Shown: positions 1-64,000 of the stretch, piece after piece
How the letters are laid out: each line of letters begins with the position of its first letter
How positions within the stretch are numbered: the stretch's first letter is position 1
NCBI RefSeq assembly: GCF_027912455.1
Contig: NZ_CP115446.1
Span: 124,001 to 188,000, forward strand
Direction: 5' to 3'
Length of the DNA stretch: 64,000 nucleotides
DNA from: Aurantiacibacter sp. MUD61
GTDB lineage: Bacteria > Pseudomonadota > Alphaproteobacteria > Sphingomonadales > Sphingomonadaceae
Made by a program: the position numbers and the translations under genes
The notes under the pieces: generated by a model
Told to the model about the DNA's origin: nothing
The model's database searches: none
The model's input: only the letters and a program-made list of their open reading frames with translations

Positions 1-199
1 ATGCGATGCACCTGTACGGATCGTGGAGCGTCGCGGCGATATCGGAGCATATGAAGTGCGCAATTTCATCATTCCTGAACGCGACGCTGCGCTCGCGATG
101 ATTGTCCACGATGAAGATTTCTCTTTCGGCGAGACATGGCAGGCGGACAGCTTCAGCAACTCCGTGCTTTCAGCGGCCATTTGCGGAGACGCGGCATGA
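1..199 (+). CDS. C-terminal end of an unrecognised protein, cut by the window edge
   Basis: An open frame runs in from the window edge (codons in phase from base 2) and ends at TGA 197-199. That stop overlaps the pdxJ start as ATGA, the same 4-nt coupling seen at several other junctions here. About 65 residues are visible. They look like soluble protein, with motifs such as FIIPERDAALAM, HDEDFSFGETW and a final AAICGDAA. No membrane segment is visible. I do not recognise the family; it does not look like the end of PyrE, which often precedes pdxJ in related bacteria. Its position suggests co-transcription with pdxJ. Confidence 0.6.
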   Translation, partial: CDAPVRIVERRGDIGAYEVRNFIIPERDAALAMIVHDEDFSFGETWQADSFSNSVLSAAICGDAA

Positions 200-936
200 G
201 CAAACCCCTCCGCCTTGGCGTGAATATCGATCACGTCGCCACTATCCGAAATGCGCGCGGCGGCGATCATCCCGATCCGGTCCGCGCGGCGGAAATCGTG
301 GCGCGATGCGGTGGTGATGGTATCACGGCGCACCTTCGCGAAGACCGGCGGCACATCCGCGACGATGATCTGAAACGCATCCAGGATGCGACCGACCTGC
401 CGCTCAATCTGGAGATGGCGGCGACCGAGGAAATGCTCGCCATCGCCCTCGCCCACAAGCCGCATGCTGCATGTATCGTGCCGGAAAAGCGCGAGGAGCG
501 GACGACCGAAGGCGGGCTCGATGCCGCTGGCCAGCATAATCACCTCACCCCGATCATCACCCAGCTGAAAGATGCCGGGATTCGCGTTTCACTTTTCATC
601 GAGGCGAGTGAGCGCCAGCTCGATGCCGCGCTGCAGATGGGTGTGCCCGTGGTCGAATTTCACACCGGCGAATACGCCCATGCCGCGCTGGATGGCGACA
701 ATGAAAAGGTCGAGCGCGAGCTGAAACGCATTTCCGATATGTCGGCCCTCGCGGCCAAGAACGGGATCGAGCCACATGCGGGCCACGGGCTGACTTACGA
801 AAACGTCCAGCCCATCGCCGCCATCCCGCAGCTCGCCGAGCTCAACATCGGGCATTATCTAATTGGCGAGGCGATTTTCGACGGGCTGGAGCCTGCAGTT
901 TTGCGGATGCGCGAACTGATGGATTTGGCGAGATAA
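196..936 (+). CDS. pdxJ: Pyridoxine 5'-phosphate synthase
   Basis: PdxJ condenses 1-deoxyxylulose 5-phosphate with 3-amino-2-oxopropyl phosphate to give pyridoxine 5'-phosphate, the last ring-forming step of the DXP-dependent vitamin B6 route in the cytoplasm. The 246-residue product starts [20 protein letters not shown], the usual PdxJ N terminus, and keeps [15 protein letters not shown] near residues 40-55, EFHTGEYA, and the late GHGLTYENV and EINIGH-type segments. The ATG at 196 was chosen over upstream in-frame ATGs because homology begins there, GGAGAC lies just upstream, and it overlaps the preceding stop as ATGA. acpS and lepB follow on the same strand, a common alphaproteobacterial order. 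Length is normal for the family. Confidence 0.97.
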
Positions 937-950
937 TTATGATCAAAACA

Positions 951-1034
951 GCCCACCCCGCTGCGACTATGCCTCGCCTTTCGGCTCGGCAAATCTCGCT
1001 CCCCTCCCGCTTGCGGGAGGGGTTGGGGGTGGGC
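951..1034. repeat. REP-like nested palindrome between pdxJ and acpS
   Basis: The pdxJ-acpS gap is filled by a nested inverted repeat. The outer arms GCCCACCCC (951-959) and GGGGTGGGC (1026-1034) are perfect complements. Inside lies a hairpin of 10-nt arms, CCCCTCCCGC (1001-1010) and GCGGGAGGGG (1013-1022), with a 2-nt loop. The look matches dispersed intergenic palindromes common in sphingomonad genomes (general knowledge, not searched here). The 3' outer arm ends 2 nt before the acpS ATG and holds its only purine-rich ribosome-site-like sequence. Confidence 0.6.
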
Positions 1035-1036
1035 AA

Positions 1037-1441
1037 ATGATCATCGGTCTCGGCTCAGACCTCTGCAATATCGAGCGCATCCAGAATTCGCTCGACCGGT
1101 GGGGTGATCGCTTCAAGCAGCGCAGCTTTACCGATGTGGAGAACGCCAAGGCGGCGCGCCGTCCGCTCACACAGGCAGGCACTTATGCCAAGCGTTTCGC
1201 GGCGAAGGAGGCGTTCAGCAAGGCAGTGGGCACCGGTTTCAAGCGCGGCGTTTTCATGAAGGATATCGGCGTGGTGAATGCGCCCTCCGGCGCGCCGACT
1301 CTCGCGCTGACCGGAGGGGCGAAAGCGCGGCTGGAACAGCTGACGCCGGACGGGTATGAGGTGTTCATTCATCTCACCCTCACCGATGATCATCCATGGG
1401 CGCAGGCCTTCGTGATCCTTGAAGCGCATCCCAAGCCCTAG
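1037..1441 (+). CDS. acpS: Holo-[acyl-carrier-protein] synthase
   Basis: AcpS transfers 4'-phosphopantetheine from CoA to the serine of apo-ACP, activating fatty-acid synthesis. The 134-residue product has the two family signatures: [15 protein letters not shown] at residues 2-16, with the Mg-binding Asp, and [16 protein letters not shown] around 54-69, with the Glu/Lys catalytic pair. Length is typical of bacterial AcpS. The start is the ATG just after the palindromic element; no canonical Shine-Dalgarno is present beyond GGGGGTGGG, which lies in that element. lepB follows after 12 nt, so the two are probably co-transcribed with pdxJ. Confidence 0.96.
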
Positions 1442-1453
1442 AAATTCCCGGCA

Positions 1454-2332
1454 ATGACTGACGAAAAAGAGCAGGACGAGAAGGTCAACTGGTGGGCGGA
1501 GCTGCGCGGCCTTGCCGTGATGCTGCTTGTCGTGTTGCTGTTCCACACCTTCATCGCCAAGCCGTTCTACATACCCTCAGCCAGCATGGTGCCCAATCTG
1601 ATGGTGGGGGACCGGCTGATCGTGTCCAAATATCCCTATGGCTGGAGCTGGGTCTCGGCGAGCTTTCACGTCTTTCCGCGCAGCGACTGGCGCATCGCCC
1701 CTGCAACGCCCGAATATGGCGACATTGTCATCGCCGTGCCGCCCGATGAAAACACCGATTATATCAAGCGCGTGATCGGCCTGCCGGGTGACACCGTGGC
1801 GCTAGTCGATGGGCAGATCATCCTGAACGGCGAGCCGGTGCCGCAGGATATGGAGCCCCCGGTTCGCATTCCGGCAGAAAACGATAATCTGTGCGCCACC
1901 GCTTTCGGCAGCGAAGTTCCGTGCCTCGATGACTTCGAGCCCTATCGCGTGACGCTGGAAAACGGGACGCAAGTTTACGAGCCGCCCACCTATCGCGAAA
2001 CCCTGCCCAATGGCGCGAGCTATCTGATCATCGATCATATGCGCCAGCGCTTCGACAATATGCTGCCCGTCACCGTGCCGGAAGGTCACGTATTCCTGAT
2101 GGGCGACAATCGCGATCACTCCTCGGACAGCCGCGCGCCTTCGCTGATGCAGGGCGGCAATGGCCTTGGCGGGCCGGTGCCGCTGACCAGCGTGGGCGGG
2201 CGGGCTGAGATCATTACATTTTCGCTGGACGGAACTTCCAGCTACAACCCGCTTTCTTGGTGGGGGGCCTTGCGCGGCGAACGTGCCTGGACTCCGTTAC
2301 GGCCGGAGCTGAGAGGTGAGCCATCGCAATGA
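1454..2332 (+). CDS. lepB: Signal peptidase I
   Basis: LepB is the inner-membrane serine/lysine protease that removes Sec and Tat signal peptides. The 292-residue protein has one N-terminal membrane segment (about residues 20-36), then IPSASM with the predicted nucleophile Ser44. The general base Lys105 lies in YIKRVIGLPGD, and the C-terminal box GDNRDHSSDSR falls near residue 216. An insert of about 60 residues rich in Pro and acidic residues separates the second and last boxes, within the range seen in the family. The stop overlaps the start of the next gene as ATGA. lepB after acpS is a usual alphaproteobacterial order. Confidence 0.96.
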   Translation: MTDEKEQDEKVNWWAELRGLAVMLLVVLLFHTFIAKPFYIPSASMVPNLMVGDRLIVSKYPYGWSWVSASFHVFPRSDWRIAPATPEYGDIVIAVPPDENTDYIKRVIGLPGDTVALVDGQIILNGEPVPQDMEPPVRIPAENDNLCATAFGSEVPCLDDFEPYRVTLENGTQVYEPPTYRETLPNGASYLIIDHMRQRFDNMLPVTVPEGHVFLMGDNRDHSSDSRAPSLMQGGNGLGGPVPLTSVGGRAEIITFSLDGTSSYNPLSWWGALRGERAWTPLRPELRGEPSQ

Positions 2333-3456
2333 CTGATATGACAGAGGATGACGAGAGCGGCATTGGCGCCAGCCCCGCGCGCATTTCCAGCCCGGAATTG
2401 CGATTTGAGGCGTGGCGGGCTTTCGTTTGGACTGCCGTTATCGGTCTGATCGCGCTGGCAGTCTATATATCGCACAGCCTGCTGGTCATTTTCGGAGCAA
2501 TGGTCTTTGCAGCCATGGTCGATGGCGGTTCCCGCCTGTTGGGCCGCGTCCTGCCGATTGGCCGAATGTGGCGCGTGGCAATCGTTCTCATCACCGTATC
2601 CGGCCTTCTCCTGTGGCTCAGCATGTTCGCGGGATCGCAGATTTCGCGCGAAGCTGCTGAGTTTCCCTCAATCGTGCAAGAACAGGCCACGCGCATCTTT
2701 GCCTGGATGCGGGAACAGGGCTTTGAAATCAGCATGGACAGCGTGCAGGCAATGGCCAGTCAGGCAGCCAGCGGCTTCGGTACTGTGACACGCGCCCTTG
2801 GCGGCCTGCTCGGCGGCGTGACGACGCTTGTCCTGATCGTGATCATTGGGATCTACTTCGCGCTCGAGCCGCAGCTTTACGAGCGCGGTGTGGCATGGAT
2901 GCTGCCCAAGCGCCGTCGCCACGATTTCTTCCAGACGGCCAAGAAAATGGGCTTCACCATGCGCCGACTGATGGCCGGGCGACTTGTCGGCATGGTGGTG
3001 GAGGGCATTTTCACCTATCTCATGCTGCTCGGATATGGCCTCGTCACGGGCGACGAAATCCCGATGGCTGCGCTGCTTGCGATCCTGACCGGCTTGCTGG
3101 CTTTCGTGCCCAATATCGGCGCGATCATTTCCGGCGTGCTGATGGTGCTGGTGGGCTTTTCGGGCGGCGTGCAGATGGGGGTCTATACGATCTTCGTCTA
3201 TTTCTTCGTCCAGAACATCGATGGCTACATTGTGGTGCCGATGATCGCGCGAAAGACGGTGGACCTCGCCCCTGCCCTCGTGCTCGCATTCCAGCTCATC
3301 ATGGGTATCCTGTTCGGCATTCTCGGCCTATTCCTTGCCGATCCGTTGCTCGCAATGATCAAGGTGGCGCTGGAACAGCGCGCCGCAGCCCATGATGCGG
3401 ATGATGAAGCGGCCCGGATCAACGGCCAAAGCCCCTTGGAGACCGACCCTGCGTAA
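2329..3456 (+). CDS. AI-2E family (PerM/TqsA-type) membrane transporter
   Basis: A 375-residue polytopic inner-membrane protein of the AI-2E transporter family (PF01594), whose members export small molecules or ions; the substrate cannot be told from sequence. After a polar 30-residue N terminus there are about seven to eight hydrophobic stretches. A long amphipathic region lies between the third and fourth, and the family-typical tail includes LAFVPNIGAIISG and the VQNIDGYIVVPMI segment, then FGILGLFLADPLLA. The ATG overlaps the lepB stop by 4 nt, indicating translational coupling. The 3' end overlaps the proposed start region of the following hydrolase. Confidence 0.9.
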   Translation: MTDMTEDDESGIGASPARISSPELRFEAWRAFVWTAVIGLIALAVYISHSLLVIFGAMVFAAMVDGGSRLLGRVLPIGRMWRVAIVLITVSGLLLWLSMFAGSQISREAAEFPSIVQEQATRIFAWMREQGFEISMDSVQAMASQAASGFGTVTRALGGLLGGVTTLVLIVIIGIYFALEPQLYERGVAWMLPKRRRHDFFQTAKKMGFTMRRLMAGRLVGMVVEGIFTYLMLLGYGLVTGDEIPMAALLAILTGLLAFVPNIGAIISGVLMVLVGFSGGVQMGVYTIFVYFFVQNIDGYIVVPMIARKTVDLAPALVLAFQLIMGILFGILGLFLADPLLAMIKVALEQRAAAHDADDEAARINGQSPLETDPA

Positions 3457-4606
3457 GTTTCTCTATACGATCGTTTTCCTGATCATCCTCGTGGGCGCTG
3501 GTGCGTTCGTGCTGCGCATGTACGGCGAGGAACTGACCGAGCTCACCTTCGTGCCGGACAGCGAGTTCGTTGCGCCCGACGCGCTGGCGGACAACGCCTA
3601 TCAGGACCCGGCCATGTGGTTCAGCCGCCCCGGTAAGGGCGCGCAGAACGATCCGGCACGCTGGCAACCGCTGTTTGAAGGCGATGAAGGACCGCGCGAG
3701 GAGGATGGCACGCCAATTCCCTCAGCTGACCTCCCGACCCCGCGCTTCGCAGTATTCTTTGTTCATCCGACCAGCTATTTCGATGGTCGCCAATGGAATG
3801 CGCCGATCGATGACGAGGAATCGCAGGCCCGCGCGCGGTTGATGGTGCGCGGCATGGCGAGCGCGTTCAACCAAGCGAGCGAGATCTGGGTGCCGCGCTA
3901 TCGCCAGGCGACTTTCGGTGCGTTCATCACCATCGATCCGCAAGCGCAGGAAGCGCTCGACGCGGCCTATTCGGATATCGAAGCGGCCTTTGCCTTTTTC
4001 GTAGACTCAATCCCGGCAGATATGCCGATCGTCATCGCCGGACACAGCCAGGGCGGCTATCACGCGACCCGCCTGCTGGAAGAGCAGGTCGCCGGAACCC
4101 CGCTGCAACAGCGCGTCGCCATGGCCTATCCCATCGGCTGGCCGATCAGCATCGAACATGATTTGCCGAGCCTTGGCCTGCCGGCATGCGCGACGGCCGA
4201 TCAATCGGGCTGTATCGTGAGCTGGGCGAGCTTTGCCGATCCGCCCGAACCCGGCCAGTTCCTGCGCCGCTACACCGAGCTTCCCGGCATGGACGGAGAG
4301 CCGCGCGGCGAATCTCCAATCCTCTGTGTCAATCCGCTGACCGGCGTGATGGGCGGCAGCGCCGATGCGGAGATGAACCTTGGCACGCTGGTTCCGGAAG
4401 ACGATCTGTCGACCGGCACGCTTGTCAGGCGCTCTGTGCCCGCGACCTGTGCGGACAACGGCCTGCTGATCATCGGCAATCCGCCCGATCTTGGCCAGTA
4501 TGTGCTGCCGGGCAACAATTACCACGTCTATGATATTCCACTCTTCTGGCAGAACCTGAACGAGGACGTGGTGCGAAGAGTGGCGGCATGGCAACCCGCG
4601 CCCTGA
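3404..4606 (+). CDS. DUF3089 alpha/beta-hydrolase, membrane-anchored
   Basis: A lipase-like alpha/beta hydrolase of the DUF3089 type. One N-terminal membrane segment (KFLYTIVFLIILVGAGAFVL) would anchor it with the catalytic domain in the periplasm. The nucleophile elbow is GHSQGG, preceded by the conserved FFVHPTSYFDGRQWNAP region; the C terminus contains NNYHVYDIPLFWQNL. The start is uncertain. Four in-frame ATGs lie at 3392-3404, all with poor ribosome sites and deep inside the upstream gene. GGAG about 8 nt before CTG 3449 would give (M)RKFLYTIVFL, a more natural N terminus. The substrate is unknown. The 3' end overlaps ruvX by 19 nt. Confidence 0.85.
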   Translation: MKRPGSTAKAPWRPTLRKFLYTIVFLIILVGAGAFVLRMYGEELTELTFVPDSEFVAPDALADNAYQDPAMWFSRPGKGAQNDPARWQPLFEGDEGPREEDGTPIPSADLPTPRFAVFFVHPTSYFDGRQWNAPIDDEESQARARLMVRGMASAFNQASEIWVPRYRQATFGAFITIDPQAQEALDAAYSDIEAAFAFFVDSIPADMPIVIAGHSQGGYHATRLLEEQVAGTPLQQRVAMAYPIGWPISIEHDLPSLGLPACATADQSGCIVSWASFADPPEPGQFLRRYTELPGMDGEPRGESPILCVNPLTGVMGGSADAEMNLGTLVPEDDLSTGTLVRRSVPATCADNGLLIIGNPPDLGQYVLPGNNYHVYDIPLFWQNLNEDVVRRVAAWQPAP

Positions 4607-5082
4607 TCACCGAGAACGCCGCCGAATTCCGTGACGCGCTGCCCGATGGCGGTGTGCTGCTCGGCCTCGACCTCGGCACCAAGACCATCGGCATTGCCAC
4701 ATGCGATGCCGGCTGGAGCTTTGCCACGGCGGGCAAGACCCTGGCCAAAGGCAAGTTCGCGCGCGACAAGTCGGCGCTGGAAGCGATTTGCAAGGATCGC
4801 GGTGTGGCGGGTGTCGTGATCGGCCTTCCGCTGAATATGGATGGCAGCGCCGGCCCGCGCGCGCAGGCAAGCCGCAGTTTTGCTCGCAACCTCGTCCAGC
4901 AGGACATCGGCCTCGGTCTGCCTGTATTGCTGTGGGATGAGCGCTGGTCCACAACAAGTGCGGAGCGCGATCTGATTGCGCAGGATCTCAGCCGAGCCAA
5001 ACGCGCCGAGCGGATAGACAGCCACGCGGCTGCCGTCATCCTGCAAGGCGCGATCGATAGGCTGGCAGGCGGTATCCTTTAA
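4588..5082 (+). CDS. ruvX: RuvX/YqgF-type Holliday junction resolvase or pre-16S rRNA nuclease
   Basis: A 164-residue RNase H-fold protein of the YqgF/RuvX family, linked to 5' maturation of 16S rRNA and proposed to resolve Holliday junctions. Family motifs are present: LLGLDLGTKTIGIATCD near residue 24 with the first acidic residue, VVIGLPLNMDGSAGPRAQA in the middle, LWDERWSTTSAE with the second acidic site, and RIDSHAAAVILQ with the last Asp. The start overlaps the DUF3089 gene. The TAA stop interlocks within 4 nt with the stop of the convergent gene on the other strand. Homologs are often shorter; the extra N-terminal 20 residues are usual in alphaproteobacteria. Confidence 0.94.
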   Translation: MATRALITENAAEFRDALPDGGVLLGLDLGTKTIGIATCDAGWSFATAGKTLAKGKFARDKSALEAICKDRGVAGVVIGLPLNMDGSAGPRAQASRSFARNLVQQDIGLGLPVLLWDERWSTTSAERDLIAQDLSRAKRAERIDSHAAAVILQGAIDRLAGGIL

Positions 5083-5978
5083 GCCAGTTCGAGCGCCGCT
5101 CTGCGCCGTGTGGCTTCTCTCGCGATCAAGCGGCTGCCGGAACATTCCGCCGCGCGCCAAAGTGCATCCTGAGCAGCGCCATCAAGCACCCCCGCCTGCG
5201 CTTCCAGCGCTACCAACCGCATGCGGTCGCTAGGGTGCGACCCGGCGAAGTGGTGCGCAAGATCGCGCGCCTCCTCGCCCCCCAGCCCGACCGCCATGCG
5301 GAGGAAAATCTCACTGCCGCCAGAACTCACCACTCCGGCAATCACATCATTCTCGACATCGAAGCGATACTGATCGAGCCACCCTTGTGCCCCGCCGGCA
5401 TGCATGATGTTGAGCGAAACCGAGAGGCTTTCCGGCGGCAATTGCGAATGTACATCGCGATGTGCGCGGTAATGCATCAGCTTTCCGGGGGAGAGCGTCG
5501 CGCGTTCCACGAAGCGCAGATTGGCCTTTTCTCCCACAACGCCCGCCACGGCTTCATAATCATATTCGTAATAATCACTGGCATAACCAGGCCCGAAATA
5601 TCCGACAGTTAAAAAATCGAAATTATGGTCATGCGGCAGCTCGTAAGAGAAAGCGGAATGGCCCGATGCGCGGAACATGTGTTCATCCCGGCTCGGCCAG
5701 AGATTGGCGCGCAGATAGAATTCGCTGCCGAGAGCCGAGAGCATGATGGTTTGGGGGCCGTAGTCCCCCGGCACTTTCGAGCTTTCCGGCCCGCGCTTCA
5801 GTTCCTCCACCATCAAATCGGCGAGAAATTCGCGATTGTTATTGAGCCTGCGAAGCCAGCGCGCTGCGCCCAGCAGGCTGTCTTCTTCCCAGGGATTGAA
5901 CCCTTTTTCGTGAAGCGCGTCGATACATTCGCCAAGCTCGCACGATGAGGTATCGTCGCAATGGATTACGCGGGGCAT
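5079..5978 (-). CDS. Cupin-like protein of unknown function, third gene of the small-peptide cassette
   Basis: I cannot assign a described function to this 299-residue soluble protein. In the middle is HDHNFDFLTVGYFGPGY (His116, His118, with Glu138 following), and about 50 residues later GKLMHYRAHRDVHSQLPP (His169, His173, His177). The spacing resembles the two metal-binding motifs of a cupin. The last 80 residues are helical and repeat-like (EEARDLAHHF, DRMRLVALEAQAG), similar to the end of the neighbouring protein. The start at 5978 is set by GGAGG six nt upstream and by a 13-nt overlap with the previous gene; a longer frame to 6104 exists but is less likely. An iron-dependent peptide-modifying enzyme is a reasonable guess, not shown. 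Confidence 0.75.
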   Translation of the reverse strand: MPRVIHCDDTSSCELGECIDALHEKGFNPWEEDSLLGAARWLRRLNNNREFLADLMVEELKRGPESSKVPGDYGPQTIMLSALGSEFYLRANLWPSRDEHMFRASGHSAFSYELPHDHNFDFLTVGYFGPGYASDYYEYDYEAVAGVVGEKANLRFVERATLSPGKLMHYRAHRDVHSQLPPESLSVSLNIMHAGGAQGWLDQYRFDVENDVIAGVVSSGGSEIFLRMAVGLGGEEARDLAHHFAGSHPSDRMRLVALEAQAGVLDGAAQDALWRAAECSGSRLIAREATRRRAALELA

Positions 5979-6934
5979 CTGTCGGCCTCCAGTCTGGCAA
6001 ATTCGGGATAGGTTTCGAGCAGCTGTGCTCGCAGCGCTCCCGCTGCTGCCGCGAGCGGATCGTCCCCAGTGCGGGCAACTCGCGCAAGCGTGCAGAAACC
6101 GCATGCGCTATCGAGGGCGATACACTCGCGAAGCGCCTGCCAGCGCAGTGACACGTCTTTCGCGGCAAGCGCGATCCGGGCAAGCTCAGGCGCGGCATCG
6201 CGGCGACCCATGCGCCCGAGCAGGGCAATCATGGCTTCCTGTCGGCTGATCGCGACCGAGGCTGCGCTTTGGCTCACCAGCCTGCCGGTTTTTAGATTAA
6301 AGCTTCGCTTCGGCTCCGGATCAGCAGCATCGCGCATGAGCTGCAGAGTAACCAGCCGCCGTTCCACCACGTCGACGACAAGCGTTTCGCTCGTGCGATC
6401 CAGAGCGATGCGCTCTTTCCCTGTGAGCACCATTGCCTGCGCACTGATATCCACGCGGTCCTCGCCAGCGCTGTGCGCCCGCAGGATGCGTGCTTCGGCG
6501 CGGCCGGCTAGCACGGCATCATATCGGGTCGCATCGCTAAGCGTGATTGACTCAGCGCCATAAGTGCCGGGTTCGCGGGTCTGCACCATCAATTGGGCGC
6601 GTCCCGATCTGGCGAGCAAGGTCGAACTCGCTCTGCCGTCGAAGCCGGTGCGGAAAGGCGGATGGCCAATCGGATTGGCCCGGATCGCGGCGCAATAATG
6701 CTGTGACAGCAGGCGCATCAGGCGTTCCGCTTCGCCGCATTCAGTGAAAATTGTCTCGAGCTGGGGGCAATGCTCCAAAGGTGCTCCGGCACCGTAGCGC
6801 TGCAGCTCCGAAAGCATCGCATCGGCACCGGGCTCCGCCCGCCAAGCCATGCGTGCGCGCTCCATGGCGGTCTGGGCGTCGCGTTGCGGAGAGCGATCTC
6901 TCCGCAACGCTGCGATTTCAGGATTTACGTCCAT
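5966..6934 (-). CDS. HEAT-like repeat protein of unknown function, second gene of the small-peptide cassette
   Basis: A 322-residue soluble protein without signal peptide or membrane segment. The N-terminal 100 residues are helical with several Cys and His. The middle is beta-rich (LMVQTREPGTYGAESITL, RIALDRTSETLVVDV). The C-terminal 100 residues read as HEAT-like helical pairs (MIALLGRMGRRDAAPELARI, DVSLRWQALRECIALD, DPLAAAAGALRAQLLETYP). No catalytic motif is recognisable. It starts 17 nt after the stop of the 51-residue peptide ORF and overlaps the cupin-like gene by 13 nt, so the three probably work together. A binding or chaperone role for the peptide or the cupin protein is inference. 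Confidence 0.75.
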   Translation of the reverse strand: MDVNPEIAALRRDRSPQRDAQTAMERARMAWRAEPGADAMLSELQRYGAGAPLEHCPQLETIFTECGEAERLMRLLSQHYCAAIRANPIGHPPFRTGFDGRASSTLLARSGRAQLMVQTREPGTYGAESITLSDATRYDAVLAGRAEARILRAHSAGEDRVDISAQAMVLTGKERIALDRTSETLVVDVVERRLVTLQLMRDAADPEPKRSFNLKTGRLVSQSAASVAISRQEAMIALLGRMGRRDAAPELARIALAAKDVSLRWQALRECIALDSACGFCTLARVARTGDDPLAAAAGALRAQLLETYPEFARLEADRCPA

Positions 6935-6951
6935 CGCCTGACCCGATTCAA

Positions 6952-7107
6952 TCAGAACAAGCCGCTGGCCGGCGGATTGCTGTCATAGACGATGGTGGCG
7001 ATCACAATGATCGTATCGTCATGGCCGGGGCCTTCGGAAAAACCGAAGAAGCCGGTCAGCTTGTCGAGGTCCGGCAGGCTGGCGAGATCGATCTTGGGAA
7101 GTTTCAT
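6952..7107 (-). CDS. 51-residue peptide, candidate precursor of the cassette
   Basis: A short ORF reads from ATG at 7105-7107 to TGA at 6952-6954, with GGAGAACC about 6 nt upstream of the start. The N-terminal half begins MKLPKIDLASLPDLDKL and goes on to TGFFGF; it is amphipathic and leader-like. The second half carries HDDTIIVIATIVYD and ends PPASGLF. There is no Sec or Tat signal, no membrane helix long enough to span, and no cysteine. The stop is 17 nt before the repeat-protein gene, followed by the cupin-like gene, all on one strand. The arrangement resembles a ribosomally made peptide followed by modification genes. Coding status rests on ribosome site, spacing and composition. Confidence 0.65.
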   Translation of the reverse strand: MKLPKIDLASLPDLDKLTGFFGFSEGPGHDDTIIVIATIVYDSNPPASGLF

Positions 7108-7206
7108 TGCGGTTCTCCATTTGCACGGGGCGACACCATGTCGACCTGTGCAAAGCCTGCCGATGCAGAACCGCCCTTTGAAATTAAATTGCTGTAATCA
7201 CTGTAT
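7108..7206 (-). promoter_or_regulatory. AT-rich leader of the peptide cassette
   Basis: The 99 bp between the sirohaem-type gene and the peptide ORF contain a markedly AT-rich stretch (about 7165-7215) in otherwise GC-rich DNA, partly within the last codons of the upstream gene. A promoter for the cassette is plausible, but I cannot name convincing -35 and -10 boxes. Read-through from the argH-lptM-lysA operon is also possible, since everything runs on one strand. Confidence 0.3.
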
Positions 7207-7995
7207 TTATTGTAATTTTTCTATATTGAGTACAATCACCAGACCGTCAGGCTCAGAGCCCTCAAAAGGTTGGAAAAAACGCTGCGCATCAGCCCTGGCA
7301 CGGGCGAGAATTTCGGCAGGAATCGCAGGATCAGCTATGATCGCATCTGCGCTGCCAAGGAGCCGAGCCTGACGCAGCGTCAGATCCTCGGGATCATCAC
7401 TGGTGAGTGTGAAAGTGATCCTCTGCGATGACGTGACTTCGTCAGCCCCTTCGAGCCAGTCATCCAGCCGGGCAGGCCCACCTTCGCGCAGGGGATCTAG
7501 CGGCCCGCCTTCGCGCATCGCATCGTCCAGCGCGCGGCGCCGGTCTGGCATGGCAGGAAAGCGCGCCTTGATCGCATCGCGCGCGCCGAACAATCTCTCG
7601 GCGAGCTGGCCAAGATCGGCGGGAAGAAGCTTTTCGAGGCGCAGGCGCAATTGCTTGGCAAGCCCCGCCGATGCCCCACCCGTCCCCACCGCCACGAGCA
7701 CGGGATCGCGATCAAGTATGCTTGGCGTCGTGAAATCGCACAGATCAGGCCGGTCGACGACATTGACGAGGAGCCCGGCACACCGCAGGCGGATCGCATC
7801 GGCTTCGCACATGGCCGCGTCATCATGCGCGACGAAGGCTATCCGAGCGCCTTCATCTATGCCGGTCTGCATATCGGTGATGATATGCGCGCCAGCCCGC
7901 TCGACCAAACGCCGCTTTGGCTCGGCCATATCGCCTTCACCCAGAACGATCACCGGCTTGCCGGTCAGCTGGTGGAAGAGCGGGAGCGACTGCAT
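7207..7995 (-). CDS. Precorrin-2 dehydrogenase / sirohydrochlorin ferrochelatase-like protein with a methyltransferase remnant
   Basis: The N-terminal 150 residues match the CysG-N/Met8p fold, which oxidises precorrin-2 with NAD and inserts iron to form sirohaem for sulfite and nitrite reductases. Visible motifs are VIVLGEGDMAEPKRRLVE near residue 16 and DFTTPSILDRDPVLVAVGTG near 87. Residues about 192-241 (ITFTLTSDDPEDLTLRQARL and SADAIIADPAIPAEIL) resemble the first strand-helix units of the CobA/SUMT methyltransferase domain. The remaining 200 residues of that domain are absent, so methylation would need a separate enzyme. It begins 3 nt after lysA. Length 262, against about 457 for full CysG. 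Confidence 0.85.
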   Translation of the reverse strand: MQSLPLFHQLTGKPVIVLGEGDMAEPKRRLVERAGAHIITDMQTGIDEGARIAFVAHDDAAMCEADAIRLRCAGLLVNVVDRPDLCDFTTPSILDRDPVLVAVGTGGASAGLAKQLRLRLEKLLPADLGQLAERLFGARDAIKARFPAMPDRRRALDDAMREGGPLDPLREGGPARLDDWLEGADEVTSSQRITFTLTSDDPEDLTLRQARLLGSADAIIADPAIPAEILARARADAQRFFQPFEGSEPDGLVIVLNIEKLQ

Positions 7996-7998
7996 TGC

Positions 7999-9264
7999 CT
8001 AGCTAAGCAGGAAGTCCGGCACGCGTTCGGCATCGGCGATATCGCCGGGCAGGATGCGATCGGCGACCACGGCATAATCGCTGCCATCGACCATCACTTC
8101 AGCCACGAATCCGCGCGAGTTGTAACTGCTGGCCATGGTCGCGCCATAGGCCCCGGCGGTCCGGAACACGGCGAGATCGCCCGATGCCAGCACGTCGGTC
8201 TCCCGGTCCATTGCGAAAGTGTCCCCGGTCTCACAGATCGGGCCGACGATATTGGCCATCATCCGCTCGCCCGAAGGCTTGACCGCATCGAAATCGTGCC
8301 ATGCACCGTAGAGCGCAGGCCGCGCCAGATCGTTCATCGCCGCATCGACGATCACGAAGGGGTGGTTGAGGCCTTTCTTCACGCGAATCACGCGGGTCAG
8401 CAGCACGCCCGCATTGCCCGCGATCACACGCCCCGGCTCGAACATCAGCGTAACATCCCAGCCTTTCGTGATGCGCGCGACCATTGCGCCATATTGAGCG
8501 GGAGACGGCGGCACTTCGCCTTTTCGATAGGGCACGCCAAGACCCCCGCCGAGGTCCATATGCGTGATCGTGTGCCCCGCAGCTCGCAGGCGAGACAGCA
8601 TGGCACCGAGCTTTTCGAAGGCCAGTTCCAGCGGCGTGAGTTCTGACAGCTGGCTGCCGATATGCACCGCAAGACCGCGCAATTCGAGACCGGGGAGCGC
8701 CGAGAGCTCGGCAAACAGTTCCGGCGCGCGGCCGATGGGAACACCGAATTTGTTGTCCGCCTTGCCGGTCGAAATCTTGTCATGCGTGCCCGCGTCGACA
8801 TCCGGGTTCACGCGCAAAGCGCAGCGCGCAACTTTCCCGCGCGCAGCCGCAATGGCCGCAAGCTCGCGCCCTTCTTCGCCCGATTCAATGTTGAACTGGC
8901 CGATGCCAGCGTCGAGCCCCTGAACCAGCTCGGCATCGGTCTTGCCGACGCCGGAGAACACGATGTCGCTTGCCGGCATGCCCGCCTGCATCGCGCGCGC
9001 CAATTCACCGCCGGACACCACGTCCGCCCCATATCCTTCGCGGCTGAGCAATTTAAGAACCGCGAGGTTGGGATTGCTCTTCACCGCAAAGGCGATGTGC
9101 GGCGGTTTCTCAAGGTCGCTCAGCGCCTCTTTGAACACTCTTGCATGGCGCTCGAAAGTCGCGCGCGAATAGACGTAGACAGGTGTGCCCACCTCGTCTG
9201 CGATGCGCGACAGTGGCACATCCTCGGCGTACAGCTCGCCATTGCGGATCTGAAAATGGTCCAA
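7999..9264 (-). CDS. lysA: Diaminopimelate decarboxylase
   Basis: LysA decarboxylates meso-diaminopimelate to L-lysine, the final step of lysine synthesis, using PLP. The 421-residue protein has the PLP lysine Lys62 in AFAVKSNPN, the phosphate-binding GGGLGVPYRKGE region near residue 235, MFEPGRVIAGNAG, and the GPICETGD motif with the active-site Cys from the partner subunit. A late Tyr lies in GAYGATMASSYNSR. It starts 3 nt after the lptM stop, giving the common argH-lptM-lysA order. The ATG beginning MDHFQIRNGELYAEDV is the family N terminus. Confidence 0.97.
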   Translation of the reverse strand: MDHFQIRNGELYAEDVPLSRIADEVGTPVYVYSRATFERHARVFKEALSDLEKPPHIAFAVKSNPNLAVLKLLSREGYGADVVSGGELARAMQAGMPASDIVFSGVGKTDAELVQGLDAGIGQFNIESGEEGRELAAIAAARGKVARCALRVNPDVDAGTHDKISTGKADNKFGVPIGRAPELFAELSALPGLELRGLAVHIGSQLSELTPLELAFEKLGAMLSRLRAAGHTITHMDLGGGLGVPYRKGEVPPSPAQYGAMVARITKGWDVTLMFEPGRVIAGNAGVLLTRVIRVKKGLNHPFVIVDAAMNDLARPALYGAWHDFDAVKPSGERMMANIVGPICETGDTFAMDRETDVLASGDLAVFRTAGAYGATMASSYNSRGFVAEVMVDGSDYAVVADRILPGDIADAERVPDFLLS

Positions 9265-9267
9265 AAC

Positions 9268-9510
9268 TTAGCTTTCTGGCGGAAGATCGAAAGGATCGTC
9301 CTCACGCTCTTCGCTTTCGCGGCGTAGCTCGACACTGCGTTCCGGGACAGCCTGGGGATCGGTTTCGAGCAATTCCTCCGCGGTCAGCGGCTCGCTCACA
9401 CCGTAAGGAGGCGGCGGAAGGGTTTCGCCAGCAGCGGGTTCAAGGGGCGCGCGCTGCCCGCATGCCGCAAGTGCAGCAGCAAGAGCAAAGGTGATAGGGA
9501 TACGCTTCAT
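9268..9510 (-). CDS. lptM: LptM-like small lipoprotein
   Basis: An 80-residue lipoprotein with a classic signal peptide and lipobox, [20 protein letters not shown], so cleavage before the Cys at position 17 would leave a short acidic, proline-rich periplasmic tail ([20 protein letters not shown]). LptM (formerly YifL) assists disulfide maturation of the LptDE translocon in enterobacteria. The assignment rests on size, lipobox and the conserved argH-lptM-lysA position rather than on a strong motif. The ATG overlaps the argH stop by 4 nt. The acidic tail is lineage-specific. Confidence 0.75.
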
Positions 9511-10883
9511 GTGTCCATTCCCAATTTCTGGCGAGCCTTTGCCACCTGTTTGCGCACCTGATCCGGCGCAGTACCACCATAGGATCCCCTCGCGGCGACC
9601 GATGCTTCCACCGAAAGCGCCGTGTACACGCGATCATCAATACGCGCATCAATATCCTGAAGTTCCGCGAGCGAAAGCTCATCCAGCGCAGCGCCCTTGC
9701 TTTCCGCCAGCTTCACCGCAGCGCCTGTAATGTGATGGGCTTCACGGAAAGGGATATCGGCCTCACGCACCAGCCAGTCTGCGAGATCGGTGGCGGTCGC
9801 ATAGCCAAGTTCAGCGGCCTGCCGCATGCGGTCTGTGCGGAAATCGGCTCCTTCGACCATCCCGGTCATGGCCGCGATGCACAGTTGAAGCAGCCCCGCC
9901 GCTTCAAACACGGGGGGCTTATCGTCTTGCATATCCTTGGAATAGGCGAGTGGCAGCCCCTTCATGGTGACCATCAGCGCAGTGTGACAGCCGACAATAC
10001 GCCCGGCATGGCCGCGCACCAATTCGGCTGCGTCGGGGTTCTTCTTCTGCGGCATGATCGAGCTGCCGGTCGAGAGCGCATCGGGCATGCGCACGAAGCC
10101 GAAAGGCTGGCTCGCCCAAATCACGAACTCCTCCGCGAGGCGGGAGAGATGCAACGCGCATTGGCTGGCCGCCGCGAGATAATCGAGGGCGAAATCGCGG
10201 TCCGATACGGCATCGAGACTGTTCGCAGTAGGCGCATCGAAGCCGAGCGCCTGCGCGGTCATTTCGCGATCGATCGGAAAGCCCGTGCCCGCCAGCGCCG
10301 CACTGCCCAGCGGCGACTGGTTGAGCCTGCCGCGCGCCTCGGTAAAGCGCGCCATATCGCGGCTCACCATCTCGTAATAAGCCATCAGGTGATGACCTAG
10401 GGTGACCGGCTGTGCGGTCTGTAAGTGAGTAAAGCCCGGCATGATGGAGCCAGCATGCTCATCAGCGCGTCCGACCAGAGCGCGCTGCAAGGCCTTCAGC
10501 CCGGCCCGTGTCTGGTCGATCATGTCGCGGGTCCACAGGCGAAAATCGGTCGCCACCTGATCATTGCGGCTGCGCGCGGTGTGGAGGCGTCCGGCAACCG
10601 GACCGATAAGCTCGGCCAGCCTCGCCTCTGTTGTCATATGGATATCTTCGAGGTCCCAGTTCTCCGGAACCCCATCCGCTTCATATTCCGCTGCGACCTT
10701 TTCCAGACCGTCGATGATGGTTTCGGCATCCTCATCACTCACGATATCGCAGGCGGCCAGCATAGCGACATGCGCCTTGCTCGCCGCGATATCCTGCCGC
10801 CACAGCGCCTTGTCGAAAGGGATAGAGGCATTGATTTCGCGCATGATAGCACTAGGTCCATCTGCGAACCTGCCGCCCCACAT
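9507..10883 (-). CDS. argH: Argininosuccinate lyase
   Basis: ArgH splits argininosuccinate into arginine and fumarate, the last step of arginine synthesis. The 458-residue protein begins MWGGRFADG, the hallmark N terminus, and contains the fumarase-superfamily loop [19 protein letters not shown] near residue 280 with the catalytic Ser, plus [17 protein letters not shown] near 155 with the catalytic His. A longer in-frame extension to 11261 has no homology; the start at 10883 has AGGG about 9 nt upstream. The divergent tlpA-like gene begins only 34 bp away. lptM, lysA and the sirohaem-type gene follow on the same strand. Confidence 0.97.
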
Positions 10884-10917
10884 CTTATTGCCCTGCTGGG
10901 CGTTAGAGGAATTATCC

Positions 10918-11496
10918 GTGGCCAAGATCAACTGTCCTTCGATCGCATATGCGTGCCTTGCCGCAGGCTTGCTTGCCGCGTGCGATACCGGCGCGGCTGA
11001 CGAGGCGCAAGAAAGCACGGCTGTTGAGGGTGAAAGCACGGCTGATGTGCTGACCGGCACACTGGATCGCAGCTTTGCCGGTGATCCCATCCCCGCAGTG
11101 ACTGTCGCGACGCCCGATGGCGAAACGCTGCTGCTCACCGATCTTGGCGAACCGGTGCTGGTCAATCTCTGGGCGACATGGTGTGCGCCCTGCGTGGTGG
11201 AGATGCCGCTGCTCGATGGCCTTGCCGCCGATCTGGACGGCCAAGTCCGCGTGATGACCATCAGCGAGGATCTGCGCGGCGCAGAAGTGGTGGTCCCGTT
11301 CTTCGAGGCGAACGACCTCCCTAATCTCCCGCAATGGATGGACGAGGAAAACGAGCTCGCCTTCTCCTATGGCGGCGGTGCGGTCCTTCCGCTCACCATT
11401 CTTTATGATGCCGAAGGGCGCGAAGTCTGGCGCGTGATCGGCGCCTATGACTGGGGCAGCGCTGCGGCGCGAGAAGAGGTGCTTGAGGCACTCTGA
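10918..11496 (+). CDS. TlpA-type thioredoxin-fold lipoprotein
   Basis: A membrane-tethered periplasmic thiol-disulfide protein of the TlpA/ResA class. From GTG 10918 (AGAGGA seven nt upstream) the 192-residue product has a lipoprotein signal ending [13 protein letters not shown] polar linker follows, then a thioredoxin fold with the redox motif WATWCAPC near residue 90. The cis-proline region [10 protein letters not shown] comes later. Likely roles are cytochrome c maturation or reduction of periplasmic thiols. The GTG is chosen because the upstream frame runs antisense through argH. The last 52 nt overlap the convergent FAD monooxygenase ORF. Confidence 0.9.
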
Positions 11497-12701
11497 CCAC
11501 GCGTCAATGCGGTGTAATCGGGGACACTGAGTTCCAGCTCGTCTAGACGCGCGCCAGCCAATCCCGCCACCAGATGCGCCTTCAATCCCGGACCGGGCGG
11601 CACGCGCGATGCCGGCGCCATGAAAAGATCGCGGAACAGCGCTGGCCAGATCGAATCCGACTGGAACGGCGGAGTGAACAGCCAGGTCAGCGCCTGATAC
11701 AGCCGGACATGCGATGCGCGCAGACGGACATAGGAGGACAAGGCTTCATCCAGATCGTCTGATTTCTCCATCGCCACGGCGAGACCGCGCGCATCGAGCA
11801 GCGCCATATTGGCACCCTGCCCCAACTGCGGGCTGGCTGCGTGCCAGCTATCACCGATGTGAGCTATGCGATCACCTGTCGCATGTGGGCTCGTGCGGTG
11901 GGCATAGCGGGCGAAGGTCAGCTGCTCCGGATCAGTCAACTGCTCCATGACCGGATCAAGCGCAGGCCAAAGGGTGCAAACCTCCTCATGGAAGGCCGCC
12001 ATTCCGCGGGTTTTCCAGCTTTCGTAATTTTCGCCCTTCAGCGACCAGAAGAACGCCGCCTTCCCTTCGCCGATCGGCAGCAAGCCGACCATCTGATCCG
12101 CGCGGCGATAGCGTTGTTCGAGCAGCCGCGGATTGAATGGCCCTGTACCCGGCCAATCGACGGTCGCCCAAAGCGCGCCGAACGGCAGGCTGGCTTCCGC
12201 AGGCGGAACGAGCGGCGAACCGATACCAAGCGAATCGATCACCAGATCAAATTTTTTCGAGGCACTGCCATCGGCAAAGGAGAGCGTGCGGCCATCCGTA
12301 TCGACCGATGTCCCAGTGACCTGACGTCCGGTTTCAATCGCAATTCCTTCCGCTCGCACAGCGTCAAAGAGTGTTGCGAAAAGGCTCGCACGGTGAATCC
12401 CGATACCCACGGCATCGGGATAGGGGAGATCGGCATAGGCGGCCTCCAGCACAGGCTCGCCCTCGGTATTGAGCCCCCACAAGCCGTCGACCGGCGCACC
12501 GCGCGTTAGGACCGTTTCGGCAAGGCTCAGCGCGTCCAGCACCGCCAGGCCTGTCGGCTGGATCATCAAGCCGGAGCCTATTGGGCGCGCCTCGGCAAAT
12601 CGCTCAAACAGGGTAATCCGATGCCCCTGCCGATGCAGCATGAGCGCAGCCGCCAGCCCGGCAATGCCGCATCCGGCAATCGCGATGTCGATTTTCTGCA
12701 T
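11445..12701 (-). CDS. FAD-dependent monooxygenase (PHBH/UbiH-like)
   Basis: A 418-residue group A flavoprotein monooxygenase (FAD_binding_3 type). It has the Rossmann motif IAGCGIAGLAAALMLHRQGH at residues 8-27, a central region with DLVIDSLGIGSPL in the usual DG position, and the second FAD motif HIGDSWHAASPQLGQGANMA near residue 300. Substrate and pathway cannot be inferred from neighbours: it faces tlpA and lies beside a tRNA. The C-terminal 18 residues (Ser/Ala-rich) lie in the 52-nt antisense overlap with tlpA and are probably not functional. The ATG is followed directly by the dinucleotide fold. Confidence 0.9.
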   Translation of the reverse strand: MQKIDIAIAGCGIAGLAAALMLHRQGHRITLFERFAEARPIGSGLMIQPTGLAVLDALSLAETVLTRGAPVDGLWGLNTEGEPVLEAAYADLPYPDAVGIGIHRASLFATLFDAVRAEGIAIETGRQVTGTSVDTDGRTLSFADGSASKKFDLVIDSLGIGSPLVPPAEASLPFGALWATVDWPGTGPFNPRLLEQRYRRADQMVGLLPIGEGKAAFFWSLKGENYESWKTRGMAAFHEEVCTLWPALDPVMEQLTDPEQLTFARYAHRTSPHATGDRIAHIGDSWHAASPQLGQGANMALLDARGLAVAMEKSDDLDEALSSYVRLRASHVRLYQALTWLFTPPFQSDSIWPALFRDLFMAPASRVPPGPGLKAHLVAGLAGARLDELELSVPDYTALTRGQSASSTSSRAAALPQS

Positions 12702-12745
12702 ATTTTCTCTTTTGCCCCGATCAACCTTTCGCTAAGGCGCGCCAG

Positions 12746-12760
12746 CTACACACTGTGTAG
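12746..12760. promoter_or_regulatory. Perfect palindrome abutting the tRNA-Val 5' end
   Basis: CTACACA, one spacer base, TGTGTAG: a 15-bp perfect palindrome whose last base is directly before the first tRNA nucleotide. It may be a protein-binding site in the promoter or a pre-tRNA leader hairpin guiding 5' processing. Function is inference. Confidence 0.35.
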
Positions 12761-12836
12761 GGGCGATTAGCTCAGTTGGTAGAGCATCTCGTTTACACCG
12801 AGAGGGTCGGCAGTTCGAGCCTGTCATCGCCCACCA
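12761..12836 (+). tRNA. tRNA-Val (anticodon UAC)
   Basis: A 76-nt cloverleaf including an encoded CCA end. The acceptor GGGCGAT pairs with ATCGCCC. The D-arm contains AGCTCAGTTGGTAGAGC. The anticodon stem TCTCG/CGAGA encloses loop TTTACAC with anticodon TAC, and the T-arm has GTTCGAGCC. It stands alone between the FAD monooxygenase and the asparaginase gene, reading on the plus strand. UAC reads GUA and GUG valine codons. A palindrome touches its 5' end and a strong hairpin follows its 3' end. Confidence 0.97.
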
Positions 12837-12883
12837 GTTTTCGCTAGACGAAACCATCCGGGGGATGGTTTCGCGCGAAAACT
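12836..12883 (+). terminator. Two-storey hairpin directly after tRNA-Val
   Basis: The outer arms AGTTTTCGC (12836-12844) and GCGAAAACT (12875-12883) are perfect complements. They enclose a second perfect 11-bp stem: CGAAACCATCC (12849-12859), loop GGG, GGATGGTTTCG (12863-12873). There is no downstream T-run, so it is not a classic intrinsic terminator. It could stop or protect the tRNA transcript or mark its 3' processing end. Confidence 0.4.
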
Positions 12884-12901
12884 CCCGAGCGCAAGCGAAG
12901 G

Positions 12902-12923
12902 GCTGGTCTCACGTGAAACCAGC
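12902..12923. repeat. Near-perfect palindrome upstream of the asparaginase gene
   Basis: GCTGGTCTCAC (12902-12912) followed directly by GTGAAACCAGC (12913-12923): complementary except for one pair, with TCACGTGA at the centre. It ends 15 nt before the asparaginase ATG, where no clear ribosome site is visible. A regulator site or mRNA hairpin is possible. Confidence 0.35.
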
Positions 12924-12938
12924 GTCTATCGGCGCTTC

Positions 12939-13919
12939 ATGAGCGAAACCTCCATTCTCGTCCTTGCCACAGGCGGCACGATTGCCGGGCAGGCTGGCTC
13001 TGCCACGCGGCGCGATTATCGGCCCGGCCAGATCAATATTGCCGACTTCCTCGTCGAATTCGACACGCTGGGTGTGAATGCACGGCTTGAAGGCAAGCAG
13101 GTTGCCGCTATCGATTCGGCCAATATCGGACCTGATATCTGGCGCGAACTGCACAGCGCTTGCGCTGCGGCGATGGGCGATCCTGCGTGTGGCGGGGTCA
13201 TCATCACGCATGGGACCGACACGGCGGAGGAAACCGCCTTCCTTCTCGACCTGACCCTGCCCGCTACAAAGCCGGTAGTTCTGGTGGGCGCGATGCGGCC
13301 AGCCGATGCGGTGGGCAGCGATGGCCTGAGAAACTTCGCCAATGCCGTGCAGGTTGCGGCTGATCCTGAAGCGGCTGGGCGCGGCGTGCTGTTGGTCATG
13401 AGCGACCATGTCTTTTCCGCGCGAGACGTGCGCAAAGCGCGCACCAGTGGCTCCAACGCATTCGAAGGGTTTCCGCGCGGGCCCATCGGCCTGGCGACCC
13501 CGTCCTCGCTCGATTGGCTGTCGCCGCCATGGCGCTCGCAAGAAGATGCGCGCTTTGGCTTTCCTTCGGAATTTCCGCCCGTTCCCATCCTGCATGCCTT
13601 TGCCGGAATGGATGCAAGCTATGTCGAGCATGCGATAGCGCAGGGAGCAAAGGGTATCGTTTTGGCGGGTATGGGCGACGGCAATGCGCCCGATGTCGTC
13701 CGCGCTGCTCTTGCAGATGCGGTAAGCAAAGGCATTCCCGTAGTCCGCGCCAGCCGCGTGGATGAAGGCCTCGTCGATCCCGATCCCAGCGATACAAAGC
13801 ATGGCTTCATCGTCGCGCGCGCACTTGGCCCCGCCAAGGCACGCATCTTGCTGCAGGTGTTGGTCGCGAACGGCGTTACCGATCGCGAGAGTGCGCAGGA
13901 CGCTTTCGATAATCGCTAG
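12939..13919 (+). CDS. Type II-like L-asparaginase, apparently cytoplasmic
   Basis: Hydrolyses L-asparagine to aspartate and ammonia. The 326-residue protein has both asparaginase signatures: LATGGTIAGQAG at the N terminus, with the nucleophile Thr14, and GVIITHGTDTAEETA with the Thr93-Asp94 pair of the second triad. The sequence family is the secreted EcAII type, but homology begins at residue 5 with no signal peptide. It therefore probably acts in the cytoplasm unless a start was missed upstream. It precedes a convergent winged-helix gene by 7 nt. No clear Shine-Dalgarno is seen; a palindrome lies just upstream. Confidence 0.93.
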   Translation: MSETSILVLATGGTIAGQAGSATRRDYRPGQINIADFLVEFDTLGVNARLEGKQVAAIDSANIGPDIWRELHSACAAAMGDPACGGVIITHGTDTAEETAFLLDLTLPATKPVVLVGAMRPADAVGSDGLRNFANAVQVAADPEAAGRGVLLVMSDHVFSARDVRKARTSGSNAFEGFPRGPIGLATPSSLDWLSPPWRSQEDARFGFPSEFPPVPILHAFAGMDASYVEHAIAQGAKGIVLAGMGDGNAPDVVRAALADAVSKGIPVVRASRVDEGLVDPDPSDTKHGFIVARALGPAKARILLQVLVANGVTDRESAQDAFDNR

Positions 13920-13926
13920 GTCTGGC

Positions 13927-14898
13927 TTACGCCGCCATCAGCGCGCCTTGCCCGATCTCCTCGAAATAGCGCGCCATGGCGTCCGCTGCCTTGTCGCTGA
14001 GATCGATAAAGGCGCGGCGGCGATCGGCATCGTCTTCCACGCGCTCAAACAGGCCGGCTTCGATCATCTGTCCGATCCAGCGCAGCGCGGTCGTCGGAGG
14101 GACACCCGAAGCGATGCAGAGTGACGTAACGCAGACGCGCTGATGCTCCACGCGCGCTGCCGTCAGGTCGAGAAGCATGTCCCATGCCGGATCTGCAAAC
14201 AGGTCTTCATCGAAGAATTTCGCACGCGCCTTGCGCTGGGCGATGATCTGCCGGACCAGACGCGCGTCAGGCAGCGGCGGGCGCGGCTTGCGGACCAGAT
14301 CATTCTCAGCGCGATAGCCCTCTTTCGGACTCTCAAAACGAAACGCACCGCCGGCCGATTTCTGGCCCCAGCCGCTCGCACTATCGAGCCGGTCCAGCCG
14401 CTCAGCAATGTGCCCGACTTGCTCGGTGAGCCGCAGCAGCGTCAACCGGTCATCCTCCGACAATTCGCGCACGCGCAGATTGGGGATGTCCGCCAGTACG
14501 CGGCCGAGAGCGATGACCCGCTCAGCCCGAAGCGGATTGACGAGGATTTGCGGGCTCGACTGGCTGCAGCAGGCAAACACCGCATCGAGCGCTTCGATAG
14601 TAGTCGAAAGAATCAGGCGTGCGCCTGAATTACCCGCCCGGCTGTCCAGCCTTGCCAATACCGCCATCGCCGCCGCATCGGGATCGGGGCAATCGACAAG
14701 CACCAACTCTCCCAAGGCGCGGACATCGCCCGCCAGCAATTGCGCCAGATCACCGCTTTCACGCACCGTCAGGCCAGCTTGTGCGACGTCATCCTGCATC
14801 TGCTCGAGCAACACGGCATCATCGGCGAAAATAGAAACCGCCAGCGGCAGGCCAGCAGCATCGGCCGCCAATGAATAAGCAAAATCGGCCTGAGCCAT
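13927..14898 (-). CDS. Winged-helix (MarR-like) regulator with receiver-like N-terminal domain, under an SOS-type box
   Basis: A 323-residue protein of two parts. The N-terminal 130 residues alternate short strands and helices like a response-regulator receiver (LAVSIFADDAVLLEQM, GELVLVDCPDPD) but without a convincing full acidic pocket. The C-terminal 110 residues form a MarR-type winged helix: RVCVTSLCIASGVPPTTALR as recognition region, then FERVEDDADRRRAFIDLSDK as wing. A longer frame reaches 14943, but ATG 14898 has GGAAGGAA 7 nt upstream. A perfect GAAC-N7-GAAC box overlaps its probable promoter, so induction on DNA damage is likely. The target genes are unknown. Confidence 0.85.
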   Translation of the reverse strand: MAQADFAYSLAADAAGLPLAVSIFADDAVLLEQMQDDVAQAGLTVRESGDLAQLLAGDVRALGELVLVDCPDPDAAAMAVLARLDSRAGNSGARLILSTTIEALDAVFACCSQSSPQILVNPLRAERVIALGRVLADIPNLRVRELSEDDRLTLLRLTEQVGHIAERLDRLDSASGWGQKSAGGAFRFESPKEGYRAENDLVRKPRPPLPDARLVRQIIAQRKARAKFFDEDLFADPAWDMLLDLTAARVEHQRVCVTSLCIASGVPPTTALRWIGQMIEAGLFERVEDDADRRRAFIDLSDKAADAMARYFEEIGQGALMAA

Positions 14899-14926
14899 CG
14901 AGTGTTCCTTCCATGCCGCGATTCGC

Positions 14927-14959
14927 GAACACAGTGAGAACAAAACGAGATCGTGTCAA
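14927..14959 (-). promoter_or_regulatory. SOS (LexA-type) box and promoter of the winged-helix regulator
   Basis: GAAC at 14927-14930, seven bases, GAAC at 14938-14941. Read on the minus strand this is GTTC-N7-GTTC, the alphaproteobacterial LexA box. A TTGACA -35 hexamer lies at 14959-14954 on the minus strand, and the box overlaps where the -10 would fall (about 14931-14936). The start codon is 28 nt downstream. Geometry fits direct LexA repression. Confidence 0.65.
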
Positions 14960-14975
14960 GAATTAGCGCTCAAAA

Positions 14976-16265
14976 TCAATCCGCAAACGGGTCTCGCACA
15001 AGGATCGTGTCGTCACGCTCCGGGCTGGTCGAGACGCTCGCAACCGGGCAATCGATCAGCTCTTCGATGCGGCGGATGTATTTAATCGCCTGCGCGGGAA
15101 GATCGGCCCAGCTGCGCGCACCCACAGTGGTGCCTTCCCAGCCTTCGAATTCTTCGTAAATCGGTTCGACCGCGTCCTGCTCCGCCGCGTGGCTGGGCAG
15201 GTAATCGAGGACCTTGTCGCCCAACCGGTAGCCAGTGCAGATCTTGATGGTCTCAAACCCGTCGAGCACATCGATTTTGGTAAGCGCTATACCCGTAACG
15301 CCCGAGAGTGCGCAGGTCTGGCGCACCAGCACCGCATCGAACCAGCCGCAGCGACGCTTGCGTGCGGTGACTGTGCCGAATTCGTGGCCGCGCTCGCCCA
15401 GTTTCTGGCCCGTTGCGTCCTCCAGCTCGGTCGGGAACGGGCCGCTGCCGACCCGGGTGGTATAAGCCTTCACGATACCGAGCACGAAGCCCGCGGATCC
15501 CGGGCCGAGGCCTGAACCACTCGCGACGGTGCCGCTCACAGTGTTGGAGCTGGTGACGAAGGGGTAGGTGCCGTGATCGACGTCCAGCAGCACACCCTGC
15601 GCGCCTTCGAACAGGATTTTCGCGCCGGTCTTGCGCACATCGTTGAGGCGCTTCCATACAGGCTGCGCGAACTGCGCAACGAAAGGTGCGATTTCGCGGA
15701 GCTCTGCGAGAAGTCCTTCACGGTCCACCGGGTCCTGACCGAAGCCGGCACGCAAGGCATCGTGATGCGCGCACAGGCGATCGAGTTGCGGTTCCAGATC
15801 ATCGAGATGCGCCAGATCGCAAACCCGGATCGCGCGGCGGCCGACCTTGTCTTCATAGGCGGGGCCAATGCCGCGGCCGGTGGTGCCGATTTTGCCCTTG
15901 CCAGCAGCCGCTTCGCGCAGACCATCGAGATCGCGGTGAAGCGGCAGGATCAGCGGACAATTGTCTGCAATGCCGAAATTCTCCGGCGTGATAGACACAC
16001 CCTGGCTTTCCAGCTTAGCGATTTCATCGCGAAGCGCCCACGGGTCTAGCACCACACCGTTGCCGATCAGGCTCAGCGTGCCGGTGACGATACCGCTCGG
16101 CAGCAGGCTCAGCTTGTAGGTCTGGTCGCCGACAACCAGCGTGTGGCCGGCATTGTGACCGCCCTGAAAGCGCACGACAGCATCCGCGCGGGACGCCAGC
16201 CAGTCGACAATCTTGCCCTTGCCTTCATCGCCCCACTGAGCGCCGATAACGGTGACATTTGCCAT
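14976..16265 (-). CDS. purA: Adenylosuccinate synthetase
   Basis: PurA makes adenylosuccinate from IMP, aspartate and GTP, the first committed step to AMP. The 429-residue protein begins [20 protein letters not shown] with the GTP/IMP-binding loop. It continues with [27 protein letters not shown], and [20 protein letters not shown]. The substrate-discriminating [11 protein letters not shown] region appears as [15 protein letters not shown]. It ends TKIDVLDG and a short C-terminal domain. Length is normal. It is probably transcribed alone from the 197-bp gap upstream, in which I see no distinctive promoter or riboswitch. Confidence 0.97.
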
Positions 16266-16462
16266 GCGATCAATCCTGCAGTTTTCAAGCCAAGGCGCGC
16301 CCTAGGCGCTCGCGCGTGATGGGGCAATGGCTTACGCCTGTTGAAGAGACGGGAAAGCGGATTTCAGCCACAGCTAAAGGGTGATTAACTGTGACTGGAA
16401 GCTGCGCATTAGCAATGTTGCGGCAGGCTTGGCCTGCTGGATTGTAGGGATCGAGGGGCCCA

Positions 16463-18325
16463 ATGCTGGACGACAACTCCGATAACATCGCGCTGCGCGA
16501 CGAAGATCAGGATACCGCGCCTGCCGAGCGCGACACGCCATCAACGACTCGGACGCTTGGACGCGCTGCGAGTCTCGCGGCACTTGCGAGCGCGACTGCG
16601 GCATGCGGCGGAGGCGGTTCGAGCAGCGGCGGCGGTGGCCCTGTTGCTGGCGGTGGCGGCGGAGGAAGCTCCGGCGGAGGCACGCCCACACCCACGGTAG
16701 TCAAACCGCAGACCGATCAGGAAGCCGCGCGCTTTCTTTTGCGTGCATCCTTGCGCGCTTCTACCGGCGACATCTCTTCCCTGCGCGATCGTGGCTATGA
16801 GCCCTGGCTTGACGATCGCATGGATGCGCCCAACAGCCAGACGGGCGCGCAATTCCTGCAGGCGCGCGGTTATGAAACCGTCGATACCAATGAATGGTAC
16901 AACCAGAGCAGGCCTGGCGATCACATGATCTGGAGCCAGCTGCTGTCCAGCGGCAATGCGGTGCGCAAGCGCGCGGCGCTGGCGATGTCCGAATTCTTCG
17001 TCGTTTCACTCAACACGATTTCCATGTCGTGGCGCGGCAGCGCAATCGCGGCCTATTGGGACATTCTGAACCAGCACGCCTTCGGCAATTTCCGCGACCT
17101 GCTGGAAGACATCACGCTCAATCCCGCGATGGGCGTCTATCTCAATACGCGTGGCAATCGGAAGGCCGATCCGCGCACCGGCCGCGTGCCTGATGAGAAT
17201 TTTGGCCGCGAGATCATGCAGCTGTTCACCATCGGCCTGTATGAACTCAATATCGACGGATCGCTGCGGCTCGATGGCAATGGGCAGCCGATCGAGACTT
17301 ACGACAATGACGATGTGACCGGCATCGCCAAGGCCTTCACCGGTTATGATTTCGATTTCAACGGCATCGGCTTCACCCAGCAGATCGGCGGGACTCGTCA
17401 GGTCGAGGACGCGGCATATGCGCGCCAGCCGATGACGGCAGATACCAATCGCTGGCGCCAGACCTGGCTTGCGGGGCGCGATTATCACTCTGCCGAAGAA
17501 AAAAGCTTTCTCGGCGTCACGATCCCGGCGGGCACCAATGCCAGCGAAACGCTGCGGATCACGCTCGATACGCTGTTCAACCACCCGAATGTCGGCCCGT
17601 TCTTCGGTAAGCAGATGATCCAGCGGCTGGTCACCAGCAATCCCAGCCCGGGTTACGTCCAGCGCGTAGCAGAGGCGTTCAATAACAACGGCTCGGGCGT
17701 GCGCGGCGATCTGCGCGCCGTTTTCAAGGCAATCTTGCTCGATGACGAAGCGCTCGACAGCGGCAATTTGAGCAGCGCGCAATTCGGGAAAGTGCGCGAG
17801 CCCATGCTGCGTTTCGTACAGTGGGGCCGCACTTTCGGTGCGCAATCGGCCAGCGGCAATTGGGAATTGCGCGATTTGGGCGATTCCTCGTCCGCGCTCG
17901 GCCAGTCGCCGCTGCGACCGCCTTCGGTCTTCAACTTCTTTCGCCCCGGCTACGTGCCGCAGAATTCGGAAACGTCCTCCGCCGGACTGGTCGCGCCGGA
18001 AATGCAGATCACGAACGAGACGAGCGTTGCCGGCTATGTGAATTTCATGGAGCGCTTTATCGACGGGCGCCTCTGGATGGCCAGCGATGTGAAGGCGACC
18101 TACGCGGACCAACTGCCGATCGCGCATGATACCGCTGCGCTGCTCGACCAGCTCGATCTGCTGCTTACCGCAGGGCAGCTAAGCGAGGCGACGCGCAACA
18201 CGATCGCAACCACGCTGAACGCCAATCCGGTGGCGCAAGGCGATAGCGATGATGCGAAGCGCGCGCGTGTGCATGCGGCCGTCTTCCTCGTCATGATTTC
18301 CAACGACTACACGGTCCAGCGATAG
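16463..18325 (+). CDS. DUF1800 family secreted protein
   Basis: A 620-residue DUF1800 protein, a family of unknown biochemical role usually encoded beside a DUF1501 protein, as here. Residues 1-30 are acidic and polar. A hydrophobic stretch with a lipobox-like LASATAAC follows, then a Gly/Ser-rich linker of about 30 residues (CGGGGSSSGGGGPVAGGGG). The DUF1800 domain follows with FLLRASLRASTGDIS, LEDITLNPAMGVYLN and the family signature NFGREIMQLFTIGLYELN near residue 250. The lipobox and linker suggest a tethered surface or periplasmic protein; this is inference. The next gene begins 13 nt downstream. Confidence 0.88.
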   Translation: MLDDNSDNIALRDEDQDTAPAERDTPSTTRTLGRAASLAALASATAACGGGGSSSGGGGPVAGGGGGGSSGGGTPTPTVVKPQTDQEAARFLLRASLRASTGDISSLRDRGYEPWLDDRMDAPNSQTGAQFLQARGYETVDTNEWYNQSRPGDHMIWSQLLSSGNAVRKRAALAMSEFFVVSLNTISMSWRGSAIAAYWDILNQHAFGNFRDLLEDITLNPAMGVYLNTRGNRKADPRTGRVPDENFGREIMQLFTIGLYELNIDGSLRLDGNGQPIETYDNDDVTGIAKAFTGYDFDFNGIGFTQQIGGTRQVEDAAYARQPMTADTNRWRQTWLAGRDYHSAEEKSFLGVTIPAGTNASETLRITLDTLFNHPNVGPFFGKQMIQRLVTSNPSPGYVQRVAEAFNNNGSGVRGDLRAVFKAILLDDEALDSGNLSSAQFGKVREPMLRFVQWGRTFGAQSASGNWELRDLGDSSSALGQSPLRPPSVFNFFRPGYVPQNSETSSAGLVAPEMQITNETSVAGYVNFMERFIDGRLWMASDVKATYADQLPIAHDTAALLDQLDLLLTAGQLSEATRNTIATTLNANPVAQGDSDDAKRARVHAAVFLVMISNDYTVQR

Positions 18326-18338
18326 GAGGGCCTCGCGC

Positions 18339-19763
18339 ATGTTCATCGGCAAGAACCTTGAAATTACGCGCCGCGCTTTCCTGCAGCGGTCCAGCCAGCT
18401 CGCCGCGGTGGGCGCAGCATCAACCTATGCCATGGGCCTCGCCGGGATGAGCGAGGCGGCAGCTTTCAGCTCAGCTGGTGGGTACAAGGCGCTGGTTTGC
18501 GTCTTTCTCTATGGCGGGAATGATTACGCCAACACGCTGATCCCTTTTGATGATACCAATTACGCGCGCTATCTCGACATTCGCGGAAGAGCGGCTGACG
18601 GCGGGATCGCGCTGCCGCAATCGAGCCTCGCGAACACCGTCTTGCCAGCGCCGCAGGGCCAGACGCTGACCGACGATATGACGCTGGCAATTGCGCCCAC
18701 TATGCCGCGACTTGCCGCGCGCTATCGTGAAGGCGCGATGGCCCCGCTGCTCAATGTCGGTCCGCTGGTGGTTCCGCTGACCAAGGAGCAATACGAAAGC
18801 GGCAACAATTCCAGTTTCCCGCGCCCGGCCAAGCTCTTCTCGCACAATGACCAGCAATCGACCTGGCAGAGTTCGCAGCCCGAAGGATCGGTAACCGGCT
18901 GGGGCGGCCGCATGGGTGACCTCGCCCAGTCGAGCAATACCAACTCCATGTTCACAGCGATCAATGCGAGCGGCAATGCGGTTTTCCTCGCCGGCAACCA
19001 GGCGCAACCCTACCAGCTCTCCGGTGACACGGCGACGACGATCCGCGGCCTGACGCGCCGCGTTTACGGATCAAGTGATGTGAGCGGGGCGATGAATTCG
19101 CTGCTGACCACGCACCATGGTCACATGCTGCAAGCCGATCACGCGCAGACGCTGGCGCGCTCGATCCAGTATGCCGACTTCGTCAATTCCGCGCTCGCTA
19201 ACACCAATCTCTCTACCGATTTCGGTACGGGCAATCGGCTCGCCAGCCAGCTGCGCACAGTTGCGCGGCTGATTGCTGCGCGCGGTTCACTGCAGGTGAC
19301 GCGGCAGGTGTTCTTCGTCAGCATCGGCGGGTTCGACCACCATGACGGGCTGATCGGATCGCATGAGGCACTGCTGGGCCAGGTCGATTTCGCGATGGAT
19401 GCCTTTTACCGCGCAACGCAGGAAATGGGCGTGGCCGATCAGGTGACGACATTTACCGCATCCGATTTCGGTCGCACGCTGGCGAGTAATGGCGACGGAT
19501 CGGACCACGGCTGGGGCAGCCATCACTTTATCATGGGCGGCGGCGTAAACGGAGGCCGCTTCTACGGCACTGCACCCAAGATCGCGGTGGATGGGCCGGA
19601 CGATGTGGGCCGCGGACGCCTGCTGCCGACAACGTCGGTGGACGAATATTCCGCCACGCTCGCCAAATGGTTCGGCGTATCGCCCAACGAGATGCCGAGC
19701 ATTTCTCCCAATATTGGCCGATTCAACAATCCCGATCTGGGCTTCATGCAGGCGGCCACCTGA
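18339..19763 (+). CDS. DUF1501 family protein with Tat signal
   Basis: A 474-residue DUF1501 protein, distantly related to the alkaline phosphatase/sulfatase superfamily; the substrate is unknown. The N terminus EITRRAFLQRSSQLAAVGAA is a twin-arginine signal, so it should be exported folded. Family segments are VFLYGGNDYANTLIPFD near residue 60, SIGGFDHHDGLIGSHEALL near 335, and FTASDFGRTLASNGDGSDHG and GWGSHHFIMGGG near 385. A ribosome site (AGGAGG) lies about 10 nt before the ATG. It follows the DUF1800 gene by 13 nt; the pair probably forms one exported system. Confidence 0.9.
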   Translation: MFIGKNLEITRRAFLQRSSQLAAVGAASTYAMGLAGMSEAAAFSSAGGYKALVCVFLYGGNDYANTLIPFDDTNYARYLDIRGRAADGGIALPQSSLANTVLPAPQGQTLTDDMTLAIAPTMPRLAARYREGAMAPLLNVGPLVVPLTKEQYESGNNSSFPRPAKLFSHNDQQSTWQSSQPEGSVTGWGGRMGDLAQSSNTNSMFTAINASGNAVFLAGNQAQPYQLSGDTATTIRGLTRRVYGSSDVSGAMNSLLTTHHGHMLQADHAQTLARSIQYADFVNSALANTNLSTDFGTGNRLASQLRTVARLIAARGSLQVTRQVFFVSIGGFDHHDGLIGSHEALLGQVDFAMDAFYRATQEMGVADQVTTFTASDFGRTLASNGDGSDHGWGSHHFIMGGGVNGGRFYGTAPKIAVDGPDDVGRGRLLPTTSVDEYSATLAKWFGVSPNEMPSISPNIGRFNNPDLGFMQAAT

Positions 19764-19832
19764 CTCCGCCGAAAAGGCAAGAAAGTTGGAAAGAAGATCG
19801 CCCTTGTCCGTTGATCGGGCAAAGGAGATTTT

Positions 19833-20648
19833 ATGACTGACTACCCTACACTTACGCTCAATGACGATCGCCAGATTCCACAGCTCGGCTTCGGAACCTT
19901 CAAGATGAAAGGCGATGATGCGACTCAGCCGGTGAAGACCGCAATCGAAACCGGTTACTGGCTGATCGACACGGCTGCCGTCTATGAAAACGAGGAAGGC
20001 GTCGGCAAAGGCATTGGCGACTGGTCGGACATCTTCCTCCAGACAAAAGTCTGGAATGATGATCAGGGTTACGAAAGCGCCAAACAGGCCGCGCGCGACA
20101 GCCTTGAACGCCTTGGCCGCGAGCATGTCGACATGCTGCTGATCCACTGGCCCTGCCCCGACAAGGGCAAGTTCGTCGACACGTGGAAAGCCTTTGTGGA
20201 ACTACGCGATGAAGGCCTCGCCAAGTCGATCGGTGTATCGAATTTCCGCGAGCAGGATCTGAAGGCCATCGTCGATGCGACCGGTGTCGTTCCCGCGCTA
20301 AACCAGATCGAACTCCACCCCGCATTCCAGCAGCACGAAATGCGCCGCGTGCATGAGGAGATGGGTATTGTGACGCAGTGCTGGTCCCCGCTTGGGCAGG
20401 GTGACGGCCTCGAAAACGAGACCATCAGCCGCATCGCCGAGGAAACGGAAGCGTCACCCGCCGCTGTCGTGCTCGCATGGCATCTGCATCATGGCCTTCT
20501 GCCCATCCCGAAGGCGAGCAGCGAAGACCATATCAAGGACAATTTCACCGCCCTTAACCTCTCGCTGAGCGATGACCAGATCGCTGCCATCGACGCGCTC
20601 GACAGCGACGACGGACGCATCGGGCCTGACCCGGCAGAATTCTGCTAA
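19833..20648 (+). CDS. Aldo/keto reductase
   Basis: A 271-residue NADPH-dependent aldo/keto reductase, similar to 2,5-didehydrogluconate reductase (DkgA/B). The tetrad is visible: Asp and Tyr in LIDTAAVYENEEGVGKG near residue 50, Lys in FLQTKVW, His in LLIHWPCP. The NADPH-binding IPKASSEDHIKDN motif is near residue 228. The ATG has AAAGGAG 7 nt upstream. The substrate is unknown; detoxification of carbonyls is common. It may be co-transcribed with the DUF1800/DUF1501 pair (69-bp gap) or have its own promoter. It converges with hisZ. Confidence 0.93.
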   Translation: MTDYPTLTLNDDRQIPQLGFGTFKMKGDDATQPVKTAIETGYWLIDTAAVYENEEGVGKGIGDWSDIFLQTKVWNDDQGYESAKQAARDSLERLGREHVDMLLIHWPCPDKGKFVDTWKAFVELRDEGLAKSIGVSNFREQDLKAIVDATGVVPALNQIELHPAFQQHEMRRVHEEMGIVTQCWSPLGQGDGLENETISRIAEETEASPAAVVLAWHLHHGLLPIPKASSEDHIKDNFTALNLSLSDDQIAAIDALDSDDGRIGPDPAEFC

Positions 20649-20657
20649 GAGAACAGG

Positions 20658-21770
20658 CTAAAGAGCGCTCGGCTCGCCATCCGCCAACACGTGGGTGCAG
20701 CCGAGCGCTTTTCCATCATCATCTTCCGATAATGCCGCGACGGTGCGCCAACCTTCGGCGCGGAGCTTCGCCGCTGCATCGCGGTCGTGCCCTAGCGGCA
20801 GGAAGAGTTTGTCGCCCAGCTGTTCGTCCGCTTTGACCGCTTCGATCAGCTCTTCGGGATATAGCGAGAAGCCCGTGGCCGCCTCGTCCGAGCCGCCGAT
20901 GCAATAGGTGCCGCCGCGACCCAGCGCACCGCGGACGCCGTCCGCATAGAGCGTGAAGCCGAGCCAGCTCTGATATTCAAAGCCATGACGCTCGGAAGGA
21001 TCGAGCGTGATGCGTGCGCGCCCTTTGATACCCTCAGCGATCTGGCGCAGCGCGGTGATGCGCGTTTCCAGAACACCCGACGTATCGATCGCGGAAAGCT
21101 TGTCTGCCGCCTCTTCGAATGGCCCTGCGGCATGGATGAGCGGAAGGTAAGCCTCGCCGCCCGCATCGACCAGTCCGCCGGCATCCTTGGTGTCGAGCTC
21201 CCGGCGAACCGCAGCGCGCGTTTCCTCATCCAGCGGCAATGGTCCATCGGCGAGCGTGTCGACGAGATCCGGCAGGGTAAAATCGACGGAAATGCCCTTT
21301 GCGCCAGCCGCTTCCAGTGCTTCGATGGCCAGCGCAACAATCTCGCCCGCGGCGGCGACGCTGTCTGTCCCGATCAGCTCCGCACCGATCTGGAGATTCT
21401 CGCGGCGCGGATCGAGCATATCGCCTGCGATGCGAGCAACCTGTCCGGCATAGCATAGGCGCAGCGGACGCGGCGCGTCGGCCAGACCGGTCGCGGCGAT
21501 GCGCCCGACTTGCACGGTCATGTCGGAGCGCAGCGCAAGGCTGCGCAGGCTCTTCGGATCGACGAAGCGGAAGAGGTTGCGCGTGCGGACGCCGTCCATC
21601 CGCGCCGCCATGCTCTGCTCGAATTCGATCAGCGGCGGGCGCACCTGGTCATAGCCATGTGCGCCCATCGCATCGAGCATCGCACGCTGGATGCGCGATG
21701 CAGCAGCCGCGCTTTGCGGCAGTCGGTCTTCGAGCCCTTCGGGCAGCAAATCTTGCGTCGGATCGGTCAT
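20658..21770 (-). CDS. hisZ: ATP phosphoribosyltransferase regulatory subunit
   Basis: HisZ is a catalytically inactive histidyl-tRNA-synthetase paralogue that pairs with short-form HisG in the first step of histidine synthesis. The 370-residue protein opens LLPEGLEDRLPQSAAAASRI, then shows class II synthetase motif 2-like RNLFRFVDPKSLRSLALRSD and RPLRLCYAGQVAR. A later GALGRGGTYCIGGSDEAATG matches the HisRS-like glycine loop. The anticodon-binding domain is missing, as expected for HisZ. It follows serA by 25 bp on the same strand, so it may be read through from the serC-serA unit. Confidence 0.9.
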   Translation of the reverse strand: MTDPTQDLLPEGLEDRLPQSAAAASRIQRAMLDAMGAHGYDQVRPPLIEFEQSMAARMDGVRTRNLFRFVDPKSLRSLALRSDMTVQVGRIAATGLADAPRPLRLCYAGQVARIAGDMLDPRRENLQIGAELIGTDSVAAAGEIVALAIEALEAAGAKGISVDFTLPDLVDTLADGPLPLDEETRAAVRRELDTKDAGGLVDAGGEAYLPLIHAAGPFEEAADKLSAIDTSGVLETRITALRQIAEGIKGRARITLDPSERHGFEYQSWLGFTLYADGVRGALGRGGTYCIGGSDEAATGFSLYPEELIEAVKADEQLGDKLFLPLGHDRDAAAKLRAEGWRTVAALSEDDDGKALGCTHVLADGEPSAL

Positions 21771-21795
21771 GCCGCGCCTCTTAAGCGGAAGAGTG

Positions 21796-23391
21796 TCAGA
21801 ACGAAAGCGCCCTGACCTTCTTCACGCCTTCGAGCGCGCAGACGGCATCCTGCACATCCTTGCTCGGTGCCTGATCCAGCGTCAGCATCAGCACAGCATC
21901 GCCGCCCTTGTGCTTGTCCGGCAGGCGGCGGCCAAGGTGGAAGTTGCCGATATTGACGCCCGCTTCACCGAGTACGGAGCCGAGGCGGCCGATGAAGCCG
22001 GGACGGTCTTCGTTGACGATATAGATCATATGGCCTTCCAGATCGGTCTCAATCCGTGTTCCGGCGATCTCCACCAGGCGCATCTGCGAGTCGCCGAACA
22101 GGCTGCCCGCAACTTCGCGGCGGCGCTCGGGGGTGGTGGCAATGATGCGGACCAGCGTATGGTAATCGCCTTCCTTGGCATGGCGCACTTCGCGCACATC
22201 CAGACCGCGCTCCTTGGCGAGGATCGGCGCATTGACCATGTTGATGCTGTCGGACCAGCTGCGCATCATTCCTGCGAGCACTGCCGCAGTGATCGGCTTC
22301 AGATTGAGCTCCGACGCTGCGCCCGACACTTCGATGGTGATCGCGTTCACGTCCGGCCCTTCAAGCTGGCCGACCAGCGAACCGAGCTTTTCTGCCAGCG
22401 AGATGTAAGGCTTGAGGCGCGGTGCTTCCTCTGCGCTCAGCGAGGGCACGTTGAGAGCGTTCGTCACGCCGCCGCTCACCAGATAGTCGGCCATCTGCTC
22501 TGCCACCTGCAAGGCGACATTGACCTGCGCCTCGGTGGTGGAGGCACCAAGGTGCGGCGTGCAGATGAAGTTCTTCGTGCCAAACAGCGGATTGTCGGTA
22601 GCGGGTTCCTCGGCAAACACATCGAGCGCTGCTCCTGCGATATGGCCGCTTTCAAGCAGGTCTTTGAGCGCGGCCTCGTCGATCAACCCGCCACGCGCGC
22701 AATTGACGATGCGCACGCCGGGCGTTGCCGCTTCGAGCCGCTCGCGGCTCAGGATATTGCGCGTTTCGTCCGTCAGCGGCGTATGCAGCGTGATGAAATC
22801 GGCGCGCTCCATCAGCTGTCCGAGATCGACCTTTTCCACGCCCAGTTCCATCGCGCGTTCGGGAGTCAGGAAAGGATCATAAGCGATCACTTTCATCCGC
22901 AGACCCTGCGCGCGGCTGGCGACGATGCTGCCGATATTGCCCGAGCCGATCAGGCCCAGCGTCTTGCCGGTGACTTCAACGCCCATGAAATCCTTCTTTG
23001 GCCATTCACCTGCCTGCGTGCGGCGGTTGGCTTCGGGGATCTGGCGAGCGAGCGTCAGCATCATGGCGATGGCGTGCTCTGCGGTCGTGATCGAATTGCC
23101 GAAAGGCGTATTCATCACCACCACGCCGTGGCTGCTGGCTTTCGGGATATCGACATTGTCGACACCGATGCCTGCACGACCGATCACCTTGAGATTGGTC
23201 GCCGCTTCAAGGATGTCCGCCGTCACCTTGGTGGAAGAGCGGATGGCAAGGCCATCGTACTCACCAATACGCGCTTTCAATTCTTCGGGCGTTTCGCCGG
23301 TGATGACATCGACATCGCAGCCGCGCTCTTCAAAAATGCGGGCGGCGTTGGGGTCCATCTTGTCGGAGATGAGGACTTTGGGTTTGGTCAT
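21796..23391 (-). CDS. serA: D-3-phosphoglycerate dehydrogenase
   Basis: SerA oxidises 3-phosphoglycerate to 3-phosphohydroxypyruvate with NAD, the first step of serine synthesis. At 531 residues it is the long form. The substrate domain starts KVLISDKMDPNAARIFEERG. The Rossmann domain has GKTLGLIGSGNIGSIVASRA near residue 142, and the Arg/Glu/His catalytic set lies in INCARGGLIDEAAL and TPHLGASTTEA. An intervening ASB domain precedes a C-terminal ACT domain (IVNEDRPGFIGRLGSVLGEA), which usually binds serine for feedback. It lies downstream of serC, separated by a palindromic repeat. Confidence 0.97.
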   Translation of the reverse strand: MTKPKVLISDKMDPNAARIFEERGCDVDVITGETPEELKARIGEYDGLAIRSSTKVTADILEAATNLKVIGRAGIGVDNVDIPKASSHGVVVMNTPFGNSITTAEHAIAMMLTLARQIPEANRRTQAGEWPKKDFMGVEVTGKTLGLIGSGNIGSIVASRAQGLRMKVIAYDPFLTPERAMELGVEKVDLGQLMERADFITLHTPLTDETRNILSRERLEAATPGVRIVNCARGGLIDEAALKDLLESGHIAGAALDVFAEEPATDNPLFGTKNFICTPHLGASTTEAQVNVALQVAEQMADYLVSGGVTNALNVPSLSAEEAPRLKPYISLAEKLGSLVGQLEGPDVNAITIEVSGAASELNLKPITAAVLAGMMRSWSDSINMVNAPILAKERGLDVREVRHAKEGDYHTLVRIIATTPERRREVAGSLFGDSQMRLVEIAGTRIETDLEGHMIYIVNEDRPGFIGRLGSVLGEAGVNIGNFHLGRRLPDKHKGGDAVLMLTLDQAPSKDVQDAVCALEGVKKVRALSF

Positions 23392-23399
23392 GTTTACCT

Positions 23400-23481
23400 C
23401 GTCATCCCAGCGGAAGCTGGGATCGTTGTGTCAATTAACTGACATTCAAATGGGGAGATCCCAGCTTTCGCTGGGATGACG
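23400..23481. repeat. Long inverted repeat between serC and serA
   Basis: The 25-nt arm at 23400-23424 and the arm at 23457-23481 are complementary with one mismatch (CGTCATCCCAGC...GCTGGGATC against GATCCCAGC...GCTGGGATGACG), around a 32-nt AT-richer loop. Each arm is itself a small palindrome built on ATCCCAGC/GCTGGGAT. This looks like a dispersed intergenic element known from many alphaproteobacteria. It fills nearly the whole spacer and could damp serA expression or protect the serC mRNA end. Confidence 0.65.
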
Positions 23482-23485
23482 GCAT

Positions 23486-24646
23486 CTAGAGATTGCCGGC
23501 CTTGAGCTCTTCGTAAGCCCATTCGATCCACGGCAGCAGGCGGCGGATGTCTTCGGCTTCTACCGAACCACCGCACCAGATACGCAGGCCCGGAGGGGCA
23601 TCGCGGTAACCGTTGAAATCGTAGCCGATGTCCATCTCTTCCAGCTTGGAGGCGATTTTCTTCGGCACGGCAGCCTTGTCCTCATCGGACAGGCTTTCAT
23701 ACCATTCGCCCTGGAAAACCATGCACACGCCGGTGTTGGTCTGCAGTGCCGGATCGCTCGCCATATTGCGCAGCCACGGCGTGGCTTCGATCCAGTCCTT
23801 CACAATTCCGGAATTGGTATTGGCGCGCTCGATCATTGCGGAAAGGCCACCGATCGATTTCGCCCATTCGAGCGCCCAGATGTAGTCTTCGACTGCCAGC
23901 ATGGAGGGCGTATTGATGGTCGCGCCTTCGAAGATCGCGGTATTGATCTTATCGCCCTTCTTCAGGCGAAAGAGCTTGGGCAGCGGCCATTCCGGATCGT
24001 AACTTTCGATCCGCTCGACAGCCTTGGGGCTGAGGATGAGCATGCCGTGCTGGGCTTCGGAGCCCATGATCTTCTGCCAGCTGTATGTCGTCGCATCGAG
24101 CTTCGGCCAATCCATCTCCATCGCGAAGACGGCGCTGGTCGCATCGTTGATCGTGATCCCCTTGCGGCCCGGCTCAAGCCAGTCCGTGCTGGGGATTTTC
24201 GCGCCCGACGTGGTGCCGTTCCATGTGAAGACGACGTCGTGATCCTGCGGAATGCTCGCCAAATCGGGGATCTCGCCATAATCGGCGGAGAGCGTCGTCA
24301 GATCCTTGAGCTTCAGCTGCTTGACCGCATCCTGGATCCAGACGTTGCCGAAGCTTTCCCATGCCGCGACGGTGGCAGGACCTGCGCCCAGCATTGTCCA
24401 CATCGCGCATTCCAGCGCGCCGGTGTCAGAGCCGGGCATGATGCCGACGAGGTAATCGTCGGGCACGCCCAGCAATTCACGGCTGAGATCGATCGCATAT
24501 TTCAGGCGACCCTTGGCATATTTCGAGCGGTGGGAACGGCCGAGGCTTTTCGTATCGAGCTTGTCGGCAGACCATCCGGGCGGCTTCGCCGTGGGACCGG
24601 ATGAAAAGAAAGGGCGCTCCGGCCGGAGCGTCGGCATATTCGTCAT
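23486..24646 (-). CDS. serC: Phosphoserine aminotransferase
   Basis: SerC transaminates 3-phosphohydroxypyruvate with glutamate to O-phosphoserine. The 386-residue protein belongs to the alphaproteobacterial SerC subtype: MTNMPTLRPERPFFSSGPTA at the start, the SLGRSHRSKYAKGRLKYAID region, and IMPGSDTGALECAMWTMLG. The PLP lysine is Lys192 in TYSWQKIMGSEAQHG. AGGAGAG lies about 8 nt before the ATG and can be folded into a hairpin (see leader). serA follows downstream, so the two first serine steps form one unit with hisZ behind. Confidence 0.96.
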   Translation of the reverse strand: MTNMPTLRPERPFFSSGPTAKPPGWSADKLDTKSLGRSHRSKYAKGRLKYAIDLSRELLGVPDDYLVGIMPGSDTGALECAMWTMLGAGPATVAAWESFGNVWIQDAVKQLKLKDLTTLSADYGEIPDLASIPQDHDVVFTWNGTTSGAKIPSTDWLEPGRKGITINDATSAVFAMEMDWPKLDATTYSWQKIMGSEAQHGMLILSPKAVERIESYDPEWPLPKLFRLKKGDKINTAIFEGATINTPSMLAVEDYIWALEWAKSIGGLSAMIERANTNSGIVKDWIEATPWLRNMASDPALQTNTGVCMVFQGEWYESLSDEDKAAVPKKIASKLEEMDIGYDFNGYRDAPPGLRIWCGGSVEAEDIRRLLPWIEWAYEELKAGNL

Positions 24647-24653
24647 TTGTATT

Positions 24654-24693
24654 CTCTCCTTACAGAGAGCACGCGCGGCGTTGGGACCGCGTG
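24654..24693 (-). ncRNA. serC leader-like RNA (putative RF00517-type element)
   Basis: On the serC strand two hairpins stand just before the ATG. CACGCGG...CCGCGCGTG lies at 24693-24670, and CTCTC-TGTAAG-GAGAG at 24669-24654. The second holds the Shine-Dalgarno AAGGAG in its loop and 3' arm. Corbino and co-workers described a conserved serC leader with embedded Shine-Dalgarno in alphaproteobacteria (Rfam serC). Position, size and logic agree, but I could not run a covariance search. Translational control of serC is the expected role. Confidence 0.5.
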
Positions 24694-24734
24694 GCCCGTC
24701 GGCGGCACTAGAGATACGCTCTCAAGAGTCAAAG

Positions 24735-24748
24735 GTTACTTATGTAAC
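24735..24748. promoter_or_regulatory. Inverted repeat in the serC/extensin divergent region
   Basis: GTTAC-TTAT-GTAAC, a perfect 5-bp-arm palindrome in the 187-bp gap between divergent serC and the extensin-like gene. It lies about 90 bp from serC and 85 bp from the other start, where regulator binding could affect either promoter. The rest of the gap holds the serC leader and unremarkable sequence. Confidence 0.3.
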
Positions 24749-24833
24749 GACTATCCGTGCGCGAAATCGTTTCCGCTGCGTTAACCTTACCTGCCACGGC
24801 GGGCTTAACCATTGTATGTCCATGTAACCCGTC

Positions 24834-25580
24834 ATGAAACGCGCATACCTCATATCCGCCGTTAGCCTTGTTCTCGCAGGGTGCTCGATCGTGCCGCAAT
24901 CGAATTACCAGCCGCAGCAGCGCGATTATCGCAGCAGCAGCAATGCGGAATGGAACGCGCGCAGCACTCCGGAGCGCGCACCAGCTGGTTCCGCAGCACC
25001 GCGCCTCGCCGCGGCAACCGCCGTCGCCATGCGTCCGGCAGAGGCGCAATGCCTGTCCAATCTCGGCAGTGTGGGGGTCAGCTTCGATGCCCTGCCCAAT
25101 CGCTATCTGGACGAAGGATGCAGCAATCTGAACACGGTGCAGATGCACGCGCTTCAAGGCGATTCCGGCAGGCTGGATGTCAGCAATCTGGGGCCGGTGA
25201 CCTGCCCCGTCTCCACCGCCTTTGCCGCCTGGGCACGCTTCGGTGTCGACCGGGCCGCACAGCAGATTTTCGGTACGCGGCTGGCGAGTATCCAGACAAT
25301 GGGCAGCTATTCGTGTCGCAATGTCGCGGGAACGGGCCGCCGTTCGGCGCATGCGTCAGCCAATGCTATCGATATTGCCGGTTTCGTGCTGGCCGACGGT
25401 CGCCGGATCAGCGTCCAGGACGATTGGAATGGTACTGCCGAAGAGCGCGAGTTCCTCCGCGTGGTCCAGCGCTCCGCCTGCCGCCGATTCAACACCGTGC
25501 TCGGTCCAGACTACAATGCGGCGCACCGCGATCATTTCCATGTCGAAGGCGTGATCGACGGCAATTCCTACTGCCGCTGA
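24834..25580 (+). CDS. Extensin-like family lipoprotein
   Basis: A 248-residue lipoprotein with signal MKRAYLISAVSLVLAGCSIV (lipobox LAGC). A Gln/Ser-rich linker follows, then the extensin-like C-terminal domain found in many alphaproteobacteria. Conserved features include the Cys residues in EAQCLSNLGSVG, DEGCSNLNTV and GPVTCPVSTAFAAW. The SYSCRNVAGTGRRSAHASAN segment is followed by the metal-type HRDHFHVEG near the end. The His/Asp pattern resembles D-Ala-D-Ala peptidases of the MEPE/VanY group, so a cell-wall peptidase role is possible but unproven. It is transcribed away from serC and converges with the FixJ-like gene. Confidence 0.9.
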   Translation: MKRAYLISAVSLVLAGCSIVPQSNYQPQQRDYRSSSNAEWNARSTPERAPAGSAAPRLAAATAVAMRPAEAQCLSNLGSVGVSFDALPNRYLDEGCSNLNTVQMHALQGDSGRLDVSNLGPVTCPVSTAFAAWARFGVDRAAQQIFGTRLASIQTMGSYSCRNVAGTGRRSAHASANAIDIAGFVLADGRRISVQDDWNGTAEEREFLRVVQRSACRRFNTVLGPDYNAAHRDHFHVEGVIDGNSYCR

Positions 25581-25598
25581 TACCGGGCTGGCTAAGCG

Positions 25599-26315
25599 TC
25601 AGGCCTGCGAGGCTGTCGGTGTGATGAGAATTTCGCCGATCATCATGTCATCCTGCGCTGGCGACGGTCGGTTCGCCATCGTCATCCCAATCTGATCGTT
25701 TTTTTTAGCGGCTTCCAGACTCGCCTCGAGCCGCAGACGCACAGCTTCTGCGGCATGGTTGGCGCCGAGCTTGTCCATCATGTTTGCGCGGTGAATTTCG
25801 ACCGTGCGCGGACTGATTTCCAGCTCGCGCGCAATAGCCTTGTTCGAGCAGCCTTCGCTGAGCCAGTCGAGGACTTCGCGTTCGCGATTGGATAGCGCTG
25901 CAATCCGGCGGCGCGCATCGATCAGGCGGCGGCGTGCCTCGGCATGACGCCCTGCATCATTGTGCACATGGGCGAGCATGCGGCGCAGCTCTTCCTCGGT
26001 GAGCGGGAGCGTCAGGAAATCCAGCGCGCCAGCCTGAATGGCCTCCACCACTTCATCCACCCCGGGCTCCTCGCGCGCTGCGACGAGCGGGATCCAGATG
26101 CCGTGATCGGCGAGTTTTTCGAGCAGTTTCTCGATCCCGTCTTCCACCACATCATCCGAGGCGATGATCACCCCATCGTGCGGCGGCCTGTCGAGCAGTT
26201 CCACCAGATCGGAATAGACTTCCGCATGGTGGCCCATCGATAGGACAAGGCGCGACTGCGAGGCGCGGGAGCGGCTGTTACCGCCGACGATATGCATGGT
26301 AAGACGCTGTTCCAT
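25599..26315 (-). CDS. FixJ/LuxR-type transcription regulator with degenerate receiver
   Basis: A 238-residue DNA-binding regulator. The C-terminal LuxR/FixJ helix-turn-helix is intact (LSNREREVLDWLSEGCSNKA and SPRTVEIHRANMMDKL, about residues 140-185). The N-terminal receiver fold is recognisable, but the phosphorylation site is lost. The acidic pair after strand 1 is replaced (HIVGGN where FixJ has IVDDE). The phospho-acceptor position in GVIIASDD appears to be Ser53, and the conserved Lys in the KP motif is Leu (TLPLTEEEL). It should therefore act without phosphotransfer. A palindrome upstream could be its own operator. The Anbu operon lies 201 bp upstream on the same strand. Confidence 0.9.
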   Translation of the reverse strand: MEQRLTMHIVGGNSRSRASQSRLVLSMGHHAEVYSDLVELLDRPPHDGVIIASDDVVEDGIEKLLEKLADHGIWIPLVAAREEPGVDEVVEAIQAGALDFLTLPLTEEELRRMLAHVHNDAGRHAEARRRLIDARRRIAALSNREREVLDWLSEGCSNKAIARELEISPRTVEIHRANMMDKLGANHAAEAVRLRLEASLEAAKKNDQIGMTMANRPSPAQDDMMIGEILITPTASQA

Positions 26316-26351
26316 GCAACTGAATCTGAACCGAAAAATTGGATTTTACAT

Positions 26352-26367
26352 TCCGTATAAATACGGA
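26352..26367 (-). promoter_or_regulatory. Palindromic candidate operator before the FixJ-like gene
   Basis: TCCGTAT-AA-ATACGGA is a perfect inverted repeat with 7-bp arms, 37-52 bp upstream of the FixJ-like start in an AT-rich stretch. Size and symmetry suit a dimeric LuxR-type helix-turn-helix protein, so autoregulation is a fair guess. The rest of the 26316-26516 gap shows no gene. Confidence 0.4.
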
Positions 26368-26516
26368 TTTGCACCTATTTGCTGTTCATGATTGCGCAAA
26401 CCCGCGCGTTTCCGCCAAAAAATTACCTCCATGGCGGATAAAATACCGGGATTTTGCTTATGCAGGGCCCCCGATTTGTCGCAAATCTACAACTCGGGAC
26501 AAATGGCTACGTAGAA

Positions 26517-27263
26517 TTACTCAGACGTTTCAAAGCTGTAATCGGGCAGCGAGTGGAATGCCGAACGCAGCGCGTCGCCCCAGCGCGTGGAGATCGCATC
26601 GAAATAAGGATCGTCATGCTCGATCCGCCGCTCATGCGTGGCCGCGAAAGCATCGCGTTCAATCACCATCAAATCCAGCGGCATACCGACCGACAGATTG
26701 GCCTTGAGCGTGGAATCGAAGCTGACCATCAGCAGCTTTGCCGCATCCTCGAAATTCATGGTCCGGTCATAGCCGCGCAGAATGATCGGCCGGCCATATT
26801 TGGTCTCTCCGATCTGGAAGAAGGGCGTGTCGAAGCTTGCCTCGATGAAATTGCCTTCGGGATAGATCATGAACAAGCGCGGCTCCATCCCGGCGATCTG
26901 GCCTGCCAAGATGATCGATGCCGTGAACCGTCCCTTCCCGCGTGTGCCGTTGGCGTCCTGCGTCTGCTCGATTGTCTCACGCAGCAATTTGCCGGTTTCC
27001 ACTGCGACCTGGAACATTGTGGGAAGCTCCAGCAGGCCATGCTGGCGGTCCTCAGGTGCCTTGGTGCGCTCTTCCAGCTGGCTGACGACAGACTGGGTTG
27101 TGGCGAGATTTCCCGCGGTCATGATCGAGATAATCCGCTCTCCCGGCACCGACCAGGTGAACATCTTCTTGAAAACGGAAATATTATCGACACCCGAATT
27201 GGTGCGGGTGTCGCTCATCAGGACAAGGCCTTTTTCAAGCACCATGCCAACGCAATAGGTCAT
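26517..27263 (-). CDS. Anbu-type proteasome-like peptidase
   Basis: A 248-residue Ntn-hydrolase of the Anbu (ancestral beta subunit) family, a homologue of HslV and proteasome beta subunits. The start at 27263 (GGAG 9 nt upstream) gives MTYCVGMVLEKGLVLMSDTR, so removal of Met exposes the candidate catalytic Thr directly, without propeptide. Other family features are TRTNSGVDNISVFKKMF, the Ser/Gly-rich MTAGNLATTQSV, and SIILAGQ in the core. A frame extension to 27287 is possible but would bury the Thr. It is the last gene after the ATP-grasp, alpha-E and transglutaminase-like genes, the canonical Anbu context. Substrates are unknown. Confidence 0.93.
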   Translation of the reverse strand: MTYCVGMVLEKGLVLMSDTRTNSGVDNISVFKKMFTWSVPGERIISIMTAGNLATTQSVVSQLEERTKAPEDRQHGLLELPTMFQVAVETGKLLRETIEQTQDANGTRGKGRFTASIILAGQIAGMEPRLFMIYPEGNFIEASFDTPFFQIGETKYGRPIILRGYDRTMNFEDAAKLLMVSFDSTLKANLSVGMPLDLMVIERDAFAATHERRIEHDDPYFDAISTRWGDALRSAFHSLPDYSFETSE

Positions 27264-27297
27264 TAAAATCTCCGGCTGCGGCGCCAAAGGCCGCGAA

Positions 27298-28122
27298 TCA
27301 TTGCTGCTGCTGTTCTTCGAATTGCTGCTCTACCGCAAGATCGACCGACAGGTCTTCTGTGACGGCGCCAAAGCTGATTCCGGTGATGGGCGCCGCATCC
27401 TGATAATCCCGGCCAGTCGCCACGCGCACATAACGCGGATCGGGGCTGATGCCGTTGGAAATATCGAAGCCAACCCAGCCAAGGCCATCGACATGTGCCT
27501 CTGCCCATGCGTGGCTGGCTTCCTGTTCGATCCGGTCGTTCATCATCAGGTAGCCGCTGACGTAGCGGGCGGGGATATCGAGACTGCGCGCGGCAGCGAT
27601 GAAGATATGCGCATGATCCTGGCACACGCCCCAACCGTCTTCAGCGGCTTCTTCCGCAGTCGTGGTGACGCGCGTGGTGCCGGTTCCATACTCGACATTT
27701 TCGCGGATAACGCGGGACAGGTCATGTAGAGTATCGACCATACCCTCTTCACTGCGTTCGACCTTGGCGATCAGCGCTTTGATTTTCGGCCCCGGCTTGG
27801 TGAGCTTGGTCTGGCCGAGAAACGCCCATAGCGGGAGATGTCCCGCGTGCTGCCCGATGACGCCGGCATTGTCTTCCGTATCGACAAGCCCCTTGCAGGT
27901 GACGACAACTTCAGTCGTACCCTCTTCGACGCCTACCAGCGTGACATGATTGAAGTTCTGATCGTCGTAACTCAGCTGCTCATGCGCGCCTTCATACTCC
28001 ATCGACCATTCGAGGATGCGCTGACCCTGCGTTTCCTTGGGGGTGAGGCGCAAGCGCTGGATGCCGTGAGCAACCGGCTCCCTGAAACGATACTTCGTGG
28101 TGTGGCGAACGGATAGGCGCAT
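27298..28122 (-). CDS. Transglutaminase-like cysteine protease of the Anbu operon
   Basis: A 274-residue protein with an N-terminal bacterial transglutaminase-like beta domain (RHTTKYRFREPVAHGIQRLR) and a papain-fold domain. The catalytic triad is visible: Cys167 in DGWGVCQDHAHIF, His204 in ASHAWAEAHV, Asp220 in GWVGFDISNG. The C terminus ends in a Glu/Gln run (VEQQFEEQQQQ). Such proteins accompany alpha-E and ATP-grasp proteins, and a protease or amide-handling role in a peptide-tagging pathway was proposed from comparative genomics. It lies 34 nt before the Anbu gene and 20 nt after alpha-E. Confidence 0.9.
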   Translation of the reverse strand: MRLSVRHTTKYRFREPVAHGIQRLRLTPKETQGQRILEWSMEYEGAHEQLSYDDQNFNHVTLVGVEEGTTEVVVTCKGLVDTEDNAGVIGQHAGHLPLWAFLGQTKLTKPGPKIKALIAKVERSEEGMVDTLHDLSRVIRENVEYGTGTTRVTTTAEEAAEDGWGVCQDHAHIFIAAARSLDIPARYVSGYLMMNDRIEQEASHAWAEAHVDGLGWVGFDISNGISPDPRYVRVATGRDYQDAAPITGISFGAVTEDLSVDLAVEQQFEEQQQQ

Positions 28123-28142
28123 GGTGTCTCGTCGATCCTCGC

Positions 28143-29087
28143 TTAGGAATTGAACCGGTAATCGCTGCCAATGGCACTGGCTAGCGACTGGTTGCTGGCA
28201 ATGAAGTCGAGCAGGAATTCGTGCAGGCCCTGATCGAAAATGTCTTCTACGCTTTTGTCACGCAGGCGCATGTCGAATTGCCGCATGTTCTCATGGGCTT
28301 CGCCTTCACCGCCATGAAATTTGGCGAGATCGGCCATCGTGTCGCGCAGTTCGGAATAGCAGAACACAAGGCTGCGGGGGAAACGATCGTCAAGGATAAG
28401 GAAATCCGCGATTGACCGCGCATCCATCCGCCCTGCATTCAGCCAGCGATAGGCGCGCTCCGCCGAAAGCGAGCGCAGCACAGTGTCCCATTGCCCTGTA
28501 TCGAGCGGCGTGCCGACATAGCTGAGCGATGGCAGCAGCAGATAATATTTCACATCGAGGATACGCGCGGTCTTGTCCGCGCGTTCAATGAATGTGCCAA
28601 GGCGCGAAAAGCTGTAAGCCTCGTTTCGCAGCATGGAGCCATGCGTCGTGCCGCGGACCATCGTGCTGACCCGGCGAACCGCCCCCAGCGCCTGATTGAG
28701 AGTGGCGGAGCGAACAGGCTTCTTCAGCAGATCGCAAAGAGTCATCCAGCCTTCATTGATCGCTTCCCAAACCTCGCCAGTGATGGAAGAGCGGGCTGCG
28801 CGCGCGTTGGTGCGAGCCCGTTCGATCATCGACAGAACATTTTCGGAATTGTCTTTCGACCGCAGGACGAAGTCGCAGACCTGCGCGCCGCTGAAATCGG
28901 TGTATTTCGCTTCATAGGCCTGCTGCAGGCCTAGCGTGGTGAGGACGGAGCGCCACTCCTGAACGGCCATATCCTCGCTGCGGGTCATGGTCATCCGGTG
29001 CCCTGCTTCGAGCAGGCGCGCGGTGTTCTCCGCCCGTTCGAGATAGCGATACATCCAGAAAATGGCACTGGCTGTGCGACCTAGCAT
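28143..29087 (-). CDS. Alpha-E domain protein
   Basis: A 314-residue all-helical protein of the alpha-E family (DUF403), characterised by the N-terminal MLGRTASAIFWMYRYLERAE and repeated ERA(E/D)xxAR patterns (FIERADKTARILD near residue 185). Biochemical role unknown; it is nearly always encoded with a circularly permuted ATP-grasp ligase and a transglutaminase-like protein, as here, and may be a structural partner of the ligase. Spacers of 16 and 20 nt to its neighbours indicate one operon. Confidence 0.92.
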   Translation of the reverse strand: MLGRTASAIFWMYRYLERAENTARLLEAGHRMTMTRSEDMAVQEWRSVLTTLGLQQAYEAKYTDFSGAQVCDFVLRSKDNSENVLSMIERARTNARAARSSITGEVWEAINEGWMTLCDLLKKPVRSATLNQALGAVRRVSTMVRGTTHGSMLRNEAYSFSRLGTFIERADKTARILDVKYYLLLPSLSYVGTPLDTGQWDTVLRSLSAERAYRWLNAGRMDARSIADFLILDDRFPRSLVFCYSELRDTMADLAKFHGGEGEAHENMRQFDMRLRDKSVEDIFDQGLHEFLLDFIASNQSLASAIGSDYRFNS

Positions 29088-29103
29088 GATGTCTCTCCCG
29101 CCA

Positions 29104-30534
29104 TCAGTCTTCCAGCACCCAGCTATCCTTGGTGCCGCCGCCCTGGCTGGAGTTCACCACCAGCGATCCTTTCTTGAGCGCCACACGCGTGAGCCCACCG
29201 GGTGTGATGTCGACACCGTCAGGCGAGCACAGGACGAAGGGCCGCAGATCGACATGTCGCGGGGCGAGACCTTTCTTGGTGAAAATCGGACAGGTGCTCA
29301 GCGAAAGCGTCGGCTGGGCGATGTAGTTCTCGGGGTCGGCTTCCAGCTTGGCGCGGAATTGCTGAATTTCCTTCTTGGAGGAGGTCGGGCCGATCAGCAT
29401 GCCATAACCGCCTGAGCCGTGGACTTCCTTCACCACCAGCTCTTCCAGATTGGAAAGCACATATTTGAGGCTGTCCGGATCGGCGCAGCGCCACGTCTCG
29501 ACATTGGGAAGCAGCGCTTTCTCGCCGGTGTAGAATTCGACGATTTCGGGCATGAAGGAATAGATCGCCTTGTCGTCCGCCACTCCAGTCCCGGGCGCAT
29601 TGGCGATCGTGATCCCGCCCGCGCGGTAGACATCCATGATGCCGGGCACGCCCAGCATTGAATCGGGATTGAATGTCAGCGGATCGAGGAAATCATCATC
29701 CACCCGGCGATAGAGCACATCGACCGGCTTGAAGCCCATGGTCGTACGCATCTGGACCTTGCCATCGACAACACGCAGATCGCTGCCTTCGACAAGCTCT
29801 GCGCCCATCTGGTCTGCCAGGAAGGCGTGTTCGTAATAGGCGGAGTTGTAGATACCCGGGGTCAACACCGCGATGGTGGGTTTGTCTCCGGCACCTTCGG
29901 GCGCGCAGGCGGCGAGGCTCTTGGCGAGGCGGCGCGGGTAATCCGAGACGGGGCAGACCTTCACCTGGCTGAACAGTTCCGGGAACATCGCCATCATCGT
30001 TTCGCGATTTTCCAGCATGTAGGACACGCCGCTGGGCGTGCGGGCGTTGTCTTCCAGCACCATGAATTCATCCGGTCCGGTGCGGACCAAATCGATGCCG
30101 GTGATATGCGTGTAAACTCCGCCCGGCGGCGTGAAGCCCACCATTTGCGGCAGCCACGCGGCATTGTTGCGGAAAAGGCGCTCGGGCAGTCGCCCCGAAC
30201 GAATGATTTCCTGCCGGTGATAGAGATCGTGCATGAAAGCGTTGAGCGCCCTCACACGCTGCTCGATCCCGCGGCTGAGCCTGCGCCATTCGCCGCCCGA
30301 GATGATCCGTGGCACCATGTCGAAGGGGATCAGCCGCTCCTCGGCGTCATCTTCCCCATAGACATTGAAAGTGATGCCGGTCTTGCGGAAGAACCCTTCA
30401 GCTTCGAAGGCTTTCCGGCGCATGAGGCCGTCTTCCTGAGCGTCGAGCCACTTCTGATAATCGGCATAGGGCTCGCGCACCGAACCATCGGGCGCGTGCA
30501 TCTCATCGAAATTGGGCTGCTTGGAAGCTGTCAT
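29104..30534 (-). CDS. Circularly permuted ATP-grasp type 2 ligase
   Basis: A 476-residue DUF404/DUF407-type protein, a circularly permuted ATP-grasp expected to form amide bonds with ATP. Motifs include FNVYGEDDAEERLIPFDMVP, FMHDLYHRQEIIRSGRLPE, RTGPDEFMVLEDNARTPSGV with the metal-binding acidic set, and VKEVHGSGGYGMLIGPTSS as glycine-rich loop. The start at 30534 (MTASKQPNFDEM) is preferred over 30591. It is the first gene of the Anbu operon. Iyer and colleagues proposed that such ligases synthesise or attach small peptides; the actual product here is unknown. Confidence 0.92.
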   Translation of the reverse strand: MTASKQPNFDEMHAPDGSVREPYADYQKWLDAQEDGLMRRKAFEAEGFFRKTGITFNVYGEDDAEERLIPFDMVPRIISGGEWRRLSRGIEQRVRALNAFMHDLYHRQEIIRSGRLPERLFRNNAAWLPQMVGFTPPGGVYTHITGIDLVRTGPDEFMVLEDNARTPSGVSYMLENRETMMAMFPELFSQVKVCPVSDYPRRLAKSLAACAPEGAGDKPTIAVLTPGIYNSAYYEHAFLADQMGAELVEGSDLRVVDGKVQMRTTMGFKPVDVLYRRVDDDFLDPLTFNPDSMLGVPGIMDVYRAGGITIANAPGTGVADDKAIYSFMPEIVEFYTGEKALLPNVETWRCADPDSLKYVLSNLEELVVKEVHGSGGYGMLIGPTSSKKEIQQFRAKLEADPENYIAQPTLSLSTCPIFTKKGLAPRHVDLRPFVLCSPDGVDITPGGLTRVALKKGSLVVNSSQGGGTKDSWVLED

Positions 30535-30602
30535 TGATCCCCGTGAGCGATGTGTCGGCGCACGCCAGATGCGCGCCGAACCGTCTGTCACTTAAAGGAT
30601 GA

Positions 30603-31337
30603 TCAGGCTTCAAGTTCCCGAACGAGCGCAAGAATGCAGTCTTTGGCGTTGGGGAACATCAAATGCGAACAGCGCAGCGCCACCGCCTTGTCCCGCTCTT
30701 CCGGCAAGCCAGAAGCGGCGCGGCGGGAAATAACCCCGTCGCGCGGACTCCAGAATGCGACGGTTTCGACAGGCGGCTTCACCCGCGTATCTGCGGCGAT
30801 CGGCGGCTGCTCGACAGAGTGCCCCGCCACCAACTGATAAGGCCTCCAGAAATTGTTCGAATAGGGCGAGTGGCTAAAGGGTGATCCCATCGAAATGACC
30901 TTTGCCACGCTGTCCGGCACCTGCTTGGCCACTTCGCGTGCGAACACACCGCCAAGGCTCCAGCCGATCAGCACGACCTTCTGGCCATAGCGCTGTTCGA
31001 CCGCCTGCACCCGGTCTGCCAGGATATCGATCGTTTCCTCGGTCGGGCCGAGATTGTGGCCCATGCCCCAGCGTTTGACCGTGTGCCCTGCCCGCTCCAG
31101 CTGGCGCGCCAGATAGCGCATCCTGTTTGGCCCCGTCGCGAAGCCCGGCAGAAGGATGACAACGCGCGGATTGGCCGAGGGCTTTATGTCGGGCGCGGAA
31201 TGGAATGGTCGGACGAGCGGCTCGCCAAAAGACAAGAGCTCGGCAAAGAAATAACGCAGCGGCGGCGTGTGCGCATCCTCAGGCTGCACGCCGCGCAGCA
31301 GTTTCAGCCGATGGCGCAGGGCGTCAGACAGCTTCAT
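30603..31337 (-). CDS. Alpha/beta hydrolase
   Basis: A 244-residue soluble alpha/beta hydrolase with VVILLPGFATGPNRMRYLAR as oxyanion-hole strand and the nucleophile elbow LIGWSLGGVFAREV (Ser in GWSLGG, about residue 131). The Asp lies in FWSPRDGVISRRA and the final His in CSHLMFP. It is probably an esterase or lipase; the substrate is unknown. ATG 31337 is chosen because the frame upstream (to 31496) is not protein-like. No strong ribosome site is seen, so the start is moderately certain. It lies 68 bp upstream of the Anbu operon on the same strand. Confidence 0.82.
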   Translation of the reverse strand: MKLSDALRHRLKLLRGVQPEDAHTPPLRYFFAELLSFGEPLVRPFHSAPDIKPSANPRVVILLPGFATGPNRMRYLARQLERAGHTVKRWGMGHNLGPTEETIDILADRVQAVEQRYGQKVVLIGWSLGGVFAREVAKQVPDSVAKVISMGSPFSHSPYSNNFWRPYQLVAGHSVEQPPIAADTRVKPPVETVAFWSPRDGVISRRAASGLPEERDKAVALRCSHLMFPNAKDCILALVRELEA

Positions 31338-31486
31338 CGCACGCCCGGCTGGCGCGTTAACGGCAAAGGCCGGAAGGGGTTTGATCGCAGACACATTGTG
31401 ACGGTTAGATGAAATCCATCCGCCAGCAAATTTGCAACCACCAGTGTCACGAAATTGCAATATTCGCGGGACGCAGGCGCATGATG

Positions 31487-32035
31487 CTATTCGCAATCAC
31501 CGGTGCGCTGGAGATCGACTTCCATCGCGAATGTGATTTTGCCGACAGAGGGATCGTGCATTCTCATAGTCATCTGCAAATCCATGCCTTGCTCGCTTCC
31601 TTCGCCAGACATCCTGATATCGAATGCGGGCGCGCCGGCTGCCATTTCTCGACATTGCAGCGTCTGGGTAAAGCGATTGCCATCGACCTGTAGATTGGCT
31701 GCGGTGCAAGCGCCATCCATGAATTCGTTGACCCAATCGACCCGCTCCGGCTCACCTTCGAGACAATAAGACCGGGTTTCCGGCGGCTCCGCCATCAATG
31801 CGTCAGCCATGTATTCCATCTCCGATCCCGTCGGAATGGACACATCGGTGATCCGCATCTCCATCTCGTAATTGCCGGGCTGCGGCGTGACCGAGAGGAA
31901 ATCGGGCCAGGGGAAATCAGGCTCATCATCATCGCCGACTTCAGCCGTGACATCCTGATAAGGCGATGAAAATGCGAAAGCCGGAACTGCAACAGCGGCG
32001 GCGACGGGAAGGAGTAGCTTGGCGACCTTATACAT
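31487..32035 (-). CDS. DUF3617-type secreted protein (tandem member 1)
   Basis: A 182-residue exported protein: signal YKVAKLLLPVAAAVAVPAFA, then an acidic linker (GDDDEPDFPWPDF). The DUF3617 pattern follows: VTPQPGNYEMEMRITDVSIP, cysteine in TRSYCLEGEP, DGNRFTQTLQC, and the last strand ending QRTGDCE. DUF3617 proteins are small periplasmic proteins of unknown role. The start at 32035 fits the signal peptide; the longer frame to 32191 runs through the next gene in another phase. It is the most downstream of four related genes on this strand. Confidence 0.8.
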   Translation of the reverse strand: MYKVAKLLLPVAAAVAVPAFAFSSPYQDVTAEVGDDDEPDFPWPDFLSVTPQPGNYEMEMRITDVSIPTGSEMEYMADALMAEPPETRSYCLEGEPERVDWVNEFMDGACTAANLQVDGNRFTQTLQCREMAAGAPAFDIRMSGEGSEQGMDLQMTMRMHDPSVGKITFAMEVDLQRTGDCE

Positions 32036-32054
32036 GCAGCCAAGGTATCGCCAA

Positions 32055-32588
32055 TCAGCTGCAATCGCCAGTGCGTTCTGCGACGGTCTGCCAGACGACA
32101 GTGCCTTCGCCCGCTGCTGTTTCCAGATTGTAGGCCATTCGTACATTGGAGCCGCTTTCCGCGGTACGACCGGAAATCTCGACGCGGCCATTGAGGCCGA
32201 TATCCGAATTGCACATCATCACGCCGTCGAGATCATTGCCGTCGGCGGTGAAGCGCGAGAGCGTGCATTCGGCTTCGGTCATTTCCGAAAGCCATTGTTC
32301 GCGTGTCAGCTCTTCGGTGACGCAGTAGGAATTCTCTTCCGCCGCACCCGCCTCAAATTCGGAGCGTGCCTCGGCTATCGCGTCCTCGGTCAGGCCGGGA
32401 GCGGCGAATTCGACCAGCTCGATGCGCGTGGAATACTGCCCGGGCTGCGGCATCACGCCATTGTCTTCGATCACGGGCGCGACATCTTCCGAAGCCAGCG
32501 CTTCGTCGGTCAGAGCCTCATCAACATCGTCTCCGCACGCGGTGAGCGCGGCGAATGCAATCAGCGGTAGGGCAGCTTTGAAACGCAT
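32055..32588 (-). CDS. DUF3617-type lipoprotein (tandem member 2)
   Basis: A 177-residue lipoprotein: signal FKAALPLIAFAALTACGDD with lipobox LTAC, an acidic linker, then GVMPQPGQYSTRIELVEFAA, SYCVTEELTREQW, DGNDLDGVMMC and the C-terminal AERTGDCS. Cysteines occur in the same places as in member 4, which suggests two conserved disulfides. GAGGACC lies just before the ATG at 32588. Role unknown; a DUF3617 relative by pattern. It is 19 nt from member 1, so they share a transcript. Confidence 0.82.
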   Translation of the reverse strand: MRFKAALPLIAFAALTACGDDVDEALTDEALASEDVAPVIEDNGVMPQPGQYSTRIELVEFAAPGLTEDAIAEARSEFEAGAAEENSYCVTEELTREQWLSEMTEAECTLSRFTADGNDLDGVMMCNSDIGLNGRVEISGRTAESGSNVRMAYNLETAAGEGTVVWQTVAERTGDCS

Positions 32589-32756
32589 GGTCGGTCCTCG
32601 AAACAGCAGGCGCACAGCAGGAACTGCGCGGGATATGGGTGCTGGCTAACAAGCCGGTTTCACCCTGCCAATCGCGGTAACCCTGTTTCGGCCCTGTTTC
32701 TCGCGCACGTCCCAAAACCGGTCACGCTGAGTTGCATTGCTTTCCAGCAAGGATCG

Positions 32757-33257
32757 TCAACAATCGCCGATCCGCGTACCTTCCTGTATGGCGATCATCT
32801 TGAGCACATGCTGGCTCTGGTCCGGCAGAGTGATAGTACCTTCCATAGTCACGACATCCCGGTGCGTATCGACGGTGAATGTGGACCGCCCCCGGATTTG
32901 CGGATTGTATTCACCACCTGTCCCGGAGATTTCACAGCGGCCCGAATATTCGGCGCTGTCGGTGTCGTGAGTGTACACGGAAAGCTCGCAATACCCACCA
33001 GTGCGGCTGGCAACATCCTCTGCCTGAGCATTGGCATCTGTATAGACCGGCTCACCGCAGCGGCGCTCCGTTCCTTCGAATGCACGCATCTCCGCTGGCA
33101 GATCTTCCGATGCGTAGGCGACTCCGTCGATCGTCACGCTATCGAGCGTGCGGACTTGCTCCCACTCGCCCAGAAGCGGCGGATTCTCCGGAATATCCTG
33201 AGCGCATGAGGCCAACACAGGCAACACCAACAGAATGGCGTATTTCTGACTGAGCAT
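32757..33257 (-). CDS. DUF3617-like lipoprotein (tandem member 3, divergent)
   Basis: A 166-residue lipoprotein with signal MLSQKYAILLVLPVLASCAQ and a beta-rich body (GEWEQVRTLDSVTIDG, RRCGEPVYTD, GGYCELSVYTHD, SGRCEISGTGGEYN) ending GTRIGDC. It keeps the terminal GDC and the spaced cysteines of its neighbours but lacks the PQPGQY start motif, so it is the most diverged copy. GAGGGG precedes the ATG. A 168-bp gap separates it from member 2 and 83 bp from member 4; I see no gene in either. Confidence 0.78.
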   Translation of the reverse strand: MLSQKYAILLVLPVLASCAQDIPENPPLLGEWEQVRTLDSVTIDGVAYASEDLPAEMRAFEGTERRCGEPVYTDANAQAEDVASRTGGYCELSVYTHDTDSAEYSGRCEISGTGGEYNPQIRGRSTFTVDTHRDVVTMEGTITLPDQSQHVLKMIAIQEGTRIGDC

Positions 33258-33340
33258 TTTCTTTCCCCTCAGCTACGAAGATTGGCGGCCCAGGGTAAAG
33301 ATTTGCCGAACTATCCGGCGCGCAGGCTCTTACCCCATCC

Positions 33341-33886
33341 CTAAGCCGGGCAATCGCCCACGCGCTCGGTCTGGTTACGCATCACCATGCGCATGGCCTG
33401 ACCTTCTGCGGTATTTTCCATTTCCATCGTCACCGTCATGTCTTGGCTGGTTTCGGTGATCGTGCCTGCGAAGCTCACCGTACCCGCGCCGCCCTGCCCG
33501 CCATCGCAGCGCATGGAGGCATCAAGCTGGTCGCCATCGACGGTAAAGTCGGTGAAGCTGCATTCGTCCGAATTGTCGCTCATCGCCGTCAGGAATTCCT
33601 GGAATCCGGCATCCGCCTGTTCCTGCGTGATGCAGACCAGCTGTTCCTGCCCCGCACCCATTTCCATAAAGCCGCGTACCATTTCGACCTCTTCGGCAGG
33701 CGCGCCGGGCATATCGAATTCGACGAGCTCCCCGCTTGTGCGATATTGGCCGGGCTGCGGCTTCGCGATGCTTTCAGCCACGGCTGCGACCTGATCGGGA
33801 TCGTTCGGATCGGCCGCCGATTCCGGCCCTCCGCACGCGGTGAGAGCAAAGGCCGAAGCCGCGATACCGAGAACTGCTACACGCAT
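33341..33886 (-). CDS. DUF3617-type lipoprotein (tandem member 4)
   Basis: A 181-residue lipoprotein: MRVAVLGIAASAFALTACGG with lipobox LTAC, an acidic linker, then the DUF3617 pattern AKPQPGQYRTSGELVEFDMP, LVCITQEQADAGFQEF, DGDQLDASMRCDGG and the end ERVGDCPA. AGGGGAG lies 6 nt before the ATG at 33886; the upstream extension to 34018 is antisense to uvrB. It is the first of the four related genes and divergent from uvrB across 86 bp. Function unknown; an envelope role is inferred from export. Confidence 0.83.
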   Translation of the reverse strand: MRVAVLGIAASAFALTACGGPESAADPNDPDQVAAVAESIAKPQPGQYRTSGELVEFDMPGAPAEEVEMVRGFMEMGAGQEQLVCITQEQADAGFQEFLTAMSDNSDECSFTDFTVDGDQLDASMRCDGGQGGAGTVSFAGTITETSQDMTVTMEMENTAEGQAMRMVMRNQTERVGDCPA

Positions 33887-33972
33887 AGGAAACTCCCCTG
33901 AAATCATCTGCACCCATGCTGAAGGGTTCAGAGCGCTTGAGCAAGCACCATTGTGTCCCCATATCGCTGCGC

Positions 33973-36159
33973 ATGGCAGAACTCGTAATCCGTCGCGGTC
34001 TTGAAGAGCCCGATACAACAGGTGAATTCACTCCGCACAAACCCGCACGGCCCGAGAAGTCGCTGCCGGGCAAGAGGTTCAAGCTGGTATCCGAATATGA
34101 GCCTGCAGGCGACCAGCCGACCGCCATCGCAGAACTGGTAGCAGGCGCGCGCGAAGGCGAGAAAACGCAGACGCTGCTCGGCGTGACGGGTTCGGGCAAG
34201 ACCTTCACCATGGCGAAGGTGGTCGAGGAGTTGCAGCGCCCTGCCCTCGTCCTTGCTCCCAACAAGATCCTCGCCGCGCAGCTGTACGGCGAGTTCAAGA
34301 GCTTCTTCCCGGAAAACGCGGTCGAGTATTTCGTCAGCTATTACGATTACTACCAGCCCGAAGCCTATGTCCCTCGCTCCGACACCTATATCGAGAAGGA
34401 AAGCTCGGTTAACGAGGCGATCGACCGGATGCGGCACTCGGCCACCCGTGCGCTGCTGGAGCGGGATGATGTGCTGATCGTAGCGTCCGTCTCCTGCCTC
34501 TACGGTATCGGTTCGGTCGAGACCTATTCGGCCATGATCTTCGACATCAAGAAAGACGACACGGTCGACCAGCGCGAGCTGATCCGCAAGCTCGTCGCCC
34601 TGCAATACAAGCGCAATGACACCGCCTTTGCACGCGGCTGTTTCCGTGTGCGCGGGGACAATCTGGAAATCTTTCCAAGCCACCTTGAAGACACTGCATG
34701 GCGCATCAGCTTCTTCGGTGACGATATCGAGGAAATCGCCGAATTCGATCCGCTGACCGGCAAAAAGGGCGAGGTGCTGGAAAAGGTCCGCGTCTACGCC
34801 AACAGCCACTATGTCACACCCGGCCCGACGATGAAGCAGGCAGCCGAGGCGATCAAATTCGAGTTGCAGGAGCGGCTCAAGGAATTGCACGAGGAAGGCC
34901 GCCTGCTCGAAGCACAGCGGCTCGAACAACGCACCAATTTCGACCTTGAAATGATTGCCGCGACCGGCAGCTGCAACGGGATCGAGAATTATTCGCGCTT
35001 CCTGACCGGTCGCCTTCCCGGCGAACCGCCGCCCACCCTGTTCGAATACTTGCCCGAGAACGCGCTGCTCTTTGTCGATGAAAGCCACCAGACCGTGCCG
35101 CAGATCGGCGCGATGGCGCGCGGAGACCACCGCCGCAAACTGACGCTCGCCGAATACGGCTTCCGGCTGCCCAGCTGTATCGATAACCGCCCGCTGCGTT
35201 TCAACGAGTGGGACGCGATGCGCCCGCAGACCTTCGCCGTGTCGGCAACGCCGGGCAGCTGGGAAATGGAAGAGACCGGCGGTGTCTTCGCAGAGCAGGT
35301 CATCCGCCCCACCGGCCTCATCGATCCGCCGGTCGAGATCAAGCCGGTCGAGGACCAGGTGCAGGACTGCATCGCCGAAGCGAAGGCAACGGCCCAGAAA
35401 GGCTATCGCACGCTGGTGACCACGCTCACCAAGCGCATGGCCGAGGATCTGACGGAGTTCATGCACGAACAGGGCGTGCGCGTGCGCTACATGCACTCCG
35501 ACGTGGAAACGCTGGAGCGTATCGAGCTTATCCGCGACTTGCGGCTGGGCGTTTATGACGTGCTTGTCGGCATCAACCTGCTGCGCGAGGGGCTCGACAT
35601 TCCCGAATGTGGGCTGGTGGCGATCCTCGATGCCGACAAGGAAGGCTTCCTGCGCTCCGAAACAAGCCTCATCCAGACCATCGGCCGCGCCGCGCGCAAT
35701 GTCGATGGCCGCGTGATCCTGTATGCCGACCGTGTCACCGGCAGCATGGAACGCGCGATGGCCGAAACCGAACGCCGCCGTGAAAAGCAGCGCGAATTCA
35801 ACGAAGAGCACGGCATCACCCCAACCACGATCAAGCGCGACATCGCCGATATCGTGGCCCATTCGGCAGCCGCCGACGGAGTGACGGTCGGTACCGGCGA
35901 TGACGAGGTGAACAATCTCGTCGGCCATAATCTGCGCGCCTATATCGAAGACCTCGAAAAACGCATGCGCGCCGCCGCAGCCGATCTCGAATTCGAGGAA
36001 GCCGGTCGCCTGCGTGACGAAATCCGGCGTCTGGAGAATGACGAACTGGGTCTTGGCGATGCGGAGAAAAAGGCGCCTGTCGTGGGCCGATCGAATGAAG
36101 GCCGTCCGGGGACGCGGAAGCTTCGGTATGGCAGGACGCAGCGCAAGTTCGGGAAGTAA
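33973..36159 (+). CDS. uvrB: Excinuclease ABC subunit B
   Basis: UvrB is the damage-verifying helicase-like core of nucleotide excision repair. The 728-residue protein has Walker [14 protein letters not shown] near residue 92. The beta-hairpin region follows with [35 protein letters not shown] supplies the DExH-type box, and the C-terminal helicase motifs include [13 protein letters not shown] and [19 protein letters not shown]. The UVR domain is present at the end ([20 protein letters not shown]). A short basic tail follows. ATG 33973 is favoured over 33916 by homology, although no good ribosome site is visible. No SOS box is visible in its 86-bp upstream gap. Confidence 0.97.
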
Positions 36160-36190
36160 AGATAAGCTGCGAAAATGTCGCTGTGGTACA

Positions 36191-36218
36191 TTGAAGTTCT
36201 GCGGCAATGACGCATAAT
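36191..36218 (+). promoter_or_regulatory. Sigma-70-like promoter of the Gly-rich lipoprotein gene
   Basis: TTGAAG (36191-36196), a 16-bp spacer, CATAAT (36213-36218), each close to the housekeeping consensus, 47 bp before the ATG at 36266. It is the best promoter match in the 106-bp gap after uvrB. Confidence 0.4.
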
Positions 36219-36265
36219 TCCTCGCGACATCGCCTTGCGAATACAGGCGATTGGAGGGAGGCATT

Positions 36266-37693
36266 ATGAAATTCACCAAAGCAAAAGCCACCCTGTGCGC
36301 GCTCAGCCTAGCGCTTGCCGCTTGCGGAGGCGGCGGCTCAGGTGGGGGCAACAATGGCGGTGGAGGCGGCGGAGGCGGCACGGCGAACACCCCGCCGAGC
36401 TTTACCAACAGCAACGATATTTCTTTCGTCGAGAGCACCACATCCACTGACACACGCACGGTGGTCCAACTCTCCGCGACCGACGTGGACGGCGATCCTG
36501 TGACTTTCGATTTCGTCGCCGGGAAAGATGCCGCACTCTTCAGCTTTGTCGGCGCAGCAGGTGCTGTCGGTTTCAACGATCCGGTCAGCTTCGAAACGCC
36601 GCGCGATGCGAATGGCGACAATGTCTACGAAGTCGATGTCAGCGTGAGCGACGGCACAGCCACGACGCGCCAGACGCTAACGATCACTGTCACCAACGAT
36701 CGCGAAAACCTGCTGGTCACGGAAGTGGCCAACGGCCTCGGGCAGAACGGCCATGTCGAATATATCGACGATACCAACGAGTTGCTCGTGGTAAGCCGCA
36801 ATGGACAGGTTTCTACAGTGGATGCGCAAACCGGTGCGGTGACAAATCATGGCGTCCTTTTCTCCGGCGCTGCCGAAATCGAGGACATGGTCACCGACGG
36901 GAATTTCACCGGAAGCGGCAGGTTTTTTGTCGCCTTTTATGAAGGAAGCAAGCTGACATTGAGCTCCATTCGGCTGAGCGATCTGAGCGAGCGGCGGCTA
37001 TGGCTAAGAGAAGGCCGGGAGTTTTTCGCGTCGCTCGGGCGGCGCGGCAACAATATCCTGCTTGGCCTTTTCGATAACGGCAATTTTGCTCAGTCGCCAA
37101 GTATTCCGGCAGGAAGCATCACCGAATTTCAGTTCTTTGGCAACGGAACCGACCCCTTCGCTACCGTAAACCTAGTTCCACGTGGGTGGGGAGTGAGAAG
37201 CCCGCGCCTCCTTACTTCGACCAATCTGCAAGGCTGGGTGATCGACCAAGGGGCAAGTTTCAACGAGCTTAACCAGGCAGATTTCGAGCTGGGCCAGGCG
37301 GATGCGAATTTCGAATGGCCTTATCGCGATGGCCTCACCGACGTGCAGACCCCGCCTGCAACTTATCCGGGCACATTTGTCAGTCCGGTTCTGGTGCAGG
37401 AAGTCGATACCGATGGTGCTGGCCGCTGGGTGGATGCGTCGGACAGTCTGCAAGGCGATACCTGGTTCGGTGTCGTCGTGATAGCTGATACACGCAGCAA
37501 TATCTGGACTTGGGACCGCAACAATGATGGCCCGCTGGAAAACCGTAATCTCGATTTCTGGGGTGATGTGCCAGAAGCAGACAGGCCGCGCATCGTCTCG
37601 ATGGATGATGGTGACATCGATGTCGGCAATGCCATACCCATCTATATGCTCGGTTTCGATGGTACGCTCTACAGCATTGATCTCAATCCATGA
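36266..37693 (+). CDS. Lipoprotein with Gly-rich tether, cadherin-like domain and beta-propeller-like region
   Basis: A 475-residue lipoprotein. The signal MKFTKAKATLCALSLALAAC ends in a lipobox, followed by a Gly-rich tether (GGGGSGGGNNGGGGGGGG). Residues about 50-150 form a cadherin/Ig-like repeat (LSATDVDGDPVTFDFVAG, NGDNVYEVDVSVSDG). The rest is beta-rich with propeller-like repeats (LLVVSRNGQVSTVDAQTGAV, GRFFVAFYEGSKLTLSSIRL) and ends LGFDGTLYSIDLNP. It resembles surface proteins with sorbosone-dehydrogenase-like propellers, but no catalytic residues are assigned. GGAGGGAGG lies about 7 nt before the ATG. It is not obviously linked to its neighbours. Confidence 0.8.
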   Translation: MKFTKAKATLCALSLALAACGGGGSGGGNNGGGGGGGGTANTPPSFTNSNDISFVESTTSTDTRTVVQLSATDVDGDPVTFDFVAGKDAALFSFVGAAGAVGFNDPVSFETPRDANGDNVYEVDVSVSDGTATTRQTLTITVTNDRENLLVTEVANGLGQNGHVEYIDDTNELLVVSRNGQVSTVDAQTGAVTNHGVLFSGAAEIEDMVTDGNFTGSGRFFVAFYEGSKLTLSSIRLSDLSERRLWLREGREFFASLGRRGNNILLGLFDNGNFAQSPSIPAGSITEFQFFGNGTDPFATVNLVPRGWGVRSPRLLTSTNLQGWVIDQGASFNELNQADFELGQADANFEWPYRDGLTDVQTPPATYPGTFVSPVLVQEVDTDGAGRWVDASDSLQGDTWFGVVVIADTRSNIWTWDRNNDGPLENRNLDFWGDVPEADRPRIVSMDDGDIDVGNAIPIYMLGFDGTLYSIDLNP

Positions 37694-37796
37694 GGGCGCC
37701 GAGCGACGAACCCCGCCACGCGGCCTGATCACGATCGCGGGGCAAAATCCTGTGATCTCACTTGATTAGCGAAAAGGCCCGCATCATCTGCATGGC

Positions 37797-38393
37797 ATGC
37801 GATCCTGCGCGCTTCTTTTTGTATCTTCACTTGCCCTCACCGCGTGCGAGCGCAGCGCGTCCGAGCCGGTGCCCGATGGCGTGCAACAGGTTGCGATCGA
37901 GGACCTCGGCCCGCCGCAAGCGCGCGCCGATCCTTCGCCCGACACGTCTGGTGCGGGCTGGACGGTGGCGGAGAATGGTCAGGCGATCCTGTTCGGCGAT
38001 CCGGGCGCCGATCCGTGGCTGACACTGGCGTGCGATCTCTCCGAGGAGCCTGCCCGTTTCACCATCATCCGCCATGCAGAGGCATTTCCCGGCCAGAGCG
38101 CGCTGTTTCCTTTCGTTGGCAATGGCATGCGCAGCCGGTTCCTTGCCGATGCGACGCTGGCGCAGAACGCGGACGGCGGCGAATGGCGCTGGGAAGCGGT
38201 GCTGCCTGCCGATGACCCGCAGCTCGATGTCTTTGCCGGCACACGCGATTTGACGGCCACCCTGCCGGGACGCGGGATGCTGGAGATTTCGGGCAGCCGG
38301 ATACCCGGGCAGTTTCTCGACTGGTGCCGTGCGGGTGGAGAAATTGCGGAGCCTGAAGAGGACACCGAAACCGAAGCGGAAAGCGAGAGCTAG
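37797..38393 (+). CDS. Hypothetical lipoprotein
   Basis: A 198-residue predicted lipoprotein, MRSCALLFVSSLALTACERS (lipobox LTAC), with a beta-rich body (NGQAILFGDPGADPWLTLAC, RFTIIRHAEAFPGQSALF, PGRGMLEISGSRIPG). The tail is strongly acidic (EPEEDTETEAESES). I do not recognise the family. Its TAG stop interlocks with the stop of the convergent dsbD-type gene (38390-38393). The 103-bp gap upstream holds complementary C- and G-rich segments but no clear promoter. Confidence 0.72.
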   Translation: MRSCALLFVSSLALTACERSASEPVPDGVQQVAIEDLGPPQARADPSPDTSGAGWTVAENGQAILFGDPGADPWLTLACDLSEEPARFTIIRHAEAFPGQSALFPFVGNGMRSRFLADATLAQNADGGEWRWEAVLPADDPQLDVFAGTRDLTATLPGRGMLEISGSRIPGQFLDWCRAGGEIAEPEEDTETEAESES

Positions 38394-40420
38394 TCCGCAG
38401 CCTGAGCCCGTTCGACCAGACTGTTTGGCGTTAGAACCTGCGGCAATTGCTCGCCTTCGCCGCCCGCGGGGAACCAGATATACAGCGGCACACCGGCAAC
38501 GGCCCATTGCTCCAGATAGCGCGTGATCTCCGGATCGGCCCTAGTCCAATCACCGCGCATCGCAATCACGTCTGCGTCTTCGAAAGCCGCGCGGGTTGCC
38601 TCCCGCTCGATCGCCACGCCTTCATTCACTTTGCAGCTGACGCACCAATCGGCGGTGAACCAGAGGAAGACCGGCTGGCCTGATGCACGCGCCTCGGCCA
38701 GCGCCTGCTCGCTGAAGGCCACCGGCTCTAGCACGCTTTCCTCCGCCATGCTCGCAGCCTCATCCACGCGGAACGGTGTGGCGATCAGGAAATAGGCGGG
38801 GATGATGAGCAGGATTGCTTTCATCGCAGGCGCCGCGCGGCCGAAGGAGCCGAACAGCACCGCAAGCGTCACCCCAGCGCCAAGTGCGCTAAAGGCAAAA
38901 TGCATGCCGCCCAGCCGCCATGCGAGCCAGACCAGCGCGATCGCGGTCAGCCCCATCGGTGCGGCCATGATTTTGCGGAATTTCTCCATCCACGGGCCCG
39001 GCTTGGGTAAGCGGCTGCGCAGCGCCGGTATGAAACCCAGCAACAGGAAAGGCAGCGCGAGTCCTAATCCCAATGCGGCGAACAACAACAGCGCCTGCGG
39101 GACGGGAAGCAAGAGCGCCGCGCCAAGCGCTGCGGCCATGAAAGGACCGGTGCATGGAGTGGCGACAACTGCCGCCAGCAGGCCCGTCGCAAAGGCGCTC
39201 CCGCGCCCACCGGTGCGGATCGGCATGCTGGGTATTTCGAAGAAGCCGGCAAGATTGGCCGTGATCAGCACCGCGAGCACCAACAGCGCGGCCACTACCA
39301 GCGGTTGTTGCAATTGGAACGCCCAGCCCACTTGCTCTCCCGCCGCGCGCAGGGCCAGCATCAGCGCGCCGAGCGCCAGCACCGCCAGCAAGACCCCCGC
39401 CGTGTAGGCGAGCCCCTCACGCCGCGCCTGCCCTTCGCTTTCGCCTGCGCGCGCCAGCGTCAGCGCTTTCAGGCTCAGGATGGGGAAGACGCAGGGCATC
39501 AGATTGAGCAGCAATCCGCCGAGTAGCGCTCCGCCCAGCAGGAGCGGCAGCGGGCTGCTGGAAAGCGATCCGCCAATCGGTGTTCCGCCTGTCGGCACTT
39601 CGCCGGGACCTGCTGCAAAGCGCACACCATTGCCCGCATCATCGAAAGCGAGAATGCCGCTCAGCGCGTCATGCTCGGCCCGCAGCTGGCCGCGCTGGAG
39701 CTCCACGACCAGCATATCGCCATTGCGGAAGAAGCGCTGCTGCGCGCCATAGTCCACGGTGTCGCGGTTCTCTATGAACACATGCGGCGCGGGCAATTCA
39801 ACGCCCTCGGCCAGTGGAATGGCGAGCCGCGTGAGATTGTCGGTGAACGCGAAACTGCCCTGTTGGTCCAGCAGAGGAGGGATCACAGCGCGATGCGTAT
39901 CGAATTGCGCGTCGAGCGCCGCGCCTTGCTGCGGGAAGCGCAGGGACAGCGTTGCCTGCTCCGGAATGCACAGTTCGTCCGAACAGGCGAGCCAGCGCGC
40001 GTCCAGAGTAACATTGCCGCCCGGATCATCGCCCACTTCAAGCGGGATCAGGACCGCATAATCATCCTTGTAGGCGTGATTGGCGATGTTGAAGAGCGTG
40101 AGGACGTGCGGCACCGGATACAGCGGCTCGCCCGCTTGCCAGCCTTCGGGCAATTGCCATTCGAGCTCCATGCCGAGGCCCGCCTCGCCCGGATTTGACC
40201 AATATCCGTGCCAGCCTTCATTCGGACTGAAGCGCAGCGCGACCCACAGGGTCTCTCCGGCGACAGGCGCATTCTCCGCCACGAGATCGGCGGAAATCTG
40301 GTTTTCCCGCTGGGCCTGGGCCGCCGCAGGTGCGCTCGCCCCTGCCAGCATGAGCGCGGGCACCAGCACAGCAAGCACCAGCCGCCACAACAATAGGCCA
40401 AAGGATAGACTTGCCTGCAT
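38390..40420 (-). CDS. DsbD/ScsB-type thiol:disulfide interchange protein
   Basis: A 676-residue inner-membrane electron conduit that passes cytoplasmic thioredoxin electrons to periplasmic thiols. It has a signal peptide (ALMLAGASAPAAAQA) and an N-terminal periplasmic domain with WLACSDELCIPEQ. An eight-helix transmembrane core carries paired cysteines in LMPCVFPILSLKALTL and VATPCTGPFMAAALGA. The C-terminal thioredoxin domain has FLWFTADWCVSCKVNEG. All three redox pairs are therefore present. The start may be ATG 40420 or GTG 40432; neither has a strong ribosome site. It is divergent from a UbiH-type gene with only 27 nt between starts. Confidence 0.92.
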   Translation of the reverse strand: MQASLSFGLLLWRLVLAVLVPALMLAGASAPAAAQAQRENQISADLVAENAPVAGETLWVALRFSPNEGWHGYWSNPGEAGLGMELEWQLPEGWQAGEPLYPVPHVLTLFNIANHAYKDDYAVLIPLEVGDDPGGNVTLDARWLACSDELCIPEQATLSLRFPQQGAALDAQFDTHRAVIPPLLDQQGSFAFTDNLTRLAIPLAEGVELPAPHVFIENRDTVDYGAQQRFFRNGDMLVVELQRGQLRAEHDALSGILAFDDAGNGVRFAAGPGEVPTGGTPIGGSLSSSPLPLLLGGALLGGLLLNLMPCVFPILSLKALTLARAGESEGQARREGLAYTAGVLLAVLALGALMLALRAAGEQVGWAFQLQQPLVVAALLVLAVLITANLAGFFEIPSMPIRTGGRGSAFATGLLAAVVATPCTGPFMAAALGAALLLPVPQALLLFAALGLGLALPFLLLGFIPALRSRLPKPGPWMEKFRKIMAAPMGLTAIALVWLAWRLGGMHFAFSALGAGVTLAVLFGSFGRAAPAMKAILLIIPAYFLIATPFRVDEAASMAEESVLEPVAFSEQALAEARASGQPVFLWFTADWCVSCKVNEGVAIEREATRAAFEDADVIAMRGDWTRADPEITRYLEQWAVAGVPLYIWFPAGGEGEQLPQVLTPNSLVERAQAAD

Positions 40421-40447
40421 ATGCCCGCACACCTAGGTAGCTTGGCG

Positions 40448-41662
40448 ATGGCGGACAAGCGCGAACTCCTGATCCTTGGTGGCGGCCTCGTGGGTATGAC
40501 CCTCGCACTGGCGGCTGCGCGCAAGGGCATTTCATCGCATGTGGTGGACCGGGCAGACCCGGCGGACCTTCTGGCAGAGGGATTTGACGGGCGCGCTTCG
40601 GCGATTTCGACCGCGAGCTGGAACCTGTTCAAGAATATCGGCCTTGCCGATCAGCTGGAGCCGCATGGCTGCCGGATCGAAAGCATTGCCGTAACTGATA
40701 ATATGCGCCCGGGCCGGATCGATTTCGTGCCCGAAGAACACGAAGGCACGCTTGGGCGGATGTTCGCCAACCGCCAGCTTCGCGTCGCACTGTTCGAAGC
40801 GGCCAAGGATGAGAAGCTCATCAGCTGGCATGCCAAGGCCAATGTGATCGAGCGTCATCGCGGCGAGCATGGCGTGTCGGTCACGCTGGAAGATGGCACC
40901 GTGCTGGAAGCGAGCCTGCTGGTTGGCGCCGAGGGTCGTGGCTCACCCACACGGGATGGCGCCGGCATTTCCATCGCCAAATGGGATTACAGCCACCGCG
41001 CCATCATTCAGGGCCTGATCCACGAAAAGCCGCACGACGGCGTCGCTTGGGAAATATTCTACGAAGCGGGGCCCTTCGCCCTTCTGCCGCTGCTCGATGA
41101 CGATCAGGGCCGCCACCGCTCGGCACTTGTCTGGACCGTTAGCGAGGCGGATGGCGAAGGCGTGATGAAGCTTGGCCCGCGCGCCTTCAAAGCCGAAGTC
41201 GAAAAGCGACTGCACGGCATTTTCGGCGACATCGAACTCAACGGTGGGCGCAGCTCCTACCCGCTGGGTTTCCATCACACGGCCAAAATCGTCGACAATC
41301 GCCTCGCTCTCGTGGGCGATGCTGCACACGGCATCCACCCCATTGCGGGCCAAGGTCTCAATCTCGGCCTGCGCGATGTCGGCGCGCTGGTGCAGGTCAT
41401 TGCGGAAGGTATGCGGATCGGTCTCGATCCGGGCGACGCGCAGGTGCTCGCTCGCTATGAAAAATGGCGCGGTCTCGACAGTTTCATGGTCGCTCTCGCC
41501 ACCGATGGGCTCACCCGCCTGTTCGGCGTTCCGGGCAAAGCCCCAAGCGCCATTCGCCGCATCGGCATGGGCGCAGTGCAGCGTATGCCGACGCTCAAAC
41601 GCTGGTTCATGGATGAAGCGCGCGGGATGAGCGGCGATCTGCCCGAATTGCTGAAAGGTTAG
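40448..41662 (+). CDS. UbiH/UbiF/COQ6-type FAD monooxygenase
   Basis: A 404-residue ubiquinone-biosynthesis hydroxylase family flavoprotein. The Rossmann motif is ELLILGGGLVGMTLALAAARK. The DGR-type region follows as EGFDGRASAISTASWNLFKN, and the late FAD motif ALVGDAAHGIHPIAGQGLNL with LGLRDVGAL is highly characteristic of UbiH-like enzymes. Likely role: ring hydroxylation in ubiquinone synthesis; which position (C5, C6 or C1) cannot be told from sequence. ATG 40448 is chosen as the residue nearest to homology. Start codons of this gene and the divergent dsbD-type gene are separated by 27 nt. Confidence 0.9.
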   Translation: MADKRELLILGGGLVGMTLALAAARKGISSHVVDRADPADLLAEGFDGRASAISTASWNLFKNIGLADQLEPHGCRIESIAVTDNMRPGRIDFVPEEHEGTLGRMFANRQLRVALFEAAKDEKLISWHAKANVIERHRGEHGVSVTLEDGTVLEASLLVGAEGRGSPTRDGAGISIAKWDYSHRAIIQGLIHEKPHDGVAWEIFYEAGPFALLPLLDDDQGRHRSALVWTVSEADGEGVMKLGPRAFKAEVEKRLHGIFGDIELNGGRSSYPLGFHHTAKIVDNRLALVGDAAHGIHPIAGQGLNLGLRDVGALVQVIAEGMRIGLDPGDAQVLARYEKWRGLDSFMVALATDGLTRLFGVPGKAPSAIRRIGMGAVQRMPTLKRWFMDEARGMSGDLPELLKG

Positions 41663-41682
41663 GCACCTTCCAAGCGCGTTGC

Positions 41683-42633
41683 CTAATTGCGCGAATTGCC
41701 CGCCGGGCTGCGCTGCTCCACAGGTGAGCCTTCACCATCACGCAATTCACGCGGATCGAGCACGGCGGCGGTCTCCAGCGTTTCGAGCGCGCGTTGGGCG
41801 GCCGCAAACCGCTCCGCATCGTCGATCCAGTCCTGCGCGATGGCGGCATTGGGCATGTTGCGAATTTCCGAAATCGCCGCTTCGATGCGTCCGCTTTGCA
41901 GGAACAGCCGAGCGCGTTCGAGGCGACGCTCTGCAACGGGCGAAGCGGTGTCTTCGCGGCGCACCACGAACACTTCCGACAATTCACGCGCGAGCCGGGT
42001 GAAGACGTCTTCGCCCTCAGGCGCATCGTCCAATTGCGGAGCGAGGCCTTCCAGACGGGCGAGAAGCTGATCCAGCGTGACCGGATCCTGCGCCGCGTCG
42101 ATCACTGTCTGCACGGCATTGGGGCGATCCTCACCAAAGCGCAGGCGCAATTGATCGGCGAGGTAGCCAAGCGGCGCGCCGCGTTCGATAGCCCGGCGAC
42201 TGGCAAAGGCGATCAGCAGGGCTTCGGCGCGCGCAGCATTGCCCGCTGCCGCCTGCGATTGCAGATCGAGACGGGTGAGGCGCTGTTCCATCGCTGCGAT
42301 ACGGCTGTCGAGGCCGCCTTGCTGCTCGACCACCTGCTCGACCTGCTCAGCGGCCTGACGCGCTTCCTGCGCAACCTCTTCTGGCGAGGTTGGTTCGGGC
42401 GTGGGCAGCGCAGCGGCTTCGTCGACTGTGACGGCCGCGTCTTCACCTTCGACGGCGACTTCGCCCGCATCCTCACGCACGGTGAAAAGGCCGGAGAACA
42501 GATCGCTTTGCGACAGAGCCCATACGCTGACACCGCCCAGCAGGAATGCTCCACCGACGGCGATCAATATTGGCCGGTAGGGCGATTTGGCCTGCCGCTT
42601 GCTGGCGGGCTGGAAATCAAAACCTTGGTCCAT
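41683..42633 (-). CDS. HemX/mitofilin-like membrane protein of the hem operon
   Basis: A 316-residue inner-membrane protein (COG4223-like) with one N-terminal transmembrane segment (PILIAVGGAFLLGGVSVWAL). An Ala/Glu-rich coiled coil follows (QEARQAAEQVEQVVEQQGGL), then a helical C-terminal domain related in pattern to mitofilin/Mic60 (LEGLAPQLDDAPEGEDVFTR, RLERARLFLQSGRIEAAISE). Such proteins regularly follow hemD in alphaproteobacteria; a direct role in haem synthesis is unproven, and a membrane-organising role is suggested for the family. It lies 60 bp after hemD on the same strand and converges with the UbiH-type gene. Confidence 0.82.
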   Translation of the reverse strand: MDQGFDFQPASKRQAKSPYRPILIAVGGAFLLGGVSVWALSQSDLFSGLFTVREDAGEVAVEGEDAAVTVDEAAALPTPEPTSPEEVAQEARQAAEQVEQVVEQQGGLDSRIAAMEQRLTRLDLQSQAAAGNAARAEALLIAFASRRAIERGAPLGYLADQLRLRFGEDRPNAVQTVIDAAQDPVTLDQLLARLEGLAPQLDDAPEGEDVFTRLARELSEVFVVRREDTASPVAERRLERARLFLQSGRIEAAISEIRNMPNAAIAQDWIDDAERFAAAQRALETLETAAVLDPRELRDGEGSPVEQRSPAGNSRN

Positions 42634-42693
42634 TGCGTCCTTCTGCGCGCCCGAATTCAGGTGCTCGCTGCCTTCCCTTAAGCGCGGTTTACA

Positions 42694-43365
42694 TTAATGA
42701 CACATGTCATCGGCCAAGGCCAAGAGCGCTTCATCATCAGGCTGTGGAGCGCTCTTGCAGGCTTTCCAGCCCTTGCCAGCCGCTTTCGCGACCCGCGGAC
42801 CGATGCACGCGAGCGCGATTGCGCCGCGATCCAGCCCGCGCCGATCGCACTCGGAAGCGAAATGCTCGGCCGCCTTGGCGGAATGCAGCAGCACGATGGG
42901 ATCGCCAGCCCGCAGGCTCACTTCATCGCTGCCCGTCAGTGGAATTGTGCGGACAGCGTAGACGATGCGTGTGGTGACTTTCACCTTTGCCGGCAGGTCG
43001 AGCTCGACATGCTCTTCGCCCGCCAGCCGCAGGAAATGCATGTCGCCTTTTGCGCTATCGACCAGCTTCTGCAGGCCGCCCGTGCCGGTTTCTGCCACGG
43101 TAAATCCCGCCTCGCGCGCAGCGTCAGCTGTTGCTTCGCCAACCGCATGGACCGGCAATGATTCGAGGCTCTCCAGCCCCTCCCCGCCGTGACGAAAGGC
43201 ATTGGCGCTGCCGATCAGCAGTGCGTCGAATTGCTTGGCATCGGGCACATCCCAGCCCATCGGCACCACTTCGAAGAGCGGCCGACCGATAATCGCCAGA
43301 TTGCGGCTGCGCGCCTTTTGCAAAGTCGATTGCAGGCCGGGCTCGGGGCGGATCGCGAAAATCAT
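42694..43365 (-). CDS. hemD: Uroporphyrinogen-III synthase
   Basis: HemD cyclises hydroxymethylbilane with inversion of ring D to uroporphyrinogen III. The 223-residue protein has the two-lobed HemD pattern: MIFAIRPEPGLQSTLQKARS, FDALLIGSANAFRHGGEGLE, and VHAVGEATADAAREAGF with the central Gly/Thr loop. LHSAKAAEHFASEC and ACIGPRVAKAAGKGW form the late substrate-facing segments. HemD sequences diverge widely; the position directly after hemC with a 4-nt overlap supports the call. Length is slightly below average. Confidence 0.9.
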   Translation of the reverse strand: MIFAIRPEPGLQSTLQKARSRNLAIIGRPLFEVVPMGWDVPDAKQFDALLIGSANAFRHGGEGLESLESLPVHAVGEATADAAREAGFTVAETGTGGLQKLVDSAKGDMHFLRLAGEEHVELDLPAKVKVTTRIVYAVRTIPLTGSDEVSLRAGDPIVLLHSAKAAEHFASECDRRGLDRGAIALACIGPRVAKAAGKGWKACKSAPQPDDEALLALADDMCH

Positions 43366-44291
43366 GAAGCGTCGTCAAACACCGCGCGGATCGCGGGCGT
43401 TGCCTTGTCGAGCAAGGCTGTGCCGAGAGCCTTGGGCGCGTTCTGGTCGCCAGCAGCGAAGGTAGCGCTTTCCTCTACCCGCTCCGCCCCATCGGCGCTG
43501 AAAATGGCGGCGCGCATGGTGAGCTGGCCCACGTGATGGGTGCACAGCACGGCAATGGGCGAATGGCAATTGCCGCCGAGCGCCAGCAGTAGAGCGCGCT
43601 CAGCCATCACTTCCGCCCGGCTCGGCGCGTGGTCGAGTGGGGCGAGCAATTCCTGCGTACGCTTATCATCGTCGCGACACTCCACCGCAATCGCCCCTTG
43701 CGAGGGTGCGGGCAGCCATTCCTCCGCTTCGAGCGGCGCGCCAATATCGTTCTGCCCCAGCCGTTCAAGGCCGGCGGCGGCAAGGAAAGTCGCATCCGCC
43801 TCGCCCGCATCAAGCTTGCCGAGCCGTGTCGCCACATTGCCGCGGAACATCACGACCGAACAATCGGGCCGCTGGTTGAGCAATTGCGCTGCCCGGCGCG
43901 GGGCACTGGTGCCGACGACAGCGCCTTCCTTCAGCTCCGCAATGCTCGCGGCGCCAATCAGCCGATCGCGCTTGTCTGCGCGCGGCAGGATGGCGTGGAG
44001 CGTGAACACATCGGGCCGGATTGTCTCAACGTCTTTCAGCGAATGCACCGATGCGTCGATATTGCCCTCGGCCAGCCACGCATCCAGTTCCTTGGTCCAC
44101 AAGGCCTTGCCGCCGATTTCCGCCAGCGGCCTGTCGAGCACTTTGTCGCCGCTCGCCACAACCGGCACCAGTTCGACTGCCTCTTCGGGCCAACCATGCG
44201 CTTCGCAGAGGCGGCGGCGCGTCTCTTCCGCCTGCACCATGGCGAGCGGAGACTGGCGGGTTCCGAGCTTCAGAAAGGGATATTCAGACAT
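43362..44291 (-). CDS. hemC: Porphobilinogen deaminase (hydroxymethylbilane synthase)
   Basis: HemC polymerises four porphobilinogens into hydroxymethylbilane on a covalent dipyrromethane cofactor. The 309-residue protein starts YPFLKLGTRQSPLAMVQAEE and contains ALWTKELDAWLAEGNIDASV, HSLKDVET with the catalytic Asp, and GTSAPRRAAQLLNQRPD. It has PSQGAIAVECRDDD and the cofactor-binding Cys242 in LGGNCHSPIAVLC. The start at 44291 is supported by homology; the longer frame to 44624 is not protein-like. hemD overlaps its stop by 4 nt. It is divergent from tsaD across 44 bp. Confidence 0.97.
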   Translation of the reverse strand: MSEYPFLKLGTRQSPLAMVQAEETRRRLCEAHGWPEEAVELVPVVASGDKVLDRPLAEIGGKALWTKELDAWLAEGNIDASVHSLKDVETIRPDVFTLHAILPRADKRDRLIGAASIAELKEGAVVGTSAPRRAAQLLNQRPDCSVVMFRGNVATRLGKLDAGEADATFLAAAGLERLGQNDIGAPLEAEEWLPAPSQGAIAVECRDDDKRTQELLAPLDHAPSRAEVMAERALLLALGGNCHSPIAVLCTHHVGQLTMRAAIFSADGAERVEESATFAAGDQNAPKALGTALLDKATPAIRAVFDDAS

Positions 44292-44335
44292 GGGTTTGCT
44301 TGCCCTAGCGAGGGACTCGTCTAAGGGGAAGCGCC

Positions 44336-45373
44336 ATGACGCTGGTTCTCGGCATAGAAAGCTCCTGCGATGAAACCGCCGCCGCGCTGGTGACGGGTGA
44401 CAGACGCATTCTGGCGCAGGCAATCGCCAGCCAGGAGGAAGAACACGCACCCTATGGCGGTGTGGTCCCCGAGATCGCCGCGCGCGCCCATGCCGAGCGG
44501 CTGACTCCGCTGATCGACAAAGTGCTGCGCGAAGCCGACGCTTCTCTTGCCGATTGCGATGCGATCGCCGCGACCGCAGGCCCGGGGCTGATCGGCGGCG
44601 TGATGGTCGGCCTTGTGACCGCAAAGGCGCTGGCGATGGCGAGCGACAAGCCGCTCTATGCCGTCAATCATCTTGAAGGCCATGCGCTCAGCCCGCGCCT
44701 TACGGATGCCTCGCTCGAATATCCCTACGCTCTGCTCCTGGTCAGCGGCGGGCATTGCCAGATCCTGCGGGTGGAGGGTGTCGGCAAATACCAGCGCCTC
44801 GCCACCACCATCGACGATGCGCTCGGCGAAGCATTCGACAAAAGCGCGAAAATCATGGGGCTTGGCTATCCGGGCGGTCCGGCTGTCGAAAAACTGGCAC
44901 TGGAAGGTGATCCCAAAGCCGTTCCCCTGCCGCGCCCTCTCAAAGGCAGCAAGGAACCGCATTTCAGCTTCGCAGGTCTCAAGAGCGCCGTCCTGCGCGC
45001 GCATGAAACCGGAGAGTTTTCCAGAGCCGATCTGGCGGCAAGCTTTCAGCAGGCGGCGCTAGACTGTATCCTTGACCGGACGCGAAAGGCGCTGGAGACG
45101 ATGGACGAGGTGAGCGCATTGGTGGTGGCAGGCGGTGTAGCCGCAAACCAGACCGTGCGCGGCGGGCTGGAGACACTCGCGGGCGAATTCGGCCTGCCTT
45201 TCACCGCGCCGCCGCTGCCGCTGTGCACAGATAATGCCGCGATGATCGCCTGGGCGGGTGTCGAGCGGCTGGAAGCAGGCTTCGACGCCGACCCGCTCGA
45301 TCTCAAAGCAAGGCCGCGCTGGCCGCTCGATCCCGATGCAGAGCCCGCAAGGGGCGCAGGAGTAAAGGCATGA
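44336..45373 (+). CDS. tsaD: tRNA N6-threonylcarbamoyladenosine transferase
   Basis: TsaD transfers threonylcarbamoyl to A37 of ANN-reading tRNAs, with TsaB and TsaE. The 345-residue protein opens [18 protein letters not shown]. It has the metal-binding His112 and His116 in [12 protein letters not shown], the conserved [20 protein letters not shown], and [21 protein letters not shown]. The PheSA-like ATP loop appears as [14 protein letters not shown], with a final Asp in [12 protein letters not shown]. The start is preceded by GGGGAAG. gpsA overlaps its stop as ATGA. The divergent hemC gene starts 44 bp away. Confidence 0.97.
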
Positions 45374-46365
45374 CGCAGGCTTCCATAGGTGTCGTTGGCG
45401 CAGGCGCTTGGGGTACCGCACTTGCGCAATCGCTCGCCAGCGATGGGCGCACGGTCAAGCTCTGGGCGCTGGAAGACGGGCTGGCAGACGCGATCAACAC
45501 TTCGCATCGCAATCTGCCCTACCTGCCCTCTGCCGAACTTGCCCCGACCATCGCGGCGACCGGCGATCTGTCGGAAATGGCCGCGTGCGACATCCTGCTG
45601 CTGGTCACCCCGGCACAGCACATGGGCCCAACGTTGGAAAAGCTCGGCAGCTACCCGCGCGACCTCGTGCTGTGCTCCAAAGGCATCGAAGCGAGCACGG
45701 GCCGCATGATGCACCATGCCGCGCATGATATTGCACCCGAGAGCGATCTTGCCGTCCTTTCCGGGCCGACATTCGCGCATGAAGTGGCCGATGGCCTGCC
45801 CTGCGCCGTCACTCTAGCCTGCGGCGGCGGGGAAGATCAGTGGGATCGCATTTCTCCCGCCATCGCGCGGCACAACTTTCGCCCCTATTATTCCGACGAT
45901 GTCGTGGGCGCGGAAGTGGGCGGAGCGGTCAAGAACGTGCTCGCCATCGCCTGCGGTGTGGTCGACGGGCTGGAACTGGGGCAAAACGCCCGCAACGCTC
46001 TCATCACCCGCGGCTTTGCCGAAATGCTGCGCTTCGGCGTTGCCTTCGGCGGGAAGCCGGAGACGCTGAACGGCCTGTGCGGCCTCGGCGATCTGGTGCT
46101 CACCTGCTCGTCCACTTCCAGTCGCAATTTCTCGCTCGGCAAGGCGCTCGGCGAAGGCATGAGCGCTGAAGAGGCGCTGGCCGACAAGCGTACCGTTGCA
46201 GAGGGTGCGCATACCGCACCAGTCCTGCGCCAGATCGCGCGGGACAAAGGCGTGCAAATGCCCATAGTCGAAGCGGTCAACCACCTGCTCGAAGGCCGCG
46301 GCGCGCGTGAAGTCGTGGCGGAACTGCTCTCCCGCCCGCTCAAGGCAGAAGGCCACGAGGCTTGA
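45370..46365 (+). CDS. gpsA: Glycerol-3-phosphate dehydrogenase [NAD(P)+]
   Basis: GpsA reduces dihydroxyacetone phosphate to sn-glycerol 3-phosphate for phospholipid synthesis. The 331-residue protein has the dinucleotide fold [36 protein letters not shown], and [20 protein letters not shown]. The catalytic Lys lies in [18 protein letters not shown], and the substrate region is [18 protein letters not shown]. Length is normal. It overlaps tsaD by 4 nt, and its TGA stop overlaps the TTG start of the flippase gene; the three form a tightly coupled unit. Confidence 0.97.
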
Positions 46366-47897
46366 GCGAACCCGCCGCACAAGGCCCCGAAAGCGCGGAT
46401 CACCGCGAGGATATGAATGCGCTCGTCAAAGGCGGGCGCACCAATACCATTGGCTTTGTGCTGCGGCTGATCGGCGGCATTCCCTTCCTATTCCTGGGCT
46501 ATCGTCTCTACGGCACCGAGGAAATGGGCCGCTTTGCCTCTGCCGTCGTGGTGGTGGAACTGTTCGCGCTGATCTGCGCGCTCGGTGAAAAACGCGGCCT
46601 CGCGCAGAGGCTGACGCAGGGATCGGAGGAAGACGGGCACCGGCGCGTCAATCTGGTGTTCGATGGCATCCTCGCTTGCCTGCTGATCTCTGCGGTATTC
46701 GTCGCGCTACTGGTGATCTGGCCCGATCCCATTTTCCCGAACGGGACGAGCGGCCGCTATGATATTCTCATCATCGGCGCGATTCCGGCCTTTGCGCTGA
46801 CCGAGATCCTGCTCGCCGCGCAGGCCTATAAATTCGACATTGCAACCACGGTGCGCGCCCGCGCCATCGTCGAGCCGTGGACGCGCTCGATCGCGGTGGT
46901 AGCCTTCTTCTTCATCCCGGCGCTGCGCGATGGCGGCGTGGCGCTCGCCTATCTGGCGGCGGTCTATGCCGCTTTGCTGACGGCCGCATGGTCGTTCTTC
47001 CGGACCTATGGCAGGCCCAAGCGATGGCGCCCGCGACCGCGCTATCTCGGCCAGTTGATGGCCCGCGCATTTCCCCTCGCAGGCGCGGACGTAATCGAGC
47101 GCGGCACGCGGCTGATCGATGTCTTCCTTCTAGGCCTGTTCACGTCGCCAACGGCGGTGGGCATCTATTATTTCGCAAAGGAAATCGCGAGCCTGCCGCA
47201 AAAGCTTAAGACCAGTTTCGAACCCGTGCTTTCGCCCGTCATCACGAAAAACCTGAAAACCGGCAATTACGCGGCAATTGCCAAGCAGGTGCGCCAGGTG
47301 GGCTTCTGGATTATCGCCTTGCAATTGGGCATCGCGCTCGCGCTCGCCATTCCGGGCGAAGCGGTGATGGGGCTTGGCGGGCCGGACATCGTCGGCGGTA
47401 CAGCCGCGCTCGCGCTGTTGCTTATCGCAGAGGCGGTGGCGAGCATGGCGGTCGTTTCCGAAGGCGTGCTCGTCTACATCGCCAAGAAGCGCAACCTGGC
47501 TATTTCCGTCGGCGTGATCGCTTTGCAGGCGGCGCTGACTGTGGGCCTCATCATGCTTGCCCAACATTGGGGCCTTGATGAAGGCTATATGGCGAGCGGT
47601 GCGGCGGCTTCATTGCTGCTGGCGCTCGGCGCGTCCAGCCTGATCAAGGCGCTGCTGCTCAAGAAGTTGCTCAAGGCTCCGGTCGGCAATCTGCGCTTCG
47701 CACTCGTATGGGCCACGGGTGCGGCGGTGCTGGTCGGCCAAGTGGCCATCCTGCTGCCCGAATGGGCCGAGCTGCTGTTCGGCATCCCGGCAATTTTGGC
47801 GGGTTATCTGCTCGTCATCTGGAAATACGGTTTCGGGCCGGAGGACAGAGTGCTGTTCCAGCGCGGCGAGGATGAAGCGCAGCAAGAAGCGACGTAG
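46362..47897 (+). CDS. Oligosaccharide flippase (Wzx/MurJ-like fold) family protein
   Basis: A 511-residue inner-membrane protein with about 12-14 hydrophobic helices, of the polysaccharide biosynthesis/flippase (MATE/MOP-like) group. It probably moves lipid-linked glycans across the inner membrane; the substrate is unknown. Landmarks are GGRTNTIGFVLRLIGGIPFL, ELFALICALGEKRGLAQRL and DVIERGTRLIDVFLLGLFTS. The TTG at 46362 overlaps the gpsA stop (TTGA) and keeps a REDMxALxKGGRTN segment common in homologs. ATG 46413 is the alternative. The C terminus is polar (RGEDEAQQEAT). Confidence 0.85.
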   Translation: MSEPAAQGPESADHREDMNALVKGGRTNTIGFVLRLIGGIPFLFLGYRLYGTEEMGRFASAVVVVELFALICALGEKRGLAQRLTQGSEEDGHRRVNLVFDGILACLLISAVFVALLVIWPDPIFPNGTSGRYDILIIGAIPAFALTEILLAAQAYKFDIATTVRARAIVEPWTRSIAVVAFFFIPALRDGGVALAYLAAVYAALLTAAWSFFRTYGRPKRWRPRPRYLGQLMARAFPLAGADVIERGTRLIDVFLLGLFTSPTAVGIYYFAKEIASLPQKLKTSFEPVLSPVITKNLKTGNYAAIAKQVRQVGFWIIALQLGIALALAIPGEAVMGLGGPDIVGGTAALALLLIAEAVASMAVVSEGVLVYIAKKRNLAISVGVIALQAALTVGLIMLAQHWGLDEGYMASGAAASLLLALGASSLIKALLLKKLLKAPVGNLRFALVWATGAAVLVGQVAILLPEWAELLFGIPAILAGYLLVIWKYGFGPEDRVLFQRGEDEAQQEAT

Positions 47898-47974
47898 GCG
47901 GCCTCAAAACTTGGCGCACATGCTCCTCGCAGCGAAGAATTTCGCGAGCCTTTGCAAACATTGCGCTTCTCGTG

Positions 47975-47992
47975 CGTTCACCTAAATGAACG
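47975..47992. promoter_or_regulatory. Inverted repeat upstream of the HHH membrane protein gene
   Basis: CGTTCA-CCTAAA-TGAACG, a perfect palindrome with 6-bp arms in the 159-bp gap before 48057, some 65 bp from the start codon. It does not fit the alphaproteobacterial LexA spacing. It could bind a dimeric regulator. The rest of the gap shows no gene; a GAGG ribosome site precedes the ATG. Confidence 0.35.
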
Positions 47993-48056
47993 ACGATTAA
48001 CAGCCAGAGGCGCACTTCAGATGTCGCTCGGCACAGATGAATGAGGACATAGCGCG

Positions 48057-48617
48057 ATGCAGGACATACTTCAGGACTATTGGATATTCATCCTCATAGC
48101 GCTGGTATTCCTGTTCCTGCTTGTCTTCTGGCTGCTGCAGTCATCCCGCCGAACGAAAGTGCAGCGCGAAGATATCGTCGACGGTGAAAGCGGCACCAAG
48201 CGCAATCAGGCGCTGATCGATGCTCCGGCAGCAGCGGCAGGTCCTGTTTCGGCGGCTGCCAATACCGACAGGGTCGCCGCCGCGCCGGTAACGGCAGACT
48301 CCGAAGCCGGGGCCAGCGTATCTCCGCGCGAAGCCCGCAGCGCGCCTGAAACACCCGCAGCGCCTCCCGCGGAGGACACTGGCGACGACCTGCGCCGCAT
48401 CAAGGGGCTCGGCCCCAAGCTGGTGACGATCTTGCACGAGAATGGCGTCACAAGTTTCGCACAGATCGCCGCATGGGACGATTCCGATATCGACCGCATG
48501 GATGCAAAGCTCGGCCGTTTCCAGGGCCGCATCCGGCGCGATGATTGGGTGGAACAAGCCCGCTTTCTCGCCAAGGACGATCTCGCTGGATACAAAGCGA
48601 AATTCGGCAACCTGTAG
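48057..48617 (+). CDS. Membrane-anchored helix-hairpin-helix protein
   Basis: A 186-residue protein with one N-terminal membrane helix (YWIFILIALVFLFLLVFWLL), a low-complexity Ala/Pro/Glu linker of about 70 residues, and a C-terminal helix-hairpin-helix domain. That domain contains DDLRRIKGLGPKLVTILHEN and then FAQIAAWDDSDIDRMDAKLG and WVEQARFLAK. The domain resembles the 'predicted flap endonuclease-1-like' family, which lacks nuclease residues and may bind nucleic acid or protein. Common in sphingomonads, function unknown. Coupling a membrane helix to a DNA-binding type domain is noteworthy. Confidence 0.85.
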   Translation: MQDILQDYWIFILIALVFLFLLVFWLLQSSRRTKVQREDIVDGESGTKRNQALIDAPAAAAGPVSAAANTDRVAAAPVTADSEAGASVSPREARSAPETPAAPPAEDTGDDLRRIKGLGPKLVTILHENGVTSFAQIAAWDDSDIDRMDAKLGRFQGRIRRDDWVEQARFLAKDDLAGYKAKFGNL

Positions 48618-48660
48618 GCGCTCGGCGCTGGCATTGGTTAACATCGATTTACCTTCTCCG

Positions 48661-48685
48661 GGAACACTCGGAGAGACCCAGCGTA
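48661..48685 (+). promoter_or_regulatory. Candidate EcfG (general stress) promoter of the response regulator
   Basis: GGAAC (48661-48665), 16 bp, CGTA (48682-48685): one mismatch from the alphaproteobacterial stress consensus GGAAC-N16-CGTT. The start codon is 40 bp downstream. A single-domain regulator under stress sigma control would fit. Confidence 0.4.
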
Positions 48686-48724
48686 TGTTTCAGTAACAAG
48701 ACATTCAACGCCAGGGGTGGAACT

Positions 48725-49105
48725 ATGGCCACGCAAATTGATGACGGACCGCCGAAGGTCCTCGTAGTAGAAGATGAATTCATTATCGCGCTCGATCTTT
48801 CGGAGACGGTGCGCGATCTCGGCTACCGGGTCGAAGGCCCCTTCGCCTGCAGGGATCACGCGATGATCGCGATCGATGGCAAGTTGCCCGATCTCGCAAT
48901 TCTCGATGTGATGACTGCCGACGGGGAAGTTTTCCCGCTGGCCGATGCTCTTACCGAAGCCGGCGTACCGATCATTTTCCATTCCGGCCATGTGACCGAA
49001 AAGGACGTGGCAGAGCGTTATCCCGAAGCGCAGGCTGTGTCCAAGCCATGCCCTCCCGACCAGCTCATCGCCATGATCGAGCGCGCCCGGGAACTCGTCC
49101 ACTAA
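48725..49105 (+). CDS. Single-domain response regulator
   Basis: A 126-residue stand-alone receiver domain without output domain. The acidic pocket is present: Glu16/Asp17 in VLVVEDEFIIALDLSETVRD, phospho-acceptor Asp61 in LAILDVMTADGEVF, Ser in FHSGHVTEKD, Lys in VSKPCPPDQLI. It can therefore be phosphorylated and probably acts by protein contact, for example in a phosphorelay. It lacks the FATGUY motif of SdrG-type regulators. The start ATG 48725 has AGGGGTGG upstream; a longer frame from 48545 is not protein-like. A near-consensus EcfG promoter lies 40 bp before. Confidence 0.9.
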   Translation: MATQIDDGPPKVLVVEDEFIIALDLSETVRDLGYRVEGPFACRDHAMIAIDGKLPDLAILDVMTADGEVFPLADALTEAGVPIIFHSGHVTEKDVAERYPEAQAVSKPCPPDQLIAMIERARELVH

Positions 49106-49211
49106 GCGACCGATCCACTCCGGGCAGCGCGGCACAGCGCTCGCCCGCAACACTGGCCCATAACACTGGCCCAATTGCCCGCTTGCCGCGCAAGAGCAGA
49201 CTATCTAGGGG

Positions 49212-49231
49212 GTGGTTTCAAAGGAGACCAC
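49212..49231 (+). promoter_or_regulatory. Shine-Dalgarno-sequestering hairpin before gcdH
   Basis: GTGGTTTC (49212-49219), loop AAAG, GAGACCAC (49224-49231): an 8-bp stem with one G-U pair, ending 4 nt before the gcdH ATG. The Shine-Dalgarno AAAGGAG lies in the loop and 3' arm, so folding would block the ribosome. It may act as an RNA thermometer or other switch, or be incidental. Confidence 0.45.
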
Positions 49232-49235
49232 TTTC

Positions 49236-50420
49236 ATGGCTGCAATGGCACCTTTCGACTGGGCCGACCCCTTCAATATCGATGACCAATTGAGCGAGGA
49301 AGAGCGCATGGTGCGCGATTCCGCCCATGGTTTTGCGCAAAGCGTGCTGCAACCGCGCGTCATCGAAGCTTACGCCAATGAGGCCGACACGCCCGAACTG
49401 TTCCCCCTGATGGGCGAAGCAGGCTTGCTCGGTGTGACCATTCCCGAAGAATTTGGCGGATCGGGCGCAAGCTATGTCGCTTATGGTCTTATCGCACGCG
49501 AAATCGAACGCGTGGACAGCGGCTATCGTTCGATGGCCAGCGTACAATCTTCGCTCGTGATGTATCCCATCCATGCTTACGGTTCGGACGAGCAGCGGCA
49601 GAAGTATCTGCCAGGTCTGGCAAGCGGCGAATTGATCGGCTGCTTCGGGCTCACAGAACCTGACGCGGGCTCCGATCCTGCCGGCATGCGTACCTATGCC
49701 AAGAAGGACGGTGACGGCTATTCGATTTCCGGCGCGAAAACGTGGATTTCCAACGCGCCTTTTGCCGATGTTTTCGTCGTCTGGGCCAAAAGCGAAGCTC
49801 ATGGCGACAAAGTCCGCGGCTTTGTCCTCGAAAAAGGCATGGCTGGCCTCGAAGCGCCGAAGATTGGCGGCAAGCTGAGCCTGCGCGCCAGCACCACCGG
49901 CATGATCCAAATGGATGAAGTGAAGCTTCCTGCCGATGCGCTCCTGCCTGATGTGGAAGGCATGAAGGGCCCATTCGGCTGCCTGAACCGGGCACGCTAC
50001 GGCATTTCCTGGGGCAGCATGGGCGCGGCCGAGTTCTGCTATCACGCCGCGCGCCAATACGGCCTCGATCGCCACCAGTTCGGTGTGCCGCTCGCTTCCA
50101 AGCAAATCTACCAGCTCAAGCTCGCCGATATGCTGACAGAGATTTCACTCGGTTTGCAGGCATCCTTGCGCGTGGGCAGGTTGATGGATGAAGGCAAGTT
50201 CGCGCCCGAAATGATCAGCGTGGTCAAGCGCAACAATGTCGGCAAGGCGCTGAACATTGCCCGTGCTGCCCGCGACATGCATGGCGGGAACGGAATTTCC
50301 GAGGAATATCAAGTGATGAGGCACATGGTGAACCTCGAAACCGTTAACACCTATGAAGGCACTCACGATGTACACGCGCTCATCCTCGGGCGGGCAATCA
50401 CGGGCATTTCAGCTTTCTGA
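49236..50420 (+). CDS. gcdH: Glutaryl-CoA dehydrogenase-like acyl-CoA dehydrogenase
   Basis: A 394-residue FAD acyl-CoA dehydrogenase most like glutaryl-CoA dehydrogenase, which oxidises and decarboxylates glutaryl-CoA to crotonyl-CoA in lysine/tryptophan breakdown. Motifs are [37 protein letters not shown], and [20 protein letters not shown]. The catalytic Glu lies in [20 protein letters not shown] near the end. The start ATG 49236 has AAAGGAG 9 nt before. A CaiB-type CoA-transferase at 51891-53048, beyond ompA and on the other strand, could make its substrate. Upstream lie two tandem copies of AACACTGGCCCA (49149-49173). Confidence 0.88.
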
Positions 50421-50496
50421 ATGCACGTTTGGTCGGTTGAGGTGCTGTATTTTCGCAACACACTGAAGAGTGCTGAATTTTTTACTTCGCATGTGC

Positions 50497-50521
50497 GGAA
50501 CAATGCGGCATAATTGCCGTT
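50497..50521 (+). promoter_or_regulatory. EcfG-type general stress promoter of ompA
   Basis: GGAAC (50497-50501), 16 bp, CGTT (50518-50521): an exact match to the alphaproteobacterial EcfG consensus. It is 48 bp before the ATG, so the 5' leader would be about 40 nt. It suggests stress-sigma control of the major OmpA-type protein. Confidence 0.6.
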
Positions 50522-50532
50522 GCGAGTATCAG

Positions 50533-50551
50533 GCTGGGACGAAAACCCAGC
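50533..50551 (+). promoter_or_regulatory. 5'-leader hairpin of ompA
   Basis: GCTGGG (50533-50538), loop ACGAAAA, CCCAGC (50546-50551): a perfect 6-bp stem near the predicted 5' end of the ompA mRNA, 18 nt before the start. Stabilising 5' stem-loops are well known on ompA mRNA in enterobacteria; the same role here is inferred. Confidence 0.4.
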
Positions 50552-50569
50552 GTCGTATGAGGACGTGAA

Positions 50570-51772
50570 ATGAAAAGACTTCTGCTTTCAGCGTCTGTCA
50601 TGGCCATTGCCCTTCCGGGCGTGGCTCAGGCAGACCCTTACATCGCCATTAGTGGCGGTGTCGCCACTCAGGAAAATGCCGAAAATAGCGGCACTTTCAC
50701 TGAAACCGTTCCTGCAGATGGCCTGATCGCCATCCCCGAAGGTACGAACTATTCGTTCGACACGAATAGCGACCTCGGCTGGAACGTACAGGGCCAGATC
50801 GGCTACGAGTTCGACAGCGGCATCCGCATCGAACTCGACGGTAGCTATGTCACCTATGACATCGAATACCACGACAATCTTGTGATCGGCGGACAGCCGA
50901 TCGGTCCGCAGAACGCAAACATCCTGACGCGCGGCGATCCGCTGCCCGACTCGGTGTGGAACGTTCTTGCCGACGGCCAGGGCGACATTGAATCCTACGG
51001 CGCGTTCCTGAACGTCCTGTATGATTTCGACCTTGGTTCGGTCACGCCGTACATCGGTGCCGGCGCCGGTATCTATGTAATCGACGCCGACTACCTGCCG
51101 AGCGGCCTGCGCATCACCAACGATGCCGATACCACCTTCGCCTATCAGGGCATCGTCGGTGTTTCGGGTCAGATCTCCGACCGCGTAGAAGCTTTCGGTG
51201 AGTACAAGTATCGTCGCCTGTTCGACGAAGCTGACCTCAACAACCAGCTGCTGCCGGCAACGCTGCAGAACGATCCGACCCAGCACATCGCTGCGTTCGG
51301 TCTGCGCTTTGCACTTGGTGGCGAAGAAGCGGCTCCGCCGCCTCCTCCGCCCCCGCCGCCGCCTCCGCCGCCTCCTCCGCCCCCGCCTCCTCCGCCGCCG
51401 CCTCCGCCGCCGGTCGTTGAGTGCAACACGGGTCCCTACATCGTGTTCTTCGATTGGGATGAGAGCGACATCACGCCGGAAGCAGCAACCGTGCTCAACT
51501 CGGCTGTCACCGCTTACGGCAACTGCGGCACCGCGAGCATCATGCTGGCAGGCCACACCGATACGTCGGGTACGCAGACCTACAACATGGGTCTCGCAGA
51601 GCGTCGTAACGACTCGGTCCGTGCTTACCTCACGAACCGTGGCATCCCTGGCGGTCGCATCATGAGCGAAGCCTTCGGTGAGAACGACCTGCGCGTCGCT
51701 ACCGCCGATGGTGTGCGCGAACTGCAGAACCGTCGTGTGGAAATCACTTACGGTCCGAACTCGGGCATGTAA
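50570..51772 (+). CDS. OmpA-family outer membrane protein with 26-proline linker
   Basis: A 400-residue outer membrane protein. The signal peptide LLLSASVMAIALPGVAQA precedes an eight-stranded-barrel type domain (DPYIAISGGVATQE... to IAAFGLRFALGG). An uninterrupted run of 26 prolines follows, then an OmpA C-terminal domain with peptidoglycan-binding motifs ASIMLAGHTDTSGTQTYNMG and LAERRNDSVRAYLTNRG (Asp and Arg conserved). It anchors the outer membrane to the wall. GAGGACGTG lies just upstream of the ATG. An exact EcfG promoter precedes it and a strong terminator follows, so it is monocistronic. Confidence 0.95.
   Translation: MKRLLLSASVMAIALPGVAQADPYIAISGGVATQENAENSGTFTETVPADGLIAIPEGTNYSFDTNSDLGWNVQGQIGYEFDSGIRIELDGSYVTYDIEYHDNLVIGGQPIGPQNANILTRGDPLPDSVWNVLADGQGDIESYGAFLNVLYDFDLGSVTPYIGAGAGIYVIDADYLPSGLRITNDADTTFAYQGIVGVSGQISDRVEAFGEYKYRRLFDEADLNNQLLPATLQNDPTQHIAAFGLRFALGGEEAAPPPPPPPPPPPPPPPPPPPPPPPPPPVVECNTGPYIVFFDWDESDITPEAATVLNSAVTAYGNCGTASIMLAGHTDTSGTQTYNMGLAERRNDSVRAYLTNRGIPGGRIMSEAFGENDLRVATADGVRELQNRRVEITYGPNSGM
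51335..51412 (+). repeat. 26-codon polyproline tract in ompA
   Basis: Twenty-six consecutive proline codons, about 17 CCG, 7 CCT and 2 CCC, arranged in partly repeated blocks (CCG CCG CCT CCT CCG CCC). The block structure points to growth by slippage or unequal exchange. A polyproline run of this length should need EF-P to translate. It acts as a rigid spacer between barrel and wall-binding domain. Confidence 0.9.
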
Positions 51773-51797
51773 GCCACGCCAACAAGGCAAACAGAAC

Positions 51798-51832
51798 GGG
51801 CCGGGAGAGCGATCTCCCGGCCCTTCTTTTTT
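51798..51832 (+). terminator. Intrinsic terminator of ompA
   Basis: GGGCCGGGAGA (51798-51808), loop GCGA, TCTCCCGGCCC (51813-51823), then TTCTTTTTT. A perfect 11-bp GC-rich stem followed by a T-run, 26 bp after the ompA stop. Confidence 0.93.
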
Positions 51833-51890
51833 GGGTTCTGCAATCGGGGAGTTAGGCCGCGAGCCTTGCGAAGGTTCTCGCTAAAGCCTG

Positions 51891-53048
51891 TCAGTCGTCA
51901 TTCGCGGGCAGTGCGGGCGAAGCTTTGCCCACCGCCAGTTCACCTTCGGAAAAACGGATCGGTGTGCGCAGCCCCCGCAGGCCCTCTTCAAGCTCCACCA
52001 CCATGCCGCGCGCTTCGATCTGCGGATCGGTGAGCGCCTGTCTGACCGTATTGATCGGGCCAGCGGGCACACGCACTTCTTCCATCTTGGCGAGCAGTGC
52101 GTCGCGATCCCATTCGGCAATCCGGCGCTTGATCGAGGCGGACAGGCTTTCGCGGTTCTTCACCCGCCGCGCATTCGTGCGCCATTCCTCACGCACAGGC
52201 ATGTCGATCGCCTCGGCAAAGCGCGCGAACTGGTTGTCATTCCCCACAGCAACGATCAGCCAGCCGTCCTTCGCCGCGAATGCCTCATAGGGCGCGATGT
52301 TCGGATGGGCATTGCCAAGCCGCTTGGGCGTGCGGCCGGAGGCGAGATAGTTCATCGCCTGATTGCCCAGCGTGCCGACCATCACATCGAGCAACGCCAT
52401 ATCGACAAATTGCCCGCGCCCTGTCGCCTCGCGCTGGCGCAGCGCCGCCTGAATTCCGATCACCGCGTAAAGCCCGGTCATGATGTCTGCATAAGCGACG
52501 CCGATTTTCTGCGGTGCTCCGTCCGGCTCGCCGGTCAGATCCATGATCCCGCTCATACCCTGGATGATGAAGTCATATCCGGCGCGCGCCGCATAGGGGC
52601 CATCCTGGCCGAAGCCGGTGATCGAGCAATAGACGAGGCGCGGATTGGCGGACTTCAGACTGGCATAGTCGAGGCCGTATTTCGCAAGCCCGCCCAGCTT
52701 GAAATTCTCGATCACCACATCGGCATCCGCGATCAGCGCTTTTACGCGCGCCAGATCATCCGCTTTTGTGAAATCGGCGATCGTGCTGGTCTTGCCGCGG
52801 TTGGCGGCGTGGAAATAGGCGGCATCCTTGCTGCCATTCTCGCGATCGATGAAGGGCGGGCCCCAGCGGCGGGTGTCGTCGCCTTCGGGGCTTTCGACCT
52901 TGATGACTTCAGCCCCCAGATCGGCAAGCACCTGCCCTGCCCAGGGCCCTGCCAGAATGCGCGCCAACTCGACGACCTTGATCCCTGCCAGCGGTGCGGA
53001 GCCAGCGTCGCGGCGTGTCTTGCCGAAGCCCGGAATTCGCAGCGGCAT
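51891..53048 (-). CDS. CaiB/BaiF family CoA-transferase
   Basis: A 385-residue class III CoA-transferase. It has GIKVVELARILAGPWAGQVL at residues 22-41, then LGAEVIKVESPEGDD, YFHAANRGKTSTIADFT and VVIENFKLGGLAKYGLDY. The probable catalytic Asp188 lies in VAYADIMTGLYAV. Enzymes of this type near glutaryl-CoA dehydrogenase commonly transfer CoA from succinyl-CoA to glutarate. Here gcdH lies at 49236, separated by ompA and on the opposite strand, so this role is inferred. Other dicarboxylic or carnitine substrates are possible. The start MPLRIPGFGKTRRDAG carries a short basic extension before the family core. Confidence 0.88.
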   Translation of the reverse strand: MPLRIPGFGKTRRDAGSAPLAGIKVVELARILAGPWAGQVLADLGAEVIKVESPEGDDTRRWGPPFIDRENGSKDAAYFHAANRGKTSTIADFTKADDLARVKALIADADVVIENFKLGGLAKYGLDYASLKSANPRLVYCSITGFGQDGPYAARAGYDFIIQGMSGIMDLTGEPDGAPQKIGVAYADIMTGLYAVIGIQAALRQREATGRGQFVDMALLDVMVGTLGNQAMNYLASGRTPKRLGNAHPNIAPYEAFAAKDGWLIVAVGNDNQFARFAEAIDMPVREEWRTNARRVKNRESLSASIKRRIAEWDRDALLAKMEEVRVPAGPINTVRQALTDPQIEARGMVVELEEGLRGLRTPIRFSEGELAVGKASPALPANDD

Positions 53049-53051
53049 CGA

Positions 53052-53504
53052 TCAGGCCGCCATCGGCATGGCGGGCGCATGCTCATCGTCATTGGCGGGC
53101 ATGCGATCACGCTGCGGCTTGCGCGCGGTGCGCTTCGTGCGAGCAGTCTTGCGACCGCTGAGACGATTGAACCTCTGCCGCACACTCCCCGCAAACGCCT
53201 TGATCGAAGCGGCCGTGCTCGCGAGCACGCTCACAATCACCGCATCCACATAGATCGCCAGTTCCATGGCATAGGCGGCGAAAAATTCCGGGCCGAGCAA
53301 TGCGATGAACTCGCCTCCGCTCAACATGACCGGGATGAGGATCACCGCATAGATTATGTGATGCGGACGGAATTTGGCCAGTGCGGAGGAAGGACGCTCG
53401 ACCAGCTGCCGGTGACAGAGCCGTGCAAAAGGCGTTTGGGGCGCGAGCAGCAGGGCGATCAGGATGATGGCGAGACAGCCGGTGAGTGCAATCATATCCG
53501 CCAT
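53052..53504 (-). CDS. Small membrane protein of unknown function
   Basis: A 150-residue protein with three probable membrane segments: IALTGCLAIILIALLLAP, IIYAVILIPVMLSGGEFIAL, and YAMELAIYVDAVIVSVLAST. A basic C-terminal tail (GRKTARTKRTARKPQRDR) is probably cytoplasmic. No family is recognised. It starts at ATG 53504 with a weak ribosome site and lies 3 nt upstream of the CoA-transferase, so they may be co-transcribed. It is divergent from the hydrolase gene at 53597. Confidence 0.7.
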   Translation of the reverse strand: MADMIALTGCLAIILIALLLAPQTPFARLCHRQLVERPSSALAKFRPHHIIYAVILIPVMLSGGEFIALLGPEFFAAYAMELAIYVDAVIVSVLASTAASIKAFAGSVRQRFNRLSGRKTARTKRTARKPQRDRMPANDDEHAPAMPMAA

Positions 53505-53596
53505 GTAGCGCAGCCCGCGCAATATGGAAGGCTTCGCGCGGTATTGGGCTTTTAGTCAGGCTTGCCGCGCCAGTGCAGCCGGTCCAAAAGGCGCGG

Positions 53597-54457
53597 ATGA
53601 AATATCTCATCGCCCTGCCCCTTCTCGCGATCGTCGCCATCGGCATCTCGTTCTCGGTCGATCGCCTTCGCACCTTCAACGCTCTGGTGCCGAAGGATGC
53701 GAACAGTGCTCAGGTGGCTAGCGATGTGGCCTATGGCGCGCATGAACGGCAGAAGCTCGATGTCTATGCGCCGGTTGAAGCCACCGATGACGTGAAGCCG
53801 GTCATCGTCTGGCTCTATGGCGGCAGCTGGAACAGCGGCACGCGCGAAGGCTATGATTTCGTGGGACGCGCGCTGGCGGCGCAGGGCTTTATCACCGTGG
53901 TACCGGACTATCGCCTCGTTCCCGAAGTGCGCTTCCCCGGCTTTGTCGAGGACGGTGCGGAAGCCATCCGCTGGGTCCGCGCCAATGCCGCGCAATATGG
54001 CGGCGATCCGGACAATATCGTGGTGATGGGCCATTCTGCGGGAGCGCATATCGCGGCCATGCTGGCAAAAGACCCGCAATGGTTGGGGGAAGACCGCGCA
54101 GCGATTGCCGGCATGATCGGCCTTGCGGGGCCTTATGATTTCCTGCCGCTGGACACAGATTCCACCATCGCCGCCTTCAGCCATTGGCCGGAACTGGAAG
54201 AGACGCAGCCGGTGACTTTCGCCGATGCCAGCAGTCCGCCAGCCCTCTTGCTGACAGGCGCTGACGACACGACTGTGCGTCCACGCAACAGCATCTCGCT
54301 GGCCGCCGCGCTGACCTCTGCCGGGGTTGAGGCCGAGGTGGTGCAGTATGAGGATGTCGACCACATCGATATCCTCATTGCCCTTGCCAGACCCCTGCGC
54401 AGCCGCGCTGCCGTTCTGGAGGATGCGGTGCGCTTTGCGCGGGAAGTGACCCGCTAA
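53597..54457 (+). CDS. Carboxylesterase/lipase-like alpha/beta hydrolase
   Basis: A 286-residue alpha/beta hydrolase with an N-terminal hydrophobic segment (YLIALPLLAIVAIGISFSV), probably a membrane anchor or signal. The oxyanion motif is VIVWLYGGSWNSGTREGYDF (HGG-like, with YGG replacing HGG). The nucleophile elbow is VVMGHSAGAHIAAMLA. The acid lies in LLTGADDTTVRP and the His in YEDVDHIDILIAL. It resembles kynurenine formamidase and hormone-sensitive-lipase relatives; the substrate is unknown. ATG 53597 is preferred over the longer frame. The divergent gene begins 92 bp away. Confidence 0.88.
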   Translation: MKYLIALPLLAIVAIGISFSVDRLRTFNALVPKDANSAQVASDVAYGAHERQKLDVYAPVEATDDVKPVIVWLYGGSWNSGTREGYDFVGRALAAQGFITVVPDYRLVPEVRFPGFVEDGAEAIRWVRANAAQYGGDPDNIVVMGHSAGAHIAAMLAKDPQWLGEDRAAIAGMIGLAGPYDFLPLDTDSTIAAFSHWPELEETQPVTFADASSPPALLLTGADDTTVRPRNSISLAAALTSAGVEAEVVQYEDVDHIDILIALARPLRSRAAVLEDAVRFAREVTR

Positions 54458-54744
54458 CCGCTCGCGCTTTAACTTTCGGACAGTGGACAAGGCCCATACC
54501 CCACTTGCGCTTCCGCGTGTTGTAGTCGCAACACACTTTCGTCGAGCGGATACTGCAGTTCCTCGATCAGACATGGTGGCGTGGACAGGGGTTCACCATG
54601 TAAATTGTAAGGAATGGGTGGAGGGCACTTCGGGTTGCCAGCCGGCTACATTCTCAACGGCTTAAGCGCCGGATATCACAAATGGGCTTGCACCTGCACG
54701 GGGTGGGGGTAAGCCTGTAGCGGGACATGATTTTGAGGGGCGGG
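54458..54744. other. Intergenic region before the efflux operon, with a candidate operator
   Basis: The longest gene-free stretch of the window (287 bp). It contains a perfect inverted repeat GTGTTG-TAGTCG-CAACAC (54517-54534), which could be the site of a TetR- or MarR-type repressor of the efflux operon, although no regulator gene is adjacent. AT-richer sequence around 54593-54613 may hold a promoter, without clear hexamers. A GAGGGGCGGG ribosome site precedes the ATG at 54745. Confidence 0.4.
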
Positions 54745-56205
54745 ATGGGACTATCCAACAGCAAACTAGGCGCAAAGGGCGGGCTGCTTGCAGCTCCTGC
54801 GCTTCTGGTGCTCAGCGCCTGCACGACGCCTGCTGCCGACATTCCGCAAAGCACGATCGCCACGCCTTCCGATTGGGCGCAGAGCGATGTCGCGCTGATG
54901 GAAACCGACCTCACCGATTACTGGACCTTGCTGGGCGATCCGCTGCTGACCGATTTTGTCGAGCAGGCGATCGTCGAAAACCGTGATCTCGCGCAAAGCG
55001 CCGCACGGCTGGAGCAGGCCCGCGCATCGCTGGTGCAGGCGCGCGCTGGTTACTATCCCTCTGTCTTTGGCAGCGGCGGGATCAATCGCGATATCGGTGA
55101 CAATGCGCGCGACGGCGTGCAGCTGAGCCTTGGCGCAGATGCGAGCTGGGAACTCGACCTGTTCGGGCAGATTTCGGGCAATGTTGCCGCCGCGCGCGCT
55201 GATTTTGCCGCAGCCGGATATTCGCAAGCCGATCTGCAGCGCCTGATCGTCGGCCAGGTCGCCATCGCCACGATCAACGCGCGCGCCACGGCAGAACAAC
55301 TCCAGATCGCGCGTGATACGCTCGCCTATCAGGACGATAATCTGCAGATCGCGCGCTGGCGCAATCAGGCAGGGCTGGTCTCAAGTCTCGATGTCGAACA
55401 GGCCCGCGCCCAGCGCGCTAACACCGCTGCGACCATTCCATTGCTCGAAAGCAGCCTCGCCGCGACATCCAACGCCATATCCACGCTGATTGGCGAAACG
55501 CCCGGCCGTGTGCTGGAAGCCATCGAAAGCGATCTTGAGGCGCGCGTGCCCACGCCGCCGCAGCTCGCCGGATTTGCCCCGCCTGCCGAAGTGCTAAGCC
55601 GCAGGCCCGATGTGCGGGCGGCAGAGGCCAATCTGATCGCCAGCAGCGCCCGGATCGGCGTGGCACGCGCGCAATTGCTCCCGCTTGTCCGCCTCACCGG
55701 CTCGATCGGCACAGGCGGCACAAATTTCAGCAATCTGTTCGATGTCATCACCGGCAGCGTGTTCGGCGGGATCAGCCAGTTGCTGTTCGATGGCGGCGCC
55801 ACGGCAGCGCGGGTGGACAGTGCAGAGGCAGGCGCGCGCGCATCGCTTGCTGCGTGGGAGCAGGAAATCCTTTCCGCGCTGGAAGAAGTCGAAAGCGCCG
55901 CCGTGGACCAGCGCACGGCGGACGAGCGCATCGAAATCCAGAATGAAGCCGTCGATGCGGCGAGCAATTCCGCGATTCTGGCGCGCAGCCAGTATCAAGC
56001 GGGCCTCACCGATTTCCGCACGCTGCTGACTGCCGAAAACCAGCTGCTTGCCGCGCGCAACAGCCTGGTCAGCGCCGAAGCTGACCGCGCCACCGCCTTC
56101 GTCCGCCTGACACAGGCGCTGGGCGGCGGCTGGAGCGAGAGTGATTTTGCCTTTTCCCTGCCGGGCCGCGCTGCCCAGCAGACATCTGACGGGAACGCCG
56201 AATGA
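54745..56205 (+). CDS. TolC-like outer membrane efflux lipoprotein (NodT family)
   Basis: A 486-residue outer membrane factor that forms the exit duct of a tripartite efflux pump. It has a lipoprotein signal (LAAPALLVLSACTTPA) and two homologous halves. Typical segments are TDFVEQAIVENRDLAQSAAR, LEQARASLVQARAGYYPSV, SLGADASWELDLFGQISGNV and the second-half hallmark VLSRRPDVRAAEANLIASSA. GAGGGG before ATG 54745 decides the start against 54727. It overlaps the adaptor gene by 4 nt. Substrates unknown. Confidence 0.93.
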   Translation: MGLSNSKLGAKGGLLAAPALLVLSACTTPAADIPQSTIATPSDWAQSDVALMETDLTDYWTLLGDPLLTDFVEQAIVENRDLAQSAARLEQARASLVQARAGYYPSVFGSGGINRDIGDNARDGVQLSLGADASWELDLFGQISGNVAAARADFAAAGYSQADLQRLIVGQVAIATINARATAEQLQIARDTLAYQDDNLQIARWRNQAGLVSSLDVEQARAQRANTAATIPLLESSLAATSNAISTLIGETPGRVLEAIESDLEARVPTPPQLAGFAPPAEVLSRRPDVRAAEANLIASSARIGVARAQLLPLVRLTGSIGTGGTNFSNLFDVITGSVFGGISQLLFDGGATAARVDSAEAGARASLAAWEQEILSALEEVESAAVDQRTADERIEIQNEAVDAASNSAILARSQYQAGLTDFRTLLTAENQLLAARNSLVSAEADRATAFVRLTQALGGGWSESDFAFSLPGRAAQQTSDGNAE

Positions 56206-57494
56206 GCCAGACAGAAACCGAAACCGACATCGAGTCCTATCTCGACGAAGGCAAGCCGAAGAAATGGTACAAGCGCAAGCGCGTGTGGCTCGGCGTTATC
56301 CTGCTGATACTGATTGTGCTGGCGATTTCTCAATGTTCGGGCGGGGACGAGCGACCCAATTACGTGACCGCGGAGGTGGAAACGCGCTCGCTCGATCTCT
56401 CGGTCACGGCAACGGGCAGCCTGCGTCCCACCAATCAGGTCGAGGTCGGCTCAGAAGTTTCGGGCCGGATCGACGATGTGCTGGTCGATGTGAACGACCA
56501 GGTTACGCGCGGTCAGGTGCTGGCGCGCATCAACACCGAAGTCATCGGTGACCAGATCCGCCAGAGCCGCGCCAACCTCAACGCAGCTGTCGCCCGCGTG
56601 GCAGAAGCGCAGGCGACGCTCGAAGCCGATGAAGCCCAGCTCGATCGCCTGCTTGAAGTGCAGCGCCTGTCCGATGGCCGCGTGCCCAGCCAGGCGGAAA
56701 TCGACCAGGCACAGGCTGCCGTGAACCGCGGCCGTGCAAGCGTTGCCGCAGCGCGCGCCAATGTCAGTTCTGCCCGCGCGCAGCTTTCCTCTGCGCAGGT
56801 CAGCCTCGATCGCGCAGTAATCCGCTCGCCTGTCTCAGGCGTCGTGCTCGCACGGCAGGTGGAACCGGGCCAGACCGTGGTCGCCAGCTTCAACACGCCG
56901 ACATTGTTCGTGCTCGCTGAAGACCTCGCCACCATGCAGCTCCGCGTCGATCTGGATGAGGCCGATGTCGGCCAGGTCGAAGCCGGCCAGGACGCGACCT
57001 TCACTGTCGATGCCTATCCCGGCCGCCGCTTCCCCGCGACAGTGGAACGGGTCGACCTCGCTTCGAACAATATCGCGCAGATCGGGCAGCAACAGCAGGG
57101 CGGCGGCCAGCAGGTGGTCTCCTACGAAGCGCGGCTGGTCGTCAGCAATGGCGACGGGCTGCTGCGCCCCGGCATGACCGCGACCGCCACGATTGCGACC
57201 GACAGCACCGGTGAGCAGATGCTCGTGCCAAACAGCGCGCTCCGCTACGATCCGGAGGAGGAAGAAGAGGGCGGCGGCATCTTCGGCGATCCGGGCTTCG
57301 GCCTCGATCGAACCGAAGAAGCCACGATCGGCGTCGGCAGTCGCCAGTCTGTCTACGTGGTGGAAGAGGATGGCACGCTTCGCGCCATCGAAGTCGTCAC
57401 CGGGCGCAGCGATGGCCGCTTTACCGTGGTGACTTCGGAAGAACTGGAGCCGGGGATGGAAGTCGTCACCGGCGAAGGTATCGGTTCGCAGTGA
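56202..57494 (+). CDS. MacA-like periplasmic adaptor subunit
   Basis: A 430-residue membrane-fusion protein. A cytoplasmic acidic N terminus and one membrane helix (VWLGVILLILIVLAISQC) come first. The lipoyl-type halves follow: VEVGSEVSGRIDDVLVDVND and RAVIRSPVSGVVLARQVEPG. These flank a long coiled coil (VARVAEAQATLEADEAQLDR, AAVNRGRASVAAARANVSSA). The beta-barrel and MP domains end with RPGMTATATIATDS and TGEGIGSQ. It bridges the MacB-type transporter and the TolC-like protein. It begins inside the previous stop and ends inside the next start, so all four genes are coupled. Confidence 0.93.
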   Translation: MSQTETETDIESYLDEGKPKKWYKRKRVWLGVILLILIVLAISQCSGGDERPNYVTAEVETRSLDLSVTATGSLRPTNQVEVGSEVSGRIDDVLVDVNDQVTRGQVLARINTEVIGDQIRQSRANLNAAVARVAEAQATLEADEAQLDRLLEVQRLSDGRVPSQAEIDQAQAAVNRGRASVAAARANVSSARAQLSSAQVSLDRAVIRSPVSGVVLARQVEPGQTVVASFNTPTLFVLAEDLATMQLRVDLDEADVGQVEAGQDATFTVDAYPGRRFPATVERVDLASNNIAQIGQQQQGGGQQVVSYEARLVVSNGDGLLRPGMTATATIATDSTGEQMLVPNSALRYDPEEEEEGGGIFGDPGFGLDRTEEATIGVGSRQSVYVVEEDGTLRAIEVVTGRSDGRFTVVTSEELEPGMEVVTGEGIGSQ

Positions 57495-58213
57495 GCGAAG
57501 CGCCGCTCATAGAACTGGAAGGCATCACCAAGACCTTCGGCACCGGACCTGCGGCGTTCCAGGCGCTGAAGGGTGTGGATCTTGCCATTGACCGCGGCGA
57601 TTTCGTGGCGGTGATGGGGCCGTCTGGCTCGGGCAAGTCGACGACGATGAACATCCTCGGCTGCCTCGATGTGCCGACCAGCGGCGTCTTCAAGTTCCGC
57701 GACGTGGAAGTGCAGAATCTGAGCCGCGACCAGCGATCGCTGCTGCGTCGCCGCTACCTCGGCTTCGTTTTCCAGGGTTTCAACCTGCTGGCGCGTACGA
57801 CCGCGCTGGAGAATGTCGAACTCCCGCTGCTCTATCGCGGCGAAAGCAAGAAGGCGCGGCGGCAAGCTGCCGAGCGTTCGCTGGACAAGGTGGGGCTGCT
57901 GCCATGGGCTACGCACACTCCGGCAGAACTTTCAGGAGGCCAGCAACAACGCGTGGCCATTGCCCGAGCATTGGTGACAGATCCTGACGTGCTGTTGGCG
58001 GACGAACCTACCGGCAACCTCGACACCGAACGCTCTATCGAAATCATGGAATTGCTCGCCGATCTGAGCAAAACCGGAATCACCGTGCTGATGGTTACGC
58101 ACGAGGAAGAAATGGCCGAATATGCCCGCACCATCGTGCATTTCCGCGATGGACTGGTGGAGCGCGTGGACACGGGCCACCGGATGGGCCAACCGATTGA
58201 CGAGGACGTGTGA
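57491..58213 (+). CDS. MacB/LolD-type ABC transporter ATP-binding protein
   Basis: A 240-residue ABC ATPase of the MacB/LolD (type VII) family. It has Walker [13 protein letters not shown] near residue 40, Q-loop [18 protein letters not shown], signature [16 protein letters not shown], Walker [13 protein letters not shown], and H-loop [13 protein letters not shown]. In E. coli MacB ATPase and permease are one chain; here the permease is a separate gene downstream, a split form. GTG is the start, overlapping the adaptor stop by 4 nt. Macrolide, peptide or lipid-like export is typical; the substrate is unknown. Confidence 0.94.
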
Positions 58214-59412
58214 TGCGGATGCTCGGAGCCACTCTGCTGCTCGCCATGCGCGAAATTCGGCGGCACCTGCTGCGCAGTTTCCTGACAACGCTCGGCATCA
58301 TTATCGGCGTCGCTGCCGTGATCACCATGGTCACGCTGGGCCAGGGCCTGACGGCAGATGTCCAGGAAGACATTGCAGGGCTGGGTTCGGACCAGTTCAT
58401 CGTCGTGCCGCGCAGCGTCGAACGGGGCGTCGGGGCGCCACCTTTCGAGGAAGACGACATCATTGCCGTCCGCAACCAGATCGCCGGGGTCGAGCTTACG
58501 GCGGGCTCCGTCAATCGCGGCGCCATCGCGTTTCACAACGGGCAGGATTGGGAAACCAATGTCCAGGGCGCCAATCGCGATTTCTTCGCCGCGCAGAATA
58601 TCGAAATCGTCGAAGGCCGCGGTTTTACCGACGACGAAGAAGCGCGTGGGGAAAGCGTCTGCATCGTCGGCCCCACCGTGGCAGACGAAATCTTCGTCGA
58701 AGATGCCGTCATTGGCGAAACCATGCGTCTCAACAATGTAACATGCCAGGTAATCGGCACCACCGAAGAACGGTCAAGCTCGGGCGTCGGTGACAATAAT
58801 GATGTGGTTTTCATGCCGCTCAGCGCCGTGCAGCGTCGCTTCAGCGGTAATAACAATCTCGACTTCTTCGTCGTCAAATACGATCCCAGCTATAGCGCGG
58901 ACAGGCTGCAGTCTCAGCTGATTGCGCTGCTTCGCGAACGGCGCGTTATCCAGGAGGGTGAAGAAAACAACTTCAACCTCTTCGATACGGCGGAAATCAG
59001 CGACACGGTCAGCCAGATTACCGGAACGATGACGCTGGTCGTCACGGTAATCGCTGCGATCAGCCTGCTTGTCGGCGGGATCGGCATCATGAATATCATG
59101 CTGGTGTCGGTGACCGAGCGAACCCGCGAAATCGGTATCCGCCTTGCCATTGGCGCGCTCGCCAAGGAAGTCAGGCTGCAATTCCTGACAGAGGCCGTGG
59201 TGCTGTGCTGTTTCGGCGGATTGATAGGGATCGGGCTTGCTTTCGGGCTATCCGTCCTGCTGGCGGGGCTTATCGATCTGCCCTTCCTGTTCAATCCCGC
59301 TCTCAATATCATCGCATTCCTGTTTTCCGCGCTGATGGGGATCACCTTCGGCTATTACCCCGCCCACCGCGCAAGCAAGCTCGACCCGATCGACGCGCTT
59401 CGACACGAATAG
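58213..59412 (+). CDS. MacB-type ABC transporter permease
   Basis: A 399-residue permease: the first helix lies in [20 protein letters not shown], then a large periplasmic MacB domain ([20 protein letters not shown] to about residue 260). The three-helix FtsX domain follows with [31 protein letters not shown] and [18 protein letters not shown]. The C terminus [11 protein letters not shown] is the usual end. ATG at 58213 shares one base with the TGA of the ATPase gene; GTG 58210 is an alternative. A strong terminator follows 88 bp downstream. Confidence 0.94.
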
Positions 59413-59500
59413 GGCGCGAGCGCCAATAGCTTTCCTACAGGCGGCGCGTTTGCGAGCCATGCGGTCATGGCCTCTTCAAAACACCACGCTCGGCAAAAAC

Positions 59501-59537
59501 CCCCCGGAAATCGCACAGGATTTCCGGGGGCTTTTTT
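59501..59537. terminator. Bidirectional intrinsic terminator between macB-type operon and fahA
   Basis: CCCCCGGAAATC (59501-59512), loop GCACAG, GATTTCCGGGGG (59519-59530), then CTTTTTT on the plus strand. AAAAAC just before the stem gives a T-run on the minus strand, so it can end both the efflux operon and the convergent hmgA-fahA unit. Confidence 0.93.
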
Positions 59538-59601
59538 GTTCATCTGGACACTGTCACACCTGTCACACCCTGCCGCTGCGGCAGGGTCCGACAGGCGCGA
59601 A

Positions 59602-60894
59602 TCAGCCCACGATCCTCGCGCGGCACTCGCCCATGCCGATGCGGGCGTAGCCATCCTTCTCGGCATAAGCGCGCATGATGACTTCGTCGCCATCCTCGAG
59701 GAACTTGCGCTCCTCTCCATTGGGCAGGCTGATGCTCTTCTTGCCGCCTTCGGTCAGCTCGATCAGGCTGCCTTCGCCGCCTTCTTCACCGCTTGTGAGC
59801 GTGCCGGTGCCCAGCAGGTCGCCCGGCTGCATGTTGCATCCGCCGACCGAATGGTGCGCGATCAGCTGCGCGGCGGTCCAGTACATCGCCGTCATGGGCC
59901 CATGCGAGAGGCGGTGCGGTTCTGCCCCGGCTTCGCGCATCTTGGGCGTTGTGATCAGCACTTCCATCTGGATGCCGAACGCCGCGTGGCTCGTATCGTG
60001 CTGCAGGTAGGGAAGCGGCTCGGGATCGCCCTCTGCGCGCGCAGGCTGCGCAGTGCGGAACGGCGCGAGCGCATCCATCGTCACCACCCAAGGGGAGACG
60101 GTGGAAGCGAAGTTTTTGGCGAGGAACGGGCCAAGCGGCTGGTACTCCCACGCCTGGATATCGCGCGCCGACCAATCGTTGAGGATCGAGATGCCAGCGA
60201 TGTGCTCTTCTGCCTCACCCACCGGGATCGGATCGCCAAGGTCATTGCCCTGCCCGATCCAGATCGCCATTTCGAGCTCGTAATCGAGCCGCTTGGATGG
60301 GCCAAACTCCGGAGTGCCACCTTCCTCTGCCGGCTTCTGCTGGCCAGTCGGGCGCTTCACATCGGTGCCGGACACGCAGATCGAAGAACTGCGGCCGTGA
60401 TAGCCGATGGGGACATGCTTGTAGTTCGGCAGCAGCGGATTGTCTGGGCGGAACAGGCTGCCGATGTTCACCGCGTGGTGAATGCCCGTGTAGAAATCGG
60501 TGTAATCGTGGACGAGGAACGGCAGGTGCATGGTGCATTCGCTGGCCGGATAGAGATGCGGTTCGACATCTTCGCGAAAGCTGGCATCAGTCAGAGCCGT
60601 GAAAACCGCACCACGCAAGGAGAACAGCATGTCGCGCCCCTCTGCGAACAGTGCGTTCAGGACCGGCGCATTGCCGAGGAGCGCAGCGTCGTAACCTCCC
60701 TCTGGCAAGGCAGTGGCGACACCTGGCAAGTCGAGGATGAAGTCTCCGATAGCCACACCGCCGCGCCGCGCGCTGTCACCGTGGCTGAAAACGCCGATGG
60801 GCAGATTCTGCACGGGGAAATCGGGATGGCCGTTTGCGCTCTCCACCCAGCTGGTGGCGTTGGCATCATGCGTGAAGTCGAGTTCGATAGTCAT
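59602..60894 (-). CDS. fahA: Fumarylacetoacetase
   Basis: FAH hydrolyses 4-fumarylacetoacetate to fumarate and acetoacetate, the last step of tyrosine/homogentisate breakdown. The 430-residue protein has the N-terminal FAH domain (FPVQNLPIGVFSHGDSARRG) and the catalytic domain: the metal/His region FLVHDYTDFYTGIHHAVNIG, IGYHGRSSSICVSGTDVKRP, LDYELEMAIWIGQGNDLG, and ILNDWSARDIQAWEYQPLGP. It is 1 nt after the hmgA stop, so they form one transcript. Length is like eukaryotic FAH. Confidence 0.96.
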   Translation of the reverse strand: MTIELDFTHDANATSWVESANGHPDFPVQNLPIGVFSHGDSARRGGVAIGDFILDLPGVATALPEGGYDAALLGNAPVLNALFAEGRDMLFSLRGAVFTALTDASFREDVEPHLYPASECTMHLPFLVHDYTDFYTGIHHAVNIGSLFRPDNPLLPNYKHVPIGYHGRSSSICVSGTDVKRPTGQQKPAEEGGTPEFGPSKRLDYELEMAIWIGQGNDLGDPIPVGEAEEHIAGISILNDWSARDIQAWEYQPLGPFLAKNFASTVSPWVVTMDALAPFRTAQPARAEGDPEPLPYLQHDTSHAAFGIQMEVLITTPKMREAGAEPHRLSHGPMTAMYWTAAQLIAHHSVGGCNMQPGDLLGTGTLTSGEEGGEGSLIELTEGGKKSISLPNGEERKFLEDGDEVIMRAYAEKDGYARIGMGECRARIVG

Positions 60895-62178
60895 TCAGGG
60901 AAGTCTCGCTTTCGGAAATCCACTCCAGCAGGCATCGTAATCGTCCTGCAGGAGGCCGCCATTCATGGCGAAGTCGGTGGTCTGGATGATCGCGCGGCTT
61001 TCGAACATGAAAGCCAGCGTGTTGTCGATCTTGTGCGGTTTGAGGTCGGCAGCCATCGCTTTCGCGGTGCTGTCGACATCGGGGCCATGCCCGTTGAACT
61101 GGTTGTGGAGCGATGCGCCGCCGGGGACGAAGCCGCCACCTTCCTTCGCGTCATACTCGCCATGGATAAGGCCCATGAACTCGCTCATGACATTGCGATG
61201 GAACCACGGCGGGCGGAAGGTGTCTTCACCCACCATCCAGCGCGGTGGGAAAATCACGAAATCGCAATTGGCGGTGCCCGGCGTGTCGCTTGGGCTGGTC
61301 AGTACGGTGAAGATGCTCGGATCGGGATGGTCGAAACTGACCGTGCCAATGGTGTTGAAGCGCGCCAGATCGTAGCGATAGGGCGCGGAATTGCCGTGCC
61401 AGCCGACGACATCGAAGGGCGAATGGTCGATCGTGGTCGTCCAGAGCTTGCCGTTGAACTTCTGGACCACCTCGAAGTCCCCGTCGCGGTCTTCGAACCA
61501 TGCGTCCGGCGTTTCGAAATCGCGCGGATTGGCAAGGCCATTCGCGCCGATGGGGCCGAGATCGGGCAGGCGGAAAGGCGCGCCGTAGTTCTCGCAAATG
61601 TAGCCACGCGCTGGGCCCTCGGTCAGCTCTACACGGAAGCGCATGCCTTTCGGGATCACGGCGATGTGGCCCGGCGGCACATCCATCCGGCCGAGCTCGG
61701 TCGTGATGAGCAGAGCGCCCTGCTGCGGGACGATCAACATCTCGCCATCGCTGTTCTGAAATGCGCGCGCGTCCATGCTCACCGTCGCGGCGTAGAGATG
61801 GATGCCGATCCCGCCTTCGGACGGGCCGCCATTGCCGCCGTAGGTCACCATGCCGTCGATGAAATCGACATCGCTGTCGGGCATGGAAAGCGGATCCCAG
61901 CGCAGGCGATTGGGCGTGGTTTGCGTGCCATCCGGCGCAGCCAAGCGCTCCGCCCCGGTATAAGGCGTAAACGCGCCATGTTCTGTGGTCGGCCGCATTC
62001 GGTACAGCCAGCTGCGGCGGTTCTCTGCGCGCGGCACGGTAAAGGCGCTGGTGCTGAACTGTTCGGCATAAAGGCCAAAGGCCGGTCGCTGCGGCGAATT
62101 GCGGCCTTCAGGCAGCGCGCCGGGAACGGCCTCGCTGGCGAAGTGGTTGAGAAAACCAGTCTGATAGCTCATAGTCAT
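60895..62178 (-). CDS. hmgA: Homogentisate 1,2-dioxygenase
   Basis: HmgA uses non-haem iron to open the homogentisate ring to maleylacetoacetate. The 427-residue protein begins [20 protein letters not shown] and [20 protein letters not shown]. It has [34 protein letters not shown], and the late metal-binding region [20 protein letters not shown], followed by [24 protein letters not shown] and [12 protein letters not shown]. The ATG is 69 bp from the divergent maiA start, a gap that probably holds both promoters. fahA follows directly. Confidence 0.96.
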
Positions 62179-62247
62179 TTAGTAACAGATGAAACTTTCA
62201 CGCACAATGCACTACATCGCTAACGTGCGAGCATCGAGGAGGTGCCC

Positions 62248-62880
62248 ATGAAACTCTACGGATATTGGCGCAGCAGCACGAGTTACCGCCTGCGCTGCGC
62301 ATTGGAATTGAAGGGCATCGCCTATGAGAACTGCCCGGTGAACCTGCTTGAGAGCGCGCAAAAGGATGAGGCCTTCACCAGCCGCAACCCCTTCGCTACC
62401 GTCCCCATGCTGGAGACCGAGAGCGGCGACCGCGCGCAGAGCATGGCGATTATCGAATGGCTGGACGAAGCCTATCGCGACAAGCCGCTGCTGCCATCGG
62501 GGCTGGACCACCGCTACATCGCGCGCGAACTGGCCTATGCCATTGCAACGGAGCTCCACGCGCCGCTCAACCTGCCGGTGCTCAAGTATCTGAAGAACCC
62601 GCTCGGCCACGATCAGGAGGAGATCAACATTTGGTATCGCCACTGGCTGGCCAAGACGCTGACACCGGTGGAGGCGCGCCTCGCCCAGCTCGATAGCGGG
62701 GATTTCCTGTTCGATGCGCCGGGCTTCTTCGAGACCGTGCTGATCCCGCAGCTCTACAATGCGCGACGCTTCGATTTCGACCTGACCGACTGCCCACGCA
62801 TCGTGCGGATCGAGAGCGCGTGCAATGCCTTGGAGCCCTTTAAACGCGCGCATCCCGACAACCAGCCGGACGCGCATTAG
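62248..62880 (+). CDS. maiA: Maleylacetoacetate isomerase
   Basis: MaiA is a zeta-class glutathione transferase that isomerises maleylacetoacetate to fumarylacetoacetate. The 210-residue protein has the zeta signature KLYGYWRSSTSYRLRCALEL (SSCSYRVR-like, with Ser instead of Cys) and NPFATVPMLETESGDRAQSM for glutathione binding. The C-terminal domain contains YIARELAYAIATELHAPLNL. ATG 62248 is chosen because GGAGG lies 7 nt upstream; the frame also opens at GTG 62242. It completes the hmgA-fahA pathway, transcribed divergently. Its stop interlocks with the bioA stop. Confidence 0.94.
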   Translation: MKLYGYWRSSTSYRLRCALELKGIAYENCPVNLLESAQKDEAFTSRNPFATVPMLETESGDRAQSMAIIEWLDEAYRDKPLLPSGLDHRYIARELAYAIATELHAPLNLPVLKYLKNPLGHDQEEINIWYRHWLAKTLTPVEARLAQLDSGDFLFDAPGFFETVLIPQLYNARRFDFDLTDCPRIVRIESACNALEPFKRAHPDNQPDAH

Positions 62881-64000
62881 AGAGCCTCGGTCAGAACCTC
62901 GTCGATCGCGGTGAATACGCGCTCCAATTGCGCATCGGTGATGCAGTACGGCGGCATGAGGTAAAGCGTATTGCCGAGCGGACGCAGCAGTATCTCGCGC
63001 CTGAACAGGCCTTCGCGCATTGTGAGGCCGACGTCGGCGAGGTAGCCGCTTTCGCCCGCATCGACATCCATCGCGATCACGCTGCCGCATTGGCGGATGT
63101 TGCTGACTGAATGGCTTTCGGCGAGTCGGGCGAAGCCCTCACTTTCGCGCTGGGCGAGGTTCGCAATCCGATCCAGCACCGGCTCTTCGCGCCAGATCGC
63201 GAGGTTCGCATTCGCCGCCGCACAGGCGATCGGATTGGCGGTGAAGCTGGAGGAATGGAAGAACATCTTCGCACGGTCGGTCGAATAATGCGCATCGTAA
63301 ATCGGTGCGGTCGCCATCGTCACGGCGAGCGGCATCGAGCCACCGGTGAGGCCTTTCGCGAGACAAAGGAAATCGGGCACCACGCCCGCCTGTTCACACG
63401 CCAGCAGAGTGCCCGTGCGTCCCCAGCCGGTCATGACTTCATCGGCGATGAAAAGCACATCGTGGCGTGAGCAGATAGCGCGCATCTCACGCAATATATC
63501 GGGCGAATACATCAGCATTCCGCCTGCGCCGAGAACCAGCGGCTCGACGATAAAGGCAGCGGTGTCGCCGCCAGCACAGGCTGCTTCCAATGCGTCCAGA
63601 GTGCCTTGCTCGCTACCCTTATACGGGAAAGGAATGGTCTCAACATCGAACAGTAAAGGGCTGTAAGCCTTGTTGAAAACGCCGCGCTCGCCAATGCTCA
63701 TCGCGCCGATGGTGTCGCCGTGATAGCTATGCTCCATCACGACGATCTTGTGACGCGGCTGGCCAGTGTTGGCCCAGAACCCCAGCGCCATTTTGAGCGC
63801 GACTTCCACCGCAGTCGAACCGCTGTCCGAGTAGAACACATACTCCAGCGCTTCCGGCATTATCGCCCGCAGCCCGCGCGCCAGATCTTCTGCCGGTTGA
63901 TGCGTCCACCCGGCGAAAATCAGCTGGTCGAGCTGCTCGGCCTGGTGCTGGATCGCTTCGACAATTCGCGGGTGGTTATGGCCGTGCGTAATCACCCACC
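62877..64000 (-). CDS. bioA: Adenosylmethionine-8-amino-7-oxononanoate aminotransferase, 3' part
   Basis: BioA makes 7,8-diaminononanoate from KAPA with S-adenosylmethionine as amino donor, in biotin synthesis. About 373 C-terminal residues are visible; the N terminus lies beyond the window. Motifs are WVITHGHNHPRIVEAI, FYSDSGSTAVEVALKMALGF, VMEHSYHGDTIGAMSIGERG and FIADEVMTGWGRTGTLLACE. The PLP lysine lies in LCLAKGLTGGSMPLAVTM, and FFHSSSFTANPIACAAANAN follows. The GTG at 63995 is an internal valine, not a start. It is convergent with maiA, with stops overlapping by 4 nt. Confidence 0.95.
   Translation of the reverse strand, partial: WVITHGHNHPRIVEAIQHQAEQLDQLIFAGWTHQPAEDLARGLRAIMPEALEYVFYSDSGSTAVEVALKMALGFWANTGQPRHKIVVMEHSYHGDTIGAMSIGERGVFNKAYSPLLFDVETIPFPYKGSEQGTLDALEAACAGGDTAAFIVEPLVLGAGGMLMYSPDILREMRAICSRHDVLFIADEVMTGWGRTGTLLACEQAGVVPDFLCLAKGLTGGSMPLAVTMATAPIYDAHYSTDRAKMFFHSSSFTANPIACAAANANLAIWREEPVLDRIANLAQRESEGFARLAESHSVSNIRQCGSVIAMDVDAGESGYLADVGLTMREGLFRREILLRPLGNTLYLMPPYCITDAQLERVFTAIDEVLTEAL

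Follow-up and report, generated by a model that had tools for sequence, protein, structure and literature searches.

The window, i.e. the whole stretch of 64,000 nucleotides that was analysed, carries on its minus strand a short open reading frame followed by two larger genes, here referred to as the trio. Relatives of P0003, the third gene product, are encoded at 391 places in the named genome collection, and the best 80 of these 391 were analysed as named loci. The features of the locus are the following.

6952..7107, minus strand: putative precursor peptide P0001, 51 aa, on the basis of its presence in 79/80 named loci and of dN/dS
5966..6934, minus strand: P0002, 322 aa, with predicted N-terminal helices, a degenerate thiol-dioxygenase-type cupin barrel and a HEAT-like C-terminus
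5079..5978, minus strand: P0003, 299 aa, with predicted N-terminal helices, a thiol-dioxygenase-type cupin (H116/H118/H177) and a HEAT-like C-terminus
5966..5978, minus strand: stop/start overlap of P0002 and P0003, 13 nt
7115..7118, minus strand: ribosome-binding site GGAG of the peptide, ending 7 nt before its ATG
7120..7154, minus strand: leader hairpin TTTGCACaGGtCGACAtggTGTCGcCCcGTGCAAA, on the basis of folding energy, directly before the ribosome-binding site
7180..7199, minus strand: promoter-like element GATTACAGCAATTTAATTTC, conserved, with the family consensus GATTACAATCTTTTAATTTC

The peptide is composed, in order, of an N block MKLPKIDLASLPDLDKLTGFFG, a variable linker, a C block DDTIIVIATIVYD and a variable tail. 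The short reading frame with its ribosome-binding site, the gap of 17 nt between the peptide stop and the P0002 start, and the 13-nt overlap all lie where the earlier note had placed them. Its description of the peptide as unannotated holds true for function, the named peptide relatives among the 120 listed of 1022 being recorded as hypothetical or uncharacterised. The peptide stop lies 0-60 nt ahead of P0002 in 75/78 named loci, and the overlap, which may provide translational coupling between P0002 and P0003, has exactly the same length in 65/78.

The 20-nt promoter-like element is located 85-105 nt ahead of the ATG and reaches at least 13/20 consensus matches in 73/76 loci. It constitutes the sole perfect match to its 17-nt pattern in its own genome, where two sites with 2 mismatches are found against 11 matches of a reversed control pattern; for these reasons no regulon is claimed. 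The window hairpin has a folding-energy z of -2.8. In a folding test of leaders from 73 of the 80 named loci and the window, the mean z was -1.57 (74 leaders) against -0.36 for 73 coding controls. Since RNAalifold predicts no pairs, and so demonstrates no covariation, on an alignment of 44 leaders, the claim of a leader structure rests on single-sequence folding energy. The conserved element and the strong leader hairpin suggest that the trio may be under dedicated expression control. A search of Rfam with window positions 4500-8000 gave no credible match, two matches lying far below the gathering score. The region 7120-7199 (minus strand) is a possible new cis-regulatory leader, the element and hairpin being present in most relatives.

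Conservation and setting of the trio in sphingomonads

The peptide ORF is found upstream of the gene pair in 79 of the 80 named loci (best 80 of 391), the 80th of which ends at a contig end. This recurrence at the same place indicates that the peptide is no chance ORF. Eight seed peptides were used for its recognition, two of which recur among those 80 loci. The genera represented include Aurantiacibacter, Alteraurantiacibacter, Croceibacterium, Qipengyuania, Altererythrobacter and Novosphingobium. An order-wide search yielded 39 loci, 38 of them evaluable, with the window's own included and some identical to named loci; the peptide was matched by tblastn (E<0.01) in 27/38 and recognised by eye at the same position in the other 11, two of which are devoid of an ATG start. 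The trio is therefore conserved, with the peptide regularly present beside the pair. P0003 relatives occur in 37/147 genomes sampled from the order, all 37 within the window's own family. A phylum sample, drawn from a larger group, contained relatives in 10/299 genomes, one of them outside this family, and further samples, likewise drawn from larger groups, in 2/197 and 2/369 genomes. At E<=0.001, the peptide is present once in the window's own genome, and 4038 relatives of the cupin P0003 and 1022 of the peptide were found.

The two distinct halves that the earlier note had read in the peptide are real and correspond to its conserved parts. The consensus of 79 peptides is MxLPKIDLxxLPxLDxxTGxFGS for the N block and, after a linker of variable length, DDxIVVIMxYVYE/D for the C block, followed by a variable tail. 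The median dN/dS of the peptide is 0.43 (2134 non-independent pairs, dS 0.15-1.5). Pooled by region, dN/dS is 0.26 in the N block, 1.18 in the linker, 0.40 in the C block and 1.13 in the tail; from these sequence comparisons, purifying selection acts on the N and C blocks, the linker between them is hypervariable, and no evolutionary constraint is visible on linker and tail. RiPP precursors have a conserved leader and a more variable core; here both the N and the C block are conserved in sphingomonads, and candidate peptides in Gammaproteobacteria differ strongly. Within the presumed core, the stretch DDxIVVIMVYVYE is conserved too, an uncommon feature in antibiotic-like RiPPs.

In the window, the trio sits among housekeeping genes, with no exporter or protease gene beside it. 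One flank comprises RuvX, DUF3089, AI-2E, signal peptidase, ACPS and PdxJ, the opposite flank CysG-like, LysA-type and ArgH-type genes. Similar clusters of flanking ORFs recur among the named loci (best 80 of 391; identities assigned by eye), ArgH-like in 40/80 and CysG-like in 22/80, so the trio is read as a vertically kept operon rather than as a mobile cluster. Exporter or maturation-type protease genes accompany some of the distant copies. We argue for an endogenous role of the sphingomonad peptide rather than an antibiotic one, because the C block is conserved and an exporter is missing.

The conservation of both blocks in sphingomonads and the location of the operon among housekeeping genes would also be consistent with the main rival to a modified peptide, namely that the peptide is no substrate but belongs permanently, as a small subunit or regulator, to a heteromeric cupin enzyme acting on a small molecule or on another protein. 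We consider this unlikely, if still deserving of attention: linker and tail are under no visible constraint, candidate peptides vary widely by clade, two related loci encode a double-glycine leader, and exporters or maturation-type proteases are found in 4/12 gammaproteobacterial areas.

Predicted folds of P0003 and P0002

The predicted structure of P0003 is confident and consists of a thiol-dioxygenase-type cupin followed by HEAT-like helices. Fold comparison places the model close to thiol dioxygenases, with a weaker resemblance for P0002. The third protein is thus cupin-like, as had been proposed from its sequence, with a conserved set of three histidines. H116 and H118 are invariant in alignments A1, A2 and A5, and H177 is present in 69/69 rows of A2, 14/14 of A5 and 34/35 of A1, where the lone exception is L029, whose frame holds one in-frame stop (A1 omits L014, which has no open frame, and the fragments L035 and L043). 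E138 (64/69 in A2, 7/14 in A5), H173 (57/69 and 4/14) and H169 (34/69 and 2/14) vary across relatives, so that only H116, H118 and H177 of the metal-binding residues listed in the earlier note stand. These three are likely the metal ligands of a cysteine-dioxygenase-type fold, a site to which only the predicted fold and the conserved histidines point, and P0003 would then be a metalloenzyme. P0002 is a diverged paralogue of P0003 without its histidine set. The note had regarded it as a repeat scaffold; HEAT-like helices are indeed predicted, in both proteins, but P0002 is a paralogue of the third protein and not merely repeats. We propose that it acts as a peptide-binding or partner subunit.

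None of the three proteins reached a family cut-off in scans against Pfam, NCBIfam, PADLOC or PHROGs, and sequence searches of the PDB gave matches at E>0.1 at best, or none. No PqqD-like RiPP recognition element was matched in the Pfam and NCBIfam scans; many RiPP classes are without a recognisable one. An MNIO (DUF692) identity was rejected, with no match in Pfam for P0002 and P0003 relatives or in NCBIfam for P0002 and P0003, as was a JmjC-type 2OG oxygenase (Cupin_8), to which P0003 gives no match.

The predicted fold would suit a true thiol dioxygenase, and the CysG-like (siroheme) neighbour in the window a unit in sulfur metabolism. Both are very improbable in our estimation. Catalytic residues of thiol dioxygenases follow the pattern SxHxY, of which H155 and Y157 are named in PDB titles, but the same spacing in P0003 reads SxSxN (S186-x-S188-x-N190, in 69/69 rows of A2; the correspondence is by spacing only). 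Thiol oxidation of the peptide is ruled out because the window peptide contains no Cys, a residue present in only 6/79 relatives, and no CysG-like gene occurs among the Pfam-identified neighbours of L145, L149, L164, L167 and L169. R90 of P0003 lies 26 residues before H116 and is conserved in 68/69 rows of A2 and 14/14 of A5; in cysteine dioxygenase, the substrate-carboxylate Arg precedes the first His in a similar way. Such a residue would suit a small substrate, and hence the small-subunit role considered above.

Variants of the unit in Gammaproteobacteria

Gammaproteobacterial copies are sporadic (12/295 genomes of one family, sampled from a larger group), with further records in Rheinheimera texasensis and Pseudoalteromonas and plasmid copies in Alteromonas stellipolaris and Vibrio sp. 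ED002. The Alteromonas stellipolaris plasmid operon comprises two candidate peptides, the enzyme pair and an exporter. Both genes are present at 14 loci, which form 12 areas; L163 and L165 share a genus, as do L170 and L171. Position, size or inspection by eye served to assign the partner gene at L145 (with a HEAT_2 match), L146 and L164. An upstream short ORF with a ribosome-site-like sequence was found in 10/14 loci, chosen by eye with no chance control. Of the other four, one has a candidate peptide downstream, one a weak candidate, and two (L146, L149) none that is convincing. At L172, a cupin was found without partner, and two more genomes retain remnants that are interrupted by in-frame stops.

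Neighbours were scanned with Pfam at L145, L149, L164, L167 and L169 and in part at L168, L170 and L171, and were viewed as sequence starts at L134, L163, L165 and L166, so exporter counts may miss some. A MacB permease, an ABC ATPase and a HlyD protein are found in 3/12 areas (L145, L164, L167/L168). The same areas encode an ABC ATPase together with an ABC-2-type permease (in L164 and L167 short of the curated cut-off), in addition to a Yip1-domain protein at L145 and L167 and an S49 peptidase at L167. One further area of the 12 has a TldD/TldE-type pair, in the form of two TldD/PmbA-type proteins directly downstream at L169. At L170 and L171, the peptide has a typical double-glycine leader and lies about 3 kb from an NRPS gene.

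Several arrangements deserve to be recorded in their own right. The enzyme pair with the double-glycine-leader peptide spans 8152-9712 in L170 and 9136-10663 in L171, and an adjoining 293-aa protein (L170, 10138-11019) has no Pfam match. Three copies of the pair within about 15 kb (L167 5520-19742 and L168 746-1693) surround one exporter, the S49 peptidase and an ABC-2-type pump, possibly a multi-peptide cluster. A Cupin_8/JmjC-type oxygenase upstream of the pair at L149 (7073-10208) may represent a second-oxygenase variant; no same-strand peptide was found there, and a small minus-strand ORF upstream of the pair was not counted as one. In L134 (3574-7931), L163 (11715-16071) and L165 (2255-6605), the genes near the trio include what we take, by eye, to be a fusion-protein and RND-type efflux pair.

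The plasmid copies bear on a further proposal for the unit, namely a toxin/antitoxin, defence or mobile-element module. In L146 (22369-28018), the Vibrio plasmid copy adjoins a Tn3-family transposase and a recombinase, through which it may have spread, and many NCBI records of P0003 relatives carry the name 'transposase', the named members among the listed cupin and peptide relatives being either 'transposase' or 'hypothetical'. We give this proposal very little weight: no transposase, defence or phage family was matched, phage records gave no match to the trio, and housekeeping genes surround the window copy and many of the named relatives. A transposase identity of P0003 was rejected, with no transposase match in Pfam, NCBIfam or PHROGs and a model of cupin plus helices, and the public name is unsupported. 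On the relatives of the window gene at 5079-5978, it is apparently a spreading misannotation.

Proposed mechanism and comparison with known systems

We propose, with a probability of roughly 0.7, that the trio is an undescribed RiPP-like unit made up of a precursor peptide, the modifying enzyme P0003 and its metal-less partner P0002. The small gene would encode the precursor, P0002 would bind the conserved N block and present the C block, and P0003 would oxidise residues of the latter with the metal held by H116/H118/H177. Given the many aliphatic residues in the short strand of the C block, the most likely reaction would be an O2- and metal-dependent oxidation of this block, by hydroxylation, desaturation or crosslink. 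In sphingomonads, the product would be a peptide that is conserved, passed on vertically and used endogenously, with no exporter dedicated to it in the vicinity; in some Gammaproteobacteria, the pair would act on variable peptides, then trimmed by proteases and exported by MacB/HlyD systems where these genes are present. What we infer comprises complex formation, the modification, the modified residue, the chemistry and the biological role. The outline of the earlier note, a peptide with a cupin modifier and a presenting partner, is corroborated in that the trio is conserved, the peptide is under purifying selection, a cupin-type fold with three conserved histidines is predicted and some gammaproteobacterial copies lie beside exporters or proteases; the modification itself is surmised.

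The view that the trio matches no described family is upheld by the family scans of the pair and by the literature searched (titles and abstract starts), in which no description of the trio was found. It can be hypothesised further, though we would stop just short of even odds, that it represents a new RiPP class, in which a metal-dependent thiol-dioxygenase-fold/HEAT enzyme, working with a metal-less paralogue of itself, oxidises aliphatic residues in a precursor devoid of Cys. Such a class would belong to the core genome of many Erythrobacter- and Novosphingobium-type sphingomonads and have an exported, partly plasmid-borne gammaproteobacterial variant. The enzyme pair is the new part, the RiPP-like kind being already known. 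If true, RiPP biosynthesis would gain an enzyme fold not linked to it in the literature searched, complete with a metal-less partner of its own to present the substrate; a function would be assigned to a large family, with 4038 relatives of the cupin and 1022 of the peptide, and many sphingomonads would make one conserved modified peptide from a housekeeping locus.

As in RiPP systems, a short precursor with a conserved N block is located upstream of dedicated enzyme genes, and some relatives have an exporter, an ABC-2 pump, a TldD/TldE-type pair or a double-glycine leader. The trio differs in that its enzyme pair belongs to no Pfam or NCBIfam family above cut-off, the sphingomonad C block is conserved and the window locus is without exporter. 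In the darobactin cluster, the exporter is DarBCD; L145, L164 and L167 similarly have a MacB-type permease, an ABC ATPase and a HlyD protein near a small precursor and modifying enzyme, the latter being a radical-SAM enzyme there and a cupin pair here. P0003 shares its predicted fold and three-histidine pattern with thiol dioxygenases (cysteine, 3-mercaptopropionate, plant cysteine oxidase, ADO), from which the trio differs by a HEAT-like C-terminus, a metal-less paralogue and a Cys-free substrate candidate. PbsQ sets a precedent for cupin-type hydroxylation in a RiPP cluster; it is described as a cupin/JmjC-type hydroxylase acting on the precursor of a biphenomycin-like RiPP and related to a JmjC-domain protein (PMC12257519). 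P0003 has the cupin fold in common with it but is nearest to three-histidine thiol dioxygenases and has a paralogue and a HEAT-like domain. The pairing of an active and an inactive paralogue has a precedent in TldD/TldE, where an active subunit is joined by a paralogue whose catalytic residues are suggested to have been lost and which the complex requires (PMC10885120). TldD/TldE differs from P0003/P0002 in being a protease of a different fold, and a TldD/PmbA-type pair itself adjoins the trio at L169.
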